From the NCBI RefSeq assembly GCF_028279465.1, contig NZ_JANQNS010000017.1:1-64000 (forward strand): a stretch of 64,000 nucleotides of DNA, written 5' to 3'. The notes under the pieces are model-generated. The model searched no databases. It was not told the origin of the DNA and saw only the letters and a list, made by a program, of their open reading frames with translations. Of this stretch, positions 1 to 64,000 are shown piece after piece. The DNA is from Parasphingopyxis sp. (GTDB taxonomy: Bacteria; Pseudomonadota; Alphaproteobacteria; Sphingomonadales; Sphingomonadaceae). The translations under genes were made by a program, and so were the position numbers. Numbering within the stretch: the first letter of the stretch is position 1; every line of letters begins with the position of its first letter.

Positions 1-97
1 GCCCGCTCCCCCTCCCGACCTCCCAATAAGTGTACCCTGTGGGAGGTCGGGAGGGGGAGCGGGCCGGTGCCGCGCCGAGCCGTAGGAGAGGTCTGAC
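1..97. repeat. Palindromic repeat element, cut by the window edge
   Basis: A perfect 25-bp inverted repeat (arms 1-25 and 40-64) encloses a 14-base loop at 26-39. The right arm is followed by GGTGCCGCG (66-74), a 17-base imperfect mini-palindrome (75-91) and TCTGAC (92-97). The same order of parts is found in the complete element at 45476-45607, where it is mirrored on the other side. The left half of this copy must therefore lie outside the window. The loop matches the 45.5-kb loop in reverse orientation, so the two copies point in opposite directions. No transposase is nearby. Confidence 0.85.
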
Positions 98-107
98 AAA
101 CAAACCC

Positions 108-140
108 AGTGCCGCGCTCAACCGATAGGTTGAGTCTGAC
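108..140. repeat. Orphan half-arm of the same palindromic element
   Basis: The sequence AGTGCCGCG is followed by a perfect 7-bp hairpin (CTCAACC, loop GATA, GGTTGAG; 117-134) and TCTGAC (135-140). This repeats the terminal module of the element at 1-97 without its long central stem. It ends three bases before the stop codon of the flippase gene, so it may also act as a 3' end signal, although no T tract follows. Confidence 0.65.
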
Positions 141-143
141 GAA

Positions 144-1631
144 TCACGCCGCTTTCTTCTTCCCCATTTTGAACAATATCCGATCCTCGGGGCCGAAGCC
201 GCGATACCAGATCACCCAGCCATAGATGGCGAGCACGGCCGGGGCGCCGATGACGAGTTCCATCCATTCCGGCGCGAAGGTCGCAACATAACCGACGACC
301 GTCGCTGTCGCGGCGGCCCAGACCAGCGCCCAGCGCCAGGGGCTGACGGGCGCTTCGAGCAGGCGGGAGAGCAGGCGCGCTTTCATCACCGATGCCATGC
401 CGAGCGCCAGCATTAGCGCGATAGCCGGGCCCGTCGCCTGATAGAGGAGCGGCAGATCGTAGCTGCGCATGATCAGGATGATCCCCACGGTGAGCGCGGC
501 CTGAACCGTCAGCATGAAGCAGGAAATCATGAGGTTGCGGTGCCGGGCGACATAGACGAGCGCGGCCTCCGATACGGCGGCGGTGGCCGCCACGACTTCG
601 GCGGCCAGCAGAAAGGCGAGAATGCCCGTACCGCCGACAAAGGCCGCGCCGACCAGCCCCATCCAGGCTTCGCCGGGGATGCCGAGCGCGAGCGCGACCC
701 CGGCCTGCGCCGCGATGATCCAGAATCCCGCTTGCCGCACCTGTTTGGCGACGGCCGCGCGATTGCCCTCGCGCAGATTCTGCGTGATCACAGGCCCGAG
801 GATCGGGTCGAAGCTGGTTTTCAGTTTTTGCGGCAGCGATGCGAGCTGCTGCGCGACATAATAGATGCCGACGATTGCCGGCGAGAAGAACAGGCCGAGG
901 ATCGCGATATCGAGGCGGCGCGACACCCATTCGATTGCGTCTGCCCCGGCCATCGGCAGGTTCGCCCAGGCGAGCCGCATCAGCCGCACCGGATGCGGAC
1001 GCCAGCCGGTCGGAAAGCCGTAGCTGCGGAAAAGCGGCCAGAGCGAGGCGATAAGCGCCGCGATCATCGAAAGGACATAGGCGAGGATCAGCCCGTCGCG
1101 CAGCGAGTAAAAGGCGAGGAAGAAGGCCGCGATGCTGATCGTCCAGGGCTCGACGATAGCACGGGCCCGCACGGTCGCGCCGATATCGTGGCGATAGGCG
1201 AGGGCGGCGAGCGCGATATCCGACGCGGCGAGCGCGAAAATCGTCAGCGGCAGGAGCCGCTCCATGCCCTGGATTTCGCTGTTCGGGAACATGGCTTGCG
1301 GGAAAGCGACGAGCAGCAGCACGGCAATCGCGGAGGCGACGAAACCGGCGAGCATCGCATCCCAGACGACATGGACATGGGGACGATCGGTCTTCGACAG
1401 CTGCTCGGCGAGGCCGCGCTTGAGTCCGAGCGTTGCGAGCTGGGCGGCAAATTCGACGACGATGACCGCATAAGCGAAAATGCCCAGCGCTTCGGGGCCA
1501 TACCAGCGGCCGGCAATGAACAGGAACGGAATGCGGGCCGCCAGCCGGAGGAGGAAGCCGAAGAAATTGGTCCGCCCGCCTTTTGCGAGCGCCGCCAAGT
1601 CGGGCGGGGGCGTTTTCTTCGCGTCCGCCAT
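144..1631 (-). CDS. Polysaccharide flippase family membrane protein
   Basis: A 495-residue, strongly hydrophobic protein with roughly twelve to fourteen predicted membrane spans. It has the N-terminal pattern of oligosaccharide flippases (Wzx/MVF superfamily): a short polar lead, then GGRTNFFGFLLRLAARIPF and GPEALGIFAYA. The family moves lipid-linked saccharides across the inner membrane. The ATG start lies 21 bases after the polA stop, so it is probably co-transcribed with polA. The C-terminus is basic (KMGKKKAA). No glycosyltransferases are beside it, so its substrate cannot be guessed. Family call is good; specific role unknown. Confidence 0.8.
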   Translation of the reverse strand: MADAKKTPPPDLAALAKGGRTNFFGFLLRLAARIPFLFIAGRWYGPEALGIFAYAVIVVEFAAQLATLGLKRGLAEQLSKTDRPHVHVVWDAMLAGFVASAIAVLLLVAFPQAMFPNSEIQGMERLLPLTIFALAASDIALAALAYRHDIGATVRARAIVEPWTISIAAFFLAFYSLRDGLILAYVLSMIAALIASLWPLFRSYGFPTGWRPHPVRLMRLAWANLPMAGADAIEWVSRRLDIAILGLFFSPAIVGIYYVAQQLASLPQKLKTSFDPILGPVITQNLREGNRAAVAKQVRQAGFWIIAAQAGVALALGIPGEAWMGLVGAAFVGGTGILAFLLAAEVVAATAAVSEAALVYVARHRNLMISCFMLTVQAALTVGIILIMRSYDLPLLYQATGPAIALMLALGMASVMKARLLSRLLEAPVSPWRWALVWAAATATVVGYVATFAPEWMELVIGAPAVLAIYGWVIWYRGFGPEDRILFKMGKKKAA

Positions 1632-1652
1632 CTTACTTCGGACCGCTCCGGA

Positions 1653-4415
1653 TCAATGCGCCGCGCCCCAGCTATCGCCGGTGCCGATATCGACGGCGAG
1701 CGGAACATCGATCTTCGCCAGCGGTTCGGCCGCTGACGCCATGACGTCACTGATCACGGCTGACGCGGTTTCCACTTTCTTTTCAGGGAGTTCGAAGACC
1801 AGCTCGTCATGCACTTGTAGCAGCATTTTGACGTCATCCAGCCCCTCTTTGGCGAGTGCCGGGCCCATCCGCGCCATGGCGCGCTTGATGATATCGGCGC
1901 TCGTGCCCTGGATCGGCGCATTGATCGCAGCGCGTTCGCTGCCCTGCCGCTCATGCTGCGTCTTGCTCTTCAAGCGCGGGAAATGCGTCTTCCGGCCGAA
2001 GAGCGTTTCCGTATAGCCGGTCTCGCGCGCGGCGGTCAGCGTCTGGGTGATATATTGGTTGATGCCCGGGAAACGCTCGAAATACTTGTCGATCATATCC
2101 TGTGCTTCATCCGGTGTTATCTCCAGCCGTCCGGCCAGTCCCCAGCGCGAAATGCCGTAGAGAATGGCGAAATTGATCGTCTTGGCCTTGCCGCGCGTGT
2201 CGCGGTCGACTTCGCCGAACAGCTCCTGCGCCGTACGATTGTGAATATCCTCACTCGCCTCGAACGCCTGTTTAAGCGTATCGACATCGGCCATATGGGC
2301 GGCGAGCCGCAGCTCGATCTGGCTGTAATCCGCCGCCAGCAGCACATTGCCGGGTTCGGCGACAAAGGCGAAGCGGATCTTGCGGCCCATTTCGGTGCGG
2401 ATCGGGATGTTCTGGAGATTGGGTTCGGTCGAGGAGAGCCGCCCGGTCTGCGCCCCGGTCAGGCTGTAGCTCGTGTGCACGCGGCCGGTCTTGGGATTGA
2501 TCTCGGCCTGCAGCGCATCGGTATAGGTGCTTTTGAGCTTCGATAGCTGCCGCCAATCCAGGACTTTCTGCGCGATAGGCTCGCCGTCGCGCGCCAGCCG
2601 CTCCATCTCGTTCACATCGGTGGACCAGACGCCGGACTTGCCCTTGCGCCCGCCCTTGAGGCCCATCTTGTCGAACAGGATTTCGCCGAGCTGTTTCGGG
2701 CTGCCGATCGCGAAGGGTTCGCCCGCAATATCGTGGACTTCCTTTTCCGTCTCTTCCATCTGCGCGGCAAAATCGGCGGAGAGCCGCGCCAGTTCCTCGC
2801 GATCCACCTTGATGCCGTTGCATTCCATCTCGGCGATCACCGGAACCAGCGGCCGGTCGACCAGCTCATAGACGCGCGTCGCCCGGTCCGACACGAGTCG
2901 TGGCTTGAGCCGTTTCCAGAGGCGTAGCGTCACATCCGCATCCTCGGCCGCATATTCGGTGGCTTTGTCGAGCGGCACTTCGGCGAAGGAAATCTGCTTC
3001 TTGCCCGTACCGACCAGGTCCTTGAACTTGATGCACTGGTGGCCGAGGAACAGCTCGGCGATCTCGTCCATGCTATGGCCATGCATCCCGGCTTCGAGAT
3101 CGAAGCTCATGACGATCGTATCGTCAAGCGGCGCGAGCGCGATATCGTGCTGCGCCAGCACCCCCAGATCATATTTAAGGTTATGGCCGATCTTGAGAAC
3201 GGCAGGGTCCTCGAAGAGTGGCTTGAGCTTTGCGATGGCCGTGTCGAAATCGATCTGGTCGGGATTTTCGCCGAGCAGATCGCCGCCGCCATGGCCGAGC
3301 GGGACGTAGCAGGCCTTGCCCGGTTCCGTTGCCAGGCACACGCCGACGAGCCGGGCCGTCACCGATTCCAGCGAGTCCGTCTCGGTATCCACCGCCACAT
3401 GGCCGATGCGTCGCGCCTCTGCGATCCATGCATTAAGCGCCGCCTCGTCGGTCACCGTCTCATAGGCGCTGCGGTCGATCGGCGGCTCGTCGTCGGCGTC
3501 TTCGGCCTCGGTTTCGCTGTGCTGCGCCATTTCGGCATTGGCCGCCCCGCCCCCGATCCGGGTGAGCAGCGACTTGAAGCCGTGATGGCTGAGAAACTCG
3601 CGCAAGGGATCTTCGGGTATGCCGTCGAGCAGGAAATCGTCGAGCGGTTCGGGCAGCGCAACATCGTCCTTGAGCGTCACCAGCACCCGCGACATGCGCG
3701 CATTGTCCGCCTGTTCGATCAGATTCTCGCGCATCTTGGACTTTTTCATGTCCGGCGCGGCGTCGAGCACCGCATCGACCGTCCCATATTCGTTGATCAG
3801 CTTGGACGCGGTCTTGGGTCCGATCCCGGTGACGCCCGGGATATTGTCGGACGTATCGCCCATGAGCGCCAGCACTTCGCCGAGCTTGTCCGGCTCCACG
3901 CCGAATTTTTCGAGCACATGCTCGCGGCCGAGCTTCCGGTCGTTCATTGTGTCGTAGAGATCGAGGCCCGGTTCGATCAGCTGCATCAGGTCCTTGTCCG
4001 AACTGACGATCGTGACCTTCCATCCGTCGGCCAGCGCCACTTTCGCGTAGGAGGCGATGAGGTCATCGGCCTCGAAGCCCAGCTCCTCGATACAGGGCAG
4101 CGAAAAGGCGCGCGTCGCGTCGCGGATCATCGGAAATTGCGGGACGAGATCTTCGGGTGGTTCGGGGCGGTTAGCCTTATACTGGTCGTAAATTTCGTTG
4201 CGGAAGGTTTCCGAGCTCGCATCGAGGATCACGGCCATATGGGTCGGCCCGTCCTCGGCGTTGAGCTGATCGACGAGCTTCCACAGCATCGTCGTATAGC
4301 CATAGACCGCGCCGACCGGCTCGCCATGCGTGTTCGTCAGCGGCGGCAGCCGGTGATAGGCGCGGAAGATATAGCTCGATCCGTCAACGAGATAGAGATG
4401 CTTCCCCTCGGGCAT
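1653..4415 (-). CDS. polA: DNA polymerase I
   Basis: A full-length, 920-residue Pol I. An N-terminal 5' nuclease domain (about 1-290; LVDGSSYIFRAYH at the start) is followed by a 3'-5' exonuclease domain with its acidic motifs intact (VDTETDSLE, HNLKYDLGVL, YAAEDADVTLRLW), so proofreading is expected. The polymerase domain (about 540-920) has motif A DYSQIELRLAAH, motif B around KTINFAILYG and motif C QVHDELV. It fills gaps in repair and removes primers in replication. The ATG start fits the family N-terminus exactly. The flippase gene follows closely downstream. Confidence 0.98.
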   Translation of the reverse strand: MPEGKHLYLVDGSSYIFRAYHRLPPLTNTHGEPVGAVYGYTTMLWKLVDQLNAEDGPTHMAVILDASSETFRNEIYDQYKANRPEPPEDLVPQFPMIRDATRAFSLPCIEELGFEADDLIASYAKVALADGWKVTIVSSDKDLMQLIEPGLDLYDTMNDRKLGREHVLEKFGVEPDKLGEVLALMGDTSDNIPGVTGIGPKTASKLINEYGTVDAVLDAAPDMKKSKMRENLIEQADNARMSRVLVTLKDDVALPEPLDDFLLDGIPEDPLREFLSHHGFKSLLTRIGGGAANAEMAQHSETEAEDADDEPPIDRSAYETVTDEAALNAWIAEARRIGHVAVDTETDSLESVTARLVGVCLATEPGKACYVPLGHGGGDLLGENPDQIDFDTAIAKLKPLFEDPAVLKIGHNLKYDLGVLAQHDIALAPLDDTIVMSFDLEAGMHGHSMDEIAELFLGHQCIKFKDLVGTGKKQISFAEVPLDKATEYAAEDADVTLRLWKRLKPRLVSDRATRVYELVDRPLVPVIAEMECNGIKVDREELARLSADFAAQMEETEKEVHDIAGEPFAIGSPKQLGEILFDKMGLKGGRKGKSGVWSTDVNEMERLARDGEPIAQKVLDWRQLSKLKSTYTDALQAEINPKTGRVHTSYSLTGAQTGRLSSTEPNLQNIPIRTEMGRKIRFAFVAEPGNVLLAADYSQIELRLAAHMADVDTLKQAFEASEDIHNRTAQELFGEVDRDTRGKAKTINFAILYGISRWGLAGRLEITPDEAQDMIDKYFERFPGINQYITQTLTAARETGYTETLFGRKTHFPRLKSKTQHERQGSERAAINAPIQGTSADIIKRAMARMGPALAKEGLDDVKMLLQVHDELVFELPEKKVETASAVISDVMASAAEPLAKIDVPLAVDIGTGDSWGAAH

Positions 4416-4456
4416 CGGGCGGGTCTAGCCGATGCAAGGCGCGGGGCAAAGGGACT

Positions 4457-5629
4457 CTAGAAGGCTCTCTGACCCTTGCGGTCCCGCCACCAGACCCAGG
4501 CCGAAAAGGCGATCAGATAGACGCCGCAGCAGCCATAGGCCGGGATGATGCCGATCGCCCATGCAAGGCCACCGATCGCAAGGCACATGCCGATGCTGGC
4601 GACGCAGTGAAAGAACATCATAGTCGATGTTGTCGTTGCCCGGCTCGCGCCGCCCATGACCTGCTGGAACCGGGTTTCGGCAAGCACCCAGACCGGCGCG
4701 CCGCAGATATAGGCCATCATCAGCGGAATCAGCAGCCAGGCCGATTCCGCGATGCCCGCGATCACCAGCAAACAGCCGCCGATCAGCGGAAACAGCCAGC
4801 CACCGGCGTGGAAACCGGCAAAGCGGTGCGCGGACATATTGGCGGCGGCATAAGCCGCGATGGCGAGCGCGCCGATCAAGCCGAAACTCCAGATCGGCAT
4901 GCCCACGGCGAGATAATAGAGCGGGTCGAACTCGCTGAGCACGAAGAACAGCATGATGCCGAGCGTGAGGTACGCCGTGATGAACCGTAGATTGGCGCTG
5001 CGCCGGAATTCGCCCAAGGCTTCATGGAAATGGCTCAGATAGCCGGGCTTGTCTTCACCATCTTCCGGCCGCACGCGGATGTCGGGCAGCCAGAAAGCGA
5101 TAATCGCGGCGAGCACCAGCGGCGGCACGGCGAGCCACAGGGCGAGCGGCATCGAGAAATGGCCGACAATGCCGCCCAGGATCAGCGCGATGCCCGCGCT
5201 GATCTCTACGATCGCCCGGTCGCGGCCCAGCACCCGGTCATACTCGTCCGTCTGCCCCGCGGCTTCCATATGCTCATAGAGCAAAGCCTGTTTGCAGCCC
5301 GATACGAGCGAATCGGCGAAGCTCCAGACGACAAAGCCGAGCACGAAGAGCGCGAAACTCCCGTCCGCCAGCGCCCAGATCACGAAGGCGCCGGCCTTGA
5401 CCAGCGGCGCGGCCATCAACTGCCAGCGCCGGTCGAAATGATCGGCAAGCGCGCCGGACGGAATTTCGAAGACGGCGGCCACGACCGACCAGATGGCGAA
5501 AAGCAGGGCGATGCCCCAGACGTCGAGCCCGCTCAGCTGAAAATAGACCGTGTAGATCGCATAGCCGAGCATGAAATCGAACAGGAAGACATAGGCGTAA
5601 TAGGCGCGCAGAAATCGGGGGAGGGGCAT
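4457..5629 (-). CDS. MFS transporter
   Basis: A 390-residue protein with about twelve hydrophobic segments in the major facilitator pattern. The loop between helices 2 and 3 carries GALADHFDRR, the usual MFS motif A region, following FEIPSG as in drug- or sugar-type transporters. It begins MPLPRFLRAYYAYVFLFDF with the first membrane span directly after. It ends 41 bases upstream of the polA start on the same strand. The substrate cannot be told from sequence. Confidence 0.85.
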   Translation of the reverse strand: MPLPRFLRAYYAYVFLFDFMLGYAIYTVYFQLSGLDVWGIALLFAIWSVVAAVFEIPSGALADHFDRRWQLMAAPLVKAGAFVIWALADGSFALFVLGFVVWSFADSLVSGCKQALLYEHMEAAGQTDEYDRVLGRDRAIVEISAGIALILGGIVGHFSMPLALWLAVPPLVLAAIIAFWLPDIRVRPEDGEDKPGYLSHFHEALGEFRRSANLRFITAYLTLGIMLFFVLSEFDPLYYLAVGMPIWSFGLIGALAIAAYAAANMSAHRFAGFHAGGWLFPLIGGCLLVIAGIAESAWLLIPLMMAYICGAPVWVLAETRFQQVMGGASRATTTSTMMFFHCVASIGMCLAIGGLAWAIGIIPAYGCCGVYLIAFSAWVWWRDRKGQRAF

Positions 5630-5723
5630 CTAAAGCTCCAGCGGCGAAGGGATCAGGACGATGAAATGCGTCTCTTGATCATGGCGGCGCTCTGGCATGC
5701 GCGCGGCCATGGGGCGTGGCTGT

Positions 5724-5748
5724 AGGAAGAAGGCGGCACGGGGCCGCC
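5724..5748 (-). terminator. Possible terminator after nadB
   Basis: Read on the minus strand, a 6-bp GC stem (GGCGGC / GCCGCC, 5732-5748) with a 5-base loop is followed by the pyrimidine run TTCTTCCT. It lies about 50 bases after the nadB stop. The stem is short and the T tract impure. Confidence 0.4.
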
Positions 5749-5795
5749 CGCCACGGTCAGATCATGTCATATGCGCTGGTCATGACCGCCCGATA

Positions 5796-7385
5796 CTATG
5801 GTTTAAGCACGGTATCCACCGCATTTTTCGCAAGGTCCGGATAGTCGGTCGTGTAATGGAGCCCCCGGCTTTCCTTGCGGGCGAGCGCAGAGCGCACGAT
5901 GAGCGCGGCGACTTCGATCAGGTTGCGCAGTTCGATCAGGTCCGGCGTCACGCGGAAATTGCCATAATATTCGTCGACTTCCTGGCGCAGCAGATCGATG
6001 CGGTGCTGGGCGCGTTCGAGTCGCTTGGTCGTCCGCACGATGCCGACATAGTCCCACATGAAGCGGCGGATCTCGCGCCAGTTATGCTGGACAACGACTT
6101 CTTCATCGGAATCCGTCACCCGGCTTTCGTCCCAGGGCTGGATCGCAGGCGGGTCGGGCAGATCGTCCCAGTTCGCGGCAATATGGTTGGCCGCCGCTTC
6201 GCCGAAGACGAAACATTCGAGCAGGGAGTTGGAGGCGAGCCGGTTGGCGCCGTGCAGCCCGCTCTCGCTCACTTCCCCGGCGGCATACAGGCCGGGCAGA
6301 TCGGTGCGGCCGTCGAGATCGATACGCACGCCGCCGCAGGTATAATGCTGTGCAGGCACGACCGGGATCGGCTCTTTCGTCATATCGATGCCGAGGCCGA
6401 TCAGTTTGTCATAGATGTTCGGGAAATGCTCGCGGACGAATGCGGGTTCGCGATGGCTGATATCGAGATGGACATAATCGAGACCGAGCCGCTTGATCTC
6501 ATGGTCGATCGCACGCGCGACGATATCGCGGGGGGCGAGTTCCTCGCGGCTGTCGAATTCGGGCATGAAGCGATGACCGGGATTGGGTGCGTCCTGCGTC
6601 AGTTTCAGATGCCCACCCTCGCCGCGTACGGCCTCGGTGATCAGGAAATTTTTGACCTCGAGATTGTAAAGGCAGGTCGGGTGGAATTGCATGAATTCCA
6701 TGTTGGAAATGCTGCAGCCGGCGCGCCAGGCCATGGCGATGCCGTCCCCCGTCGCGCCGCGCGGCGCGGTCGAGAACAGATAGGTGCGGCCCGCCCCGCC
6801 GGTCGCCAGGATCGTGGCGCGCGCCGCAAAGGCCTCGACATGGCCGCTCGCCTTGTTGAACGCATAGGCGCCCCAGACATGATCGGTCTCGGTCGGCGCA
6901 TCGGCGTGCCGGTCGGTAATCAGGTCGATCGCGACCATGTCGGGCAGCATCGTGATATTCGGATTGGCCTCGGCCGCGCGTTCGAGCGCCTCCTGCACGG
7001 CCCAACCGGTCGCGTCGTCGACATGGACGATGCGGCGATGGCTGTGCCCGCCCTCGCGCGTCAGATGCAGGTCGCCATCATCCTCGACATTGAACGGCAC
7101 GCCGAGTTCGACAAGCCGCTGGATCGCGCGCGGCGCATTTTCGACGACGAACTCGACGGTCTCCTCGCGGTTGAGTCCCGCCCCCGCATCCATCGTATCG
7201 GCGATATGGCTTTCGAACGTATCGCCGGGCTCCAGCACCGCCGCGATGCCGCCCTGCGCCCAGGCCGTCGACCCGCCCGATATCGCGCCCTTGGCGAGCA
7301 CCAGCACCCTGAACCGCTCGGCCAATGTGATCGCCGCCGTCAGCCCGGCCGCGCCCGAGCCGATGATCAGGATGTCGTAGTTCAC
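5796..7385 (-). CDS. nadB: L-aspartate oxidase
   Basis: FAD enzyme that oxidises L-aspartate to iminoaspartate, the first step of de novo NAD synthesis. It shows the N-terminal dinucleotide fold (ILIIGSGAAGLTAAI), GGHSHRRIVHVDDATG, HPTCLYNLEVKNFLITEAVRG and the family signature NRLASNSLLECFVFG. The proposed start is the GTG at 7383-7385 (VNYDILIIG), which overlaps the stop of the upstream DUF559 gene. A longer reading frame from 7430 exists, but its extra residues (PPPTPPASGRGA) are only the translation of a palindromic repeat. Neither nadA nor nadC is in the window. Confidence 0.95.
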   Translation of the reverse strand: MNYDILIIGSGAAGLTAAITLAERFRVLVLAKGAISGGSTAWAQGGIAAVLEPGDTFESHIADTMDAGAGLNREETVEFVVENAPRAIQRLVELGVPFNVEDDGDLHLTREGGHSHRRIVHVDDATGWAVQEALERAAEANPNITMLPDMVAIDLITDRHADAPTETDHVWGAYAFNKASGHVEAFAARATILATGGAGRTYLFSTAPRGATGDGIAMAWRAGCSISNMEFMQFHPTCLYNLEVKNFLITEAVRGEGGHLKLTQDAPNPGHRFMPEFDSREELAPRDIVARAIDHEIKRLGLDYVHLDISHREPAFVREHFPNIYDKLIGLGIDMTKEPIPVVPAQHYTCGGVRIDLDGRTDLPGLYAAGEVSESGLHGANRLASNSLLECFVFGEAAANHIAANWDDLPDPPAIQPWDESRVTDSDEEVVVQHNWREIRRFMWDYVGIVRTTKRLERAQHRIDLLRQEVDEYYGNFRVTPDLIELRNLIEVAALIVRSALARKESRGLHYTTDYPDLAKNAVDTVLKP

Positions 7386-7798
7386 TGCGCCCCTCCCGCT
7401 TGCGGGAGGGGTTGGGGGTGGGCCCGACATGCGATCTCAATTTTCTGCAACACGCCTTCGATATTGCCCAAAACGTCCTCATTGGTGAAACGCAGCACGG
7501 TCAATCCTCGCGATTCGAGATAGCGTGTTCGATGCTTGTCATGCTCTTCCCGGGAATCATGCGAAGCGCCATCGATCTCGATAACGATGCTTTCCGCACG
7601 ACATAGAAAATCGCAGTAATAGGGACCGACTGGCATTTGGCGACTGAATTTATGTCCAGCGAGCTGGCGGCGGCTCAGATATTGCCACAGTTTTCGCTCC
7701 GCAGGTGATGCGGCGTTGCGCAGATCGCGGGCGTGTTTGGTGTTGCGAGGTTGGAACTGGCCCACCCCTAGCCCCTCCCGCAAGCGGGAGGGGAACAC
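7382..7798 (-). CDS. DUF559 endonuclease-like protein, ends encoded by repeats
   Basis: A 138-residue protein with the DUF559 core: SPAERKLWQYL, GHKFSRQMPVGPYYCDF, IVIEIDGASHD, RTRYLESRGLTVLRFTNEDVL. DUF559 belongs to the restriction-endonuclease-like fold, related to Vsr; the D...E.D pattern in YYCDF and VIEIDG fits a metal-binding nuclease site. Both ends of the reading frame run through inverted palindromic repeats: the N-terminus from the GTG at 7798, and C-terminal PQPLPQAGGAQ. A shorter GTG start at 7765 skips most of the repeat. The stop overlaps the nadB GTG start (GTGA), suggesting translational coupling. Nuclease activity is untested. Confidence 0.85.
   Translation of the reverse strand: MFPSRLREGLGVGQFQPRNTKHARDLRNAASPAERKLWQYLSRRQLAGHKFSRQMPVGPYYCDFLCRAESIVIEIDGASHDSREEHDKHRTRYLESRGLTVLRFTNEDVLGNIEGVLQKIEIACRAHPQPLPQAGGAQ
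7390..7424. repeat. Palindromic repeat, left boundary of DUF559 cassette
   Basis: A perfect 22-bp palindrome (7390-7411, CCCCTCCCGCTTGCGGGAGGGG with an 11-bp half) is followed inward by TTGGGGGTGGGCC (7412-7424). The unit at 7759-7793 is the same 35-bp sequence inverted, with two mismatches. It overlaps the 3' end of the DUF559 gene and lies just upstream of the nadB GTG start. Confidence 0.85.
7759..7793. repeat. Palindromic repeat, right boundary of DUF559 cassette
   Basis: Inverted partner of the repeat at 7390-7424: GGCCCACCCCTAG (7759-7771), then the 22-bp palindrome (7772-7793). The palindromes are outermost on both sides. The repeat codes for the possible N-terminal residues of the DUF559 protein when the GTG at 7798 is used. 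Confidence 0.85.
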
Positions 7799-7817
7799 AT
7801 TGCCTGACCGCGCCTCC

Positions 7818-8738
7818 TCACGCCGCCGTCCGGGTCAGGTTGAGGAAGACATCCTCAAGGTCCGCCTCTTTGGTCGAGACGTCGATGATATTGTGTCCGG
7901 CTTCGCCGAGCGCGGTCAGCACCTCGCCCGCATTCACCTTGTCCTTGCGATAGGTGATGGAGAGTGTCCGCGCGTCGAGCTGCTCGACCTTTTCGAAGGC
8001 GGCTGTGTCGGGCGGTGTCGCGATATCGTTTTCGACCGTCACGACGACTGCCTTTTCCTGGGCCATGTCGACGAGTTCACGGGTCGGCTTGTCGGCGATC
8101 AGCTTGCCATGATTGATGATCGCGATCCGGTCGCACAGTTCTTCGGCTTCTTCGAGATAATGGGTGGTGAGGACGACTGTCACACCGCCCGCATGCAGTT
8201 CGCGCACATAGTCCCAGAGCTGCCGCCGGAGATCGATATCGACGCCGGCTGTCGGTTCGTCGAGCACGAGCACGGGCGGCGCATGGACCATGGCTTTGGC
8301 GACCATCAGCCGGCGTTTCATCCCGCCTGACAGCGTGCGCGCATAGGCGTCCGCCTTGTCCTCGAGCCGCACCGCTTTCAGGAGTTCGGCCGTGCGCTTT
8401 TTTTTGCGCGCTACGCCGTAGAGCCCGGCCTGGATATCGAGCGTTTCGGCGGGCGTGAAAAAGGGATCGAAGGTGATCTCCTGATTGACGATGCCGATGC
8501 TCGCCTTCGCGTTGCGCGGATCGCGATCGATATCGAAGCCCCAGATCGAGGCCGAACCCGCGGTCTTGTTCACGAGACCTGCGAGAATGTTGATCAGCGT
8601 CGATTTGCCCGCGCCATTGGGGCCCAGCAGGCCGAAAATCGTTCCGCGCGGCACGGTGAGGTTCACCGCATCGAGCGCTTTGGTCGTGCCCTCATAGATT
8701 TTCGTGACGTTCTCGACGCGGATCGCTGCTTCGCTCAT
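7818..8738 (-). CDS. ABC transporter ATP-binding protein (ABC-2 type)
   Basis: About 306 residues. Walker A is GPNGAGKST, the signature is TLSGGMKRRLMVAKAMVH, Walker B is VLVLDEPTAGVDIDLRR, and the switch histidine is in LTTHYLEEAEELCDRI. The sequence resembles ATPases paired with ABC-2 permeases (NodI/CcmA-like); the C-terminal 80 residues form the usual accessory domain. The ATG at 8738 (MSEAAIRVENV) is preferred to an upstream ATG that adds only MRRAMRSG. No permease gene is adjacent in the window, so the partner is elsewhere. Confidence 0.88.
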   Translation of the reverse strand: MSEAAIRVENVTKIYEGTTKALDAVNLTVPRGTIFGLLGPNGAGKSTLINILAGLVNKTAGSASIWGFDIDRDPRNAKASIGIVNQEITFDPFFTPAETLDIQAGLYGVARKKKRTAELLKAVRLEDKADAYARTLSGGMKRRLMVAKAMVHAPPVLVLDEPTAGVDIDLRRQLWDYVRELHAGGVTVVLTTHYLEEAEELCDRIAIINHGKLIADKPTRELVDMAQEKAVVVTVENDIATPPDTAAFEKVEQLDARTLSITYRKDKVNAGEVLTALGEAGHNIIDVSTKEADLEDVFLNLTRTAA

Positions 8739-8873
8739 GCCGCTGCGCATAGCGCGTCGCACGGGCAGCGCAAAGCGGGCTGGCCCTGTTTATGCTTTCC
8801 GCGCCGTTAACCAGTCTTGTTCGCCACATATTCGCCATTCCCGCGCAAACAGGCGTTCGGGGGACCATACTGA

Positions 8874-9398
8874 ATGACACGAGCATCTGTTTTGGCGCGC
8901 CGGGGGGCGCTATGGGCTGTTGCGGTACCGGCCATGCTGGCCGCCAGCCCGGCTTATGCGGCAGAGCGCGACGGTGATGCCGAAGCCGAAATCCTCGAAC
9001 AGATTACGCTGACCCAGGTCTCCGGCCTTGATTTCGGCACGATCATTCCGAGCAGCACGCCGGGCCGCATCAATGTGCGCCGCAATAATGATACGTGCCG
9101 CGCGCGGGGCGGGGTTACGCTTGTCGGCACGGATTGCCAGCGCGGCGAATTCCTGATCACCGGCCCGTCGCGCCAGCGCGTGCGCATCACGCTGGCCTCC
9201 GCGCCGATTACGCTCACCCAGCAAAGCGGCTCGGCGACGATGGTGATGGACAGGGTGCGCATCAATGGCGGCCGCAACAAGCGGCTCAATGCCGCCGGTC
9301 AGCGGACTTTCTATGTCAGCGGCCGCTTGCAGGTCGGGGCCAATCAGGATCCGGGCATTTATGACGGGACGTTTAACGTCACCGTCGACTATCGCTAG
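8874..9398 (+). CDS. DUF4402 secreted protein
   Basis: A 174-residue protein with a signal peptide (MTRASVLARRGALWAVAVPAMLAASPAYAA, cleavage near 30) and a DUF4402 body: LDFGTIIPSSTPG near the start and the closing GIYDGTFNVTVDYR. DUF4402 proteins are beta-rich exported proteins of unknown function, seen in sphingomonads and relatives. Two cysteines (CRARGG and CQRGEF) may form a disulfide. A second DUF4402 gene faces it at 9524-10030, with a terminator between them. No pilus usher or chaperone gene is nearby. Confidence 0.85.
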   Translation: MTRASVLARRGALWAVAVPAMLAASPAYAAERDGDAEAEILEQITLTQVSGLDFGTIIPSSTPGRINVRRNNDTCRARGGVTLVGTDCQRGEFLITGPSRQRVRITLASAPITLTQQSGSATMVMDRVRINGGRNKRLNAAGQRTFYVSGRLQVGANQDPGIYDGTFNVTVDYR

Positions 9399-9415
9399 TA
9401 ACCGACACAAAGTTG

Positions 9416-9458
9416 AAGGCCGGGACTGCGGATGCGCTCCGCAGTCCCGGCCTTTCTC
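9416..9458 (+). terminator. Strong, probably bidirectional terminator
   Basis: A 17-bp perfect stem (AAGGCCGGGACTGCGGA / TCCGCAGTCCCGGCCTT, 9416-9454) with a 5-base loop, followed by TTTCTCGTTTCT. It sits between the two convergent DUF4402 genes and can serve both. The inner hairpin core TGCGGATGCGCTCCGCA (9427-9443) recurs exactly at 10299-10315. Confidence 0.88.
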
Positions 9459-9523
9459 GTTTCTATGCGCAATTATGCTGACGGTGACGCTGTGGCCGCG
9501 TCGCGCGTCTCAGAAATCGGTCT

Positions 9524-10030
9524 CTAGAAATAGGTGACGGTGATCTGGAAATCGCCCTCATAGGTGCCGGGCGCCTGGTTAGCGCCGACCTGCAGCGTGC
9601 CCCCCACGCGTAAGTCGAGCAGGCCGGCGCTATTCAGAAAGCGGAATACGGACCCGTTCAGGGTCAGCTGGCTCACATTCATGCTGCCGCCGCCGCCCAC
9701 GCGATCGAGCACGGGCAGCGGGCCGCGTGTCACGAAGATGAACTGGCGCGGTCCGCCATAGGTCCAGAACTGGGCGGCCTGCCCCCCCGAACCGGCCGCC
9801 GTTACGCCGCCCGTGGTGGACCGCGCATCGTTATTCGGATTGATGATAACCGTGCCGGCCGTCGGTCCGGCGAGCAATGCGCCGAATTCCAGATCGCTGG
9901 TATTGACCAGCGAGAGCGGCGTTACGATCACCGCTTCGGAGCCGGCAGTGTCGTCGGCCGCGGTGGCGGCGCCAGGAAGGCCCAAAGCCAGTGCCGCGGC
10001 GCACGCCGCTCCCATCGTTTTGCGTTTCAT
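9524..10030 (-). CDS. DUF4402 secreted protein (second copy)
   Basis: A 168-residue DUF4402 protein with a signal peptide (MKRKTMGAACAAALALGLPGAATAA). It has SDLEFGALLAGPTAGTV near the start and APGTYEGDFQITVTYF at the end. The ATG at 10030 follows a GGGGGG ribosome-binding run, so it is preferred to the upstream start at 10102. It is a diverged paralog of the gene at 8874-9398: they share VGANQ(A/D)PG(T/I)Y(E/D)G and layout, but this copy lacks the cysteine pair. The body is rich in glycine and serine. Confidence 0.85.
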   Translation of the reverse strand: MKRKTMGAACAAALALGLPGAATAADDTAGSEAVIVTPLSLVNTSDLEFGALLAGPTAGTVIINPNNDARSTTGGVTAAGSGGQAAQFWTYGGPRQFIFVTRGPLPVLDRVGGGGSMNVSQLTLNGSVFRFLNSAGLLDLRVGGTLQVGANQAPGTYEGDFQITVTYF

Positions 10031-10187
10031 AAATCCCCCCGGATCCAGTCCCCGCTTATGGCCGATCATCCTCAAAATCGGGTCAAGGCCTATGGTTAAC
10101 ACTCTCTGAAATAGCCGATCGCGGTAAAGCTTTGCTTAAGCCTGTTTCTCAGGAGGGGCTTAACGGGCCGGGGCCTAATCGGGATGC

Positions 10188-10289
10188 ATGACATGGCAAT
10201 CCATCCTTGGCGCCTGGCGCAAAATCGTCGCGGAATTCGGCGAATCCGCCGCACTCGTCGCGCAGACCTTTCAGTCCGGCTCCTTCTGA
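10188..10289 (+). CDS. Possible 33-residue microprotein
   Basis: The ATG at 10188 opens a 33-residue frame (MTWQSILGAWRKIVAEF... ending QSGSF) with strongly G/C-biased third codon positions, like the real genes around it. The predicted peptide is amphipathic. It lies alone in the 366-bp gap between the DUF4402 gene (divergent) and the zinc-ribbon gene, and is followed by a short GC hairpin at 10299-10315. The ribosome-binding site is weak. It may be a microprotein or the remnant of a larger gene. Confidence 0.35.
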   Translation: MTWQSILGAWRKIVAEFGESAALVAQTFQSGSF

Positions 10290-10396
10290 TCCGGGCGGTG
10301 CGGATGCGCTCCGCAGCCGCGCGATTCTTCATCTTCTCTTAGTCTTTGCGAAGCCGATTGCGCGCCTATCGGCCGCTTGCTATGCGCAGCGCCGCA

Positions 10397-10639
10397 ATGA
10401 TCAACCGCCCTGAAACTGTCCGCGTTAGCGAATCGCGCGTCTGCTGCGACGGCGCGGACGATATTCCCGGCGGCGCCGCGCTCGGCCATCCGCGCGTCTG
10501 GCTGGAAATCGACGAGGCCGGTTTCGTCGATTGCGGCTATTGCGACCGCCGTTTCGTGCTGATCGGCGGCCCGGTGGATGTCGCGGCGACGGGTACGGAC
10601 GCCGAACATGATTCCGACAAGGGTGTATCCGCCGGCTAA
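10397..10639 (+). CDS. Zinc-finger (CHCC-type) protein
   Basis: An 80-residue protein of the zf-CHCC family, related to the NDUFS6 subunit of complex I. The zinc ligands are visible in order: SRVCCDG, LGHPRVWLEID, and DCGYCDRRFVL (Cys, His, Cys-x2-Cys). The ATG at 10397 (MINRPETVRV) starts close to the domain; a longer frame from 10346 adds unconvincing residues. It lies 19 bases upstream of the tldD start on the same strand. The alphaproteobacterial homologs are often stand-alone genes like this one. Confidence 0.85.
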   Translation: MINRPETVRVSESRVCCDGADDIPGGAALGHPRVWLEIDEAGFVDCGYCDRRFVLIGGPVDVAATGTDAEHDSDKGVSAG

Positions 10640-10658
10640 TCGCCCTATATCGGGCGGC

Positions 10659-12089
10659 ATGACGACCGCTTCCGATCCCCGTTCGCTTCTCTACCGCGCC
10701 GATGCGCTCGATCCCGATCGCGCCCAATCGCTGGCGGCCGAGATTCTGAAAACCGCCGATGATGGCGAGCTCTATTTGCAATATAGCGCGAGCGAGGCCT
10801 TCGCCTTCGACGATGGCCGCCTGAAAACCGCGGATTACAGCACCGAGGCGGGGTTCGGCCTGCGCGGCGTCTCGGGCGAGACGACGGCCTTTGCGCATGC
10901 GAACGAGATCAGCGAGGCGGCGATCCGCCGCGCGGGCGAGACGATGCGCCTGCTTGATCCGGGTGCCGAGGCGCGCCAGCCGCCGCCGCGGCCGACCAAC
11001 CGGCATCTCTATACCGATGCCGATCCGCTGACGCTCGTCCCCTTCGCCAAGAAGGTTGCATTGTGCGAGCAGATCGACGCCGCCGCCCGCGCCCGCGATC
11101 CCCGCGTCGTGCAGGTGACGGCCGGGCTTTCGGGCTCGTGGAGCGTCGTCGAGATCGTCCGGCCCGATGGCTATGTCGCGACCGATATTCGCCCGCTCGT
11201 GCGATTGAACGTTTCGATCGTCGTCGAGGAAAATGGGCGGCGCGAGAGCGGTTTCTTCGGCATGGGCGGGCGCTATCTGTACGAACGCCTGTTCGAACCG
11301 GAGAATTGGAACCGCGCGATCGACGAGGCGCTGGCCCAGGCGATCGTCAATCTGGAATCGGAACCCGCGCCCGCGGGCGAGATGACGGTCGTGCTCGGGC
11401 CGGGCTGGCCCGGCGTGCTGCTGCACGAAGCGATCGGCCATGGCCTGGAAGGCGATTTCAACCGCAAGGGCACGTCTGCTTTCTCGGGCCGGATTGGCGA
11501 ACGCGTGGCGGCGCCCGGCGTCACTGTGGTCGATGATGGCTCGATCACCGACCGGCGTGGCTCGCTCTCCATCGACGACGAAGGCACGCCGACGCAGGAA
11601 ACGGTGCTGATCGAAGACGGCATCCTCGCCGGCTATATGCAGGACCGGATGAATGCGCGGCTGATGGGCGTGCCGGCAACCGGCAATGGCCGACGCGAAA
11701 GCTTCGCCCATGCGCCGATGCCGCGCATGACCAACACGTTCATGCGCGCGGGCGAAGACGATCCGGACGAGATTATGAGCCGGGTCAAGGACGGCATCTT
11801 CGCCAAGAGCTTCGGCGGCGGGCAGGTCGATATCACGAGCGGCAAATTCGTGTTCAGCTGCACCGAGGCCTATCGCGTGAAGAACGGCAAGATCGGCGCG
11901 CCGATCAAGGGCGCAACGCTGATCGGCGATGGGCCGACCGTGCTGACGAAAGTGGCGGCGATCGGCAACGATCTGGCGCTTGACGAAGGTATCGGCATCT
12001 GTGGCAAGGCGGGACAATCGGTGCCCGCCGGCGTCGGGCAGCCAACGCTGCTGGTCGATGGGCTGACCGTTGGCGGAACGGCGGCTTGA
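10659..12089 (+). CDS. tldD: Metalloprotease TldD
   Basis: A 476-residue TldD protein. The zinc-binding HExxxH motif is present as LLHEAIGHGLEGDFNRKG, and the C-terminus ends in the conserved SVPAGVGQPTLLVDGLTVGGTA. TldD works with TldE/PmbA as a protease that trims peptides such as microcin precursors and CcdA; the partner gene is not in the window. The ATG at 10659 matches the family length; an upstream in-frame start at 10578 overlaps the zinc-ribbon gene. The stop codon overlaps the TTG start of the CPBP gene. Confidence 0.95.
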   Translation: MTTASDPRSLLYRADALDPDRAQSLAAEILKTADDGELYLQYSASEAFAFDDGRLKTADYSTEAGFGLRGVSGETTAFAHANEISEAAIRRAGETMRLLDPGAEARQPPPRPTNRHLYTDADPLTLVPFAKKVALCEQIDAAARARDPRVVQVTAGLSGSWSVVEIVRPDGYVATDIRPLVRLNVSIVVEENGRRESGFFGMGGRYLYERLFEPENWNRAIDEALAQAIVNLESEPAPAGEMTVVLGPGWPGVLLHEAIGHGLEGDFNRKGTSAFSGRIGERVAAPGVTVVDDGSITDRRGSLSIDDEGTPTQETVLIEDGILAGYMQDRMNARLMGVPATGNGRRESFAHAPMPRMTNTFMRAGEDDPDEIMSRVKDGIFAKSFGGGQVDITSGKFVFSCTEAYRVKNGKIGAPIKGATLIGDGPTVLTKVAAIGNDLALDEGIGICGKAGQSVPAGVGQPTLLVDGLTVGGTAA

Positions 12090-12571
12090 ACGGCGTCCGC
12101 GAGACGTTCCAAGCCCTAAAAACCTGGCCTTCGTCGCGCCAATGGGCGTGGTCCCTGTCCGTCATAGTCCCGACGATCATCGGGCTGGCGCTGCTCTTCC
12201 TGATCGCCGGTTTGGCGCGATGGTCTCCCGTCCAAGATGTTACTGTCATTGTTTCCGTCGCGGCCATGCTTTTCGTTGCGCCGGCGCTGCTCGAAGAGCT
12301 GTTGTTCCGCGGGGTTCTGCTCAAGTCCGGCAGCGTCCTCTCGGCGGTCCTCTCCGTTTCGGCCTTTATCGCCTGGCACCCGCTGCAGGTGTATACGATC
12401 GGTCCGCCTTGGGCAGCGCAGTTTCTTGATCCGGCGTTCTTGCTCGGGGTTGCGGTTCTGGGAATCGCGCTCGCCCATCTACGGTTGCGAACAGCTTCGC
12501 TCTGGCCGCCGATCATGTTGCACTGGATCGTGGTCGCCGGTTGGAAACTGCTCCTCGACGGTCCCTTTTAG
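12086..12571 (+). CDS. CPBP family intramembrane protease
   Basis: A 161-residue membrane protein with about four or five spans. It has the glutamic-protease/CPBP motifs in order: EELLFRG (EExxxR), AFIAWHPLQ with a histidine, and MLHWIVVAGW near the C-terminus. CPBP proteins include Rce1-type proteases and immunity proteins. The start is a TTG at 12086 overlapping the tldD stop, which implies coupling. The co-occurrence of two protease genes (tldD and CPBP) suggests shared peptide processing, but that is only inference. Confidence 0.85.
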   Translation: MNGVRETFQALKTWPSSRQWAWSLSVIVPTIIGLALLFLIAGLARWSPVQDVTVIVSVAAMLFVAPALLEELLFRGVLLKSGSVLSAVLSVSAFIAWHPLQVYTIGPPWAAQFLDPAFLLGVAVLGIALAHLRLRTASLWPPIMLHWIVVAGWKLLLDGPF

Positions 12572-12879
12572 GCGCCGTGCGCACAGAGCTTCCATTGTTG
12601 GAGAAAGCCGTGCATTCTTCGGCGGATGTCGACCCCGCCGATCCCATTCTTCTGTTTCGCCAGCCGACTGACTGCTATGGCCCTGTCGCATGCAAATGGC
12701 AGACTGCGTGTCGATTATGTCAACTTGTTCAGTTTTATCTCAAAAGGGCTGAACGGATCGCGTGCAAGCGGCGTTCCTGTGTCAACCAGGCGGGAACTTA
12801 GCGCGGGCGGCGGGTTGGCGATCTGTTAGGTAAATGAGTGGCGTCCGGGCGGACCCATTTAAAGCGCGGAAGGACGATA
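12572..12879. other. Intergenic region, nothing recognised
   Basis: A 308-base gap between the CPBP gene and the next operon. No convincing open frame, RNA or long repeat was seen. The last 20 bases hold the ribosome-binding site GCGGAAGGA of the following gene. Confidence 0.6.
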
Positions 12880-13461
12880 ATGGCTGATTTTTTCAATGAA
12901 TTGACCGACAAGCATATCGCCTTTGTCGAGAAGCAGCCGATGTTCTTCGTCGCGACGGCGGCGAGCGATGGCCGGATCAATCTCTCGCCCAAGGGCTATG
13001 ACAGTTTTCGCGTGCTTGGGCCGAACCGCGTCGCCTATCTCGATCTTGGCGGATCGGGCAATGAGACGCATGCGCATCTCGCCGCCGACGGGCGGATTAC
13101 GCTGATGTTCTGTGCGTTCGAGAATCCGGCGCTGATCTTCCGCATCTATGGCCATGGCAAGGCCGTGCTCCCGCAGGATGACGGCTGGGACGAGCTGGCC
13201 GCCCAATTCGAGCTGCTTCCCGGCACGCGGCAGATATTCGATATCGCGGTCGATACTGTGCAGGAGAGCTGCGGCTGGGGCGTGCCGATGATGGAACACA
13301 AGCATGATCGCGTGACGCTGCAGAAGGCACATAAGCAGCTGGATGAAGAGGCCTGGCTCGACAAGGTGGCCGGGCGCACGGAGAGCATCGATGGCCTGCC
13401 GACCCGGCCGACGGCCCAATATTTCGGCGATCGCGAGATAAAGCTCGATGGCGCTCGTTGA
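12880..13461 (+). CDS. Pyridoxamine 5'-phosphate oxidase family protein
   Basis: A 193-residue PNPOx-like split-barrel flavoprotein. The N-terminal part (AFVEKQPMFFVATAASDGRINLSPKGYDSFRVL) and GSGNETHAHLAADGRITLMFCAFE fit the group often annotated as FMN-binding oxidoreductases. The ATG at 12880 follows GGAAGG at a good distance. It is the first gene of a three-gene operon: the DUF2007 gene overlaps its end by 14 bases. The true substrate is unknown; it is too divergent to be PdxH. Confidence 0.87.
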   Translation: MADFFNELTDKHIAFVEKQPMFFVATAASDGRINLSPKGYDSFRVLGPNRVAYLDLGGSGNETHAHLAADGRITLMFCAFENPALIFRIYGHGKAVLPQDDGWDELAAQFELLPGTRQIFDIAVDTVQESCGWGVPMMEHKHDRVTLQKAHKQLDEEAWLDKVAGRTESIDGLPTRPTAQYFGDREIKLDGAR

Positions 13462-13660
13462 ACTCGCCAAATTTTCGAGCGGCGCCGAGGCCGCCATCGT
13501 CCATGGCCGGCTGCAGGCCGATGGTATCGAATCGGTCTGTTTCGATACCGGCATGAATATCGCCGAAAGCGTCGGCATCATGATTCCGGTACGGCTGATG
13601 GTTGATGAGGACGATCTGGAAGCGGCGCGCGCCGTGATCCGCGAAGCGGAGGCCGGGTGA
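13448..13660 (+). CDS. DUF2007 protein
   Basis: A 70-residue protein of the DUF2007 family (putative signal-transducing protein): MALVELAKFSSGAEAAIVHGRLQADGIE then an acidic tail ending LEAARAVIREAEAG. The fold is a small alpha/beta domain resembling those that bind regulatory ligands. It overlaps both neighbours, at 13448-13461 and 13657-13660, so the three genes are surely one operon. Confidence 0.85.
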   Translation: MALVELAKFSSGAEAAIVHGRLQADGIESVCFDTGMNIAESVGIMIPVRLMVDEDDLEAARAVIREAEAG

Positions 13661-14469
13661 GCATTGCGCTCGTCCTCGGCGGCGGCGCCGGGCTGGGCTG
13701 GGCCCATATCGGCGTGCTGCGCGAACTCGAAGCGGCTGGAATCGAAATCCATGCGATGACGGGCACGTCGATCGGCGGCGTCGTGTCGATCGCCTTTGCC
13801 TCGGGCCGGCTGCAGACGCTCGAAGAGTTGGCCCATTCCGCCTCCTCGATGCGCTCGGTACTCCGCTATCTGGGGCCGAACTGGCGGCCCGGATCGGTGT
13901 TGAGCGGCAAGGCCATCGCCAAATTGATCGAGGAGCATCTTGGCGATCTGACGTTCGAATCGCTGTCCATCCCTACCGCTGTCGTCGCCGCCGACCTGCT
14001 GTCCGGAGAGGCGGTCGTGCTCGATTCCGGCCCGGTCGGCGATGCGATCCACGCGACCATCGCGCTGCCCGGTATCTTTCAGCCGGTCGTGCGCGACGGG
14101 ATGATCTTGTCGGATGGCGGCGCGGTAATGCCCGTGCCCGTAACGCCCGCCCGTGCCATGGCCGAGGGGCGGCCGATCGTCGCGATCAACCTGCAGGGCA
14201 ATTATGCGGCGCGGCGGCAGGCGGTCGGGCTCAGCGACGTGGAAAATGCGAAGCTCACGACGCTATCGGTGGTGCGCAGTGCGACCGGCCTCATGCTCTC
14301 CAAGCTCGCGCGCCTGTCGATCGACAGCGATCCGCCGGACCTCGAACTGGCGCTACCGGTCGGCCATATCGATACCTCGAATTTCACGCGCGCCGAGGAT
14401 CTGATCGATATCGGCCGGCGTTCGACGGCCGAGGCGCTGCCCCAGATCGAGCGACTGATACAGGCTTAA
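13657..14469 (+). CDS. Patatin-like phospholipase family protein
   Basis: A 270-residue patatin-domain hydrolase. The oxyanion-hole GGGAGLGWAHIG is at the very N-terminus, the nucleophile elbow GTSIGG (Ser about residue 34) follows, and the catalytic aspartate is in LSDGGAVMPVPV. It resembles RssA/NTE-type bacterial phospholipases. The GTG start at 13657 overlaps the DUF2007 stop. No signal peptide, so it acts in the cytoplasm or at the inner face of the membrane. Confidence 0.9.
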   Translation: MSIALVLGGGAGLGWAHIGVLRELEAAGIEIHAMTGTSIGGVVSIAFASGRLQTLEELAHSASSMRSVLRYLGPNWRPGSVLSGKAIAKLIEEHLGDLTFESLSIPTAVVAADLLSGEAVVLDSGPVGDAIHATIALPGIFQPVVRDGMILSDGGAVMPVPVTPARAMAEGRPIVAINLQGNYAARRQAVGLSDVENAKLTTLSVVRSATGLMLSKLARLSIDSDPPDLELALPVGHIDTSNFTRAEDLIDIGRRSTAEALPQIERLIQA

Positions 14470-14571
14470 CAAATTTTTTTCGCGTTGCCGTACTGCCCGA
14501 AAAACAGCCATATTTCGCCACATACGCAATAATATTACGCAGAAAACGGCATTTTTGTAGCTTTTCTGATT

Positions 14572-14587
14572 TGACACTTTTGTTGCG
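14572..14587 (+). promoter_or_regulatory. Possible sigma-54 promoter of glnK-amtB
   Basis: TGACAC-TTTTG-TTGCG has the spacing of a -24/-12 element (12 bases from the second position of the -24 dinucleotide to the C of GC). The -24 pair is GA rather than the near-invariant GG, which weakens it. Position, 33 bases before the glnK ATG, and the known NtrC/sigma-54 control of glnK-amtB in proteobacteria support it. Confidence 0.4.
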
Positions 14588-14619
14588 ATGCAGCAAGTTT
14601 GGTCAAACAGGGAGGCGAT

Positions 14620-14958
14620 ATGAAACTCATTATTGCGATCATTAAGCCGTTTAAACTCGACGAAGTGCGAGAGGCGTTATCCGAAGTCGGCGTACAGGGC
14701 ATGACCGCCACAGAGGCCAAGGGGTTCGGCCGGCAAAAGGGCCAAACCGAGGTTTACCGCGGCGCTGAATATGCCACCAACATGGTCCCCAAAATCCGGA
14801 TCGAGACCGTGGTGAGCGACGATCTCGCCCCGCGCGTCGTCGAGACGATCGCCGCCGCCGCCAATACGGAATCGATCGGCGACGGGAAGATTTTCACGCT
14901 CGACGTGGGTGCTGCACTGCGAATTCGCACCGGCGAAACCGACGAAACCGCCCTATAG
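14620..14958 (+). CDS. glnK: Nitrogen regulatory protein P-II
   Basis: A 112-residue PII protein. The T-loop holds the uridylylation tyrosine (about residue 51) in GQTEVYRGAEY, followed by MVPKIRIETVVSD and the C-terminal GDGKIFTLDVGAALRIRTGE. It senses ATP/ADP and 2-oxoglutarate and, in its unmodified form, plugs the AmtB channel. The ATG at 14620 follows GGGAGG. It lies 14 bases upstream of the ammonium transporter gene, which is why glnK is chosen over glnB. Confidence 0.95.
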   Translation: MKLIIAIIKPFKLDEVREALSEVGVQGMTATEAKGFGRQKGQTEVYRGAEYATNMVPKIRIETVVSDDLAPRVVETIAAAANTESIGDGKIFTLDVGAALRIRTGETDETAL

Positions 14959-14972
14959 GGTCCAAGGGGGAT

Positions 14973-16304
14973 ATGATGAACAAATTTACCATTCCGGCCA
15001 TCGGTTTTGCCGCGCTTGCTTTCGCCGAGCCGGCCCTTGCTCAGGAAGCGGTGGAAGCTGCGGCAGAGGCGTCCGATCCGGCAGCGGCCGTTTCGGGCGG
15101 CACCACCTACATCTTCAACACGCTGCTGTTCATGATTGGCGGATTTCTCGTCATGTGGATGGCGGCGGGTTTCGCGATGCTCGAAGCCGGGCTCGTTCGC
15201 TCGAAAAACGTGTCGATGCAGTGTCTCAAGAATATTGGTCTTTATTCGACGGCCGGGATCATGTTCTGGGTCACCGGCTACAATCTGATGTATACCGACG
15301 TCGCAAGCTGGATCGGGACGTTTGGCCCCTATGCGATGCAGGGCGTTGGCGAGGCCGATCTCGATTCGGGTTATTCAGTTGCATCGGACTGGTTCTTCCA
15401 GATGGTATTCTGCGCAACGACCGCCTCGATCGTGTCGGGCACTGTGGCCGAGCGCGTGAAAATCTGGCCGTTCCTGATCTTCGTCGTCGTTCTGACCGGG
15501 TTTATCTATCCGATCACCGGCAGCTGGGAATGGGGCGAAGGCTGGCTCGATCAGCGCGGTTTCTCCGACTTCGCCGGCTCGACGCTTGTCCATTCGGTGG
15601 GCGGCTGGGCGGCGCTCGCGGGCGCGCTCATCATCGGTCCGCGGCTCGGCCGCTATGCCGATGGCAGGGTCAACGTCTTTCCGGGCTCGAGTATTCCACT
15701 CGCCACGCTTGGTACATTCATCCTCTGGCTCGGCTGGTTCGGATTTAACGGCGCGTCGCAGCTCGCCATGGGTACGATTACCGATGTCAGCGACGTCTCC
15801 AAGATCTTCGTCAACACGAATATGGCCGCCGCGGCTGGTGTCGTCGTCGCGATCGCCATGACGCAGCTTCTCTACAAGAAGATCGACATCACCATGGCGC
15901 TCAACGGCGCGCTGGGCGGCCTGGTTGCGATTACCGCCGAGCCGTTGACGCCGAGCGTGCCGATGGCGCTGCTGATCGGCGGCATTGGCGGCGCGATTGT
16001 CGTCTTCGCCGTGCCAATGCTCGACAAGCTGAAGATCGACGATGTCGTCGGTGCGATTCCGGTCCATCTGCTGGCCGGCATCTGGGGCACGATGATCGTT
16101 CCGCTTACCAATAGTGACGCGACCTATGGCGTTCAGGCGCTCGGCGTCGTGTCGATCGGCGCCTTCGCCTTCGCCACCAGTGCGGTCGTGTGGTTTGCAC
16201 TGAAGTTCACGATAGGTGTCCGTCCGACCGAGGAAATCGAGATGGGCGGCATGGACCATGCCGAAGTGGGTGTGGAAGCCTATCCCGAATTTGCGCGGAC
16301 CTGA
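14973..16304 (+). CDS. amtB: Ammonium transporter
   Basis: A 443-residue Amt protein: signal peptide (ending EPALAQ), then eleven or twelve spans. Family landmarks are FMIGGFLVMWMAAGFAMLEAGLVRSKN, GFIYPITGSWEWGEGWL, DFAGSTLVHSVGGWAAL (first pore histidine) and DDVVGAIPVHLLAGIWGT (second pore histidine). It conducts ammonium across the inner membrane and is gated by GlnK, encoded just upstream. A strong terminator follows the stop. Confidence 0.96.
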   Translation: MMNKFTIPAIGFAALAFAEPALAQEAVEAAAEASDPAAAVSGGTTYIFNTLLFMIGGFLVMWMAAGFAMLEAGLVRSKNVSMQCLKNIGLYSTAGIMFWVTGYNLMYTDVASWIGTFGPYAMQGVGEADLDSGYSVASDWFFQMVFCATTASIVSGTVAERVKIWPFLIFVVVLTGFIYPITGSWEWGEGWLDQRGFSDFAGSTLVHSVGGWAALAGALIIGPRLGRYADGRVNVFPGSSIPLATLGTFILWLGWFGFNGASQLAMGTITDVSDVSKIFVNTNMAAAAGVVVAIAMTQLLYKKIDITMALNGALGGLVAITAEPLTPSVPMALLIGGIGGAIVVFAVPMLDKLKIDDVVGAIPVHLLAGIWGTMIVPLTNSDATYGVQALGVVSIGAFAFATSAVVWFALKFTIGVRPTEEIEMGGMDHAEVGVEAYPEFART

Positions 16305-16343
16305 CGGGGTCCCGCACACACAGGTTCGTTCCCGCGAATCCCT

Positions 16344-16375
16344 GGGTCGGCGAGGAGACTCGCCGGCCCATTTTT
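16344..16375 (+). terminator. Terminator of glnK-amtB
   Basis: An 11-bp stem (GGGTCGGCGAG / CTCGCCGGCCC, with one T-G pair) around a 4-base loop, followed by ATTTTT. It ends at the stop of the convergent sterol desaturase gene, whose last codon overlaps the T tract. Confidence 0.88.
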
Positions 16376-17309
16376 ATTCTGCCGGTAGCGCCTCACGGTC
16401 GTGCCGGGCACCAGTCTGTTCCTGGCCTTCGCTTTCGCGCCACCGCGCCTTGATCGTATCGCTCGTATCGCGCGAGCCGTCATGGCTCCAGCCGGGCGGG
16501 CGGAAGACATAGCCCAGCTTGTTCTTGATACCCGGCACCGTCGCGACGTCTTTTGCGATGCCGATCCATTCGTGGAACGCGGCCCATAACAGGTTGAAGC
16601 TGCCAAGATTCTTGATGATGCCATAGCGCGGCCGGTCATCATCGCGCTCCGGTTCGAACGTGCCGGACATCCGGTCCCAGATGATCAGCATGCCGGCATA
16701 ATTCTTGTCGAGATAGCGCGGATTGGTCGCGTGATGGACGCGGTGATGCGAGGGCGTGTTGAATATCGCCTCGAACCAGCGCGGCATCCGGTTGATCGCC
16801 TCAGTATGAATCCAGAACTGGTAGATGAGGTTCACGCCGCTTGCGAAGAACAGCATCTCGATCGGGAAACCGATCAGCACGATGGGGAGGCTGAACGCGA
16901 AGCTGAGCGAGAAAAAGCCCGTCCATGTCTGCCGGAGCGCCGTCGAGAGATTATAATGCTGGCTCGAATGATGGATGACATGGCTGGCCCAGAACCAGCG
17001 GACGCGATGCGCGAGCCGGTGAAAGACATAATAGGCGAGATCGTCGAGCAGAAAGACGAGAATCCAGGCCCACCAGACGAAGCTGATATCGAACAGCCGG
17101 AACTGGGAGAGCCAGACCGCCAGGCCGACCACGATCGATCCGGTCAGCGCGCCGGCCACCGTGCTGCCCGTGCCGAGCAGCAGCGAGGTCAGCGTATCCT
17201 TGGGTTCGTAGCGGCTCGGATCGACGCGCCGCGCGATCAGCATCTCGACGAGTACGAGGATGACGAAGGCCGGCACCGCATATTGGACCGGATCGGGTAG
17301 CTCGTTCAC
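16374..17309 (-). CDS. Sterol desaturase family protein
   Basis: A 311-residue membrane di-iron hydroxylase of the fatty-acid hydroxylase family. The histidine boxes are HRLAH, HVIHHSSQH and HHRVHH, all intact; four or five spans surround them. Homologs act on sterols, carotenoids or alkylglycerol ethers; the present substrate is unknown. It is the last gene of a three-gene operon (18141 to 16374) in which each start overlaps the previous stop. The charged C-terminal tail is unusual in length. A second family member is at the right end of the window. Confidence 0.88.
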   Translation of the reverse strand: MNELPDPVQYAVPAFVILVLVEMLIARRVDPSRYEPKDTLTSLLLGTGSTVAGALTGSIVVGLAVWLSQFRLFDISFVWWAWILVFLLDDLAYYVFHRLAHRVRWFWASHVIHHSSQHYNLSTALRQTWTGFFSLSFAFSLPIVLIGFPIEMLFFASGVNLIYQFWIHTEAINRMPRWFEAIFNTPSHHRVHHATNPRYLDKNYAGMLIIWDRMSGTFEPERDDDRPRYGIIKNLGSFNLLWAAFHEWIGIAKDVATVPGIKNKLGYVFRPPGWSHDGSRDTSDTIKARWRESEGQEQTGARHDREALPAE

Positions 17310-17716
17310 GCGGTCACCTCGCTGTGGCCGCCTGCCAGCCTTTCTGACCAGCGCGCGGCGTCCGCTTCGCCGAGATCGAGCCGCAGATCGCCGAACAGCT
17401 TTTCGCCCGTCGCCACCGTCAGTATCGCTTCGTCACGCCGTATATCGGGCGCCTGCCGGAACACGCGCGCCGCGATATTGGCGCCATGCTCGCGCAGCAG
17501 CACGAAATCCCCGTCCCGTCCGGCGACGAGCGCCGCCTTGCCGTCCCGGCTCACCGCCGCGTCGGTCGGTACGAAGCCGCTATGCGCGTCGCGCGCGAGC
17601 CGCTCGGCCTGCTCTGCATCGGCGATGCGCGGCGTCCGCCCCATGCCGAGCAGCCAGGCGATGGCGGCCAGCGCGAAAACCGCCGCCAGCGAGCCGATAA
17701 GCACGGTCAGGCTCAT
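17306..17716 (-). CDS. Membrane-anchored protein of unknown function
   Basis: A 136-residue protein with one N-terminal span (LTVLIGSLAAVFALAAIAWLLGM) and a polar domain of about 110 residues. No family is recognised. The domain contains DAHSGFVPTDAAVSRDGKAAL, which looks like a small beta structure. Its start and stop overlap the flanking genes by 4 bases, so it is made with the phosphatase-like and desaturase proteins. A role near the membrane, perhaps supporting the desaturase, is only inference from context. Confidence 0.75.
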   Translation of the reverse strand: MSLTVLIGSLAAVFALAAIAWLLGMGRTPRIADAEQAERLARDAHSGFVPTDAAVSRDGKAALVAGRDGDFVLLREHGANIAARVFRQAPDIRRDEAILTVATGEKLFGDLRLDLGEADAARWSERLAGGHSEVTA

Positions 17717-18141
17717 TTTGCCGCAGCGAAGGCGTTCATGATCGATCGGATCGGTGAGACGTCATAGCCCGCATTCGCGGCTTCGCCGGCAATCGTTTCG
17801 GGATCGCGTCCGTCATGCGCTTCAGCCAGCGCCCAGAGCAAGGTCGAGCGCGTGCCGGAGCGGCAAAAAGCGAGCGTCTTGCCATCATTGCCGTCCAACG
17901 CCTCGCGCATCGCCTCGACCTGCGGCACCGAAAAGCCGGCATGCGTCACGGGAATCGTAACATAGGCCATCCCCGCATCCTGCGCCGCCGCGGCGATCGT
18001 CGCGCCGGCCGGCTGGCCGGGATCTTCATCGTCTGGCCGGTTGTTGATGATCAGCGTCACGCCCATCTGCGCGGCCTCGGCGACATCGTCGGTGGAAATC
18101 TGCGGCGAGGCCAGAAAGCGGTCGGTCACGGTGCGGAACAT
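17713..18141 (-). CDS. TIGR01244/DUF442 family phosphatase-like protein
   Basis: A 142-residue protein of the family labelled sulfur transferase or beta-lactamase hydrolase-like (Blh). It has the tyrosine-phosphatase type loop FCRSGTRSTLLWA (Cx5R, cysteine about residue 93) and the early signature ASPQISTDDVAEAAQMGV. In other bacteria the domain occurs with sulfide-detoxifying proteins or alone. It opens the operon with the anchored protein and the desaturase. Confidence 0.87.
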   Translation of the reverse strand: MFRTVTDRFLASPQISTDDVAEAAQMGVTLIINNRPDDEDPGQPAGATIAAAAQDAGMAYVTIPVTHAGFSVPQVEAMREALDGNDGKTLAFCRSGTRSTLLWALAEAHDGRDPETIAGEAANAGYDVSPIRSIMNAFAAAK

Positions 18142-18202
18142 GGGGTTCTCCTCTTGCGCCGCTCAATATGGCGAGACGGCCCTCCGGCGCAACCCGTGCG
18201 GC

Positions 18203-19966
18203 CTAAGCATGCTCCGCGATAACGGCCAGAAAATCCTCGCCATAGCGCGCAAGTTTGGCTTGGCCGATACCCGATATCTGCGCCATCGCCGAGAGGGTGG
18301 CGGGCTTTGCGCCGGCCATCTCGCGCAGCGTTGCATCGTGGAAGATCACATAGGGCGGCACGGCATTTTCCGCCGCCATCACGCGGCGCTTCTCGCGCAA
18401 CGCATCGAACAGCGGATCGCCGACGGGATTGGCATCCTGGTTACGCCGCCGCTTGCGCGGTTTTTTCGGTGGCAGGACGAGCGCGACTTTGGTTTCGCCC
18501 TTTAGAATGGAGCGCGCCGCAGGGCCAAGCGCCAGCCCGCCATGCTCGGTCTGGACCAGCGCGTCGCGCGTCTGGAGCGCGCGGGCGACGGGCTTCACCA
18601 TCGGCTCTTCTTCTTCGCCGACAATGCCGAAGACGGAGAGCCGATCATGGCCAAGCTTGACGATCCGCTCATTCTCGCGCCCGGCCAGCACTTCGCCGAC
18701 ATGGCCCATGCCGAAGCGTTGGCCCGTGCGATAGACGGCGGAGAGGAATTTGCGCGCGGTTTCGGTGGCGTCCACGGCCTGGGGCGGGTTCAGGCAGATA
18801 TCGCAATTGCCGCAGGGTTCCGGCAAATCTTCGCCGAAATGCTTGAGCAGAATCACGCGGCGGCATTCGGCCGTTTCGACCAGCGCGGCGAGTGCATTGA
18901 GCCGGGCCCGTTCGCCGCTCTTTCGATGATCCTCGATTTCCGTTTCGATCCGCCGCCGCGCGCGCGCGAAATCGGCAGCGCTCCAGAAGAGATGCGCCTC
19001 GGCCGGATCGCCATCGCGGCCCGCCCGCCCGGTTTCCTGATAGTAGGCTTCGATGGACTTGGGGATTCCGGCATGGGCGACGAAGCGGACATCGGGTTTG
19101 TCGATGCCCATGCCGAAGGCGATGGTCGCGCACATCACCATATCTTCGGATGCGACGAAAGCGGCCTGATTGGCGGCGCGCTCTGCGGGCGGCAGGCCGG
19201 CATGATAGACGCCCGTGGGTCGCCCGGTCGCCGCGATCTGCGCGGCCAGCTTTTCGGTCGCCGCGCGGCTCGGCGCATAGACGATGCCGGCCCCCGGCTG
19301 TTCGGCGACCAACGCCTTGATCTGTCGCCCGATCCCCGCGCGCGGCTGGATCATATAGCGGATATTGGGCCGATCGAACCCGGCGACGATCGCGCCCTCT
19401 TCGGGAATGCCGAGCTGCTCGAGAATGTCGGCGCGCGTGTGCCGGTCGGCCGTGGCGGTCAGCGCGAGACGCGGCACATCGGGAAACTGGTCGAGCAGGG
19501 GCCGGAGGAGGCGATAGTCAGGCCGGAAATCATGGCCCCATTCGGATACGCAATGCGCTTCGTCGATAGCGATCAGCGCCAGCGGCGTCTCGCGCAGCAT
19601 GTCCTGAAAACCTGATCCGCTCGCCCGCTCGGGCGCGACATAGAGCAGATCAAGTGCACCATCGCGAAACCGCGCCATGGTTTCCGCACGGTCGGTATCG
19701 GCGGACGTCAGCGTCGCCGATTCGATGCCCACGGCTTTTGCGGCGCGCACCTGATCATGCATCAGTGCGATCAGCGGCGAGATGACGAGCCCCGTGCCCG
19801 GCCGGGCGAGCGCCGGGATTTGATAGCAGAGCGACTTGCCCGCGCCCGTCGGCATGACGGCCAGGCTATGTGCGCCCGCCATCACCCGGTCGATCACCTC
19901 GCGCTGCGTGCCGCGAAAACTCTCGAAACCGAAAACGGTGTGGAGGATAGATTCAGGCGAGGGCAT
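18203..19966 (-). CDS. recQ: ATP-dependent DNA helicase RecQ
   Basis: A 587-residue RecQ. Helicase motifs are GAGKSLCYQIPAL (I), AIDEAHCVSEWGHDFRPDY (II with the RecQ aromatic loop), and YYQETGRAGRDG (VI). A zinc-binding segment holds CGNCDIC. The winged-helix and HRDC domains follow; the HRDC part includes PPYVIFHDATLREMA and GIGQAKLARYGEDFL. It unwinds DNA in recombination repair. Length and order are typical. Confidence 0.96.
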   Translation of the reverse strand: MPSPESILHTVFGFESFRGTQREVIDRVMAGAHSLAVMPTGAGKSLCYQIPALARPGTGLVISPLIALMHDQVRAAKAVGIESATLTSADTDRAETMARFRDGALDLLYVAPERASGSGFQDMLRETPLALIAIDEAHCVSEWGHDFRPDYRLLRPLLDQFPDVPRLALTATADRHTRADILEQLGIPEEGAIVAGFDRPNIRYMIQPRAGIGRQIKALVAEQPGAGIVYAPSRAATEKLAAQIAATGRPTGVYHAGLPPAERAANQAAFVASEDMVMCATIAFGMGIDKPDVRFVAHAGIPKSIEAYYQETGRAGRDGDPAEAHLFWSAADFARARRRIETEIEDHRKSGERARLNALAALVETAECRRVILLKHFGEDLPEPCGNCDICLNPPQAVDATETARKFLSAVYRTGQRFGMGHVGEVLAGRENERIVKLGHDRLSVFGIVGEEEEPMVKPVARALQTRDALVQTEHGGLALGPAARSILKGETKVALVLPPKKPRKRRRNQDANPVGDPLFDALREKRRVMAAENAVPPYVIFHDATLREMAGAKPATLSAMAQISGIGQAKLARYGEDFLAVIAEHA

Positions 19967-20013
19967 AGTGGGCTGAACTGCTGAATCCCTTTCTAGCCAG
20001 AAGCGGTCGTTTA

Positions 20014-21231
20014 TCAGTCTGCAGTGCCAGATCCGGGCACAACGCGCAGAATTCTGCTTTCGGAGCCCGCTTCCTCGGTGAGCAGGTACAGAAATCCGTC
20101 AGGCCCGGACCGCACGTCTCTAAACCGCACATCGAGTTCGCCGAAAAGCTCCCGCTGCTCGCCCAGCGACCCATCGGCATTCATCTCGATGTGACGCACA
20201 TGCATGAGCGCCAGCGCGGACACGAACAAATCGCCTTGCCAGTCCGGAAAAGCCGCGCCCGAATATTGCGCAAAGCCGGAGGGCGCGATCGAGGGCGTGA
20301 AATGGACCAGTGACTGCTCGGTGCCGTCGAGCGCTTCGAACGGAGACACGCGCCCGCCCGAATAGTCGAGCGCATAGGTGACCGTCGGCCAGCCATAATT
20401 GGCGCCGCGCTCTATCGCGTTGATTTCATCGCCGCCGGCCGGGCCATGCTCGTGCTCGAGCACGCGGCCATCGGCGGCGAGAATAATGCCCTGCGGGTTG
20501 CGATGCCCGTATGACCAGATTTCGGGTAATGCGCCTTCGGTATCGACGAACGGATTGTCCGCCGGCACCGAGCCATCGGCATTCAGGCGGACGATCTTGC
20601 CGAAATGATTGTCCAGTGTCTGCGCCGCTTCGCGGAAATGAAAGGCGTCGCCAATCGGCAGCATCACCGTGCCGTCGGGCAGGAAGATGAAGCGCCCGCC
20701 ATAGTGATTGCCCTGAACCCGGCTCGGGGACGCGGAGAAAAGCTGTTCGCCTTCAATAAGCCGCGATCCGGCGTCGCCGTCCACATAGCGGAAGCGCATC
20801 AGGAAGAGCGTGTTCTCCCCGTCGTCCTGAATGCCGGCATAGGAAATATAGACGAGGGCATTCTCTTCGAACTCGGGATGCAAGACCACATCGAACAGGC
20901 CCGCCTGAAGGCCATCTCCGAAATGGACCGGGGGAAATTCGCCATTGCTGGTAAAGTCATGCACGGTCTGTGTCGCGCCATCCCGTCCAACCAGAAGCAG
21001 CGCGCCGGTCCGCTGCGTCACCAGCATGTTGCCATCGGGCAGGAACGCGATCGACCAGGGATGATCGAGGCCATCGGCCACCGTTTCCAGACTGTAACTT
21101 ACCGGCGCCGCCTCAACGCGCCCGGCAAGCTCACTGGTCTTCTCGCCCGACGCCGATGCGCCTTGGTTTGAGCAGGATGCCGCAAGCAGGCCCGCCGCTG
21201 ATATCGCAAAAATGGTCGAGAATGTCCGCAT
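20014..21231 (-). CDS. PQQ-dependent sugar dehydrogenase
   Basis: A 405-residue protein with an export signal and possible lipobox (LLAASC, acylation at Cys 20) and the six-bladed beta-propeller of the soluble glucose/aldose dehydrogenase family: LDHPWSIAFLPDGNMLVTQRTG near the start, GDGLQAGLFDVVLHPEF, YGHRNPQGIILAADGRV and EHGPAGGDEINAIERGANYGWP. Family members oxidise aldoses in the periplasm with PQQ. No PQQ biosynthesis genes are in the window. Confidence 0.88.
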   Translation of the reverse strand: MRTFSTIFAISAAGLLAASCSNQGASASGEKTSELAGRVEAAPVSYSLETVADGLDHPWSIAFLPDGNMLVTQRTGALLLVGRDGATQTVHDFTSNGEFPPVHFGDGLQAGLFDVVLHPEFEENALVYISYAGIQDDGENTLFLMRFRYVDGDAGSRLIEGEQLFSASPSRVQGNHYGGRFIFLPDGTVMLPIGDAFHFREAAQTLDNHFGKIVRLNADGSVPADNPFVDTEGALPEIWSYGHRNPQGIILAADGRVLEHEHGPAGGDEINAIERGANYGWPTVTYALDYSGGRVSPFEALDGTEQSLVHFTPSIAPSGFAQYSGAAFPDWQGDLFVSALALMHVRHIEMNADGSLGEQRELFGELDVRFRDVRSGPDGFLYLLTEEAGSESRILRVVPGSGTAD

Positions 21232-21360
21232 CTTAGGCCCTCAGTTCATCCGGACGCCATGTCCGTCAATCGGATCGCTAACAGCATTTCTCCGCCGTAT
21301 CCATAAAGCTTGATCGCGCGCCGGAAGCATCTAGGCTGTTTCGGGACAGGAGAGAATGGA

Positions 21361-21807
21361 ATGCGGTTTGTTCGCTGGATTGTTGCGTTGCTCGTCGCTG
21401 CGCTGGGCACCTATGTCGTGGCGGTCGTGGCCAATGCGCAGTTCGTGATGAACGCCCATAACGTGCCCATCAGCTTTGCCGACCGCCTCAACATGACCGC
21501 TTTCGACGTTTCCAATATGTGGCTCTATCTCATCATCATAGCGGTTGCCCTGCTTTTGGGCTTTCTGATCGCGGCGCTTCTCAAGCGGCTGCTTCCCGGC
21601 CTGTCACGCGCCGCATTTCCCATTGCCGGCGCCGTTGCGATCGGCGCCACGCTCGGACTGATGTATCTGCAGTTTCAGACGGTGCCGATCAGCGGCGCAC
21701 GTTCGACCATAGGCTTCCTTTCGCAGGTCTTGGCCGGCGGAATCGGCGGATGGATCTTTGTGAAAATCCTTGGTGGCCGCAAAGCTTCGGCGGCGCAGTC
21801 AAAGTAG
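21361..21807 (+). CDS. Small membrane protein of unknown function
   Basis: A 148-residue hydrophobic protein with four spans starting RFVRWIVALLVAALGTYVVAV. It ends with the short basic tail GGRKASAAQSK. Its last two spans, with GAVAIGATLGLMYLQ and VLAGGIGGWIFVKILGG, are glycine rich. No family was recognised. The ATG at 21361 follows GGAGAGAATGG. It stands alone, divergent from the sugar dehydrogenase gene. Confidence 0.75.
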   Translation: MRFVRWIVALLVAALGTYVVAVVANAQFVMNAHNVPISFADRLNMTAFDVSNMWLYLIIIAVALLLGFLIAALLKRLLPGLSRAAFPIAGAVAIGATLGLMYLQFQTVPISGARSTIGFLSQVLAGGIGGWIFVKILGGRKASAAQSK

Positions 21808-21982
21808 AGGGCCTTGGCCGGTTAGAAGAGCTTTCCGGGCAAACAAGAAATTCGCTTGGGCGCAAAGCGGACAGTCCGGTATTGGCCGGAAGCAGACTTT
21901 GACTGCTGTCGGCGATGCCGATGCTATCGAGATACGGAGGACTTGAAACGCTTGCAGCGTCATAGATTGTATCACATCTGCC

Positions 21983-22411
21983 TTATCCGGGCTTCACAAC
22001 CGCCAATATGGAGATGCCGAGCACACAGCCCAAAGTGAGAAATGACACGATCATCGGCGGCTTTGCGGCGGCAGGGCTCGCTAATGCGTCGAAACGACGC
22101 AAACGCCCGGACAGCATGCCATGCAGGCCCGATAACAGGATTACGAGCAGCAGCTTTACCTGAAGCCAGCTATTGCTGAACCAATCGCCGGACATGGCCA
22201 GCCATATGCCAAGCGCCCAGGCGGCGATCATCGCAGGCGCGGTGATGCGTGCATCCCACCAACGCACCATCGCTCTCAACGATTGCGCCTGCTCCGCATC
22301 GCCGGGCTGGCGCGTTCCAAGGGCAGCACCAGCAAGCAGAAGCGCCAGCGTCCCGCCGACAAACAGCAGAACAGAAGCGACATGCGCGGCCTTCAGCCAC
22401 AGATAGATCAT
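21983..22411 (-). CDS. CopD-like membrane protein
   Basis: A 142-residue protein with four spans. The first span contains LWLKAAHVASVLLFVGGTLALLL, with a histidine in the position used by CopD/HemJ-type haem or copper proteins. A second conserved feature is WLQVKLLLVILLSGLHGML with another histidine. The ATG at 22411 overlaps the stop of the upstream DUF3817 gene. Family assignment is moderate; a DUF2214-like or HemJ-like role is possible. Confidence 0.65.
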   Translation of the reverse strand: MIYLWLKAAHVASVLLFVGGTLALLLAGAALGTRQPGDAEQAQSLRAMVRWWDARITAPAMIAAWALGIWLAMSGDWFSNSWLQVKLLLVILLSGLHGMLSGRLRRFDALASPAAAKPPMIVSFLTLGCVLGISILAVVKPG

Positions 22412-22737
22412 CGGATCGCCTTCGCTTTGCGGGCGAGCCAACGCTCATTTACGAACCCGCCGAACGGAATCATCGCACCGATCAAGAGCCGCAAGCCGGC
22501 CCATCCGCCGATCATGCGAGCAGAGATCGCTTCGACGAGAACATAGAGAAAGAACAGAAATGCGAGCCCATGAACCGGGCCCATTATCTGAACCGCGATC
22601 GGGATGTCGGCAAAATGCTTGAGCGTCGATCCAACCAGCACGAGCGTGATGAGCGTAAAGCCCTCCAATGCGACGGCGAACCGGAGACGACCCCAGCACT
22701 CGCTGGTCCATGAGTCCGCTCGCGATGGTTCAGTCAT
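22408..22737 (-). CDS. DUF3817 membrane protein
   Basis: A 109-residue protein with three spans and the DUF3817 core: RLRFAVALEGFTLITLVLVG, QIMGPVHGLAFLFFLY and GAMIPFGGFVNERWL. The family is widespread and uncharacterised, and members often carry the MGPVHG motif seen here. It overlaps both neighbours by 4 bases in the operon 23456 to 21983. Confidence 0.85.
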   Translation of the reverse strand: MTEPSRADSWTSECWGRLRFAVALEGFTLITLVLVGSTLKHFADIPIAVQIMGPVHGLAFLFFLYVLVEAISARMIGGWAGLRLLIGAMIPFGGFVNERWLARKAKAIR

Positions 22738-23456
22738 CCTGCGCGCTTGTCCGCTACGCGCTTGGCGGTATTGAGCACCCTGTCGTCCATCTCGGTCATC
22801 ATGCCTGAGAGAGCTTGCAGTATCTCCGGATCAGCAGTTGCGGGCGTGCCTCCCTTGAAGGGTGGATAGGGATTATATTCCATCGCCAGGGTCGTGGATT
22901 TCGCGACCATCTCCCCGCGCAGTTCTGCGAGAAGCGTCAGGCCGAAATCGATGCCTGCGGTCACCCCGCCGCCAGTCATGCGGTTTCTATCGGTCACTAC
23001 ACGCTCATCGCTTACCTCGACGCCCAAGGTGGCCAGAGCGTCGCGAGCGGCCCAGTGCGTCCCGGCGCGATAACCGTCCAGCAGGCCCGCCGCAGCCAGC
23101 AACAAGGAGCCCGAGCAAACCGATGTGACATATTTGGCAGTCTTTCCGGCATCGGCAAGGAAGTCGATTACTGCATCATCCTCCATCCAACTATCGGTAC
23201 CAAATCCGCCCGGCGCAAACAGAACGTCGATGTCGCGCGGACAATCATCGAAGCTATGGGTCGGTATGATCGTGACACCGCTATCGGTCGGGACGGGCTC
23301 ACGATCTTTCCAGACCAGATAGGTCTCGCCATGCATGCCCAGTGCAGCCTGCGGCCCGGCAAGATCGAGTAAGGTCATCATAGGATAGACCAGCATGGCA
23401 ACGCGAAGCGGCGGCATCTGACCCGGATCGGGAGCGATTTCGGATATGGCTGACAT
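22734..23456 (-). CDS. DJ-1/PfpI family protein
   Basis: A 240-residue class I glutamine amidotransferase-like protein. The nucleophile cysteine sits in TSVCSGSLLLAAAGLLDGYRAGTHW, as in isonitrile hydratase InhA and the N-terminal half of GlxA-type regulators. The N-terminal AMLVYPMMTLLDLAGPQAAL is typical. It opens an operon with the DUF3817 and CopD-like genes and is divergent from a GlxA-type regulator with the same domain. The true reaction is unknown. Confidence 0.88.
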   Translation of the reverse strand: MSAISEIAPDPGQMPPLRVAMLVYPMMTLLDLAGPQAALGMHGETYLVWKDREPVPTDSGVTIIPTHSFDDCPRDIDVLFAPGGFGTDSWMEDDAVIDFLADAGKTAKYVTSVCSGSLLLAAAGLLDGYRAGTHWAARDALATLGVEVSDERVVTDRNRMTGGGVTAGIDFGLTLLAELRGEMVAKSTTLAMEYNPYPPFKGGTPATADPEILQALSGMMTEMDDRVLNTAKRVADKRAG

Positions 23457-23622
23457 GACCAGTTCTCCTATTTCTCCTTTCGCTATTTACCGGACAAAAG
23501 CCGATCATGCCGTGGCGGTTTTGACATAAAACGGGTAAATCCTGCCAAAATGATCATTTCGGATGGCTTGGCGAAGATTTGCAGGACAAGGATTGACTTG
23601 GGGCGGCAATTGAGGAGTTCGG

Positions 23623-24579
23623 ATGCATAAGCTTGTCGTACTTGTGCCCCACAATGTGGTGCCGTTCGATCTCGGAATCCCGTGTGATATCTTCGAGCAT
23701 GCGCGCCTGCCCGACGGCGCCAAGCCGTACGAGGTCACGGTTTGCGGGCAGGCCCGCCGCATTCGTGCGCGGCCCTTCGACATTGTGGTCGAAGAAACGC
23801 TCGGTGGCTTGCAGCGAGCAGATACGATCATCGTCCTGGGCACGGATATCCCCTGGCAGCCCGCCCCACCGTCCATCTGCAATGCTCTGCGTCTGGCATC
23901 GGATCGGGGAACGCGCATCGCATCGATCTGTTCTGGCGCCTTCCTTCTTGCGGCGGCGGGACTGCTGGATGGAAAGCGCGCGACGACCCATTGGCGCGGC
24001 GCTGATATTTTGGCGGACCGCTATCCGGAAATCGAAGTCGATCCAAACGTGCTCTTCGTCGACGAAGGCCAAATCGTCACGTCTGCCGGCGCTTCGGCGG
24101 GCATAGATATGTGTTTGCATCTCGTTGCGAGAGATTTCGGTCAGGCAGTGGCGGCCGCCTGTTCGCGGGCAGCGGTCGCCCCCTTTGGTCGCGAAGGAGG
24201 ACAGAAACAGTTCATCTTGCCCGACGTCGAAGTCGGAAGGGTCGCTGGCGGCAGCATTGCCGAGACGATAGAATGGATGGAGACCCGCCTCGACCAGCCA
24301 ATTACGGTTGCGCGGATGGCATCCAAGGCAGGAATGAGTCAGCGCACTTTCACGCGCAGATTCTCGGAAGACACTGGTACGACGCCTGGCCGATGGCTGA
24401 TCGATGCACGAACCCGTCGGGCACGATTGCTGCTGGAAACGACATCACTACCGATCCAAGAAGTGGCCGCGAGAAGCGGCTTCGCCGATGCTTCGGGCCT
24501 TCGAGACCGGTTTCGTCAATCGCTCGGTGTAGGCCCCAAACAGTATCGCGTGAGCTTCGGCAGCCGAAACGGGGTTTGA
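23623..24579 (+). CDS. GlxA family transcriptional regulator
   Basis: A 318-residue regulator: an N-terminal DJ-1/PfpI domain (1-190; KLVVLVPHNVVPFDLGIPCDIFEHA, and SICSGAFLLAAAGLLDGKRATTHW) joined to a C-terminal AraC DNA-binding domain (about 215-318; MASKAGMSQRTFTRRFSEDTG and the second helix-turn-helix ending SLGVGPKQYRVSF). It is divergently placed 166 bases from the PfpI operon, which it probably controls. Ligand unknown. Confidence 0.92.
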   Translation: MHKLVVLVPHNVVPFDLGIPCDIFEHARLPDGAKPYEVTVCGQARRIRARPFDIVVEETLGGLQRADTIIVLGTDIPWQPAPPSICNALRLASDRGTRIASICSGAFLLAAAGLLDGKRATTHWRGADILADRYPEIEVDPNVLFVDEGQIVTSAGASAGIDMCLHLVARDFGQAVAAACSRAAVAPFGREGGQKQFILPDVEVGRVAGGSIAETIEWMETRLDQPITVARMASKAGMSQRTFTRRFSEDTGTTPGRWLIDARTRRARLLLETTSLPIQEVAARSGFADASGLRDRFRQSLGVGPKQYRVSFGSRNGV

Positions 24580-24653
24580 TAGAATTGCCGTGGGGGCATC
24601 CGGCGCTTGCTTTAGGCGCAAACCGAACATCGGCCGCCTCCATATCGGCAGCA

Positions 24654-26459
24654 TCAGCCAACCGCCTCCCGCTCTTCCTGCTGGCGCGCCCACATTTCCG
24701 CGTACAGCCCGCCTTTGGTGATCAGCGCCGCATGGCTGCCGCGTTCGGCGATCCGGCCGTTGTCGAGCACGACGATCTCGTCGGCATCGACGATGGTGGA
24801 GAGGCGGTGGGCGATGACGATGGTCGTGCGGCCGCGGCCGGCGCGGTCGAGCGTCGCCTGGATTTCGCCCTCGGTACGTGAATCGAGGGCGCTCGTCGCT
24901 TCATCAAGGATCAGGATCGGCGGGTCTTTGAGGAGCGCGCGGGCGACGGCGACGCGCTGCTTTTCGCCGCCCGACAGTTTGAGCCCACGCTCGCCGACGC
25001 GCGTGTCATAGCCGTCGGGAAGCGAAAGGATAAACTCGTGGATCGCCGCGCCCTTCGCGGCGGCCTCGATCTCGGCCTGCGTCGCGCCTTCGCGGCCATA
25101 GGCGATATTGTAGCCGATCGTATCGTTGAACAGCACGGTATCCTGCGGGACGATGCCGATTGCCGCGCGCAGGCTTTCCTGCTGCACGGCGGCGATATCC
25201 TGTCCGTCGATCAGGATACGGCCGTTTGTCGTGTCGTAGAAGCGGAAGAGCAGCCGGGCGATCGTCGACTTGCCCGCGCCCGAGGGGCCGACAATGGCGA
25301 GCTTGCTGCCCGGTGCGATATCGAGGTCGACATCATGCAGGATGCGGCGGTCGGCGTCATAGCCGAAGCCGACCGCTTCGAAGCGGACCGTGCCCTTGGA
25401 CACGGCCAGCGCCGGGGCATTGTCGCGGTCGACGATCTCAGCGGGCGTGTCGATCAGGTCGAACATCGCCTCCATGTCGATCATGCCCTGCTGGATCGTG
25501 CGATAGACGGTGCCGAGAAAATCGAGCGGGCGGAAGAGCTGCATGAGCAGCGCGTTGACGAGCACGACATCGCCGACCGTGAAGCGGCCCTCGCTCCAGC
25601 CCCAGACGGTATAGGCCATGGCGCCGGCCATCATCGCGTTCGTCAGCAGCGCCTGGCCAACATTGAGGAGCGCGAGGCTGTTCTCGCTTTTGACCGCCGC
25701 GCCGGCCCAGCTCGATACGGCCCGGCTGAAGCGCTGCGCCTCGCGCGCTTCTGCGTTGAAATATTTGACGGTTTCGAAGTTGAGCAGCGAATCGACGGCC
25801 TGGCTGTAGGCGGTGGTGTCGAGCTCGACCATGTCGCGGCGCAGTTTGGTGCGCCAGATCGTCACGAGCCGGGTGAAGGTGATGTAGAGCGCGATCACGC
25901 CGAGCGTCACGGCGACGAGCGTGGGGCCGAACTTCACATAGAAGATGATGCAGACGGCGAGCAGCTCGATCGCGGTCGGCGCGATGTTGAACAGCAGGAA
26001 ATAGAGCATGGTGTCTATGCTCTTGGTGCCGCGTTCGATGATCTTGGTGACGCCGCCCGTCTTGCGCTGGAGATGGAAGCGCAGCGACAGGGCGTGGAGA
26101 TGGGCGAAGACATTTTCGGTGAGCGCGCGCGCTGCGGTCTGACCGACCTTCTCGAAGATCACGTTGCGCAGATTGTCGAATAATACGCCGCCGAACCGCG
26201 CGCCCGCATAGGCGACGACGAGCGCGATGGCGAGCATGACGGCCGGGTCCGCCTCGCCGTCCATGCTGTCGATCACGGCCTTATAGGCAAACGGCATGAT
26301 CAGGATGACGGCCTTGGCGCAGAGCACAAAGGCAAAGGCGCCGATGACGCGCGCCTTCAGCCCCGGTTGCCCCTTGGGCCAGAGATAGGGGAGGAAACGG
26401 CGCAGCAGGTCCCAGCCGGGCTGTTTGAGGGCGGTGTCGGTGGCGGTATCGGGCGGCAT
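24654..26459 (-). CDS. ABC exporter, Atm1 type
   Basis: A 601-residue half-transporter: a six-span membrane domain (about 30-330) fused to an ATPase domain. Walker A is GPSGAGKST, the signature is LSGGEKQRVAVARALLKDPPIL, Walker B ends ILDEATSALDSRTE, and the H-loop is IVIAHRLSTIVDADEIV. The segment TGGVTKIIERGTKSIDTMLYF in the membrane domain is that of mitochondrial Atm1 and its bacterial relatives such as NaAtm1 of Novosphingobium, which export glutathione conjugates and related species. It functions as a homodimer. Confidence 0.93.
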   Translation of the reverse strand: MPPDTATDTALKQPGWDLLRRFLPYLWPKGQPGLKARVIGAFAFVLCAKAVILIMPFAYKAVIDSMDGEADPAVMLAIALVVAYAGARFGGVLFDNLRNVIFEKVGQTAARALTENVFAHLHALSLRFHLQRKTGGVTKIIERGTKSIDTMLYFLLFNIAPTAIELLAVCIIFYVKFGPTLVAVTLGVIALYITFTRLVTIWRTKLRRDMVELDTTAYSQAVDSLLNFETVKYFNAEAREAQRFSRAVSSWAGAAVKSENSLALLNVGQALLTNAMMAGAMAYTVWGWSEGRFTVGDVVLVNALLMQLFRPLDFLGTVYRTIQQGMIDMEAMFDLIDTPAEIVDRDNAPALAVSKGTVRFEAVGFGYDADRRILHDVDLDIAPGSKLAIVGPSGAGKSTIARLLFRFYDTTNGRILIDGQDIAAVQQESLRAAIGIVPQDTVLFNDTIGYNIAYGREGATQAEIEAAAKGAAIHEFILSLPDGYDTRVGERGLKLSGGEKQRVAVARALLKDPPILILDEATSALDSRTEGEIQATLDRAGRGRTTIVIAHRLSTIVDADEIVVLDNGRIAERGSHAALITKGGLYAEMWARQQEEREAVG

Positions 26460-26570
26460 GAGCCGCTTTAGATAGGGCTTTTCACCGAAACGGCCAGCCC
26501 TGTGATGCGCGGCACAGTGGCGCGGCCGTCCCGATCCTACTCAGCACCCCATCGAAGAGGAGGAAAATCG

Positions 26571-26798
26571 ATGGGTCCGGCTTTTTACATTTTGGCGATC
26601 ATGGGATGCGGCGATGACGTCAGCCCATGCATACCGCTTATGCGCGAAGATCGTGTATTTCGCACCGAAGCGGCCTGTCAGGCCGAAATCGAAGATGCGT
26701 TGATGCGCGCGACGGACCTGCCCTATCCGACACTTGCCGCCCAATGCCAGAATGTTTCATCGCAGGTCGCAGCCTATTGGGGCGATACTGATAGCTGA
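26571..26798 (+). CDS. Small protein with four cysteines, unknown function
   Basis: A 75-residue protein, MGPAFYILAIMGCGDDVSPC..., with a hydrophobic start and cysteines in CGDD, SPC, AACQAE and AQCQN. The ATG at 26571 follows AGGAGGAAAA, a strong ribosome-binding site, which rules out the longer frame from 26502. It may be exported and disulfide-bonded. No family is recognised; similar short proteins are common in sphingomonads. Confidence 0.7.
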   Translation: MGPAFYILAIMGCGDDVSPCIPLMREDRVFRTEAACQAEIEDALMRATDLPYPTLAAQCQNVSSQVAAYWGDTDS

Positions 26799-26805
26799 GC
26801 CGGCT

Positions 26806-27108
26806 TTAGGGCATATCCAGAATGATGAGAGCGCATCGCTGGCGGGCCTGTTCGTCCCGGCAATCCCGCTGAACGACCGAGGCCGGCGCAACGGCAAGCC
26901 CCGGCGCCTGCGTGAAATCCATACCGCTTTCGAGCAACGCATCCGTACGCAGTGCGGTCGGATGCATGATTGTGGCGGTTGCATGGCCGACAGTCGAAAC
27001 CCCGCGCACCGATGCCGCATCGTCGGCTGCAAGCGCCGAGCCGCCCAGACCGAACGGCACGAGCATCGCGGCGAGCGCAAGCACGCTGCCGCGCAATATT
27101 CTGTCCAT
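26806..27108 (-). CDS. Secreted small protein, unknown function
   Basis: A 100-residue protein with a signal peptide (MDRILRGSVLALAAMLVPFGLGGSALAA) and a mature part of about 70 residues ending VVQRDCRDEQARQRCALIILDMP, with a cysteine pair that could form a disulfide. It contains TVGHATATIMHPTAL, slightly like the N-terminal strand of DUF4402 proteins, but is too short for that family. It is convergent with the gene at 26571-26798. Confidence 0.65.
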   Translation of the reverse strand: MDRILRGSVLALAAMLVPFGLGGSALAADDAASVRGVSTVGHATATIMHPTALRTDALLESGMDFTQAPGLAVAPASVVQRDCRDEQARQRCALIILDMP

Positions 27109-27307
27109 GGTGGCACGACTGTCCATGCCGCACCGACGTTCAGCAGCCACATATGTTGCATCGCTGTGCAGACATGGAATTTGGTTTTTCGGGGTAACAT
27201 TATGCGTAAAGCCTCTGTTCTCGGGGCTTTGCGGCCTGAAATACGATCTGCCGATTTAACCGTTACATAAGGGTTTTCCGCTAACCAGGCGTTGGCCGGG
27301 GGCGCGA

Positions 27308-27868
27308 ATGCGCGAGGCCTGCATGTCCGTTATTCAACCAAGCGATCCGGCTTCCACCGGATCGGCCGCAATTCGGGCCGAAACCGTCCGGCTGCTGTCC
27401 GCACCGCAATTTGCGCGCGCGCCCGTGATGCGCCGCTTGCTCTCCTATCTCGTCGATCAAACGCTCGCGGGTAATGGCGACCGGCTCAAAGCCTATACGA
27501 TTGCCGTAGACGGGCTCGGCCGCGACGCTGATTTCGACGCCGGGCAGGACAGCTATCCACGCGTCCAGGTCGGGCGGCTGCGCAAATTACTCGACGAAGT
27601 ATATGCCATACCGGGTTCGCGCGCGGCCATGCGCCTTCATATCCCGAAGGGCGGCTATGCCGTCCATTTTCTTGGAGCGGCCACGAATTCGGATAGCCAT
27701 GGCGAAGACCAGGGCGAGATCGCTGCCCGACATCGCCGGGCAATGCCGGAATGGATGCGTATGGCGGCGGTCGCGATTGCTGCGGCCATTCTCGCGCTTG
27801 TCGCCTGGCACATGCTCGACGGACTGGCAGGTATGGAAAGTGCGGGCGTCGAAACGCGCGTGCTTTAG
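27308..27868 (+). CDS. Winged-helix domain protein with C-terminal membrane anchor
   Basis: A 186-residue protein. Residues 20-120 match the conserved N-terminal domain of proteobacterial adenylate-cyclase-like and TPR regulators: APVMRRLLSYLVDQTLAGNGD, LKAYTIAVDGLGRDADFDAGQ, YPRVQVGRLRKLLDEVY, and IPKGGYAVHF. It is followed by one membrane span (MAAVAIAAAILALVAWHML) and a short tail, without the usual large C-terminal domain. The start may instead be the second ATG at 27323. It is convergent with, and overlaps by 4 bases, the TonB receptor gene. Confidence 0.75.
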   Translation: MREACMSVIQPSDPASTGSAAIRAETVRLLSAPQFARAPVMRRLLSYLVDQTLAGNGDRLKAYTIAVDGLGRDADFDAGQDSYPRVQVGRLRKLLDEVYAIPGSRAAMRLHIPKGGYAVHFLGAATNSDSHGEDQGEIAARHRRAMPEWMRMAAVAIAAAILALVAWHMLDGLAGMESAGVETRVL

Positions 27869-29940
27869 AAGCTGCCGGCAATCTGGAAAGAGAAGATCGG
27901 TCCGAACTCCCGGACCCGGTCCTCGATAAAATTGATCGGGCCGTCCCGCCGGTTCACGAAAAATGTCCGCGTGAAAAGCTCGTCGCGATCGAGGAGATTG
28001 TAGACACCGCCCCTGACCCGCAGTCCGAACACGTCCTTATGCTCGATATAGGCGCCGACAAAGGGCGTACGCGCGCGGAAGAAGTTGGTCTGCGAGAGGC
28101 GAAACCCCGGTGCTTCGAGATATTCTTCATATTCGAGGCCCCAGGCCCAGTCGGTTCCGGGCACATCGTGACGCAGTTCGATTTCGATATCGCGCTGCAT
28201 GTTACTGGATATCGAGCGGTTCTCTCCGGTTAAAGGATCGCGAACCCGGGTGCGTTGGAATGCGGCCTCGATATCGAGTCGACCGCCGCGCCAGCCCAGC
28301 GGATCGAAGTTGAACGTGCTGTTCCATTCGATGCCGTAGCGTTTGGCGCTGTCGATATTGCCCGGCGCCTCGGCCGTTGCCCCGATCGGTATCTGGTCGA
28401 CGATATCGCTGATCTGCTCGTAATAAAGGCGCGCGGTAATCGATCCGAATTCTCCGAGCTGCTGGGTTGCTTCGATTTCGTAATTCCAGCTTTGTGGCGG
28501 AACGAGGTTCGGATTGGCCGCATCCTCTCTTTCGCCGGCCAGATCGCTCGATGCGACGAAATCGGAAAAATTAAGCTGCCCAACCTCGCGCTCGACCCGG
28601 ACGCGGATGTCGAGCGCATCGCTGGCCCGCCAGGCCAGCGAGAGAAAGCCTTTCGGCCGGTAGAAAGTTCGCGTCAGACCAATCTCGCCACTTTGCGAGA
28701 TCGTGGAATATTCACCGCCAATCGATGCCTGCAGCGTCAGGGAATCGGTCAGCGGTGTGCCATAGGTGATGTTGATCTCGGCCCGCTCTTCTTCGACCTC
28801 GGAGTTGGAGTTCGGCAGTATGACGGGCTGGAAATCGCCATTGGGGTCAAGCGTCGAGAGCTGGGAGCGCACGTCGAGCGTGTTGAGCGCGCCTTCCACG
28901 GCGACCTGCCAGTCGCCGCCCATGGCCCAGCCATATTCGGCCCGGGCGATCCATTCGCCTTCGTCCAGCGTGCGGATGAAGATATCGCCGATCGACGGTG
29001 TGCCGTCGACGAAATCGGTGATCAGGCTGGTCTCGAACGGGCTGCGTTCGAAGCGCCTCAAGCCGATCAGTTTGAGCCGGCCCGGCCCCAGCGCGAACTC
29101 GAAATCGCCGCCGATCTCGAAATTCCATTCATCCTCGCGGTCGCGGAAAAAACGGGTGCGGTCCGGCAGGCCCTGGCCTGTCCGTATCGAATCTTCGCTG
29201 ACCCTGTTGTACCAGCGCTCGTAAGAGAGGTTCAGATTGCCGACCGAACTACCGGGGCCATCATAGCGGAATGTACCGGCCAGCTGCGGGCGGTCGCCGC
29301 TGAACGTCGCCACTTCGTCATGCCGGGCAATGATCTGGCCGTTCGTATCGAAGACGAGTTCGGGACCTTCCGCGCCGCCGCGAAAGGAGTCGTCGCTATT
29401 GGAGAGGCTGATTGTATAATCAAACGCGCCTTGCGTGCCGCTCACAGAGATTTCGCCATTGGTCAGCCGGGGATTGGTGATGCGGGGCCGGAACTGCGGA
29501 TTCCAGGCGAAGTTTCCGCTGATACCGGTGGTTTCCGCGACGATGTTGACGACCTGACCGGAAAGACCTGGAATATCGAGCGATGCCGCGTCGCGGACCT
29601 CGATACGGATGACATTGCTCGCCGAAATCCGGCCAAGCGTCGTCACCGCATCGTTGGATTTGCCGGACACGCGCTCACCATTGATAAGGACATTGTCCCC
29701 GCCCTGGCCCAGGCCGCGCCGTTCATCGCCCTGCTGGATCGCGAATCCGGGGATTTGCCGCACCATGTCGAGCGCGGTGTTGGGCGAAAAGCGGGCGAAG
29801 AATTCGGGTGCATAGTCTTGCCCATCGGCTACCGATGCCGCCGCTTGCGCTGGAGGCGCATCAGCGCTGTCGTCATTCTGCGCATAGGCCGGGACCGCGA
29901 GCAGAGAGCCCGATGCGAGCAGCCAGCAGGATCGCCGCAT
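27865..29940 (-). CDS. TonB-dependent receptor
   Basis: A 691-residue outer-membrane receptor: signal peptide (MRRSCWLLASGSLLAVPAYAQ), a plug domain (ALDMVRQIPGFAIQQGDERRGLGQGGDNVLING and ISASNVIRIEVRDAASLDIPG), then a beta-barrel ending in the typical aromatic FSFQIAGSF. It takes up a substrate, unknown here, using TonB energy. The ATG at 29940 gives a clean signal peptide. Its 3' end overlaps the winged-helix gene. No anti-sigma/sigma pair is adjacent. Confidence 0.9.
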   Translation of the reverse strand: MRRSCWLLASGSLLAVPAYAQNDDSADAPPAQAAASVADGQDYAPEFFARFSPNTALDMVRQIPGFAIQQGDERRGLGQGGDNVLINGERVSGKSNDAVTTLGRISASNVIRIEVRDAASLDIPGLSGQVVNIVAETTGISGNFAWNPQFRPRITNPRLTNGEISVSGTQGAFDYTISLSNSDDSFRGGAEGPELVFDTNGQIIARHDEVATFSGDRPQLAGTFRYDGPGSSVGNLNLSYERWYNRVSEDSIRTGQGLPDRTRFFRDREDEWNFEIGGDFEFALGPGRLKLIGLRRFERSPFETSLITDFVDGTPSIGDIFIRTLDEGEWIARAEYGWAMGGDWQVAVEGALNTLDVRSQLSTLDPNGDFQPVILPNSNSEVEEERAEINITYGTPLTDSLTLQASIGGEYSTISQSGEIGLTRTFYRPKGFLSLAWRASDALDIRVRVEREVGQLNFSDFVASSDLAGEREDAANPNLVPPQSWNYEIEATQQLGEFGSITARLYYEQISDIVDQIPIGATAEAPGNIDSAKRYGIEWNSTFNFDPLGWRGGRLDIEAAFQRTRVRDPLTGENRSISSNMQRDIEIELRHDVPGTDWAWGLEYEEYLEAPGFRLSQTNFFRARTPFVGAYIEHKDVFGLRVRGGVYNLLDRDELFTRTFFVNRRDGPINFIEDRVREFGPIFSFQIAGSF

Positions 29941-30082
29941 TATCTTTGTCCCCTCCCAGAGAATGCAGCGTCCATTCAGCAATCCGGCGGCATCATCCAG
30001 TGCCCGGGCGATCCTTTACGACCGGTGGCGGATAGTTTTCGACAAATGTCGTAAAATTCTGTTTTTCTGATGATGCGGTCAG

Positions 30083-30310
30083 TCAGGAAGCCTTGGTCTT
30101 GCGCCCATTGCCTTCCATCTTATGCATTGGCAAGGCCCATTCGATCTGCGACCGCAAAATGTCTTCGAGATCCTTCAGACCGGCGCGATGTGCGGCGGCC
30201 CGCTTGGCGAGCAACCGGGCTAACACAGCCTCGCGGCTATCGGCGCGATGGTCGGCATCGCGCCCGTTCGCCAGGGCCTTGGAAAGCCTGAAAGAAGTTT
30301 CGGTGCTCAC
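30083..30310 (-). CDS. Small alanine/arginine-rich protein, unknown function
   Basis: A 75-residue, mostly helical protein. A GTG start at 30310 follows GGAGACAGGC, a better ribosome-binding site than the ATGs at 30322 and 30361. It includes EAVLARLLAKRAAAHRAGLKDLEDILRSQIEWAL, one long amphipathic helix, and a basic end. No family is recognised. Codon use fits the genome. It may be a regulatory or structural protein, or spurious. Confidence 0.5.
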   Translation of the reverse strand: MSTETSFRLSKALANGRDADHRADSREAVLARLLAKRAAAHRAGLKDLEDILRSQIEWALPMHKMEGNGRKTKAS

Positions 30311-30437
30311 GCCTGTCTCCATGCGGCCAGATGCAATAACGCGCCCCGGCATTGCGACCATAACTCACTGTCCGCTCTGCGGTTCCCAACAATCATGGGT
30401 AACAGGCGGTTAAGGCAAGCGAAGCGCCGGGATATCG

Positions 30438-30872
30438 CTAGTTCGGACAGCGCATTCGGATCGACATGCTGCCGTCCGGCGAATGCACGGTGAGCCGGTC
30501 GCCATCCTCGCTCAACTCATAGGCCAGCGTCTCTTCCCACTCCTCGCCCTCGCCGGAAAAGCTGTGCACGACCGTTAGCGCACCCGGCTCAGTCTCGGTG
30601 ACCGTCATCGGAATCGCCGCGCTCTCATAATAGGTGATCAGGTCCGCCGCGATATCGAGCCGCATTTCGCTGGCCGGGTCCGCGCAGGTGTCTTCGGAGA
30701 AATCCCAGCGGCCGTGGAATGGCTCCGGCACGGCGTTGAGCACGACCGGTTCCGCTGCCGGATCGCTCTCGGCCGCCATCGGCGCGTCGCCATCCTCTTC
30801 GGCGGCCGGATCGCTTCCGCCCGAACAGGCGGCAAGCGAGAGAAGAACGGCGATTGTCGCGATACGATACAT
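30438..30872 (-). CDS. Lipoprotein of unknown function
   Basis: A 144-residue protein with a lipoprotein signal (MYRIATIAVLLSLAACSGG, acylation at Cys 16), an acidic linker and a domain beginning FHGRWDFSEDTC with cysteines C-terminal in CADPASEM and MRCPN. The linker is rich in alanine and acidic residues. It probably sits in the outer or inner membrane. The start lies 10 bases after the DUF72 stop on the same strand. Confidence 0.8.
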   Translation of the reverse strand: MYRIATIAVLLSLAACSGGSDPAAEEDGDAPMAAESDPAAEPVVLNAVPEPFHGRWDFSEDTCADPASEMRLDIAADLITYYESAAIPMTVTETEPGALTVVHSFSGEGEEWEETLAYELSEDGDRLTVHSPDGSMSIRMRCPN

Positions 30873-30882
30873 GGCGATCTCC

Positions 30883-31689
30883 CTAGGATGATGTGCGCGC
30901 GCTTAGTGCTTGGGCTGCTGCGGGTGCTCGCACCTTCGCACCGCTGATGAAAAAGACATAGGCGTCCCGGCCGCCCTTAAGCGACGGCGCGTCGGGCGAT
31001 GCATAGCTGCGCCCGTCCGGCTGTTTGCCGTCCTGCCACTGCTGCGCCGTCTCAGCCCAGTCATCGAGCTCGGCGTCCGGATAGCCGGTCTCCACCTCTT
31101 CGCGCGATCGCATCAACCGCGCATAGGCGAAATCGGCGGTCTGGTCGGCAAGCTGCGGATATTTGTCGCTGTCGGCGCAGACGATGGCGGCGTTATGCTT
31201 GCGCATCAGCGCGACGAATTCGGGGCAGATGAAACTCTCATGCCGCACGTCCAGCGCATGGCGCAGTTTCACGCCCTCCCATTTGCCGGGCAACATGTCG
31301 AGAAACGCGTCGAACTCCTCTGCGTCGAATTTCTTCGTCGCCATGAATTGCCAGAAGATCGGCCCGAGCTTGTCGCCGAGTTCCGCAACGCCCTGATTGC
31401 AGAATTTCTCGATGCTCTCGCCGGTTTCGCGCAAGTCCTTACGGTTCGTGCAATAGCGCGAAGCCTTGATCGTGAACTGGAAACCGTCGGGTGCGGCGTC
31501 CCGCCATTTGGCGAAGCTTTCAGGTTTCTGGAGCCGGTAATAGGTGCCGTTGATCTCGATCGCGCCAAGCTGGCTCGCAGCGTACTCAAGTTCATCGGCC
31601 TGACGCAGGCCCTTGGGATAGAATGTCCCGCGCCAGGGTTTGAAGGTCCAGCCGCCGATGCCGACACGAATTTTTCCCTTAGCCGCCAT
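30883..31689 (-). CDS. DUF72 protein
   Basis: A 268-residue DUF72 protein (YecE family): RVGIGGWTFKPWRGTFYPKGLRQ at the start, EINGTYYRLQKPESFAKW, FQFTIKASRYCTN and LGPIFWQFMATKKFD. The family has a TIM-barrel-like fold and unknown activity. It begins one base after the stop of the DUF1838 gene, so both are transcribed together, with the lipoprotein gene following. Confidence 0.9.
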   Translation of the reverse strand: MAAKGKIRVGIGGWTFKPWRGTFYPKGLRQADELEYAASQLGAIEINGTYYRLQKPESFAKWRDAAPDGFQFTIKASRYCTNRKDLRETGESIEKFCNQGVAELGDKLGPIFWQFMATKKFDAEEFDAFLDMLPGKWEGVKLRHALDVRHESFICPEFVALMRKHNAAIVCADSDKYPQLADQTADFAYARLMRSREEVETGYPDAELDDWAETAQQWQDGKQPDGRSYASPDAPSLKGGRDAYVFFISGAKVRAPAAAQALSARTSS

Positions 31690-32487
31690 CTAGTCGGCCG
31701 CCTGCAGCGCGCGGATTTCCTCCAGGCTCTCGGGCGGCGTGCGCCAGAGTGGCGCATCGGCCTCGATATAGCTGCGCAGATCGGCCGGGATGTCGGCGAA
31801 ATCGTCGATCCGCCAGGTGACCAGATGCATGATCACATCCTGCCCGCCGGCCCAGTTCGGCGCCGGGCCGTAGCGCACCCAGCTCAGCTGGTGCGGCTCG
31901 CCGACACTGCCTTCGGGCTGGACGAAGAAGTCGTAATTCTCGAACGCCTGATAGCGCATCTCGGTGCCCGGAATCGGAAAGTCGAGATAGACGGGGGCCG
32001 TGTAGACCGCCGTATCACCGAGCATCCGGGCGTGAATATCGCGCCCCGGCCCGATCCGCCGGACCGCCGCGCCCGCGCCCTGCTCCACAAAGGTTTCGAC
32101 CTCGTCGCCGATCAGCTCATAGGTGATGAACTGATAGGGATAGGCGATCGGCTCGACGGGCAGGCCATCATATTCGCGCAGGATTTCGCCGCTTTCGGAA
32201 TCGCGGAAGACGTAGATCTTGCGGTTATACTGGTGCGCGAGCGGTTGGGCGGGATCGGGCCGGTGCATGCGCGCTGTGTCATAACCTTCCATCGTGAAGA
32301 GCAATTCGCCGCTCGGATAAGCGCGCACCGTGCCGATCGAATACCAGTAGACGGGCTCGCCTGTCCCGACCCGCGCATCGATCCAGCGCTCGAACAGGTC
32401 CGGCGTAAAGCCGCCCGCCAATGCCGGGCTCGCCATGGCGGCGAGCGCAAGAAACGCGCCGCGTAACAGAGTTTTCACATGTGCCAC
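31690..32487 (-). CDS. DUF1838 exported protein
   Basis: A 265-residue DUF1838 protein with a signal peptide (VAHVKTLLRGAFLALAAMASPALAG). The core contains EPVYWYSIGTVRAYPSGELLFTMEGYD and the C-terminal DLRSYIEADAPLWRTPPE. The GTG at 32487 is preferred because GGAGGC lies six bases before it; an ATG at 32505 sits upstream of that site. The family is uncharacterised and common in bacteria that degrade aromatics or lipids. Confidence 0.85.
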   Translation of the reverse strand: MAHVKTLLRGAFLALAAMASPALAGGFTPDLFERWIDARVGTGEPVYWYSIGTVRAYPSGELLFTMEGYDTARMHRPDPAQPLAHQYNRKIYVFRDSESGEILREYDGLPVEPIAYPYQFITYELIGDEVETFVEQGAGAAVRRIGPGRDIHARMLGDTAVYTAPVYLDFPIPGTEMRYQAFENYDFFVQPEGSVGEPHQLSWVRYGPAPNWAGGQDVIMHLVTWRIDDFADIPADLRSYIEADAPLWRTPPESLEEIRALQAAD

Positions 32488-32681
32488 TCTTCGGCCTCCC
32501 CACAATCAAAAGTCACAAAGACCACACCCCCAAAGCGCGAAACAGCGTTCACCGCGAACCAAGGCGTCATAGTCGAGTTGAGCGGTTTGGCCATCCGATG
32601 CTTATGCCATGTAGCCGTGGCTGTAGGAAAGGCAAATGCGCGGGGCTAGCGCCCCGGCGATGGTCTGCCTAAGATCGGTTC

Positions 32682-33296
32682 ATGGTTCGTGCCGCGCCTA
32701 TCCTTGCCACTCTCGCAGTGCTCGCCGCCTGTTCTTCGCCGGAAAGTGAGGGCACGCCGCTCGAGGCCGATCCCGATCCGCAGGTGGCGTTCCTCGAGCG
32801 TCTTACCGAACTCTGCGGCCAGGCCTTCGCCGGGGAGCTCGTGTCGGACGATGAAGCCGATGCCGATATCGCGGGCCAGCCGCTTGTTATGCACGTGGCA
32901 GACTGCGCGCCCGACCAGATTCGCATACCCTTTCATGTCGGCGAGGATCGCTCGCGGACCTGGGTGCTGACGGATACGGGCACGGGCATTCTCTTGAAGC
33001 ATGACCACCGGCACGAGGATGGCAGCGAAGACGCCGTTACCCAATATGGCGGTGAGACGAGCGCGCCCGGCACGGCAACGCGGCAGGAATTCCCGGTCGA
33101 TGACGAGTCCATTGCGCTATTCGAACGCGAGGGGCTGAGCGCATCGGTCACCAATGTCTGGGCGATGGAGGTGGACGAAAGCCGTTTCGCCTATGAGTTG
33201 CGCCGCCCCGCGGGCGAGAATGAACGCTTCTTTCGCGCCGAATTCGACCTGACCGAGCCGGTCGAACCGCCACCGCCGGCCTGGGGCAGCGAATAG
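32682..33296 (+). CDS. Lipoprotein of unknown function
   Basis: A 204-residue protein with a lipoprotein signal (MVRAAPILATLAVLAACSS, acylation at Cys 17) and a hydrophilic, acidic body without repeats. It includes DRSRTWVLTDTGTGILLKHDHRHEDGSEDAV with a histidine-rich patch and a proline-rich C-terminus PVEPPPPAW. No family is recognised. It stands alone ahead of the sigma-54 unit. Confidence 0.8.
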   Translation: MVRAAPILATLAVLAACSSPESEGTPLEADPDPQVAFLERLTELCGQAFAGELVSDDEADADIAGQPLVMHVADCAPDQIRIPFHVGEDRSRTWVLTDTGTGILLKHDHRHEDGSEDAVTQYGGETSAPGTATRQEFPVDDESIALFEREGLSASVTNVWAMEVDESRFAYELRRPAGENERFFRAEFDLTEPVEPPPPAWGSE

Positions 33297-33340
33297 CATT
33301 TCCTCCCAAAACCGGCGATTTGGCCAAATTTCTCACTATT

Positions 33341-33361
33341 AGTTGGTGAAAATACCCAACT
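33341..33361. promoter_or_regulatory. Inverted repeat, possible activator site
   Basis: AGTTGG, nine bases, CCAACT: a perfect 6-bp inverted repeat in an AT-rich stretch about 75-95 bases upstream of the -24 element at 33436. This is the distance at which sigma-54 activators usually bind. Its match to any PspF or other activator site was not checked. Confidence 0.35.
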
Positions 33362-33435
33362 CTCTGCGCGCAACTATCTGTCGCAAAATGGCGTTTTTTG
33401 TGCTATATATCTGAAAAATAACAATTTCCAGAAAT

Positions 33436-33451
33436 TGGCACACCTCCTGCA
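33436..33451 (+). promoter_or_regulatory. Sigma-54 promoter of the micropeptide-pspC unit
   Basis: TGGCAC-ACCTC-CTGCA matches the -24/-12 consensus TGGCAC-N5-TTGCA at all but one base (C instead of T at -15), and keeps GG and GC 12 bases apart. Transcription would begin near 33462, leaving a leader of about 40 bases to the first micropeptide ATG. The psp genes of enterobacteria have the same promoter type, activated by PspF; no pspF gene is in the window. Confidence 0.7.
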
Positions 33452-33504
33452 GAGTATGGGGCGTACTGGCGGAATGGTCCGCTGGAGCAAACAGGAGACA
33501 CACC

Positions 33505-33618
33505 ATGCAGAACACTTTCAGCAACATTCAGACCACGGCCCTGTCGGCCATCGCTGCCCTTATCGTCAGCGCCATGTGCATCAGCGCCGCCATCGGTCCG
33601 GTCGTTCCCGTCGCCTAA
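33505..33618 (+). CDS. Single-span membrane micropeptide, copy 1
   Basis: A 37-residue peptide with a polar start (MQNTFSNIQTTA) and a hydrophobic stretch (LSAIAALIVSAMCISAAIG) ending PVVPVA. AGGAG lies 8 bases before the ATG. The neighbour at 33669 encodes a clear paralog. Both are followed by a PspC gene and lie behind the sigma-54 promoter. The hydrophobic part could be one membrane span or a cleavable signal. Function unknown; toxin-like or stress-response roles are both possible. Confidence 0.75.
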   Translation: MQNTFSNIQTTALSAIAALIVSAMCISAAIGPVVPVA

Positions 33619-33668
33619 CAGGCCACGGGGACACCGATCGCCCACAACTTCCAGCGAAAGACACAGAA

Positions 33669-33770
33669 ATGACCAACACTCTTAACGCCGCTTTTTCCGC
33701 CGTCGCCGCCCTGATCGTCAGTGCCGTCTGCATCACCGCCGCCGTCGGCCCGGTCCTCCCGGTTGCCTAA
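33669..33770 (+). CDS. Single-span membrane micropeptide, copy 2
   Basis: A 33-residue paralog of the peptide at 33505: MTNTLNAAF, then AVAALIVSAVCITAAVGP and the ending VLPVA. About half of the residues match, including AALIVSA, C-I and the closing P-V-A. The leader AAAGACACAGAA before its ATG resembles the leaders of its neighbours. It lies 50 bases after copy 1 and 40 bases before the mini-PspC. Confidence 0.75.
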   Translation: MTNTLNAAFSAVAALIVSAVCITAAVGPVLPVA

Positions 33771-33810
33771 GCGCTGCACCAACCCAACCCAAACAGGAAA
33801 GACACAACTA

Positions 33811-33993
33811 ATGACGCAGAATTTCGCCCTCGACCGCAGCAACGCCAAGATCATGGGCGTATGCGCCGGTTTCGCCCGCTGGACCGGGTGGAACGTGCTG
33901 GCGATCCGCGTCGGCCTGCTGGCCCTCACGCTCTTCGCTCTCGGCCCTATCGCGATCCTCGCCTATCTGCTGATCGGCTGGGCGGCCAACTAA
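33811..33993 (+). CDS. Mini-PspC domain protein
   Basis: A 60-residue PspC-domain protein: LDRSNAKIMGVCAGFARWTGW then a single hydrophobic part (VLAIRVGLLALTLFALGPIAILAYLLIGWAAN). PspC is the inner-membrane protein of the phage-shock response; here only the core is kept, without the C-terminal leucine-zipper region of enterobacterial PspC. The ATG at 33811 follows AGGAAAGACACAACTA. It closes the sigma-54 unit with the two micropeptides; pspA and pspB are absent. Confidence 0.9.
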   Translation: MTQNFALDRSNAKIMGVCAGFARWTGWNVLAIRVGLLALTLFALGPIAILAYLLIGWAAN

Positions 33994-34071
33994 AATGCTT
34001 GTGCCGACACGCATACGGCCAATCCGCATTGTGCCGGCGCGTCGGCAAGGCCCGAAACCGCCTTTCATAAT

Positions 34072-34091
34072 CCGGTTGACACCGGTTGACA
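34072..34091. repeat. Tandem 10-bp direct repeat CCGGTTGACA
   Basis: Two exact head-to-tail copies in the gap between the mini-PspC and ung genes. Each contains TTGACA, the -35 hexamer of a housekeeping promoter, so it may be a duplicated ung promoter element; no clear -10 follows. Confidence 0.5.
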
Positions 34092-34248
34092 CATGCCGGG
34101 CCAATCCCCGGCTTCAGTCTCACCGCCGAAACCGTCCCGGATATTTCCATAGCGCCATATCATAACGGCCCGGCTGTAGGACAGCCGCATATCGATCCTG
34201 TGGGATCGCCGATTGCCCGTCTCGCCCGCCACCGGCATAACGGCGCGC

Positions 34249-34950
34249 ATGGCCGGACAGATCAAACTCCATGACAGCTGGAAAGAACCGCTCAAGGGCG
34301 AGTTCGCCGCGCAATATATGGCCGATCTGCGCGCCTTCCTTATCGGCGAGCGGGAGCGGGGCAAGCGCATCTTCCCGGCCGGAAGCCTGTGGTTCCACGC
34401 GCTCGATGCGACGCCGCTCGACAAGGTCCGTGCGGTCATCCTCGGCCAGGATCCCTATCACGGCCCCGGCCAGGCGCATGGGCTGTGTTTCTCCGTCCGC
34501 CCCGGCGTTCGCCCGCCGCCGAGCCTCGTCAATATCTACAAGGAGATGGAGAGCGATCTCGGCATAGCCCCGGCAAAGCATGGCCATCTCGAACACTGGG
34601 CCGAACAGGGCGTGCTGCTCCTCAACAGCGTGCTGACCGTCGAACAACACCAGGCCGCCAGCCATCGCGGCCGCGGCTGGGAACAGTTCACCGACGCGAT
34701 CGTCCGGCTGGTGGCGGAGAAGGAAGAGCCCGTCGTCTTCCTCCTCTGGGGCAGCTATGCGCAGAAAAAAGCGGCCTTCGTCCAGAGCGTCGAACAGGGC
34801 GGCCGGCATTGCGTTTTGAAGGCGCCCCATCCGAGCCCGCTATCGGCGCATAATGGGTTCTTCGGGTGCCAGCATTTTTCGAAGGCGAATGCGTTTTTGG
34901 AGAGCGTGGGCAGGGAGCCGATTGATTGGGCTTTGCCGGAGGCGGGGTGA
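34249..34950 (+). CDS. ung: Uracil-DNA glycosylase
   Basis: A 233-residue family-1 UDG. The catalytic water-activating loop [18 protein letters not shown] (aspartate about residue 67), [20 protein letters not shown] and the DNA-intercalating [17 protein letters not shown] are all intact. It removes uracil from DNA by cleaving the N-glycosidic bond. The ATG at 34249 ([11 protein letters not shown]) fits the family; a longer frame adds 12 unlikely residues. Confidence 0.97.
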
Positions 34951-34956
34951 GAGAAG

Positions 34957-35967
34957 TCACCTCACCGATGGATCGATTTCTCCGGCGTTACTTCTGATTT
35001 GCTCGACTTGCTCTTGTGTCATCGTCTGCAACTGCCTGTCATAACGATCCAATGCGGCCACACGTTGGTTGAATTCATCAGCTTGTGATGGATCTTGAAA
35101 GTTGTACGCTCCGTTTGACAGCGTCCAGCCGCCTCTCGCCAAAACATTGCAAATAGCTGCAGCTTCACGCACTTTGAGACCAATAATGCGCCACTGATCT
35201 TGATGCCTCGCCTGTGCGGTCGCAACGCCATCATCGAAGCCCGCCATGAAACGGCGTCTTTCCTCTACGTTTTCGATTTCTTCGCGGACAATAACCCTAA
35301 ATCTATCCATGTATGCGGGAAACCGTTCTGCCATAGCTGATGTAGTATTTTCCAAATTTTCTATCGCTCGACAATCATCCAATATTTCATCGTCCAAGGA
35401 TGACACTTCTCCATTTAGCAGCGCGTAAAAACCTGCCTCTTGCGCATCTTCTTCAAAAGCAATGGTGTCCTGCGCAACGAGATTATAAAGCCGAGCCGTT
35501 GAGCGCTCCATCGGAGTTTGAGAGTCGGACAATGGCATCAACGATGTTTGTTCGCCCGCTTCGTAGCTGTTTGCGATCTCCGCCATTTGTCTGGCTACAC
35601 GCTGACTGTCCTCGCTCGCAGTTTGTTGGGATGCGGGCAATCTGGCCATTCCTGCAAATACAGAAAACGTCAGCACGATTGCGAGCGAGCCAATTTTCCA
35701 TCCAGTTCCCGCATGACGTATCGTTATTGCGAAAGCGATAAGCCAGACGAGCAGACCAGGGCCAACCAGACTTCCGATTATGAAGCCCATTCGTTCCGCA
35801 CTGTTTCCGGTCGGTTGCAAAGGTCCCGACGCGCAGGACGTGAATAGCACAGCAACACAACAGAGAATTGTTGCGAAGCCAGGATAGCTGTCTGGTTTAG
35901 AAAGAGCCTCTGCCCAGTCCTCTTCTTCGGCGTCTGAAGTCTCGTCCTGATTGCTTATGTCATTCAT
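34957..35967 (-). CDS. Membrane protein of unknown function, shared module
   Basis: A 336-residue protein: acidic N-terminus, three spans (about 30-125), then a long soluble domain of some 210 residues rich in glutamate and alanine, with TTSAMAERFPAYMDRFRVIVREEIENVEERRRF, probably coiled-coil. The membrane part, ERMGFIIGSLVGPGLL through AITIRHAGTGWK and FAGMARL, is repeated in the 108-residue protein at 38817-39143. The gene is visibly AT-richer than its surroundings, which suggests transfer. The ATG at 35967 follows GGGGTGGCA. Confidence 0.7.
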   Translation of the reverse strand: MNDISNQDETSDAEEEDWAEALSKPDSYPGFATILCCVAVLFTSCASGPLQPTGNSAERMGFIIGSLVGPGLLVWLIAFAITIRHAGTGWKIGSLAIVLTFSVFAGMARLPASQQTASEDSQRVARQMAEIANSYEAGEQTSLMPLSDSQTPMERSTARLYNLVAQDTIAFEEDAQEAGFYALLNGEVSSLDDEILDDCRAIENLENTTSAMAERFPAYMDRFRVIVREEIENVEERRRFMAGFDDGVATAQARHQDQWRIIGLKVREAAAICNVLARGGWTLSNGAYNFQDPSQADEFNQRVAALDRYDRQLQTMTQEQVEQIRSNAGEIDPSVR

Positions 35968-36042
35968 TGCCACCCCTAGCTGCGTGCTACGCAGATATGC
36001 AATTATGACGATATAGCCGAGCAATGCCCCTCAGAATAGCAC

Positions 36043-36159
36043 TCAATCGGTGCGGAACTCACCCCGCCCGATCTCTTTCATCAAATCCCGACAGCATGTC
36101 TCGAAATCGACCTGGATCGTAAGCCGCTTCGACGCATGCCGCCGACGCTCGCATCTCAT
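36043..36159 (-). pseudogene. Truncated tail of a flavin-containing monooxygenase
   Basis: Read on the minus strand the frame gives HASKRLTIQVDFETCCRDL followed by MKEIGRGEFRTD and a stop. This is the C-terminal end of the FMO at 37495-38820, which ends YASKRHTIQVDFGTYCRDL, AKEIGRG. Nothing of the rest of the gene remains upstream (a GGDEF gene begins at 36234 on the other strand). An ATG at 36159 opens the 38-residue frame, but it is best read as a remnant of a former second copy. Confidence 0.75.
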
Positions 36160-36233
36160 CGACGAAACACGATTCCTAAAGGCGCCTTTAACCTTATTGG
36201 CCTAGCCCATGGGGACAGGAGCGCAACGGGTCG

Positions 36234-37445
36234 ATGCAAACGCAAATTCTTGGACTGGTAACGCCGCTCATGGCGCTGTTTTTTGCGGTGACATTCGTGG
36301 TGCTGTGGCGGGTCGGGCGGATGAAGCGCCATGTGCTCGGCTTCGGTATCGCCTATGCCCTGTCCGCGGTCGGCTTTCTGATCACCCATCTCCTCCCGGC
36401 AGACGCCTTCTACGTCTTTCATATGACGCAGATATTCTACAGCCTGGCCTCGGTCGTGATGCTGGCATCGGTCTGCGAGCGGGCCGGGCAGCGGCTCCAT
36501 CTCGGCAGCTTCGTCGCCGTCTATCTGATCAGCGCATTGACGCTGGCGGTGGCGGTAAGCTTTTCGAACGATGTCGGCCCGCGATTGATCATCGTGAATA
36601 TGGGCTATGGGGTCATGTTCGCCATGGGGGTGACCACGCTGCTCACCGCACGGCGCCGCTCCGTGATGGATATCGCGATCATCGCCGTCATGGCATTCCA
36701 GGCCGTCGATTTCCTGGTCCGGCCAACCCTGACCCTGCTGTTCGAGCAGTCGATCCCGGCGGCGGTCTATCGGGATTCGATCTATTACTCGCTGATCGGG
36801 CTCGTGCTTGGCGTGAAAGGCGTGACCACCGCGATGGTTCTGATCGGCGCGGCGATCGCCGAATGGACGACTGCGCTGCGGGAAAGCAGTGAGCGCGATG
36901 CCCTGACCGGCCTGCAAAACCGGGGTTCGTTCGAACAATCGATACGCAAACTCCTCCCGCGCGCGCAGACGGAGCGGCGTCCGCTCAGCCTGGTGGTGGC
37001 CGATATCGACCATTTCAAACAGGTGAACGACATTTGGGGGCACCAGGCGGGTGACCAGGCGATCTCGGGCTTCGGTAAGCTCATCAGGGAGACGGTGCGC
37101 GGATGCGACATTGCGGGCCGGATCGGCGGGGAGGAATTTTGCATCGCGGTCTGGAATTGCGAAACCGAACCGGCCCATCGATTGGCCGAACGGATCCGGC
37201 AGACATTTGTGCGCCTCGAACATGCCGGTCTCAGCGACGATATCCGTCTGACCGCGAGCTTCGGCGTCGCCACGGCGCGCGATCGGGAAACCTATGAACA
37301 GCTATTCGCCCGGGCCGATGCGGCGCTGTACCGCGCTAAGTCGAAAGGCCGGGACCGTGTCGAAAATGCCGAGGACCGGCGACAGGACGCGGCGGCATCG
37401 GAACCCAATCCGGAGCCGGTCGAATTGAAGCGCAGCGCGGGCTAG
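36234..37445 (+). CDS. GGDEF-domain diguanylate cyclase
   Basis: A 403-residue membrane diguanylate cyclase. Residues 1-215 form about seven spans. The GGDEF domain (about 225-385) has the active-site GGEEF motif, DALTGLQNRGSFEQSI at its start and VVADIDHFKQVND. An inhibitory RxxD site (RGCD) stands five residues before GGEEF, so product inhibition is expected. It makes cyclic di-GMP. The gene is divergent from the FMO remnant and separates it from the intact FMO. Confidence 0.93.
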   Translation: MQTQILGLVTPLMALFFAVTFVVLWRVGRMKRHVLGFGIAYALSAVGFLITHLLPADAFYVFHMTQIFYSLASVVMLASVCERAGQRLHLGSFVAVYLISALTLAVAVSFSNDVGPRLIIVNMGYGVMFAMGVTTLLTARRRSVMDIAIIAVMAFQAVDFLVRPTLTLLFEQSIPAAVYRDSIYYSLIGLVLGVKGVTTAMVLIGAAIAEWTTALRESSERDALTGLQNRGSFEQSIRKLLPRAQTERRPLSLVVADIDHFKQVNDIWGHQAGDQAISGFGKLIRETVRGCDIAGRIGGEEFCIAVWNCETEPAHRLAERIRQTFVRLEHAGLSDDIRLTASFGVATARDRETYEQLFARADAALYRAKSKGRDRVENAEDRRQDAAASEPNPEPVELKRSAG

Positions 37446-37494
37446 CAATAGTCCGCTTTCGTTTGCCGGTTCGCGTTTTCCGGCGCGAGCAGGT

Positions 37495-38820
37495 CTAGGC
37501 TTCGGCGACTTGCCGCCGGCCTGCACCCCGCCCGATCTCTTTCGCCAAATCGCGGCAATAGGTTCCGAAATCGACCTGGATCGTATGGCGTTTGGATGCG
37601 TAGAAATGGCCGAGATGGATTTTCTCGTCCTCGACGATCACGCGTTCCATCTCCTTCGCGTCCGGGAAGGCATAGTCACCGGTCAGCGCGGCGGCGACCA
37701 ACTTGCTCTGCTGCTCGGCGAGGTTGACGAGGGTCGGTAGCGGCTGCGCCAGCCCCAAGAAGAACAGATTTTCATAGCCCGGCTTCACCATGCGCTTGTA
37801 GAGCGGATAGGCGTTGTCTTCGCTGGGCTGCAGCGCTGGATCGGTGAAGAAGGGGAAGCTGATATTATAGCCGGTGGCCCAGATGATCGCGTCGATCTCT
37901 TCGCGCGATCCGTCGGCGAATACCACACCGTCGCCGTCGAGCCTCTGAATCGCCCCCTTGGGCACGATATCGCCGCAGCCGACGCGCGTCAGGAATTCGC
38001 CCGATACGCTCGGATGGCCTTCGAGCGGCTCATGGTCGGGCTTGGGGAGGCCATAATCCTCCATCCGGCCGAGCTGCTTCTTGATCGCGCGCTGCGCGAG
38101 CCGGCGGCCGAGCTTGGCCGGCATCCATGACGGCAGCACGGCCTTGTCCGCCGGCTGGCCGTTCGCATATTTCGACAGCACCCAGACGCCGCGCCGCATC
38201 GAGATATAGAGCGTATCGGCGAGCGGCTTTTGCGAAAGCTCGCTCGCGATATCCATCGCCGAGTTGCCGCCGCCGACCACCATCACCTTCTTGCCGCGAA
38301 AATTATACGGTTCGAACGGATCGCTATAACTGTGGCTATGCATCTGGTGGCCGTGGAATTCGCCCGGATAGTCGGGCGTGCGCGGATCCCAGTGATGGCC
38401 ATTTGCGACGATCAGCGCGTCATAGTCTCGGGCTTCACCGGTCGAGAGGGTGACGCGCCAGCGCCCGTCCGCCAGCCGTTCGGCCTGCTCCACCCGCGTA
38501 TTGAAGGTGATCGCCTCGCGTAGCCCGAAATGATCGACATAGTCGCGAAAATATTCGAGCATCTGCGCATGGTGGGGGAAATCGGGCCAGTCGTCGGGCA
38601 CCGGATAATCCTCGAACGCCAGCCGGTATTTGGACGTGTCGATATGGAGGCTCTGGTAACAGGCCGACATGCCGTTGGGATTCTTATAGTACCAGTTCCC
38701 GCCAATATCGTCCGACGCCTCGAACTGGTCGTAGGCGAGGCCATGATCTTTGAGCCGCTTGGCCATAGTGAAACCGGAGCAGCCCGCGCCGATAATGCAA
38801 ATCGCCGGTGTTGCGCTCAT
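37495..38820 (-). CDS. Flavin-containing monooxygenase
   Basis: A 441-residue FMO-like enzyme. Motifs: FAD-binding ICIIGAGCSGFTMAKRL, the FMO fingerprint EFHGHQMHSHSYSDP (FxGxxxHxxxY), NADPH-binding VMVVGGGNSAMDIASEL, and ATGYNISFPFF late in the chain. Substrate unknown. The ATG at 38820 overlaps the stop of the shared-module membrane protein gene, so the two are co-translated. A broken second copy of the tail lies at 36043-36159. Confidence 0.92.
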   Translation of the reverse strand: MSATPAICIIGAGCSGFTMAKRLKDHGLAYDQFEASDDIGGNWYYKNPNGMSACYQSLHIDTSKYRLAFEDYPVPDDWPDFPHHAQMLEYFRDYVDHFGLREAITFNTRVEQAERLADGRWRVTLSTGEARDYDALIVANGHHWDPRTPDYPGEFHGHQMHSHSYSDPFEPYNFRGKKVMVVGGGNSAMDIASELSQKPLADTLYISMRRGVWVLSKYANGQPADKAVLPSWMPAKLGRRLAQRAIKKQLGRMEDYGLPKPDHEPLEGHPSVSGEFLTRVGCGDIVPKGAIQRLDGDGVVFADGSREEIDAIIWATGYNISFPFFTDPALQPSEDNAYPLYKRMVKPGYENLFFLGLAQPLPTLVNLAEQQSKLVAAALTGDYAFPDAKEMERVIVEDEKIHLGHFYASKRHTIQVDFGTYCRDLAKEIGRGAGRRQVAEA

Positions 38821-39143
38821 GCGAGGCGGGCCAGTCCGGTCAACAGGCCGAGCGCGACGACGGTGGCGAAGCTGCTCCATTTCCATCCGCGCGAGGCATG
38901 GCGGATCGTGATCGCCCAGGCGATACCCCAGAGGAAGACGCCCGCAAACGCCCAGCCGAGTATAAAGCCGATGCTTTCCGCGCCGCTCGAGACGCCCGCG
39001 TCATTGTCACGGCCGCCGAACAGGGCGAGCACCAGCAACAGGCTCACGATGATGGTCGCGGCAAGCGGATAGCCCTTCTTCTCCTTGGGCGCCTCGGGCT
39101 CGGGCGCTTCGGGTGCGGGGCGGGGTTTCACGGTTTCTCGCAT
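38817..39143 (-). CDS. Small membrane protein with shared module
   Basis: A 108-residue protein: a proline- and acid-rich N-terminus (PRPAPEAPEPEAPKEKKGY) and three spans containing ESIGFILGWAFAGVFLW, AITIRHASRGWK and LGLLTGLARLA. The same membrane module is found in the larger protein at 34957-35967. It precedes and overlaps the FMO gene (ATGA), and may serve it. No known family. Confidence 0.75.
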   Translation of the reverse strand: MRETVKPRPAPEAPEPEAPKEKKGYPLAATIIVSLLLVLALFGGRDNDAGVSSGAESIGFILGWAFAGVFLWGIAWAITIRHASRGWKWSSFATVVALGLLTGLARLA

Positions 39144-39168
39144 CGTCACTCCTGCGCTGTAGGCGTAC

Positions 39169-39561
39169 TCAATTATGTTCGTCGATTGCCGCGCCGACCA
39201 CAACATTCTCCGCTCCGAAAAACAGGCGGGACTTTGAGAAATCGATGAAATTGGCTTCGTCCTCGGCGAGGATCGCACCGTGCCGCGCGCCCTCTTCGGT
39301 CTGCGTGGCGGCGACAAGCGCGTCGATACTGTCGTACCAGAGCTCGGCTACGCCATCATAATCGGCAGGGTCCAGCCCGCGGCTTTCGCGGACCGGCGCG
39401 TCGAGCGGCGTATCGGCCGTGTGCGACTGGACGTAGCGCCGGATGCCGAGCGCGGCGGCGGCGGCATGAACGAGCGGCGCATGCGTTTCGCGCCAATAGG
39501 TCTGGAACGCCTCGCGCGTGAGATCGGAACGGCGGGTCAGGCAATAGGTGAGTTTCAGCAT
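39169..39561 (-). CDS. EthD domain protein
   Basis: A 130-residue protein with the EthD fold: LTYCLTRRSDLTREAFQTYWRETHAPLV at the start and DGVAELWYDSIDALVAATQTEEG. EthD-family proteins are stress-responsive ferredoxin-like alpha/beta barrels found near degradation operons. It lies upstream of the shared-module/FMO pair on the same strand, so it may belong to the same unit. Confidence 0.87.
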   Translation of the reverse strand: MLKLTYCLTRRSDLTREAFQTYWRETHAPLVHAAAAALGIRRYVQSHTADTPLDAPVRESRGLDPADYDGVAELWYDSIDALVAATQTEEGARHGAILAEDEANFIDFSKSRLFFGAENVVVGAAIDEHN

Positions 39562-39747
39562 GGCTCCTTCTGTTAGCGGCCAATAGTCGTGTTCGCCAAG
39601 AGGGTGGACACAAGCCTTCGACCTTGATCGACGATGCGGATCAATGTTGTCCTGCGGGAGCTTGGTTTATCCGCCGGTCGCGTTCCATGGAGGCGCAACG
39701 TGGAAAGCCCGTGGCCAAGCCCGCGCGTTTCGTGCAGAGGGCAGGCG

Positions 39748-40344
39748 ATGGATTCGCGCCGTTCAGATGATCCGCCACGGATGGGCCTGCTCGCCCGCTT
39801 CGTGCGGGCCATCCTGCTCTTCATCTACCGCCGCCACGAGTTTACGGCAGTGGGTACGCCGCCTGCCGAGCGCCGCTTCGTCATCATCGCCGTGCCGCAT
39901 ACGAGCAACTGGGACTTTCCCAACTATATCGGCCTGACGCACGAGCTCGGGCTGAACACGCATTTCATGGCGAAGGCGTCGCTCTTCAAATGGCCGATCG
40001 GCAAATTCATGCGGCAGGTCGGCGGCGTGCCGGTCGAGCGCAGCGCCAATCGCGACATGGTGCAGCAGATGGTCGATGAGTTCGCGCGGCGCGAGGAGTT
40101 CGTGCTGACCGTGGCGCCCGAAGGAACGCGGCAAAAGGTCGCCGGCTGGCGCACGGGTTTCTATCGGATCGCGCATGGCGCGGGCGTGCCGATCGTTTGC
40201 GGTTTCATGGACTACAAGACCAGGCGCGCGGGCGTCGGCCCTGTAATCGTGCCCACCGGCGACTATGAGGCGGACATGGCGCCGGCATTCGAGTTTTATC
40301 GCGACATGCTCGGCAAGCGCGGACCGGGGACCGATCCGGTCTGA
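39748..40344 (+). CDS. Lysophospholipid acyltransferase family protein
   Basis: A 198-residue PlsC-like acyltransferase. The catalytic PHTSNWDF (HxxxxD) is at about residue 52, followed by GGVPVERSANRDMVQQM and the substrate-binding APEGTRQKVAGWRTGF. There is an N-terminal membrane segment (FVRAILLFIYRR). It transfers acyl groups to a lysolipid; the exact acceptor is unknown. The ATG at 39748 is preferred to a longer frame from 39634 with unconvincing extra residues. Confidence 0.88.
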   Translation: MDSRRSDDPPRMGLLARFVRAILLFIYRRHEFTAVGTPPAERRFVIIAVPHTSNWDFPNYIGLTHELGLNTHFMAKASLFKWPIGKFMRQVGGVPVERSANRDMVQQMVDEFARREEFVLTVAPEGTRQKVAGWRTGFYRIAHGAGVPIVCGFMDYKTRRAGVGPVIVPTGDYEADMAPAFEFYRDMLGKRGPGTDPV

Positions 40345-40354
40345 CGCACGCGCC

Positions 40355-40840
40355 TCAGCTATGCTCGGCGATATAGGCGAATTCGGCGGCGATCTTCGCG
40401 TCGGAATCGGTGATCATCAGCTTCTCGATCTTGCCGCCCATCAGCGGGATCGAACAGCGCGCTTCCATCGTCGCATCGCAGCGGCAGCCGGACCCGTTGG
40501 GACTGAGCACCGTTTCGCCCTGCATCGAGGCCCGCATGCCGACCGGCTCGACCGCGACGTCCGCCGCGTACCGCCCGCCCGCTTCGCTGCGCCAGCGCTC
40601 GGTCTGGCGCACGCGCTGGCTGTCGCCGACCGCTGCCTGGAGCGGGCCCGATACCTTGACCGGGACGGTGCGTTCGATCGTGACGACGGTCTCGCCGTCC
40701 GCCTCGCTGACATCGATCTCGATTTCCCGCGATCCCAGCGCCTCGAGCTTGGCGCGCACGAAGTCCGGATCGGTGAAAGCGGCATAGACCGTATCGACGC
40801 TCTGCGCGAAATCATGGGCGTGGTGGCTTTTGCGTCCCAT
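40355..40840 (-). CDS. DUF2505 protein
   Basis: A 161-residue protein of the DUF2505 family, with a START/SRPBCC-like fold: SVDTVYAAFTDPDFVRAKLEALGSREIEI at the start and the closing GKIEKLMITDSDAKIAAEFAYI. The family probably binds a hydrophobic ligand. It ends 11 bases from the convergent acyltransferase stop and starts 5 bases after the metY stop. Confidence 0.88.
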   Translation of the reverse strand: MGRKSHHAHDFAQSVDTVYAAFTDPDFVRAKLEALGSREIEIDVSEADGETVVTIERTVPVKVSGPLQAAVGDSQRVRQTERWRSEAGGRYAADVAVEPVGMRASMQGETVLSPNGSGCRCDATMEARCSIPLMGGKIEKLMITDSDAKIAAEFAYIAEHS

Positions 40841-40844
40841 CGCG

Positions 40845-42143
40845 TCAGGCTCCCGCCGCCGTCAGCGCCTGATCGATATCGGCGATGATGTCGTCGACAT
40901 GTTCGAGCCCGATCGAGAGGCGCACATAGCCGGGCGAGACGCCAGTCGCCATCTGCTCTTCGGCGGCGAGCTGGCTGTGCGTCGTCGAGGCCGGATGGAT
41001 GGCGAGGCTGCGCGCATCGCCGATATTGGCGACATGATAGAGTAGCTCCAGCGCATCGATAAACGCCTTGCCCGCATCGATCCCGCCTTCGAGCTCGAAG
41101 CCGAGCAGCCCGCCGAGCCCGCCGGTGAGCACGGCTTCGGCCCGCGCTTTCTGCCCGCCTTCAAGCAGCGAGGGATGGATAACGCGGGTCACACCGGCGC
41201 GGCCCGTGAGCCAGTCGGCGACGGCTTGTGTGTTTTCGCAATGGCGCGGCATGCGCAGTGGCAGCGTCTCGAGTCCCTGCAGGAACTGGAATGCGTTCAT
41301 CGGACTCATCGCCGCGCCGAGATCGCGCAGCAGCACGGTGCGCGCGCGCAGGATATAGGCGATCGGGCCGAGCGGCGCGGCGGCCTCGGTCCAGACCGCG
41401 CCATGATAGCTTGGGTCGGCCGTATTGAGCAGCGGTTGGCGTTCGGCATGGGCAGCCCAGTCGAAATTCCCGCCATCGACGATCAGCCCGCCGATCGAAG
41501 TCCCATGGCCGCCGATATATTTGGTCGTCGAATAGACGATGATCGCCGCGCCATGCTCGAAGGGCCGGGCGATCAGTGGGGCAGCCGTATTGTCGACAAT
41601 CAGCGGGATGCCCATCGGCCGCCCGGCCGCGGCGATATCGGCCATGGGCGGCACGACGAGCTTCGGGTTGGGCAGCGTCTCGATATACCAGGCGCGCGTC
41701 CTGTCGTCGCTCGCATCGACGAACGCCTGCGGATCGGCGGGATCGACGAAGCGCGTCTCGATGCCGAGATCCTTCAGTGTGTTACCGAAGAGGTTATAGG
41801 TGCCGCCATAGAGATCGGTGCCCGAGACGATATTATCGCCGGATCGCGCGAGATTCTGCACGGCATAGGCCGATGCCGCTTGGCCGGACGCGACGGCGAG
41901 CGCCGCCGCGCCGCCCTCGATTGCCGCCATGCGTTCTTCCAGTATCGCGACGGTCGGGTTGCCGATCCGCGTATAGATATTGCCGAGTTCGGACAGCGCG
42001 AAGAGATTGGCCGCATGCTCGGTGCTGTCGAACTGATAGCTTGTCGTCTGGAAAATGGGCGGCGCGACCGAGCCAGTGCCCGGGTCCGCGCGCCATCCGG
42101 CGTGCAGCGCCAGCGTTTCGGGGTGGAGCGGTTTGTCGGCCAT
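40845..42143 (-). CDS. metY: O-acetylhomoserine sulfhydrylase
   Basis: A 432-residue PLP enzyme of the Cys/Met metabolism family. Early landmarks are ETLALHAGWRADPGTGSVAPPIFQTTSYQF and EHAANLFALSELGNIYTRIGNPT; the PLP lysine is in IIVYSTTKYIGGHG. It makes homocysteine (or cysteine) from O-acetylhomoserine and sulfide, feeding methionine synthesis. The ATG at 42143 follows GAGGAGACGATCG. A possible leader peptide with a Cys-Cys pair lies upstream. The DUF2505 gene follows it. Confidence 0.93.
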   Translation of the reverse strand: MADKPLHPETLALHAGWRADPGTGSVAPPIFQTTSYQFDSTEHAANLFALSELGNIYTRIGNPTVAILEERMAAIEGGAAALAVASGQAASAYAVQNLARSGDNIVSGTDLYGGTYNLFGNTLKDLGIETRFVDPADPQAFVDASDDRTRAWYIETLPNPKLVVPPMADIAAAGRPMGIPLIVDNTAAPLIARPFEHGAAIIVYSTTKYIGGHGTSIGGLIVDGGNFDWAAHAERQPLLNTADPSYHGAVWTEAAAPLGPIAYILRARTVLLRDLGAAMSPMNAFQFLQGLETLPLRMPRHCENTQAVADWLTGRAGVTRVIHPSLLEGGQKARAEAVLTGGLGGLLGFELEGGIDAGKAFIDALELLYHVANIGDARSLAIHPASTTHSQLAAEEQMATGVSPGYVRLSIGLEHVDDIIADIDQALTAAGA

Positions 42144-42173
42144 CGATCGTCTCCTCAACTGTCGCCAAGTGCC

Positions 42174-42245
42174 TTACCCCAGCATCGCTGCGGAGACACG
42201 GATAAATATGGCCCGGCAGCAATCTTCGTCTTGCGCGCCGTGCAT
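42174..42245 (-). CDS. Possible leader peptide of metY
   Basis: A 23-residue frame (MHGAQDEDCCRAIFIRVSAAM...) ends 30 bases before the metY ATG and has two adjacent cysteine codons. AGGAG touches its ATG with no spacing, which is poor for translation. The sequence GUCUCC inside it (42192-42197) could pair with GGAGAC of the metY ribosome-binding site (42149-42154). This may be a sulfur-responsive leader or chance. Confidence 0.25.
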   Translation of the reverse strand: MHGAQDEDCCRAIFIRVSAAMLG

Positions 42246-42346
42246 CTCCTGTTCAAATTACAACCGATAAGCGACATATCTGTTGCACATATGCGCGGGA
42301 GTGGACGATCCGGAAACCGGGAAAAATTGGAGCGGCGCTCGGCGTA

Positions 42347-43765
42347 TTGGCGCTGCTGGCCGCGTGCGGCGGGGAAGGCGGCGGTACGCCGTCCCCACCC
42401 ATCGCCGGGCCGGCGCCTCCGCCACCACCGCCCTCGAACAGCGCCTGTTCGATCAGCCAGCGCCAGCAATGGGCCGAGGCGCAGATCGACGAATGGTATC
42501 TGTTTCCCGAGACGCTGCCCGCCAATCGCGATCCTTCCGGTTTTGCGACGGTCACCGCCTATATCGACAATTTGACGGCAACGGCGCGCGCCCAGGGCCG
42601 CGACCGTTTCTTCACCTTCCTGACCTCGATCGCCGAGGAAAATGCCTTCTTCCAGCAAGGGTCGAACGCGGGCTTCGGTATCCGTCTCGCCTATGACAGC
42701 GCCAACCGGCGGCTGTTCGTATCCGAAGCGTTCGAGGGCGCGCCGGCGCTCGCCGCAAACATTGATCGCGGCACGGAGATACTCGCCATCGGAACGAGCA
42801 GTGCGAACCTCCGAGATGTCAGCGATATCGCCGCGTCGGGTGGGTCTGCCGCGCTCACCGAGGCGCTCGGCCCCTCATCGGCGGGCGTCAGTCGCACGCT
42901 TCGGGTGACTGACAGTGCGAACGGCACGCGGACAATATCGGTCACCAAGGCCGATTTCGATCTCGCCCCCGTATCGCCGCGCTACGGGGCGCAGGTGATT
43001 ACGGATGGCGGCCGCGAAATCGGCTATCTCAACCTGCGTACCTTTATCGAGACGGCCGATTCGGCGCTGACCGACGCGTTCAGCGATTTCCGGGCGCGGG
43101 GCATTACCGAGTTCATCGTCGATCTGCGTTATAATGGCGGCGGGCTTGTCAGCACGGCCGAGCTGATGGGCGACCTGATGGCGCGCAACCGGGCGAACGA
43201 CATTTTCTCGCGGCTCGTCTATCGGGCCAGCAAATCGCAGTTCAATTCGACCAACCGGTTCGCGCCCAGCGGCGCTTCGGTGGCACCGACGCGTATCGCC
43301 TTTATCAGCACCGGCGCGACGGCGTCCGCGAGCGAACTCGTGATCAACGCTTTCATTCCGTTTCTGGGGCCCGATCTGGCGTTGATCGGGAGCGATACGT
43401 TCGGCAAGCCGGTCGGCCAGATCGCGCAGGACCGGGCGCAGTGCGACGACCGGCTCCGCATCGTGGCCTTCGCCTCGGAGAATTCGGCCGGCAATGCCGA
43501 TTATTTTGACGGGCTCGCGGGCAGCGTCGGCGCGACCTGCGCGGCCGGCGACGATATCGCCTTCCCACTTGGCGATCCGCGGGAAAATTCGGTGGCCCGC
43601 GCGTTGGACTTCCTCGCCGGCCGCAGTTGTCAGCCGATTACGGCGACGAGCGCCGCCACGGGCACCGAAGCGGGCCTGGCCGAAGCGCTCCAATTGCGCC
43701 AGCGCACGATGCTGACACCGACCCGGCCCAACGCAGCGCAAATCCATTCGCCAGGGATATTCTAG
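42347..43765 (+). CDS. S41 family peptidase, lipoprotein
   Basis: A peptidase of family S41 (C-terminal processing protease type). Residues in order: a proline-rich linker (PAPPPPPPSN), a PDZ-like region (NAGFGIRLAYDSANRRL), then ITEFIVDLRYNGGGLV, the nucleophile serine in STGATASASELVINAF, and the catalytic lysine region GKPVGQIAQ. A lipoprotein signal ends LALLAACGG. From the TTG at 42347 the signal is only seven residues long; the frame stays open upstream and gives IRKPGKIGAALGVLALLAAC, but no ATG, GTG or TTG is in frame there. The probable true start is at an ATC near 42308. Confidence 0.85.
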   Translation: MALLAACGGEGGGTPSPPIAGPAPPPPPPSNSACSISQRQQWAEAQIDEWYLFPETLPANRDPSGFATVTAYIDNLTATARAQGRDRFFTFLTSIAEENAFFQQGSNAGFGIRLAYDSANRRLFVSEAFEGAPALAANIDRGTEILAIGTSSANLRDVSDIAASGGSAALTEALGPSSAGVSRTLRVTDSANGTRTISVTKADFDLAPVSPRYGAQVITDGGREIGYLNLRTFIETADSALTDAFSDFRARGITEFIVDLRYNGGGLVSTAELMGDLMARNRANDIFSRLVYRASKSQFNSTNRFAPSGASVAPTRIAFISTGATASASELVINAFIPFLGPDLALIGSDTFGKPVGQIAQDRAQCDDRLRIVAFASENSAGNADYFDGLAGSVGATCAAGDDIAFPLGDPRENSVARALDFLAGRSCQPITATSAATGTEAGLAEALQLRQRTMLTPTRPNAAQIHSPGIF

Positions 43766-44314
43766 GTGCGCGGCCGACTTTCTGTTTTCGCTTGCGTCAT
43801 AATGTTCGCCGCTCCGGCATCGGGTCAGAGCGCTGCCGAAGAGCCGAACGCGGCGCTCGATTTTCTGATCGGCGAATGGGATGTCGATCGCGTCTATCGG
43901 CCGGGCTCTGCAGAAGAGCGGCGTGTCGCTGGCCAGCTGAGCTGCGCACGCGCGATATATGATGCCTTTGTCCGTTGCGTTTACGACCTGGACCGTCCGG
44001 ATCGCGGCCCGGCGCAGGAAGTCGTCTATTTCAACCATAATGCCATCTATGGCACATATGAGAATATCTGGCTCAGTTCGTCATGGCCGATAAAAGTGAT
44101 CATGGCCGGTTCGCTAAATAGCGAAGAGCGCAGCATGGCATCCGAAGCGCAATTCATGATCGAAGAGGGGCGCACCGAATCTGTGCGCAGCTCCCATCGC
44201 TGGACCGACGACAGTATTGCCTATCGCGTCGATATCCGAACGTCTGAGGATCCGGAAGGCGAATGGACCTACCACATGGAAGAGGTCGCCAGACGCGTGT
44301 CGACCGACCAATAG
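43766..44314 (+). CDS. Exported protein of unknown function
   Basis: A 182-residue protein with a signal peptide (LSVFACVIMFAAPASGQ) and a body related to DUF1579-like lipocalin-type domains: ALDFLIGEWDVDRVYRPG at the start, YGTYENIWLSSSW in the middle. The GTG start follows the S41 stop directly (TAG GTG), so the two genes are co-transcribed. Confidence in the DUF1579 relation is low. Confidence 0.75.
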   Translation: MRGRLSVFACVIMFAAPASGQSAAEEPNAALDFLIGEWDVDRVYRPGSAEERRVAGQLSCARAIYDAFVRCVYDLDRPDRGPAQEVVYFNHNAIYGTYENIWLSSSWPIKVIMAGSLNSEERSMASEAQFMIEEGRTESVRSSHRWTDDSIAYRVDIRTSEDPEGEWTYHMEEVARRVSTDQ

Positions 44315-44392
44315 CCATGCTCGCGAGCGGGAACGCGATGTTCATAGGCCGAGCATCCCTCTATAGGATCTTTGATATCCGGGAGGGGAGCG

Positions 44393-44845
44393 ATGAACGA
44401 ATCATCCGAAGCGATCGAGCTGCAGGGTCAATGCCTGTGTGGCGCAGTGACGGTAAAGGCGACGCCGGTGCGGCCGCATATCGAGGCGTGCCATTGCGAC
44501 ATGTGCCGGCGCTGGGGCGGGATCGCCTTTGCCGGCGTGCAGTGCGCTCAGAATGTCGAGTTTACGGGCGAGGAACATATCGGCCGCTACGCCTCGTCCG
44601 ACTGGGCCGAGCGCGGGTTCTGCAAGAAATGCGGCACCAATCTCTTCTACCGTTTCGTGCCCGCCGACAATTATTCGCTGCTCGCTGGGCTGTTCGACAA
44701 TGATGCCACCGGTGGCCTGACGCTTGGCGAGCAGATTTTCATCGACGAGAAGCCCGGCTGGTACGATTTCGCGCAGGATACGCCGCAGAAGACCGGCGCC
44801 GAGGTGGTCGCCGAGGCCAAGGCGGTCGGGTTCAGCTTCGATTGA
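44393..44845 (+). CDS. GFA family protein
   Basis: A 150-residue zinc protein of the GFA (glutathione-dependent formaldehyde-activating) family: GQCLCGAVTVKA, ACHCDMCRRWGGI and FCKKCGTNLFYRF supply the cysteines. The family binds zinc; most members have no proven activity. The ATG at 44393 follows GGGAGGGGAG. It is followed directly by a globin gene overlapping its stop region. Confidence 0.9.
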   Translation: MNESSEAIELQGQCLCGAVTVKATPVRPHIEACHCDMCRRWGGIAFAGVQCAQNVEFTGEEHIGRYASSDWAERGFCKKCGTNLFYRFVPADNYSLLAGLFDNDATGGLTLGEQIFIDEKPGWYDFAQDTPQKTGAEVVAEAKAVGFSFD

Positions 44846-44847
44846 GT

Positions 44848-45237
44848 ATGGACGATACCGCCGCGATGACGGGGCTGCTCGATGCGGCGGGCGAGGCGGG
44901 TGTCGACATCGTGCCCATCGTTTTCGATCGCTTCTTCGCCGCCCATCCCGAGGCCCGCGATCTTTTCCCGCATGTCGAGGCGGCGGCAGGGCGGATGGTC
45001 AACGAGACGCTCGAAGCGTTGCTTGGCCTTGCCGAAGAGGCCTGGTGGGTTGAGACGACGATCGTCAATTTCGTCGATCTTCACCGCAATTATGGCGACA
45101 TAACGCCCGCGCAATGGAGTGTCTGGGTGGATATGACCGTCGATGTGCTGGCCAAGGCTGCCGGTCCCGATGCGCCGGGCGAAGCGGCGTGGCGGCGGCA
45201 GGCGGAGCGGCTCAAGGCGATGATCGCGGCGCAATAG
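44848..45237 (+). CDS. Globin-like protein
   Basis: A 129-residue single-domain globin. It has the helix pattern VFDRFFAAHPEARDLFPH, then EALLGLAEEAWWVETTIVNFVDLHRNYGDITPAQW, where the histidine before RNYGDI is at the proximal (F8) position. The ATG at 44848 lies just after the GFA stop; a TTG at 44842 is the only other choice. It may bind haem and oxygen or NO. Its function is unknown. Confidence 0.82.
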   Translation: MDDTAAMTGLLDAAGEAGVDIVPIVFDRFFAAHPEARDLFPHVEAAAGRMVNETLEALLGLAEEAWWVETTIVNFVDLHRNYGDITPAQWSVWVDMTVDVLAKAAGPDAPGEAAWRRQAERLKAMIAAQ

Positions 45238-45243
45238 CGCGCG

Positions 45244-45981
45244 TTACCAGCCGCCTGTGCCCGGCCCGCCTTTGATCGGGCCCTTGATCCGGTCCGTAAC
45301 CCAGCCGCCGTAGAAATTCCCGGGCTGCGGCCGCGCCTTTTCCTCGCCGATGAAGCAATCGAGCTTGCCGGCGTAAATGCCGAACCAGCCGGCGATCTCC
45401 GCATAGCCTTCAGAGAGATCGTCGAACGGATCGGGATAGTTCCATGCCGCCTCCGCAATGCGGATCGGTTTTTTGGTCAGACCTTCGCTACGCTCAGGCG
45501 CGGCACCAGCCCACTCCCCCTCCCGGCCTCCCAACAGGGTACACTCAATGGGAGGACGGGAGGGGGAGTGGGCTGGTGCCGCGATTTTCCGCGAGGAAAA
45601 TTCTGACAAAGAAGCGTTCCCGCCCGGCAGCGCGAGATCGTAATAGAGCGTCGCGCCCTTCCATTCGCACACGGTGAGCCGGCTTGTGTCTTCCAGCCAT
45701 TCAGTCCGCACATCCTCGGGCCGGATATAGGGCACGGGTGCCCCGGCCGTCTCCTTCACCTCCAGCGCACAATCGCTCTCGGCAATCGCGATATCGCCCA
45801 GCATCACGCGGACCGGGCCGGGCACCGGCGCGATGATCGGCGGGCGCGGATAGTCCCACACCGATTCCTCGCCCTCGCCCACCGGCTCGACGCCCGGCGG
45901 GCGGAAGCTGCGGTCCCAATTGTCACGATAGGGCTTTGCGCGTTCGAGCAGGGCGGCTTTGTCGGGCAGCGGGGTTGGCAT
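45244..45981 (-). CDS. DUF427 protein with in-frame palindromic element insertion
   Basis: A 245-residue protein with two DUF427 parts: ESVWDYPRPPIIAPVPG and CEWKGATLYYDLALPGG, then IRIAEAAWNYPDPFDDLSEGYAEIAGWF. Between them 44 codons come from the 132-bp palindromic element at 45476-45607, translated as SEFSSRKIAAPAHSPSRPP followed by a stretch ending APERSEGLT. Without it the two halves join as in ordinary DUF427 proteins. The gene is intact otherwise: the insertion length is a multiple of three and opens no stop. The protein may still fold, with an exposed loop. DUF427 function is unknown. Confidence 0.88.
   Translation of the reverse strand: MPTPLPDKAALLERAKPYRDNWDRSFRPPGVEPVGEGEESVWDYPRPPIIAPVPGPVRVMLGDIAIAESDCALEVKETAGAPVPYIRPEDVRTEWLEDTSRLTVCEWKGATLYYDLALPGGNASLSEFSSRKIAAPAHSPSRPPIECTLLGGREGEWAGAAPERSEGLTKKPIRIAEAAWNYPDPFDDLSEGYAEIAGWFGIYAGKLDCFIGEEKARPQPGNFYGGWVTDRIKGPIKGGPGTGGW
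45476..45607. repeat. Complete palindromic element (132 bp) inside DUF427 gene
   Basis: Order: GTCAGA, a variable mini-palindrome, CGCGGCACC, a 26-base arm (45508-45533), a 15-base loop, the matching arm (45549-45574, one mismatch), GGTGCCGCG, a perfect 7-bp hairpin (ATTTTCC-GCGA-GGAAAAT) and TCTGAC. The continuous stem is 35 bp. It lies in frame (44 codons). A relative is at 1-97 in opposite orientation, and an orphan half-arm at 108-140. No transposase is present. Confidence 0.9.
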
Positions 45982-46004
45982 CGCGTGATCGCAGCAGGCT
46001 CTCG

Positions 46005-46017
46005 CCTACATTGCAAG
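46005..46017 (-). promoter_or_regulatory. Shared 13-bp motif, 23 bases before DUF427 start
   Basis: On the minus strand this is CTTGCAATGTAGG. The identical 13 bases occur at 47952-47964, and in both cases 23 bases separate the motif from the next start codon. Possibly a promoter or regulator site; not matched to a known motif. Confidence 0.35.
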
Positions 46018-46099
46018 GCCGATGCGTACGAGCTCCAACGATAAGGAGCGCATGGCGGGCATTGCTGCCGCGCCATGCGCCCCGCCCCCTAACCGGTCG

Positions 46100-46492
46100 T
46101 CAGGACGATAAGACTTCGATGCGTCCTTCATAGACATAGACGGTGACATAGGCCCGGCCATTCCGGATCGCCGCGGCCGCCGACGGATCGACATAACCGT
46201 TGCTGACCCAGCCCGGGATCAGCGCGCGCGAGGCGGAGGAGAGGAACATGTCCTCATACTGGTCGCCCGCATCCGCCCGGCCGAAGCGGTGCATGTTCGC
46301 CCGGTCCTGCCGCAGGATCGCGCCGACTGAGCGCAGCCGGTTGCCGCTGCTGTTCACCGTGTCCTGCGGGCTGATGACCGTTTGGTAGACGCCGATCGGA
46401 TCGTCATACATGCCATAATCGTCGCCGGCCTGCGCCGCCATCGGCATCGCTGCCGCCGCCATTGCCGCCATTGCCATAACCGTCTTTTTCAT
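46100..46492 (-). CDS. Exported protein of unknown function
   Basis: A 130-residue protein with a signal peptide (MKKTVMAMAAMAAAAMPMAAQA) and a mature domain of about 105 residues containing VGAILRQDRANMHRFGRAD and GYVDPSAAAAIRNGRAYVTVYVYEGRIEV. No family is recognised. It stands alone between the DUF427 and DUF4259 genes; a start at 46492 is preceded by GAGAAGACGA. Confidence 0.7.
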   Translation of the reverse strand: MKKTVMAMAAMAAAAMPMAAQAGDDYGMYDDPIGVYQTVISPQDTVNSSGNRLRSVGAILRQDRANMHRFGRADAGDQYEDMFLSSASRALIPGWVSNGYVDPSAAAAIRNGRAYVTVYVYEGRIEVLSS

Positions 46493-46599
46493 TCGTCTTC
46501 TCCCTGTTTGCCCCTTGGGCCGTTGTGGTGTTGGGAGCGGTATGGGCGTTTCGACCGGGGCGATCTGTGGCGCGGATCACAGGCCGGGCGTTTTGCCGC

Positions 46600-47271
46600 C
46601 TAGTCGATATCGGGCAGCGCGTCGGGATCGAACCGGAAATCCTGGATCATGAACTGATGGTGCAGCCGCGCATTGAGGCAGGCGAGGTGGAAGAACATGC
46701 CGCGCCGGAACGCCGTCCGGTTGCGATAATCGTGGATGTTGAGGCCGAACAGCTCATCCTCCGCAATCGGCTTATTGCAGAAGCAGCAGAGCGTCACCGG
46801 CCCGCCCGCCGCCTCTTCGATCTCCTCCGCGCTCCAGGGTTCGGTCGCGATATCGGGATTGAGCCGCTCGATCAGCGCCGTCATCTCCACCTGCCATACA
46901 TTCTCTTCACCCGGCGTGACATCCTCGGCCCAGAGTTCGGCGAGCTCGGAATGGGCGATCACGAGCGAGAGCGCCTCCTGCGCCTCGCCGACAAGTTCGG
47001 CGCCGGGCGCGTCCGCATCGGCGAGCGTCTTGGCAAGCGCTTCGGGAAAGCCGTCGATCCGCCGCCCCATCATCATCGCCACCGTCTCGGCCGCCGCGAC
47101 GAGCGCGCACGCCAGGTCCGCCTCGATCGCGATGGGCTTGCCATCCGCAAAGGCCGCCGCGATCGGCTCCAGCCGGGCAAAGGTCGCGCCGACATCGCCG
47201 GGCGCAGCGATCTCCGCCGCCCAATCGAGCGCATCGTCATTCTCGAAACTGCCAGCGCCCCAGGCACCCAT
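46600..47271 (-). CDS. DUF4259 protein with cysteine-rich tail
   Basis: A 223-residue protein that begins MGAWGAGSFENDDALDWAAE, the DUF4259 signature. Toward the C-terminus a small zinc-finger-like segment reads TLCCFCNKPIAEDELFG with a later FHLACLNARLHHQF. The ATG at 47271 matches the family start; a frame extending to 47397 adds residues related to the N-terminus of the HTH gene upstream, a sign of duplication. Function unknown. Confidence 0.82.
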   Translation of the reverse strand: MGAWGAGSFENDDALDWAAEIAAPGDVGATFARLEPIAAAFADGKPIAIEADLACALVAAAETVAMMMGRRIDGFPEALAKTLADADAPGAELVGEAQEALSLVIAHSELAELWAEDVTPGEENVWQVEMTALIERLNPDIATEPWSAEEIEEAAGGPVTLCCFCNKPIAEDELFGLNIHDYRNRTAFRRGMFFHLACLNARLHHQFMIQDFRFDPDALPDID

Positions 47272-47400
47272 GGCCTCGCCTTTCGTCGGTTGAGCGGCGG
47301 GCCTAGCAGGACAAGGTGGCGAACCGGTTAAGGCCGGGATAGGCGCGATGCGGCGCGACTGGGTGGCGGAGATGTGGCGCGCCATTACTTCACACATAGT

Positions 47401-47928
47401 TCACACCGAACGCGGTTTTTGATTTCTGTGACCTTTGCGCGGATCATACCGCGCGGGCGGCTCGGCGGACAGACGATCGAGCCGCCCGAGAGCGCTGCGC
47501 AGCGCAGAATTGTCGGGTTTGTGGAGCGTCCCGGCATAGCGCCCGCCGCGCAGCACGGGGCGGTAGCTGCCCTGCGCGATCCGCCGAAACAGCGCCTCGA
47601 GTGTGACCTTCGGCCGCGGCCGGTCCGGCGCCCCGAGGATCGTGTCCCATGCCATACAAAACGGCTCCGCGCCGGCTTTCCGGCGCAGCCGATAGGCGCT
47701 CTCCCGGCTCATGCCGACCCTAGCCGCCGCCCGCTTCACACATCGCGTCTCGGCCAGATAGCCGATGAATTCGGCCTGCCGGAGCGGCGTCCACCCGTCG
47801 CGGCGGGCGCGAAGGGGCACGGGCGTGAAGGCGGGGATGCGCGAGATGCGGCGGGACTGGATGGCGGCTGAGCGGGGGTGTGGCGTGTCGGCCGGAGCTT
47901 TAGCGGAGGCTGGGGTGGGGCACGTCAT
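47401..47928 (-). CDS. Helix-turn-helix protein
   Basis: A 175-residue basic protein. Residues 45-80, DGWTPLRQAEFIGYLAETRCVKRAAARVGMSRESAYRLRRKAG, form a helix-turn-helix like that of resolvase or transcription-factor families. The rest is arginine-rich and without a recognised domain. It may be a regulator. A duplicated stretch of its 5' sequence lies at 47330-47395, upstream of the DUF4259 gene. The ATG at 47928 lies 24 bases after the shared 13-bp motif. Confidence 0.7.
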   Translation of the reverse strand: MTCPTPASAKAPADTPHPRSAAIQSRRISRIPAFTPVPLRARRDGWTPLRQAEFIGYLAETRCVKRAAARVGMSRESAYRLRRKAGAEPFCMAWDTILGAPDRPRPKVTLEALFRRIAQGSYRPVLRGGRYAGTLHKPDNSALRSALGRLDRLSAEPPARYDPRKGHRNQKPRSV

Positions 47929-47951
47929 GCGCGGAGGGCATCATGGACGCT

Positions 47952-47964
47952 CCTACATTGCAAG
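47952..47964 (-). promoter_or_regulatory. Shared 13-bp motif, 23 bases before the HTH gene start
   Basis: Exact copy of CTTGCAATGTAGG at 46005-46017, at the same distance from a start codon. See that entry. Confidence 0.35.
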
Positions 47965-47969
47965 TGGCA

Positions 47970-48698
47970 CTAGCGCACGTCCGGGACTGGTTGTCCTGAG
48001 CTTACATCAATTACGCGGCCAAGCTCGTAATCAAGTATTCCTGGTACCGGGGCCAGACGGTTTATCGCTAGGGCACGAGGTTCGAAGAAGCGGCCAATTG
48101 CTGAATAGTTGGCCGGGTTGATGAGGCCTGGGTCTATTCCGGCGGGAAAATGGGTATCGGTTCGAGCTGGTCGAACAGTCGCCCCTAACAAGATCGTCAT
48201 TCCGTAAGAGCTTGGACCAAACCCTGATTCTGGGGCTAGTTCTGGTATGACTGATGTCTCATGGACTCGATCAGCTAGGAAATAACCCATATCTGTGATT
48301 TCCCCCACGGCAGCAGCAAAGCCCACTGTTCCCAAGCACATGCAAACATATAGATGCGGTGTACCTCCGGCATAGGTTGCACCGTAGAGTACATAGTCAC
48401 CGGGAGGCACTTCTACTAAGTATAGCCGCTCTGACGACAGTTCGACTAGGGAGCCACTCGCGTCGACGCTTTGAACGTTTTCGATGTCACCCAAGCGACC
48501 CAATTCGCCCGGTCTGGGAATCCGCAGGAAAACAGGCTCAATTGATGGAACTCCACGTGGGCGAACTGTTCGAAACATTATGTAGGCCCGGTCATCACGG
48601 ATCGTAACATCTTCCAGGGATTCGATCTCAACGAAACTGCTCTGAGCATATAACGCCGCCGGGATCAGAAGGAGAAAAAGGCAAAGCGTGGCCTTCAT
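47970..48698 (-). CDS. Exported protein of unknown function
   Basis: A 242-residue protein with a signal peptide (MKATLCLFLLLIPAALYAQ). Repeated short beta-strand patterns appear, including RPRGVPSIEPVFLRIPRPGEL and RLYLVEVPPGDYVLYGATYAGG; the latter is like the surface proteins that export statements about gene expression cannot define. A cysteine pair is in VCMCLG. No known family. The gene is visibly AT-richer than the genome, as is its neighbour at 48695, with which it overlaps by 4 bases. Confidence 0.7.
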   Translation of the reverse strand: MKATLCLFLLLIPAALYAQSSFVEIESLEDVTIRDDRAYIMFRTVRPRGVPSIEPVFLRIPRPGELGRLGDIENVQSVDASGSLVELSSERLYLVEVPPGDYVLYGATYAGGTPHLYVCMCLGTVGFAAAVGEITDMGYFLADRVHETSVIPELAPESGFGPSSYGMTILLGATVRPARTDTHFPAGIDPGLINPANYSAIGRFFEPRALAINRLAPVPGILDYELGRVIDVSSGQPVPDVR

Positions 48699-49264
48699 CG
48701 TATGACGGGTTCTAAGTTGGGCGTAGGGCCGGAGGCGGCCAAGGCCTGCAAAGCAATGGCGTCTGTCGAGTAACCATCAGTCAGTTGTCGCCAGATATCG
48801 CGAGATATCGGATAGCGAACGTAGCCTCTTGGTTCCAAACAACGTCGTAGTCGGGATTGCCGATTGCGTCGCTCCATCGCCCCAGAAACGAAGCCGAGTA
48901 TGACTTGCCCTACAACGCCATACGGGCTTTGAGTGGAGATTCCCTCAGAGGTTTCGGGTTCGCTGTTCCAAGATACAGACATTGGGAGTTCGGACCGCCC
49001 GCTGACGGTCGCCAAAAACTGGTAACAGTCGTGGAAATCTTCGAATGCTTCTTGATAAGTGACACCCTCTTTATGGAAATAGAAATACTTCCACCCGTTA
49101 CGGATTACGCTTGAGCTGGTGGTCGGAGTCATGTCTGGCAGCTCAAGCGAGCTAGGGTCCGGCGGCGAAGCAGCTTGCGATTGTTGGCTATTTGCGGTTG
49201 TAGACGCGGTCGCGGCGACCGCGAGCGGAACAAGCATAGCGACCGTCGTCAGCCGCTTACGCAT
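48695..49264 (-). CDS. Exported protein of unknown function
   Basis: A 189-residue protein with an N-terminal hydrophobic signal (MRKRLTTVAMLVPLAVAATAS) and a serine/proline-rich linker, then WKYFYFHKEGVTYQEAFEDFHDCYQF and GAMERRNRQSRLRRCLEPRGYVRYPI with a second cysteine. It is in an operon with the gene at 47970. No family is recognised; AT-richer composition suggests an accessory origin. Confidence 0.7.
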   Translation of the reverse strand: MRKRLTTVAMLVPLAVAATASTTANSQQSQAASPPDPSSLELPDMTPTTSSSVIRNGWKYFYFHKEGVTYQEAFEDFHDCYQFLATVSGRSELPMSVSWNSEPETSEGISTQSPYGVVGQVILGFVSGAMERRNRQSRLRRCLEPRGYVRYPISRDIWRQLTDGYSTDAIALQALAASGPTPNLEPVIR

Positions 49265-49373
49265 ACATGTTTGCTCCGCCTTGTCGAAAATCTTCGCTCA
49301 TCTAGATCAACCCCTCATCGGTTCCCTTCAAATAAGTTGGAACTGAGCTTCCCAGAAGACTGTCGGCACAATT

Positions 49374-49946
49374 CTAATCGTTGGCATCCTGCGGAGGATA
49401 GCCCGCTTCGGCCAGTGCTTCGTCTATAGATTCTACTTGGCCTTTTAGAAATCGGTGAACTGGGTGGTTTTCTAGGACGGCCTTTGGATCTGCCGCCTGT
49501 TGAAAGAACTGGAGAAACTCGCAATTGCCGTGCGCTAGGATGTGGTTCTCTATGCCGACAAAGTGATCCTTGTAGTGGAGGCACTCGCACTCAATTACAT
49601 CCAATCCTTCCTCGCTTGATAGGAGTGGCCAAATAGCAGAAAAATATTGATGACTCAGATAATTCCGAAAAACGATGGCATTGTCCAAGGCGATCCGGAA
49701 TTGGTCAGACTGTAACTCCTTGTGAGATTCATAAAACTCATTTGCCGACTGGGAAAAGTGCGGTTTTGTTGCCTTCTCAACAAGTTTCGCTCGTTTGGCT
49801 TCAAAGTTTCGAGAGTCGCCAACCAGTTCCAGTGCACGGTCGTGAAAGTTAGAAACTTTCACCAATAAATCCAAAGCCGCTGCCGCGGCCATGGCTTGAC
49901 CATAGGCACCCCACGCGCGGGATTGATTAATACCGACCATTTTCAC
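49374..49946 (-). CDS. Possible HEPN-like protein
   Basis: A 190-residue, mostly helical protein. FRNYLSHQYF in the middle fits the HEPN motif (Rx4H, here R-NYLS-H), the active site of many HEPN ribonucleases in toxin-antitoxin and abortive-infection systems. The rest has no clear domain and ends EALAEAGYPPQDAND. The gene is AT-richer than the chromosome. It lies 4 bases after the ThiC-tail micro-ORF. The assignment rests on this motif and the helical content only. Confidence 0.5.
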   Translation of the reverse strand: MKMVGINQSRAWGAYGQAMAAAAALDLLVKVSNFHDRALELVGDSRNFEAKRAKLVEKATKPHFSQSANEFYESHKELQSDQFRIALDNAIVFRNYLSHQYFSAIWPLLSSEEGLDVIECECLHYKDHFVGIENHILAHGNCEFLQFFQQAADPKAVLENHPVHRFLKGQVESIDEALAEAGYPPQDAND

Positions 49947-49950
49947 GCCC

Positions 49951-50085
49951 CTATTTTGAGCTAATGTATATTTCGCTCCCTTCTTTGCGAAATTTCTCGC
50001 TCATCTCCGCCATGCCCTTCTCGGCGTCTTCGGCTTCGCCGCTCGTAGCAATAAACTCCTCTGCGCCGCTATTCTGCTTCGCCAT
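49951..50085 (-). CDS. ThiC-tail micro-ORF (44 residues)
   Basis: From an ATG at 50085 the frame gives MAKQNSGAEEFIATSGEAED, then AEKGMAEMSEKFRKEGSEIY and a short tail. The last 22 residues match the conserved end of ThiC, here [18 protein letters not shown] in the gene at 50861-52738. Upstream ThiC sequence is absent. It could be a remnant of partial thiC duplication or a kept small protein. It lies between a 76-residue gene and the possible HEPN gene, all on the minus strand. Confidence 0.65.
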   Translation of the reverse strand: MAKQNSGAEEFIATSGEAEDAEKGMAEMSEKFRKEGSEIYISSK

Positions 50086-50092
50086 TGCCCGC

Positions 50093-50323
50093 TCACGCCG
50101 CTTCTGGTTCCAATTTGCGGGGCGTTGCGACGAAGGGCCTGTCGTCCAGATCGCGCAGGCTGCTCGCGATTCGGGTGCGGTCGCTGATCAGCCGGATATA
50201 TTGCGCATCGCAGCCCGAGATCGGCGTCGGGTAAGCGGCGATTTCCTGCAGGATCAGCGACAGCGCGCTTTCCAGTTCCGTGCGTGCGCGCTCCAGCGCC
50301 TCTTCATAGGGTAGCTGCGTCAT
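50093..50323 (-). CDS. Small helical protein, unknown function
   Basis: A 76-residue protein: LPYEEALERARTELESALSLILQEIAAYPTPI then CDAQYIRLISDRTRIASSLRDLDDRP. It looks like a two-helix hairpin. It starts 26 bases after the RidA stop and stops 7 bases before the ThiC-tail micro-ORF, so all are probably in the thiC transcript. Codon use matches the genome, unlike the HEPN-like gene beyond. Confidence 0.7.
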   Translation of the reverse strand: MTQLPYEEALERARTELESALSLILQEIAAYPTPISGCDAQYIRLISDRTRIASSLRDLDDRPFVATPRKLEPEAA

Positions 50324-50349
50324 GCTCGTCTCCTTTTATTGCGGCCCGC

Positions 50350-50823
50350 TTATTCCTCCGGTTCGGCATCGCTGACGCGCGCGACGATCTTGATTTCCAC
50401 CAGCCCGGAATCGGGGAGCAGGCGGTCGATGTCGATCGCGGTCCAGGCCGGGAAGGGGGCGATGATGTGGCGGTGTTTGACCTCCGCGAAAAGGTCGATC
50501 TGCGCGGGCAGGTCGGTGTGGTACGTGGTGATATCCAGAATATCGTCGAGGCTCGATCCGGCGCGTTCTAGGATGGAGGCGATATAGCGCCAGGCATTGT
50601 CGTAGGCCTCTTCCTCGCTCAGCGTGCCGCCGCGCGTGCCCGCGACCACGCCCGAGAGATAGACCGTATCGCCATGCACGACCGCTTCGGAAAAGCCGAA
50701 GCGTTCCAGCATGGCGCGCGCCTGCTCGTCTTCGGGCATGATCGTGCGGACCGGCTCTTGCGCCGCAATGGGCGCCGCCAGGCACGACACGGCAAGGGCA
50801 GCGGTTATGGTCTTCCCGGTCAT
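50350..50823 (-). CDS. RidA family protein with signal peptide
   Basis: A 157-residue protein of the RidA/YER057c/UK114 family. The last part holds ATPLDSSGAT-type family features in FSEAVVHGDTVYLSGVVAG, and NAWRYIASILERAGSSLDDILDITTYHTDL. RidA normally deaminates reactive enamines in the cytoplasm, but this protein begins with a signal peptide (MTGKTITAALAVSCLAAPIAAQ) and should be periplasmic. It starts 38 bases after the thiC stop. Confidence 0.87.
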   Translation of the reverse strand: MTGKTITAALAVSCLAAPIAAQEPVRTIMPEDEQARAMLERFGFSEAVVHGDTVYLSGVVAGTRGGTLSEEEAYDNAWRYIASILERAGSSLDDILDITTYHTDLPAQIDLFAEVKHRHIIAPFPAWTAIDIDRLLPDSGLVEIKIVARVSDAEPEE

Positions 50824-50860
50824 TGTGCATCCTCCGCTTTCACATACAGATCGCCGGCCG

Positions 50861-52753
<1,893 letters not shown>

Positions 52754-52787
52754 CTAATCGGAGAGGGTCTGCGGATTTCGGGTGAAG

Positions 52788-52890
52788 ACCGCTCCCTCCC
52801 TCCGCCGGTGTCAACCGGATCAGGTTCTGCGGGTCGCGAGCCCTCTAATTCTCGCCTCTCAACCGCATCTGGGTGCGGTCCCCCGGGGAT
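52788..52890 (-). ncRNA. TPP riboswitch (THI element)
   Basis: Read on the minus strand the leader holds the conserved blocks GGTTGAGAGGCGAG (the CUGAGA-like internal loop) and GAACCTGATCCGG followed by TTGACACCGGCGGAGGGA, the most conserved parts of THI elements. It sits about 50-150 bases before the thiC ATG. Binding of thiamine pyrophosphate is expected to shut thiC off. Exact ends are approximate. Confidence 0.95.
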
Positions 52891-52949
52891 GAGGCAGAAT
52901 GTAAGCGGTGATGCGGAGCTTGTCGAGCGATTCCGGTACGGCGTTTCCG

Positions 52950-53672
52950 CTAACCTGCGCGCCGGAACAGGTGGCGCAGATAGAGGCTGGCCATCTTCGC
53001 CATCGCTCCGATACCTTCAAACGCCAAAGCCGGTCCTTCGAAAGACACCGGCCCGTTGGGCGTGTCGAGATCGATGGCGATATGCGCCGGCCCCTGCGCG
53101 ACCGGCTGATCGATGCCGAGCGTCGCGAAAAGGCTCCGGAGTTCGACAGCGTCGGGATCGGAAAGCCGCAGGGAACGCAGCGTCAACGCGGCTGGGGCGT
53201 TCATTTGCGGCGGGCGTTGATTCCACTGGATGACGCAGGGCCGGGTACCTTTGAAGCCCGGTCCCAATATGCCGCGCTGATAATCGACCCTGTTGCCATC
53301 GCGTTCATAGCGGATGGTTTCGATTCTCTGGACCGGAGCGCCGGCTGCCTTCGCCGCTTCGCGAAAGGCGGCGAAGTCGCGCGTGCCGACATACCAGAAA
53401 GCGGGCCGCAGTTCGTCAAAGCTACGGATGGTTTCCATGAAGGGGTTGAAGCCGCGAAAGTTTGGATTCGGACCGAGTATTTCGAGAAACCGGCCTTGTC
53501 CAAGCGGAATCCCGCCACTCCAGTAAAACTGCCCGGGCTCGGGATCGCCAAGCTCGGGCGTGACGCCGGTAATTTCGGCCACCTTCGCTATGCCGGCACG
53601 CGTGTCCGGACAGCATAGCGCAAGATGGTCGAGCGGACTGCCGTCCCGTACATGGATCAGATCGCTCGACAT
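52950..53672 (-). CDS. VOC family (glyoxalase-like) protein
   Basis: A 240-residue protein with a glyoxalase-like domain: SPLDHLALCCPDTRAGIAKVAEITGV, FYWSGGIPLGQGRFLEILGPNP and DGNRVDYQRGILGPGF. A longer frame runs upstream to 53804, but the ATG at 53672 gives a start (MSSDLIHVRDG) close to the domain and follows GAGGCGGGC. The first metal-ligand histidine is in LDHLAL. Substrate unknown. Confidence 0.85.
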   Translation of the reverse strand: MSSDLIHVRDGSPLDHLALCCPDTRAGIAKVAEITGVTPELGDPEPGQFYWSGGIPLGQGRFLEILGPNPNFRGFNPFMETIRSFDELRPAFWYVGTRDFAAFREAAKAAGAPVQRIETIRYERDGNRVDYQRGILGPGFKGTRPCVIQWNQRPPQMNAPAALTLRSLRLSDPDAVELRSLFATLGIDQPVAQGPAHIAIDLDTPNGPVSFEGPALAFEGIGAMAKMASLYLRHLFRRAG

Positions 53673-53807
53673 GCCCGCCTCATAAGTGATAACGCGTTGC
53701 ATTAGCAGATAGCTGCCCTCGAAGGTAATGGCAAGCGGGCAATTGGCGGGCGAGGGCCCGGTATGACTATAGTATCCGCGCAATATGCGCGCATATCGGC
53801 GCACGGT

Positions 53808-54317
53808 CTATGTGAACACTTCCTCCAGCCCCTCTTCGTCCGCGCCTTCCCGATAGGTGTTCGCGACCCGGCGCGAATTGAAGAAATATAGCGTCCATAT
53901 CACGGCCCAGACGGCGGGCCGTATGAGCTCGGCCGGCGCTTCGGCAAAGGTGCCCGATAGCAAGGGTAGGTAGGCGCTGCCTGTGAAGATAGAGATGAGC
54001 GCCAAGCCCATGGGCGGCATCACAAGCGTATTGATCCAGATGATCACGAGCGCGATGCGGACGGTGCGCGGGCTGTGCACCTTCGCCAAGCGATATCCCA
54101 TGAACCATAGCATACCCAGTTCGAGCGCGATCAGCGCCATGTACGTGCCGACGAACAGCGACCAGTTGGAAACGATCGGACGAAGAATGTCCGATGTGGG
54201 GCCCGCCACCAGATCGATGATCGCGAACAGTTCGGCCAAGGGCGTGAGCACACAGTAGATGACGACGAGAAAGATCAGCCATCCGCCAAAGCCTTGCGGG
54301 CCGTCCCGATACGCCAT
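53808..54317 (-). CDS. DUF2569 membrane protein
   Basis: A 169-residue protein with four spans and the DUF2569 features: FGGWLIFLVVIYCVLTPLAEL near the start and the closing YFFNSRRVANTYRE. Members are four-span inner-membrane proteins of unknown role. It stops just before the upstream end of the VOC frame on the same strand. Confidence 0.82.
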   Translation of the reverse strand: MAYRDGPQGFGGWLIFLVVIYCVLTPLAELFAIIDLVAGPTSDILRPIVSNWSLFVGTYMALIALELGMLWFMGYRLAKVHSPRTVRIALVIIWINTLVMPPMGLALISIFTGSAYLPLLSGTFAEAPAELIRPAVWAVIWTLYFFNSRRVANTYREGADEEGLEEVFT

Positions 54318-54393
54318 GCAACCTCCCTATGCGTGCTGCTTCGTCGGCGGCCGACGATGATCTGTCAAGCAACCGGGACCGAGGGGCGAACGC

Positions 54394-55935
54394 CTATTTG
54401 GCGGTGGCGGGCTCCCGCTCGGCCCGTGCCCTATCGGCGGTGTAAACGAACTCTGCTCCCTCCAGATCGATCGCCGGGATCACGTCGCATTCGGTCCAAT
54501 AGTCTTGCGTATGCCGCCATTCCGGTTTGTCACCGGCCTTGGGCAGCAGGTGCATGTCGCGCATCAGGTAATTGGGGTTGAAATCCTCGGGGTCGACCCA
54601 GGGGCCGATCGTCATGTCGGCGTCTTCGGGGCGCAGCGCGACCTCGACCCGCCGCGCGCCGGTCGCATCCATATGGTTGAGCAGGCCGCAGACGAAATCG
54701 GAGACGATATCGACGCGCAACGTCCAACTCGCCCGGAAATAGCCGAAGATCCAGACCATGTTGGGCACGCCGGTGAACATCATGCCGCGATAGGTGATCG
54801 TTTCGGGCCAGCTCACCGGCGCGCCATCGACGGAGAAGGGGATATCGCCGAGCACCGAGAGGTTGAAGCCTGTTGCGGTGACGATAACATCCGCCTCGAT
54901 TTCCTCGCCCGAATTCAGCCGCACGCCTTTCTCGGTAAAGCGCTCGATCGTATCGGTGACGATGCTGGCCTTGCCGCTCGCGATCCCTTGGAAAAGGTCG
55001 CCATCCGGCACGAAGGCCAGCCGTTGTTGCCAGGGCCGGTATTTGGGGGTGAAATGCGTCTCGATGTCGAAATCTTCGCCCAGAAACTCGCGGACGCCGC
55101 CGAGCAGCTCTTCCTTTACGACCTCGGGCTCGGTCTTGCAGCGGCTGGTCGTCTGGAGCTGATCGAACAGGATCTTCTTGCGCACGATCGGGTGGATGAT
55201 CTCCTCGTCGATCTCGATCTCCCGCAGCGTGTCGGCCAGCTCATTGACGTTGGGTGCGGGCCAGAAATAGGTGGGCGAGCGCTGGAGCAAGGTGACATGT
55301 TCGACCTCCCCGGCAATCGCCGGGACGAGCGTTGCCGCCGTCGCGCCCGAGCCGATGACGAGCACGCGCTTGTCCTTGAGTTTGGCGTCTTCGGGCCAGA
55401 GCTGCGGATGGATGATCTCGCCGCCGAAATCGTCCATGCCTTCCCATTCGGGCGTGTAGGGATTTTCGTGGCTGTAATAGCCCTGGCACATCCAGAGGAA
55501 GTTGGCGGTGAAGCGTTTCTTCTCGCCGCTCGCATTCTCCGTCGCTTCGACCGTCCAGAGATTGTCGGCGCGCGAGAAATGGGCGGCTGTGATCGTGTGG
55601 CCGTAGCGGATATGTTTGTCGATTCCGTTCTCCTCGATCACCTCGCCCATATATTTGAGGATCTCCCCGGCGCTCGCGATCGGGGCGGACGTCCAGGGCT
55701 TGAAGCGATAGCCGAAGGTATAGAGGTCGCTGTCCGAGCGGATGCCGGGATAGGTGTGGGTGACCCAGGTGCCGCCGAACGTGTCCTTCTTTTCGAGGAT
55801 AAGAAAGCTCTTGTTCGGGCACTGGTCTTTCAGATGCCAAGCCGCGCCAATGCCCGAAATTCCGGCGCCGACGACCAGCACATCGACATGGGTGGCCGCG
55901 TCTGAAATCTCGCTGTTCTGGCCAAGCATATCCAT
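54394..55935 (-). CDS. Flavin-containing monooxygenase (Baeyer-Villiger type)
   Basis: A 513-residue FAD/NADPH monooxygenase: VDVLVVGAGISGIGAAWHL, FGGTWVTHTYPGIRSDSDLYTFGYRF, the second dinucleotide motif VLVIGSGATAATLVPAI and VTATGFNLSVLGDIPF. Such enzymes oxidise ketones, terpenes or amines. The ATG at 55935 (MDMLGQNSEI) follows GGGAGAGTGGAA. It is distinct from the shorter FMO at 37495-38820. Confidence 0.92.
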   Translation of the reverse strand: MDMLGQNSEISDAATHVDVLVVGAGISGIGAAWHLKDQCPNKSFLILEKKDTFGGTWVTHTYPGIRSDSDLYTFGYRFKPWTSAPIASAGEILKYMGEVIEENGIDKHIRYGHTITAAHFSRADNLWTVEATENASGEKKRFTANFLWMCQGYYSHENPYTPEWEGMDDFGGEIIHPQLWPEDAKLKDKRVLVIGSGATAATLVPAIAGEVEHVTLLQRSPTYFWPAPNVNELADTLREIEIDEEIIHPIVRKKILFDQLQTTSRCKTEPEVVKEELLGGVREFLGEDFDIETHFTPKYRPWQQRLAFVPDGDLFQGIASGKASIVTDTIERFTEKGVRLNSGEEIEADVIVTATGFNLSVLGDIPFSVDGAPVSWPETITYRGMMFTGVPNMVWIFGYFRASWTLRVDIVSDFVCGLLNHMDATGARRVEVALRPEDADMTIGPWVDPEDFNPNYLMRDMHLLPKAGDKPEWRHTQDYWTECDVIPAIDLEGAEFVYTADRARAEREPATAK

Positions 55936-56025
55936 TTCCACTCTCCCGCTATGCTGCACTTTTTGTGCGCAGCATGAAACGCCGCATTGATTTGAGTCAA
56001 ATGCCGGTTGGTGGTCAGGGAGCGA

Positions 56026-56406
56026 CTATTGTGCCGAACGGGCGCCGAAACCGGCGAGGATGTAGAAAACGGCTGCGCCGATCAGCATCGCGCTTCCGAT
56101 AAAGGGGCCGACCGCAGCATAGATCAGAGCAGCATCGACGATCAGCAACAGCGCGCATCCGAACAGCAGCAGCCTGAGCGACGCAATACCGGCCCATGCG
56201 GCAGCGAGCAGCGCTACGGCAATCGCAATCCAGTGAACGGAGGGAAAAAGCCAGATCGTCGGGATAGCCCGGGCGAAGAAGGACTGGTCCCCGAGCGCAT
56301 CCGCCCATGCCGTTATCTCTGCATGGCCGAGAAAGTGCAGGGCCGCAGTCGCTGCCAGAACAAGGCTGCCTAAGGCTGTGAGTATAACCGGTTTTGCTCT
56401 GCTCAT
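56026..56406 (-). CDS. Small membrane protein, unknown function
   Basis: A 126-residue protein with four spans: VILTALGSLVLAATAALHFLGHAEI, IPTIWLFPSVHWIAIAVALLAAAWAG, LLFGCALLLIVDAALIYAAV and LIGAAVFYILAGF. Histidines appear in LHFLGH and VHWI. No family recognised. The ATG at 56406 is preferred to the upstream start at 56535, which would overlap the MipA gene. Confidence 0.7.
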   Translation of the reverse strand: MSRAKPVILTALGSLVLAATAALHFLGHAEITAWADALGDQSFFARAIPTIWLFPSVHWIAIAVALLAAAWAGIASLRLLLFGCALLLIVDAALIYAAVGPFIGSAMLIGAAVFYILAGFGARSAQ

Positions 56407-56488
56407 CGCGCCCGCTCCCACCAGAGGCAAAGCCCTTACCGCCCCAGTGCCGTCGCCGCCAGCCCAATCATGGGCCGCACCGGGCAGG

Positions 56489-57352
56489 CTAGAAGGTGTA
56501 GCTGATGCCCAGCCCGCCGAAAAACTGGTCGGCATCGCCGCGGATCGAGGTCACGGGGCTGTCCGCGGCTTCGCCCAACATGCGGGCATAGCTGGCGATG
56601 GCGAACAGGCCCCAGCCGCCGTCGAACGGATTGCCGGACAGGTCATAGGCGATATTGGCCGACACGCCGATATCCTGAAAACCCGACGAGGCGGCAAATT
56701 GCGGCAGGCCGCTCGCGGCGCTGCCCGCTGCGTCGATGCTGAAATAGGTGTCGTGATAATCGTCATCCGCCCAGTTCGCCGATACGCCGATATTGACGAA
56801 GGCCGCGCCGACGACTCGGCGATAGGCGATGGACGGGCTGATCACCGTGCCGCCATGCCCGCCGGCAACGTCGAAGGTGATGTCGGTCTGGAGTGTGATC
56901 GCATCGGTGCGGTCGAAGATGCCGGAGATCGCGACGCCTGCCGTGCCGCCCAGCTCGAACGCGATGTCGACATCGCCGAGCGCCTCGACCGGATCGTCAT
57001 TGATGCCGCCATTACGATCGAAGCGGGCACGGGCGACCGGGCCGAGGATCAGATTGACGTCGCCGGGGCGGGATTCGCGGATCAGGTCGACGGTTAGCCC
57101 CGGCCCGCGCGTCGCGAAATCGAAGCCGCTGACCCGACCGCGCAGGCTGGGGAGCGGCAAGACCCGATAATTGTCCGAGCCCTGATAGGTCGGGCCGACC
57201 GCAGCTATCACGCCGACGGTGACGAAATCGGCGCGGGGCGGACCTTCGCCCGTGCCTGGCGGCCGCCCACCTTCGCCGGGCTGAGCCAGCGCGGTGCCGC
57301 TCCAGGCGAGGCCGATCATGGGCAGGATGAAAGATGCGGGAACCGAACGCAT
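56489..57352 (-). CDS. MipA/OmpV family outer-membrane protein
   Basis: A 287-residue protein with a signal peptide (MRSVPASFILPMIGLAWSGTALAQ) and MipA/OmpV barrel features: FVTVGVIAAVGPTYQGSDNYRVLPLPSLRG and the C-terminal FFGGLGISYTF with the terminal phenylalanine of outer-membrane barrels. The family includes scaffolding and stress-induced barrels. The ATG at 57352 gives a clean signal peptide; a longer frame exists but is unlikely. Confidence 0.9.
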   Translation of the reverse strand: MRSVPASFILPMIGLAWSGTALAQPGEGGRPPGTGEGPPRADFVTVGVIAAVGPTYQGSDNYRVLPLPSLRGRVSGFDFATRGPGLTVDLIRESRPGDVNLILGPVARARFDRNGGINDDPVEALGDVDIAFELGGTAGVAISGIFDRTDAITLQTDITFDVAGGHGGTVISPSIAYRRVVGAAFVNIGVSANWADDDYHDTYFSIDAAGSAASGLPQFAASSGFQDIGVSANIAYDLSGNPFDGGWGLFAIASYARMLGEAADSPVTSIRGDADQFFGGLGISYTF

Positions 57353-57452
57353 ACTGGGCTCCTTGGTTTGGCTGAACTCGAGCTTTCGCAGGATCAACAC
57401 ATATCGCGCCGCCATTGTCCGGCAACATGGCCGAAAGTGTAGCCTGCAACCG

Positions 57453-58571
57453 CTAAATATCGAGCCCGAGCTGCGCGGGTTGATCCTGTTCGTCGACCGT
57501 GTCGCCCGTTTCCCCGAAGCCCGACATGGTGAGCCCGAGCAGACGCACGCCACGTGGGTCAGGGATCAGCGTGTCGAGCAGCTCTGTGCCAATGGCGAGC
57601 AGCTCGTTGCGGCTAGCGACCGGATGGTCGAGCGAGCGGGCGCGGGTCGGGGTTTCGAAATCGGCGTAGCGCAGCTTCAGCGTGACCGTCCGGCCGTAGC
57701 TTTCCGACTTTTCCGCGCGCTGCCAGACCGTATCGGCGATCTCTTCAAGTTTGGCGACCATCGCGTCGCGATCGTGCAAATCCTCGCCATAGGTGCGTTC
57801 GGCGCCGAGGGATTTACGGATGCGGTTGGGCTTGACCTGCCGGTCGTCGATGCCGCGCGCGGCGCGGTAATAGTAATTCGCGCTCTTGCCGAAATGGGCC
57901 TGGAGGAATTCTTGGGATTGCGCGCGCAGGTCTGCACCCGTTTCGATGCCGAGCCGCTGCATCCTTTCCGCCGTCTTTGGGCCGACACCATGGAACCGCC
58001 GCACGGGGAGGCGGGCGACGAATTTCGGCCCCTGTCTCGGCGTCACCACGCAAATGCCATCGGGCTTGTTCTGATCCGAGGCGATCTTGGCGAGGAATTT
58101 ATTGTAGGAAACGCCGGCCGAACAGGTGAGGCCTGTTGCATCCTTCACCCGCGTGCGGATTTCCTCGGCGATGGCGGTCGCCGTCGGCAGCTTGCGATAG
58201 GCGGTGACGTCGAGATAGGCCTCGTCGAGCGAGAGCGGCTCGACGAGTTCGGTGTAGCTCTTGAAGATACCCCGAATCTGGTTGGAGACGGCGCGATAGA
58301 TATCGAAGCGCGCGCGCACGAAGATCAGGTCCGGGCAGCGCCGCTTGGCGGTGACCGAAGGCATGGCCGAGCGCACGCCGAACTTGCGCGCCTCATAGGA
58401 TGCCGCCGCGACGACGCCGCGTCCGCTCGATCCGCCGACCGCGACCGGCTTGCCGCGTAACTCCGGATTATCGCGCTGTTCGACCGACGCGTAAAAGGCA
58501 TCCATATCGATATGGATGATCTTGCGCGGCGGCGCATCGGCAGGCGCTGTATCGGGCTGCGTTTCGGTCAC
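57453..58571 (-). CDS. dinB: DNA polymerase IV
   Basis: A 372-residue Y-family polymerase. The N-terminal IIHIDMDAFYASVEQRDNPELRGKPVAV, the catalytic SLDEAYLDVT and the thumb region KFLAKIASDQNKPDGICVV are intact. The C-terminus carries a beta-clamp motif, QLGLDI. It bypasses DNA damage, often under SOS control. The GTG at 58571 (codon for MTETQPD) is proposed, since a longer frame to 58715 adds unlikely residues. No LexA box was seen upstream. Confidence 0.95.
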   Translation of the reverse strand: MTETQPDTAPADAPPRKIIHIDMDAFYASVEQRDNPELRGKPVAVGGSSGRGVVAAASYEARKFGVRSAMPSVTAKRRCPDLIFVRARFDIYRAVSNQIRGIFKSYTELVEPLSLDEAYLDVTAYRKLPTATAIAEEIRTRVKDATGLTCSAGVSYNKFLAKIASDQNKPDGICVVTPRQGPKFVARLPVRRFHGVGPKTAERMQRLGIETGADLRAQSQEFLQAHFGKSANYYYRAARGIDDRQVKPNRIRKSLGAERTYGEDLHDRDAMVAKLEEIADTVWQRAEKSESYGRTVTLKLRYADFETPTRARSLDHPVASRNELLAIGTELLDTLIPDPRGVRLLGLTMSGFGETGDTVDEQDQPAQLGLDI

Positions 58572-58645
58572 AGTGCCATTATGCCGCCGATCCGCGAGCA
58601 CGTCAGCCGATTTAAATCCACCGGCCGCCGCCCCATAAAGGGTGC

Positions 58646-59527
58646 ATGCCGCGCCGCTATCAGGACATTTATCCCTCCGAACCGCTCGTCCGTAGCGAAG
58701 ATATCGTCCGCCCACGCGCCGCCGACCTGTTGACGCTCGAATTTTTCGAAGCGCCGGCCGCCCGGATGCCGGCCGAAGTGTACGACCAGCATCATATTTT
58801 GATCAATCTTAGGAACGAGCCGCAGAGGCTCGAAAATTGGCGGGATGGCGAGCATCGCGATTTCACCTATCGGCGCAACGAGATCGTCGTGACTCCGGCC
58901 GGCGTCGAAAGCGGCTGGCTCTGGCATGTCACGTCCAAGGTCATCGTTATTACCATCCTGCCGAACGAACTCGAACGGTTCGCCGAGCGCGAGCTCGGTA
59001 TGTTGCTGACGGATCGCCAGCTCAAAGACCTGCCGCAATTCGAAGACGCCGACATCACGGCGGCCGCCGAGCTGTTGCTCGACGCCCTGCAGTCGCGCGA
59101 ATTGGGTTCGGAGGTGATGTATGAATCGCTGGCCCGCGTGTTCACGGTCAAGCTGCTGCAAAGATATGGCGAGGAAGCGGCCGAGGATATCGCTTTTTCC
59201 AAAGCCTTTACGGCGCGGCATTATAAGCGTGTGCTCGATTTCATCGCCGACAATTACGGCCGTTCGATTACGATAGAGGATATGGCGCGCGAGGCTGGCC
59301 TCAGCGAATCGCATTTCTCGCGGCTCTTCAAGCGCACGATCGGCGACAGTCCCTATCAGTTCCTGATGCGCTACCGGGTCGAGCGCGCCGAAGAGATGGT
59401 GGCGGACACGGCGCGGCCGCTCAGCGAAATTGCGCTCGCCTGCGGTTTTTCGGACCAGGCCCATTTCACGCGCCTGTTCAAGCAATTCACCGGCGAAACG
59501 CCGAGCCAGCGCCGCAAACGCATCTAG
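58646..59527 (+). CDS. AraC family transcriptional regulator
   Basis: A 293-residue regulator: an N-terminal cupin-like domain (DQHHILINLRNE, RRNEIVVTPAGVESGWLWHV) and a C-terminal AraC domain (about 190-293; MAREAGLSESHFSRLFKRTIGDSPYQFLMRYRVERAEEM and GFSDQAHFTRLFKQFTGETPSQRRK). It is 105 bases upstream of a hydrolase and an aldo/keto reductase on the same strand and probably controls them. Confidence 0.93.
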   Translation: MPRRYQDIYPSEPLVRSEDIVRPRAADLLTLEFFEAPAARMPAEVYDQHHILINLRNEPQRLENWRDGEHRDFTYRRNEIVVTPAGVESGWLWHVTSKVIVITILPNELERFAERELGMLLTDRQLKDLPQFEDADITAAAELLLDALQSRELGSEVMYESLARVFTVKLLQRYGEEAAEDIAFSKAFTARHYKRVLDFIADNYGRSITIEDMAREAGLSESHFSRLFKRTIGDSPYQFLMRYRVERAEEMVADTARPLSEIALACGFSDQAHFTRLFKQFTGETPSQRRKRI

Positions 59528-59632
59528 CCGCCGGATCGAGCAGGAATCTTCAAAAATCGCGCAGGGCCCGACAAGCCGCGCACGGACCTGTCTCCTATTT
59601 CATCTCCATCAGATCGAAACAGGAGACGCCCG

Positions 59633-60598
59633 ATGAAGAATGTTCTACTCGCCGCCGCTGCCGCCACGACCGCGCTGGTCGCGGCCACTCCCGCCGAGGC
59701 CGCGACTTCGGTTCGCGTGATGTTCGAGAGCGGTGGAGAGCGCCTTGTCGGCGATCTCTATCTGCCGGACGATTATGAAGCCGGCGACCGGCTCCCGGCG
59801 GTCATCGTGACCGGCGCCTGGACGACGGTGAAGGAGCAGATGCCGCGCCACTATGCGATCGAGATGGCGGACAGGGGCTATGCCGCGCTCGCTTTCGACT
59901 TTCGCAACTGGGGCCAGTCCGAAGGCGATCGCCGCTATCTCGAAAGCCCCGAACTTAAGACCGAGGATATTCTCGCCGCCGCCGAATTCCTGACGACGCG
60001 TGCCGAAATCGATCCGGCTCGCATCGGTGGGCTCGGCATCTGCGCCAGTGCGGGCTATATGGCTGGCGCCGCCGCGCGTTCGCCCTATATCCGCTCGCTC
60101 GCGCTCGTCGCGCCGTGGCTGCACGACCGGGCGCTCGTCGATACGGTCTATGGCGGCGCAGAGGGCGTGAATATGCGGATCAGCCAAAGTCGTGCCGCGG
60201 ACCAAACCTATCAGCTGTCCGGAAGTCTCAGCCTTGTGCCGGCCGCGGGTGCAGCGGGCAGCGATGCGATTATGCAGGGCGCGCCCTATTATGTCGATCC
60301 GGACGCCGGCGCGATCCCCGAATATGACAACCATTTCAATCTCGCGTCCTGGGAACCGTGGCTGACGTTCGATGCGATCGCGATCGCCGACGAATTGGAC
60401 GAGACGCCGGTGCAGATCGTCCATTCCGAGGCCGCCGCGATCCCCGATGGTGCGCATCGCTTCTTTGATCGGCTCGCCGGTCCCAAGGCCGAGCTTTGGC
60501 TCGACGATGTCACCCAGTTCGATTTCTACGATCAGGAGGGTGCGGTGACGCAGGCCAGCGACGCCGTGGCGGACCATTTCGCCGTTACGCTGCGTTAG
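59633..60598 (+). CDS. Exported alpha/beta hydrolase
   Basis: A 321-residue hydrolase with a signal peptide (MKNVLLAAAAATTALVAATPAEA). The nucleophile elbow is GICASAGY, so cysteine replaces the usual serine, as in dienelactone hydrolases. AFDFRNWGQSEGDRRYLE is the strand before it. An acid and a histidine (VIVHSE...HRFFD region) are expected late. The ATG at 59633 follows GGAGACGCCCG. Followed by an aldo/keto reductase. Confidence 0.88.
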   Translation: MKNVLLAAAAATTALVAATPAEAATSVRVMFESGGERLVGDLYLPDDYEAGDRLPAVIVTGAWTTVKEQMPRHYAIEMADRGYAALAFDFRNWGQSEGDRRYLESPELKTEDILAAAEFLTTRAEIDPARIGGLGICASAGYMAGAAARSPYIRSLALVAPWLHDRALVDTVYGGAEGVNMRISQSRAADQTYQLSGSLSLVPAAGAAGSDAIMQGAPYYVDPDAGAIPEYDNHFNLASWEPWLTFDAIAIADELDETPVQIVHSEAAAIPDGAHRFFDRLAGPKAELWLDDVTQFDFYDQEGAVTQASDAVADHFAVTLR

Positions 60599-60646
60599 TT
60601 TCGCAGACATCCCCTCCCCGAAATTCAGGATCACAGGAGAATAACA

Positions 60647-61759
60647 ATGGACTATTACACGCTCGGAAATAGCGGCCTCAAAGTCAGTCGCCTCGCGCTC
60701 GGCACGATGACCTTCGGCGACGATTGGGGCTGGGGCGCAGACGATGCCGCTTCGCGCCAGATCTTTGACGCCTATGTCGAGGCCGGCGGCAATTTCTTCG
60801 ACACTGCCGATCTCTATACCGAGGGCAATTCGGAACGGATGCTCGGCCAATATATCAAGGATGCCGGCATCCGCGATCGCGCCGTGATAGCCACGAAATT
60901 CAGCTATAATGCTGAATCCGGCAATCCGAATGCCGGCGGCAATGGCCGCAAGAATATCATGCGCGCGGTGGAAGGTTCGCTCGAGCGGCTCGGCACCGAC
61001 TATATCGATCTTTACATCCTCCACACATGGGATCGCGTAACCCCGGCCGAAGAGGTGATGCGGACGCTCGACGATCTCGTGCGGCAGGGCAAAGTGCGCC
61101 ATGTCGGGCTGTCCGACGTGCCGGCCTGGTATGCGGCCCGGGCGCAAACGGTCGCCGAGATGCGCGGTTATGAGTCGCTGTCGGCGCTGCAGCTCGAATA
61201 CAGTCTCGTGGAACGCAATATCGAGGACGAGTTCGTCGATTTCGGCACGCGGCACGGCGCGGGCATCATGGTCTGGAGCCCGCTGGCCTCGGGGCTGCTC
61301 TCGGGCAAATATAAGCCGAGCCAGGGCGAGAAGCCCGAAGGCGAGGGCCGCCTTGCGGTAACGGCCGGCTCCGGCAATCCGGCGTTCGAGAAGTTTACCG
61401 AGCGCAACTGGAAAATCGTTTCCGAACTGGAGGCGGTCGCTGGCGAGCTCGACCGCTCAATGGCGCAAGTCGCGGTCAACTGGGTCGCGAACCGGCCGGG
61501 CGTCGCCAGCGTGCTGGTCGGCGCGACGAAGCTTTCGCAGATCGAGGATAATCTCGGCGCTCTCGACTTCGAGATCCCGGCGGAGTTGCGCCGGCGGCTC
61601 GATCAGGTCAGCGTTCGCGATCCGCACTTCCCCTACAGCTTCTTCATTCCCGAGATGCAGGGCATGCTGCAGGGCGGCACAGCGGTGGGCGACAAGCCGC
61701 CCCATTATCTGCCGGACCGGACCTTTTCGGCGCAGGGCGCTGGCGTGACCGGCGACTGA
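60647..61759 (+). CDS. Aldo/keto reductase
   Basis: A 370-residue NADPH-dependent oxidoreductase. The AKR catalytic residues are visible: GGNFFDTADLYTEGNSERMLG (Asp and Tyr), AVIATKF (Lys) and DLYILHTWD (His). The closing region SMAQVAVNWVANRPGVASVLVGATKLSQI is typical. It reduces aldehydes or ketones. It lies 48 bases after the hydrolase gene in the same unit. Confidence 0.93.
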   Translation: MDYYTLGNSGLKVSRLALGTMTFGDDWGWGADDAASRQIFDAYVEAGGNFFDTADLYTEGNSERMLGQYIKDAGIRDRAVIATKFSYNAESGNPNAGGNGRKNIMRAVEGSLERLGTDYIDLYILHTWDRVTPAEEVMRTLDDLVRQGKVRHVGLSDVPAWYAARAQTVAEMRGYESLSALQLEYSLVERNIEDEFVDFGTRHGAGIMVWSPLASGLLSGKYKPSQGEKPEGEGRLAVTAGSGNPAFEKFTERNWKIVSELEAVAGELDRSMAQVAVNWVANRPGVASVLVGATKLSQIEDNLGALDFEIPAELRRRLDQVSVRDPHFPYSFFIPEMQGMLQGGTAVGDKPPHYLPDRTFSAQGAGVTGD

Positions 61760-61765
61760 TCCGGC

Positions 61766-62887
61766 CTAAGGTGCGATGGCGGGGCTCGCCGTGCAGGGCG
61801 GACGGGCCTCGCAATCCGCCAGCAGGGCGGGGAGGATATGCGTGTCGATCAGATCCGCCGTCAGATCGTGCATATCGCGGTCGTTATAGTTGGTGGCGAG
61901 GATCGTAACGACGGCGTCGAGTTCCGGGAAGAGCGCGACCTTGTTGCCGCCATTGCCGGACATCATCAGGGCTGAATAATCGCGCTCGGCGTCCGGGGCC
62001 TGGAAATTGGCGAACCACCAGAGATAGCCATAGGATTGATCCGGCGTCGCGCGAACGTGCGGGCGAAAGAGGCCGTGGACCCAGTATCGCGAGATTAGTT
62101 GGGTGCCGTCATGCATTCCGCCGTCGAGCACGAGCCGGCCGAGCGCGGTGAAATCCCGGACCCGCAGGCTGAGCTGCCCGCCGGTCTGTACGGCGCCTTC
62201 AGGTGCACGCCGCCATTCGGGGTCGTCGATGTCGAGCGGGTCGAACAGGCGGCGCTGAACATAGTCTTCGAACGGCTCGCCGACGGCCCGCTCGACGACG
62301 CGGCCAAGGAGAAAGACGCCGGCCGTGCAATAGGAGAAGCGGCCTTGTCCGCTCTCTTCGTGGCGGCGGTATTCGGTATCGCCCGGAATATCGAGCGCGA
62401 AGCGGGTCCAGTCCCGCGTGTCGTACATGCGCTCCTCATTACCCGGGCTCGCCATCGTCCAGTCGTTGCAATCGAGCGCGGAGGACATGCTCAGCGCGTC
62501 ATGGAGCGTGATCGCACGTTTTTCGGGGCCGTCATGCGCGATGGGCTCGCGATCCGCGAAGAAGGAGAGCAAAGGCAGGTCGACGCCTGCAATCGCGCCA
62601 TCGTCGATAGCCATGCCGAGCGCGAGCGCGGTGATCGACTTGCCGGCCGAGCGCGCGTCGATCCGGGATTCCGGTCCGCTGCGCCGATAATAATCCGCGA
62701 ACAGGATTTCGCCGCCCCGCTCGACCATGATCCCCTCGATCCGGCGATAGTCCCGGTTCTCGATCGCCGCGACCATCGCATCGAGGCCGAGCCGGTCGAT
62801 TTGGGGAGGTACAGTATCGGCCCAGGCGGGCGCGGATACGAAAAGTGCCGCGCACAGGGCGGCGGTGCGGATCAGCAGCAATCTCAT
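61766..62887 (-). CDS. Serine hydrolase (beta-lactamase family)
   Basis: A 373-residue exported hydrolase with a signal peptide (MRLLLIRTAALCAALFVSAPAWA). The SxxK motif is ARSAGKSITALALGMAIDDG, the tyrosine motif is FSYCTAG, and the third motif area is SGNGGNKVALFPELDAVV. It is related to class C beta-lactamases, esterases and D-peptidases, with a true function unknown. The ATG at 62887 gives a clean signal. It is convergent with the aldo/keto reductase, 6 bases apart. Confidence 0.9.
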   Translation of the reverse strand: MRLLLIRTAALCAALFVSAPAWADTVPPQIDRLGLDAMVAAIENRDYRRIEGIMVERGGEILFADYYRRSGPESRIDARSAGKSITALALGMAIDDGAIAGVDLPLLSFFADREPIAHDGPEKRAITLHDALSMSSALDCNDWTMASPGNEERMYDTRDWTRFALDIPGDTEYRRHEESGQGRFSYCTAGVFLLGRVVERAVGEPFEDYVQRRLFDPLDIDDPEWRRAPEGAVQTGGQLSLRVRDFTALGRLVLDGGMHDGTQLISRYWVHGLFRPHVRATPDQSYGYLWWFANFQAPDAERDYSALMMSGNGGNKVALFPELDAVVTILATNYNDRDMHDLTADLIDTHILPALLADCEARPPCTASPAIAP

Positions 62888-62894
62888 GCGTGCC

Positions 62895-63386
62895 TTAGAG
62901 GAAGTAGCGCATCCGGATGCTCTGGACATCGCCACGCGGGCTCAGCCGGAAACGCGCCGAAGAGAAGCGCGGCGGGCCGAAGGAGAAACGCGGGTTCCGG
63001 GAAAAGCCGATGCCCTCGCGCGGGATTCCGGCGAAGCGATCGAGCCGCGAATTGCCATTCTCGTCATGCAGGATGGCGATCGCATAATCGCCCGAGGGCA
63101 GGTTGGCGAAGCGCACCGAGCGCGTCTCGGCAACGCGGAAGCTTTCGCGGGTCGCTGCCGGGTCATTCTCGCAATCCGGGAAATGATCGGCATCGCGCGT
63201 CACGCAGATGTGGAGCAGGCCGTCATCCGACCGCAAATCCTCCACATTGACTTCAAGCTGGCCGCTCGGGCTGACCCCGCCGAGCATGAGGAAAGCTGCC
63301 GCTGCCGCGCCGGCCTTCGCCGTCGAAGCTGCCCAGCCCCGTGTCCGTCCGGCAGAGCCGGTCCCAGAACCGGAAATATAACCCAT
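62895..63386 (-). CDS. DUF2141 exported protein
   Basis: A 163-residue protein with the DUF2141 core: GQLEVNVEDLRSDDGLLHICVT, VRFANLPSGDYAIAILHDENGNSRLDR and GFSRNPRFSFGPPRF. Mostly beta strands. Its start is uncertain: ATGs at 63386 and 63407 give an N-terminal hydrophobic signal but overlap the end of the desaturase gene by more than 100 bases; a later start at 63287 (MLGGVSPSGQ) lacks most of the signal. It lies 8 bases upstream of the serine hydrolase start. Confidence 0.8.
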   Translation of the reverse strand: MGYISGSGTGSAGRTRGWAASTAKAGAAAAAFLMLGGVSPSGQLEVNVEDLRSDDGLLHICVTRDADHFPDCENDPAATRESFRVAETRSVRFANLPSGDYAIAILHDENGNSRLDRFAGIPREGIGFSRNPRFSFGPPRFSSARFRLSPRGDVQSIRMRYFL

Positions 63387-64000
63387 AATTACACCTATAG
63401 TCTGCATGATGCCGCTGATGATGGCTCGCGGTGATGAGCCAGCGACCTGCTACCCCTTTGACTATGAACCTAGGGAAAATCTCCCAACCCATGTGATTTG
63501 TCACCCCCATTATCGTCATAATGGCCAAAACAACAGCCAAAGCGACGATATGGATGGGGATCACGAAAATCATGAGCGGAACGAAGATGGCAAGCGTCGC
63601 CGCTTCGATCGGATGGAAGCTCATCGCCGCCCAGGCCGTGGGTGGGCGGCTGGCATGGTGAACGGCATGCGCGAGGCGGAAAATGCGCGGCCGGTGCATC
63701 CAGCGATGCGTCCAGTAAAACCATGTGTCCTGGGCGAACAGATAGAGGAAAATCGATACCGGCACATACCAGAGCGGATAGGCCGTTATGTCGCTATAGA
63801 TCAGCGTCCAGCCATGTGTGTTCCAGCCCCAGGCGACGATGCCTGCCGGTACGCCATAGATCGCCGCGCTGAGCAGCGACCAGTAGATTTCCTTGCCGAT
63901 CTGCGGGCGCAGCGCGCTATATAATCCGGGCCGCACCCGGCCGGTCAGCCAGGCGAAAAAGCCGCTCGCCGCCAGATAGCGCAGGCCTACGATCAGCGTC
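63253..64000 (-). CDS. Sterol desaturase family protein (partial)
   Basis: The frame runs off the right edge of the window; 249 codons are visible. Histidine boxes of the membrane di-iron family appear as HRWMHRPRIFRLAHAVHHASR and ASHHQRHHADYRCNYG, with several spans around them. FYWTHRWMH and YGLYFRFWDRLCRTDTGLG are characteristic. The N-terminus lies outside. The C-terminal tail continues about 30 residues beyond the usual end and overlaps the DUF2141 gene. Confidence 0.88.
   Translation of the reverse strand, partial: TLIVGLRYLAASGFFAWLTGRVRPGLYSALRPQIGKEIYWSLLSAAIYGVPAGIVAWGWNTHGWTLIYSDITAYPLWYVPVSIFLYLFAQDTWFYWTHRWMHRPRIFRLAHAVHHASRPPTAWAAMSFHPIEAATLAIFVPLMIFVIPIHIVALAVVLAIMTIMGVTNHMGWEIFPRFIVKGVAGRWLITASHHQRHHADYRCNYGLYFRFWDRLCRTDTGLGSFDGEGRRGSGSFPHARRGQPERPA

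Follow-up and report, generated by a model that had tools for sequence, protein, structure and literature searches.

The locus analyzed here raises the question of how a long palindrome came to lie within a protein-coding gene whose reading frame is still open. The gene encodes a protein of 245 residues that matches the Pfam family DUF427/NTP_transf_9 (E = 1.2e-17), and it lies in the window, by which we mean the whole 64,000-nucleotide stretch of DNA that was analyzed. Our preferred answer, which we consider probable, is that the palindrome is a copy of a non-autonomous, REP-like DNA element that would be copied by a putative enzyme acting in trans, and that this copy is tolerated in frame in DUF427. 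The coordinates of the relevant features are collected in Table 1.

Table 1. Features of the DUF427 locus, and of a further element copy, in the window
Feature	Position	Strand	Basis
DUF427 gene (PF04248, NTP_transf_9), 245 aa	45244-45981	-	ORF list, Pfam match, codon score
Insert as compared to homologs: net 153 bp, 51 codons	~45460-45612		DNA and protein alignments
Tag GTCAGA after T-rich end; nearly invariant in family	45476-45481	+	tag+hairpin pattern, 119-element comparison
Small hairpin 1, CCTTCGC type, two stem mismatches	45482-45498	+	pattern, ssDNA fold
Core hairpin left arm, 35 nt	45499-45533	+	palindrome search; arm conserved in 119 elements
Core loop, ACAGGGTACACTCAA type	45534-45548		sequence, 119-element comparison
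Core hairpin right arm, 35 nt	45549-45583	+	palindrome search
Small hairpin 2, ATTTTCC type	45584-45601	+	pattern, ssDNA fold
Tag GTCAGA, then AAAGAA on +	45602-45607	-	tag+hairpin pattern
Second copy, truncated: core part and two hairpin modules	1-145 (contig start)		sequence; module 64-97 listed

The DUF427 gene and its insert

A sequence-only reading of this DNA had proposed that a palindromic element of 132 bp, i.e., 44 codons, lies in frame between two conserved parts of the DUF427 domain and adds no stop. The palindrome is real: its two arms are 97% complementary at a spacing of 15 nt, and the element is repeated in the genome. It is also correct that the ORF continues through it without interruption; the codon score of the ORF is 59.9 according to the home-made gene finder that provided our gene calls, which works with codon scores and had the window as its training set. 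The proposed size, however, does not hold for the insert as a whole. Based on a DNA alignment with the closest homologs (loci L041-L043), the net insert is 153 bp, its ends being accurate to within a few nucleotides, and it exceeds the 132-bp unit because the T-rich outer ends come along.

For the protein alignment, we used 10 DUF427 loci obtained by a protein search; three DUF427-like loci (L057, L059 and L060) stand outside it. All 10 aligned homologs lack the insert, and none has the 44 residues without the palindromic DNA, which is the case that the earlier reading had named against itself. The alignment bears out the location between conserved parts of the domain: the insertion point separates conserved blocks at a place where the homologs differ by about one residue, and conserved DUF427 motifs are retained on both sides of it. 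This position fits a variable turn, and the turn is read from the alignment alone, a single-sequence AlphaFold model of the protein having a mean pLDDT of 34.6. A PDB sequence search with the protein gave no matches. With the full-length protein as query, 21 of 60 genomes (own genome counted) contain matches, but many of these are to the element alone, because the query includes it. The N-terminal part of DUF427 matches two of the nine congeners, G005 and G003. The G005 gene, whose locus (L042) is among those aligned, is without the insert, and in G003, whose N-terminal match is weak, the element is absent from the part of the locus (L059) that was inspected. No pair of an empty and a filled site was found that was near enough for a target duplication to be read.

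These data bear on the possibility that the insertion killed DUF427, leaving a recent pseudogene that is open by luck. The conserved domain is indeed split, with the Pfam match ending at residue 121 (position 65 of 93 in the profile), and no ortholog bearing the insert was found, given the two congeners just described. However, the frame is open, and the motifs flanking the insert are kept. To judge the open frame, it is useful to consider what chance would yield. Among 116 elements, the length is a multiple of three in 38, and one or more of the six frames are open in 106 (mean 1.96 open frames); an entry that is both open and in frame is expected at roughly 0.11 per insertion, i.e., about one in nine. 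At this rate, no special design is needed for the DUF427 case. By the same token, the open frame is weak evidence that the gene has been kept, and a single case is not decisive. We regard a dead gene as possible but doubtful; under our preferred reading of a tolerated insertion, the lengthened protein may be made and may work.

Structure and covariation of the element

Members of the family share a layout consisting of a T-rich end, GTCAGA, a small hairpin, CGCGGCACC and the core hairpin, followed by the mirror image. In pairs of modules, the tags point outward and the tails inward, and extra tag-hairpin modules follow in tandem in several copies. In the own genome, a search pattern for tag plus hairpin found 80 modules, and the reversed control pattern found none. 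TTGTC is common at the tag, with AGA standing between TTGTC and the stem. The stem of the small hairpin is mostly 7 bp (among 238 small hairpins, the best-fitting arm is 7 in 208, 8 in 21 and 6 in 9), and at best fit it is paired throughout in 161 of the 238; the CCTTCGC type has a two-base mismatch. Loops are 4-5 nt in 193 of these hairpins, and 170 of 183 tetraloops are TNNC. The small hairpin directly adjoins CGCGGCACC, which is invariant in 36 aligned modules, as the search pattern demanded; in a comparison of 119 elements, CGCGGCACC is nearly invariant, with G or C at its fourth position. As a separate observation, four loci (L341, L343, L360 and L296) have one side hairpin swapped for another repeat with a CTCCG...CGGAG stem, which represents an additional type of side module.

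Folded as single-stranded DNA, positions 45463-45618 form a cloverleaf, in which small hairpin 1, the core hairpin and small hairpin 2 are enclosed by the paired tags. The energy of this fold is -66.1 kcal/mol (z = -12.6), which none of 200 shuffles equals. The corresponding RNA fold of the DUF427 copy has -100.6 kcal/mol and prefers one long rod to the cloverleaf. We rejected a relationship to known RNA families: all 25 Rfam matches score far under their gathering scores and were put down to chance on a long hairpin. They are mostly to miRNA models, and also include the snoRNA sR44 and the alphaproteobacterial sRNA ar7 (14.4 bits versus 60).

Pairing in the small hairpins was evaluated using 36 distinct 35-base modules. 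The seven stem pairs are paired in 95.2% of 252 cells, whereas shuffles give 58.8%. Their covariation score of 0.856 compares with 0.210 in shuffles and at most 0.167 in slid versions; none of 500 shuffles reached either value. On two of the five covariation measures, i.e., double-change pairs and pair types, the modules did not exceed the shuffles (459/500 and 109/500, respectively). Only 2 of the 252 cells are G-U pairs, and this near-absence points to the pairing of DNA, not RNA. The core arms co-vary at positions 4, 10, 15, 17, 23 and 28 and are otherwise nearly invariant among the 119 elements. In the same elements, the T-rich ends outside of GTCAGA show no pairing above that expected from composition. 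The outer stem of the cloverleaf therefore depends on a nearly invariant 6-mer, and no longer stem is claimed.

Within an element, the two side hairpins are rarely alike. For this analysis, we combined 151 copies from nine genomes of the genus with 26 extra copies from the congener G005, and removed 39 of these 177 elements with an unreadable side, leaving 138. Both hairpins are alike in 3 of the 138, versus 22.1 expected. It is important to consider that many of the 151 copies were picked by likeness to the window element, and so are a non-random sample, and that three are partial cores under 60 bp. The 26 extra copies were found with a core-only pattern, chosen to lessen bias for this rule; taken alone, they have no like pairs among 19 (3.1 expected; 111 of 5000 permutations). 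In G005 overall, whose assembly is a single contig, like hairpins occur in 0 of 52 elements versus 9.5 expected (0 of 5000 permutations). The effect is weak in the own genome (G000), with 2 of 43 versus 5.8 expected (268 of 5000 permutations), or 2 versus 3.3 expected when identical stems are required (1707 of 5000). Both of its like pairs are found at the starts of contigs (C11 and C4), and false palindromes could arise there from assembly. With like side hairpins, the whole element could fold into a single rod. The rule is thus compatible with either a requirement for the junction or the loss of perfect palindromes.

Placement and distribution of copies

As the earlier reading had suggested, the genome and its relatives were searched for the element. 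The core occurs in at least 53 distinct places of the own genome, counted in the loci analyzed (an early tally, with 40 of 70 candidates scored, had given 40 distinct places). The element query matches 18 of 60 genomes, own genome counted, including all nine congeners, with G003 matching at only E = 5e-4. At least 63 copies are present in G005.

To characterize placement, we used the 151 elements from the nine genomes; of these, 129 are placeable, the remaining 22 being at stretch edges. Of the latter, 63 are between convergent genes, 56 between codirectional genes and 8 between divergent genes, while 1 is unclear and 1 is inside a called gene, this being the DUF427 copy. Of 182 flanking stop codons, 97 lie no more than 20 bp from the approximate edge of the element, as compared to 15 of 73 flanking start codons. 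The pattern extends to other genera, where the core has 108 of 120 flanking stops within 60 bp, versus 35 of 79 flanking starts. There, 3 of 104 placeable cores are in called ORFs; two of these form C-terminal ends, and the third is in an ORF at a stretch edge. Called genes contain no cores in 20 regions of relatives, some of which were picked for an element within a long open frame, or in three other loci. In two loci from other genera (L180 5164-5241 and L167 4558-4635), the core is seemingly read as a C-terminal extension of a gene called by the home-made gene finder.

At 14 sites, an element is present in at least two species with both flanks alike. The side hairpins at such sites are alike in 3 of 14 comparisons on the left and 2 of 16 on the right, i.e., 5 of 30, which approximates the 18.6 of 119 for random pairs; two left comparisons were unreadable by script, of which L278/L215 is alike by eye. 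This similarity to random pairs indicates that either the hairpins are exchanged or the sites are hit again. As individual observations, L034, L015 and L286 represent one intergenic site in three species with differing side hairpins, and between L034 and L015 the whole element appears inverted.

It might seem from its placement that the element is selected chiefly for a signaling role at the 3' ends of genes, in RNA or in transcription, e.g., as an insulator between convergent genes or for RNA 3'-end protection, and that the DUF427 copy is simply misplaced. The strong 3'-end and convergent placement, both in the genus and in other genera, is what such a function predicts, and the RNA fold is very stable. 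However, the purging of harmful insertions yields an identical placement, and hairpins nearly devoid of G-U pairs, an RNA that favors the rod over the cloverleaf, and hairpin types that agree at shared sites no more than in random pairs are all unfavorable to it. We therefore consider a role as such a signal to be somewhat unlikely.

A different hypothesis, which we put forward tentatively and think unlikely to be correct, is that the family, spread through Alphaproteobacteria, has an asymmetric cloverleaf as its unit of selection. Its conserved core hairpin would be accompanied by two obligatorily differing side hairpins, which would be exchanged as cassettes drawn from a small set, and it would be read by a structure-specific recombinase; this putative recombinase would be neither a Y1 transposase nor bound to one sequence. 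If so, occasional in-frame entries such as the DUF427 copy would add loops to proteins as a side effect.

Several further observations concern the positions of copies along genomes. On the G005 chromosome, 25 of 63 listed copies are at 2.4-2.8 Mb and none at 0.4-0.8 Mb, the list being sparse beyond 3.0 Mb. The genes parB and hemE are at 2.39-2.40 Mb, and the GC skew switches sign at 2.25-2.45 Mb and 0.5-0.7 Mb, although it is near zero at 2.56-2.73 Mb. Among the copies listed, those of G005 thus seem to gather toward the origin side. In the congener G002, the interval 1.88-1.99 Mb contains 9 of 19 listed copies, and parB is at 2.11 Mb. In the own genome, where loci of known copies were checked, an element or module is at most 250 bp from 16 of 42 contig ends, including the truncated copy at the start of the window. 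The repeat seems to break assemblies, and these contig ends can serve as a warning to users of assemblers.

Beyond the genus, an exact pattern for both arms of the core matches at least 117 stretches of named genomes. Among the 80 matches listed are Sphingomonas, Sphingopyxis, Novosphingobium, Hephaestia, Stakelama, Qipengyuania, Parerythrobacter and Neoroseomonas, as well as MAGs labelled Kiloniellales and Rhodospirillales. These names suggest that the host of the element in DUF427 is a sphingomonad as well. The parts outside of the core differ in other Alphaproteobacteria. In even samples with the own genome counted, 24 of 386 genomes from the class contain the core, and 22 of these belong to families other than the own. 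From the phylum, 9 of 397 genomes contain it, namely the own genome, 7 of its family and one with a 23-base match elsewhere. Going by these matches, the distribution of the core across Alphaproteobacteria appears patchy. Two plasmid records, from Sphingomonas sanguinis and Novosphingobium resinovorum, match the query over its core half alone (51-52% of its length).

A patchy distribution, together with terminal inverted tags and T-rich ends, would also suit a MITE belonging to an ordinary insertion sequence of the DDE type that has short inverted repeats at its termini. We view this explanation as quite improbable, given that the internal hairpins vary among copies, and among species at shared sites, with their pairing kept, which is unexpected for a MITE.

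Proposed origin and comparison with known systems

Returning to the REP-like element that we favor, its origin is probably as follows. Two outward GTCAGA tags, each beside its own small hairpin and flanking the long GC-rich core hairpin, would allow the element to form a cloverleaf, i.e., a four-way junction, either as a single strand or when extruded from supercoiled DNA. A putative trans-acting enzyme would recognize the folded DNA and copy the element to new places. Copies would persist mainly between genes, often just past stop codons, where they do the least harm. One copy entered the DUF427 gene at the variable turn, and the gene stayed open, seemingly gaining 51 residues, because the length of the insert is a multiple of three and the required frame is free of stops.

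For a repeat with a core that occurs across Alphaproteobacteria, these results provide a sharp, testable rule, namely that an element is expected to have two unlike side hairpins. The DUF427 gene is, in addition, an example of a repeat that lengthens a reading frame without breaking it.

REPINs are inverted pairs of tagged hairpins that are mobilized by RAYT (Y1) transposases. The elements described here likewise contain inverted pairs of tagged hairpins. Unlike for REPINs, Y1_Tnp (PF01797) has no match in the own genome, which is an estimated 99.99% complete, nor in 7 of the 9 congeners, the other two having matches. We therefore rejected a Y1 transposase as the mover in the own genome.

The literature that we searched, with subscription journals mostly outside it, contains no description of this GTCAGA-tagged core-hairpin family; the excerpts of PMC12306157 and PMC4741004 (plasmid Rep) have no bearing on it. 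The sequence-only reading had invoked Rickettsia palindromic elements (RPEs), which are reviewed in PMC10969869, as a precedent. Compared by description with the excerpted text of that review, the precedent stands in that both are palindromic, are of similar size and are read through in frame in an unrelated protein. It does not extend to location, since RPEs are frequent within ORFs, whereas only 1 of 129 placeable copies here is in a called gene.

The elements also resemble the CGTC-tagged REPs that Di Nocera et al. (2013, PMC3733652) described in Alphaproteobacteria. According to the excerpted text of that paper, these have an unpaired CGTC or TGTC tag at one end, a stem of 8-9 bp, a loop of 4-5 nt and a short unpaired tail, mostly CCA. 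Head-to-head dimers predominate, spacers with complementary ends are described, RPE-4 and RPE-6 are CGTC REPs, RAYT is linked to GTAG REPs, and in-frame intragenic REPs were found in the sphingomonads E. litoralis and S. alaskensis. Tagged REPs are therefore already known, sphingomonads included, and so are their heterodimers, their placement at 3' ends and their intragenic copies in frame. Our elements share with CGTC REPs the short tagged hairpins in inverted pairs, with many heterodimers and a location near gene 3' ends, as well as the loop length, some in-frame copies, the lack of a dedicated transposase and sphingomonad hosts. They differ from the REPs in that text by the tag TTTGTCAGA, by a stem that is mostly 7 bp, by CGCGGCACC where those REPs have a short tail like CCA, and by a conserved 35-bp core palindrome that is present in several orders of the class.
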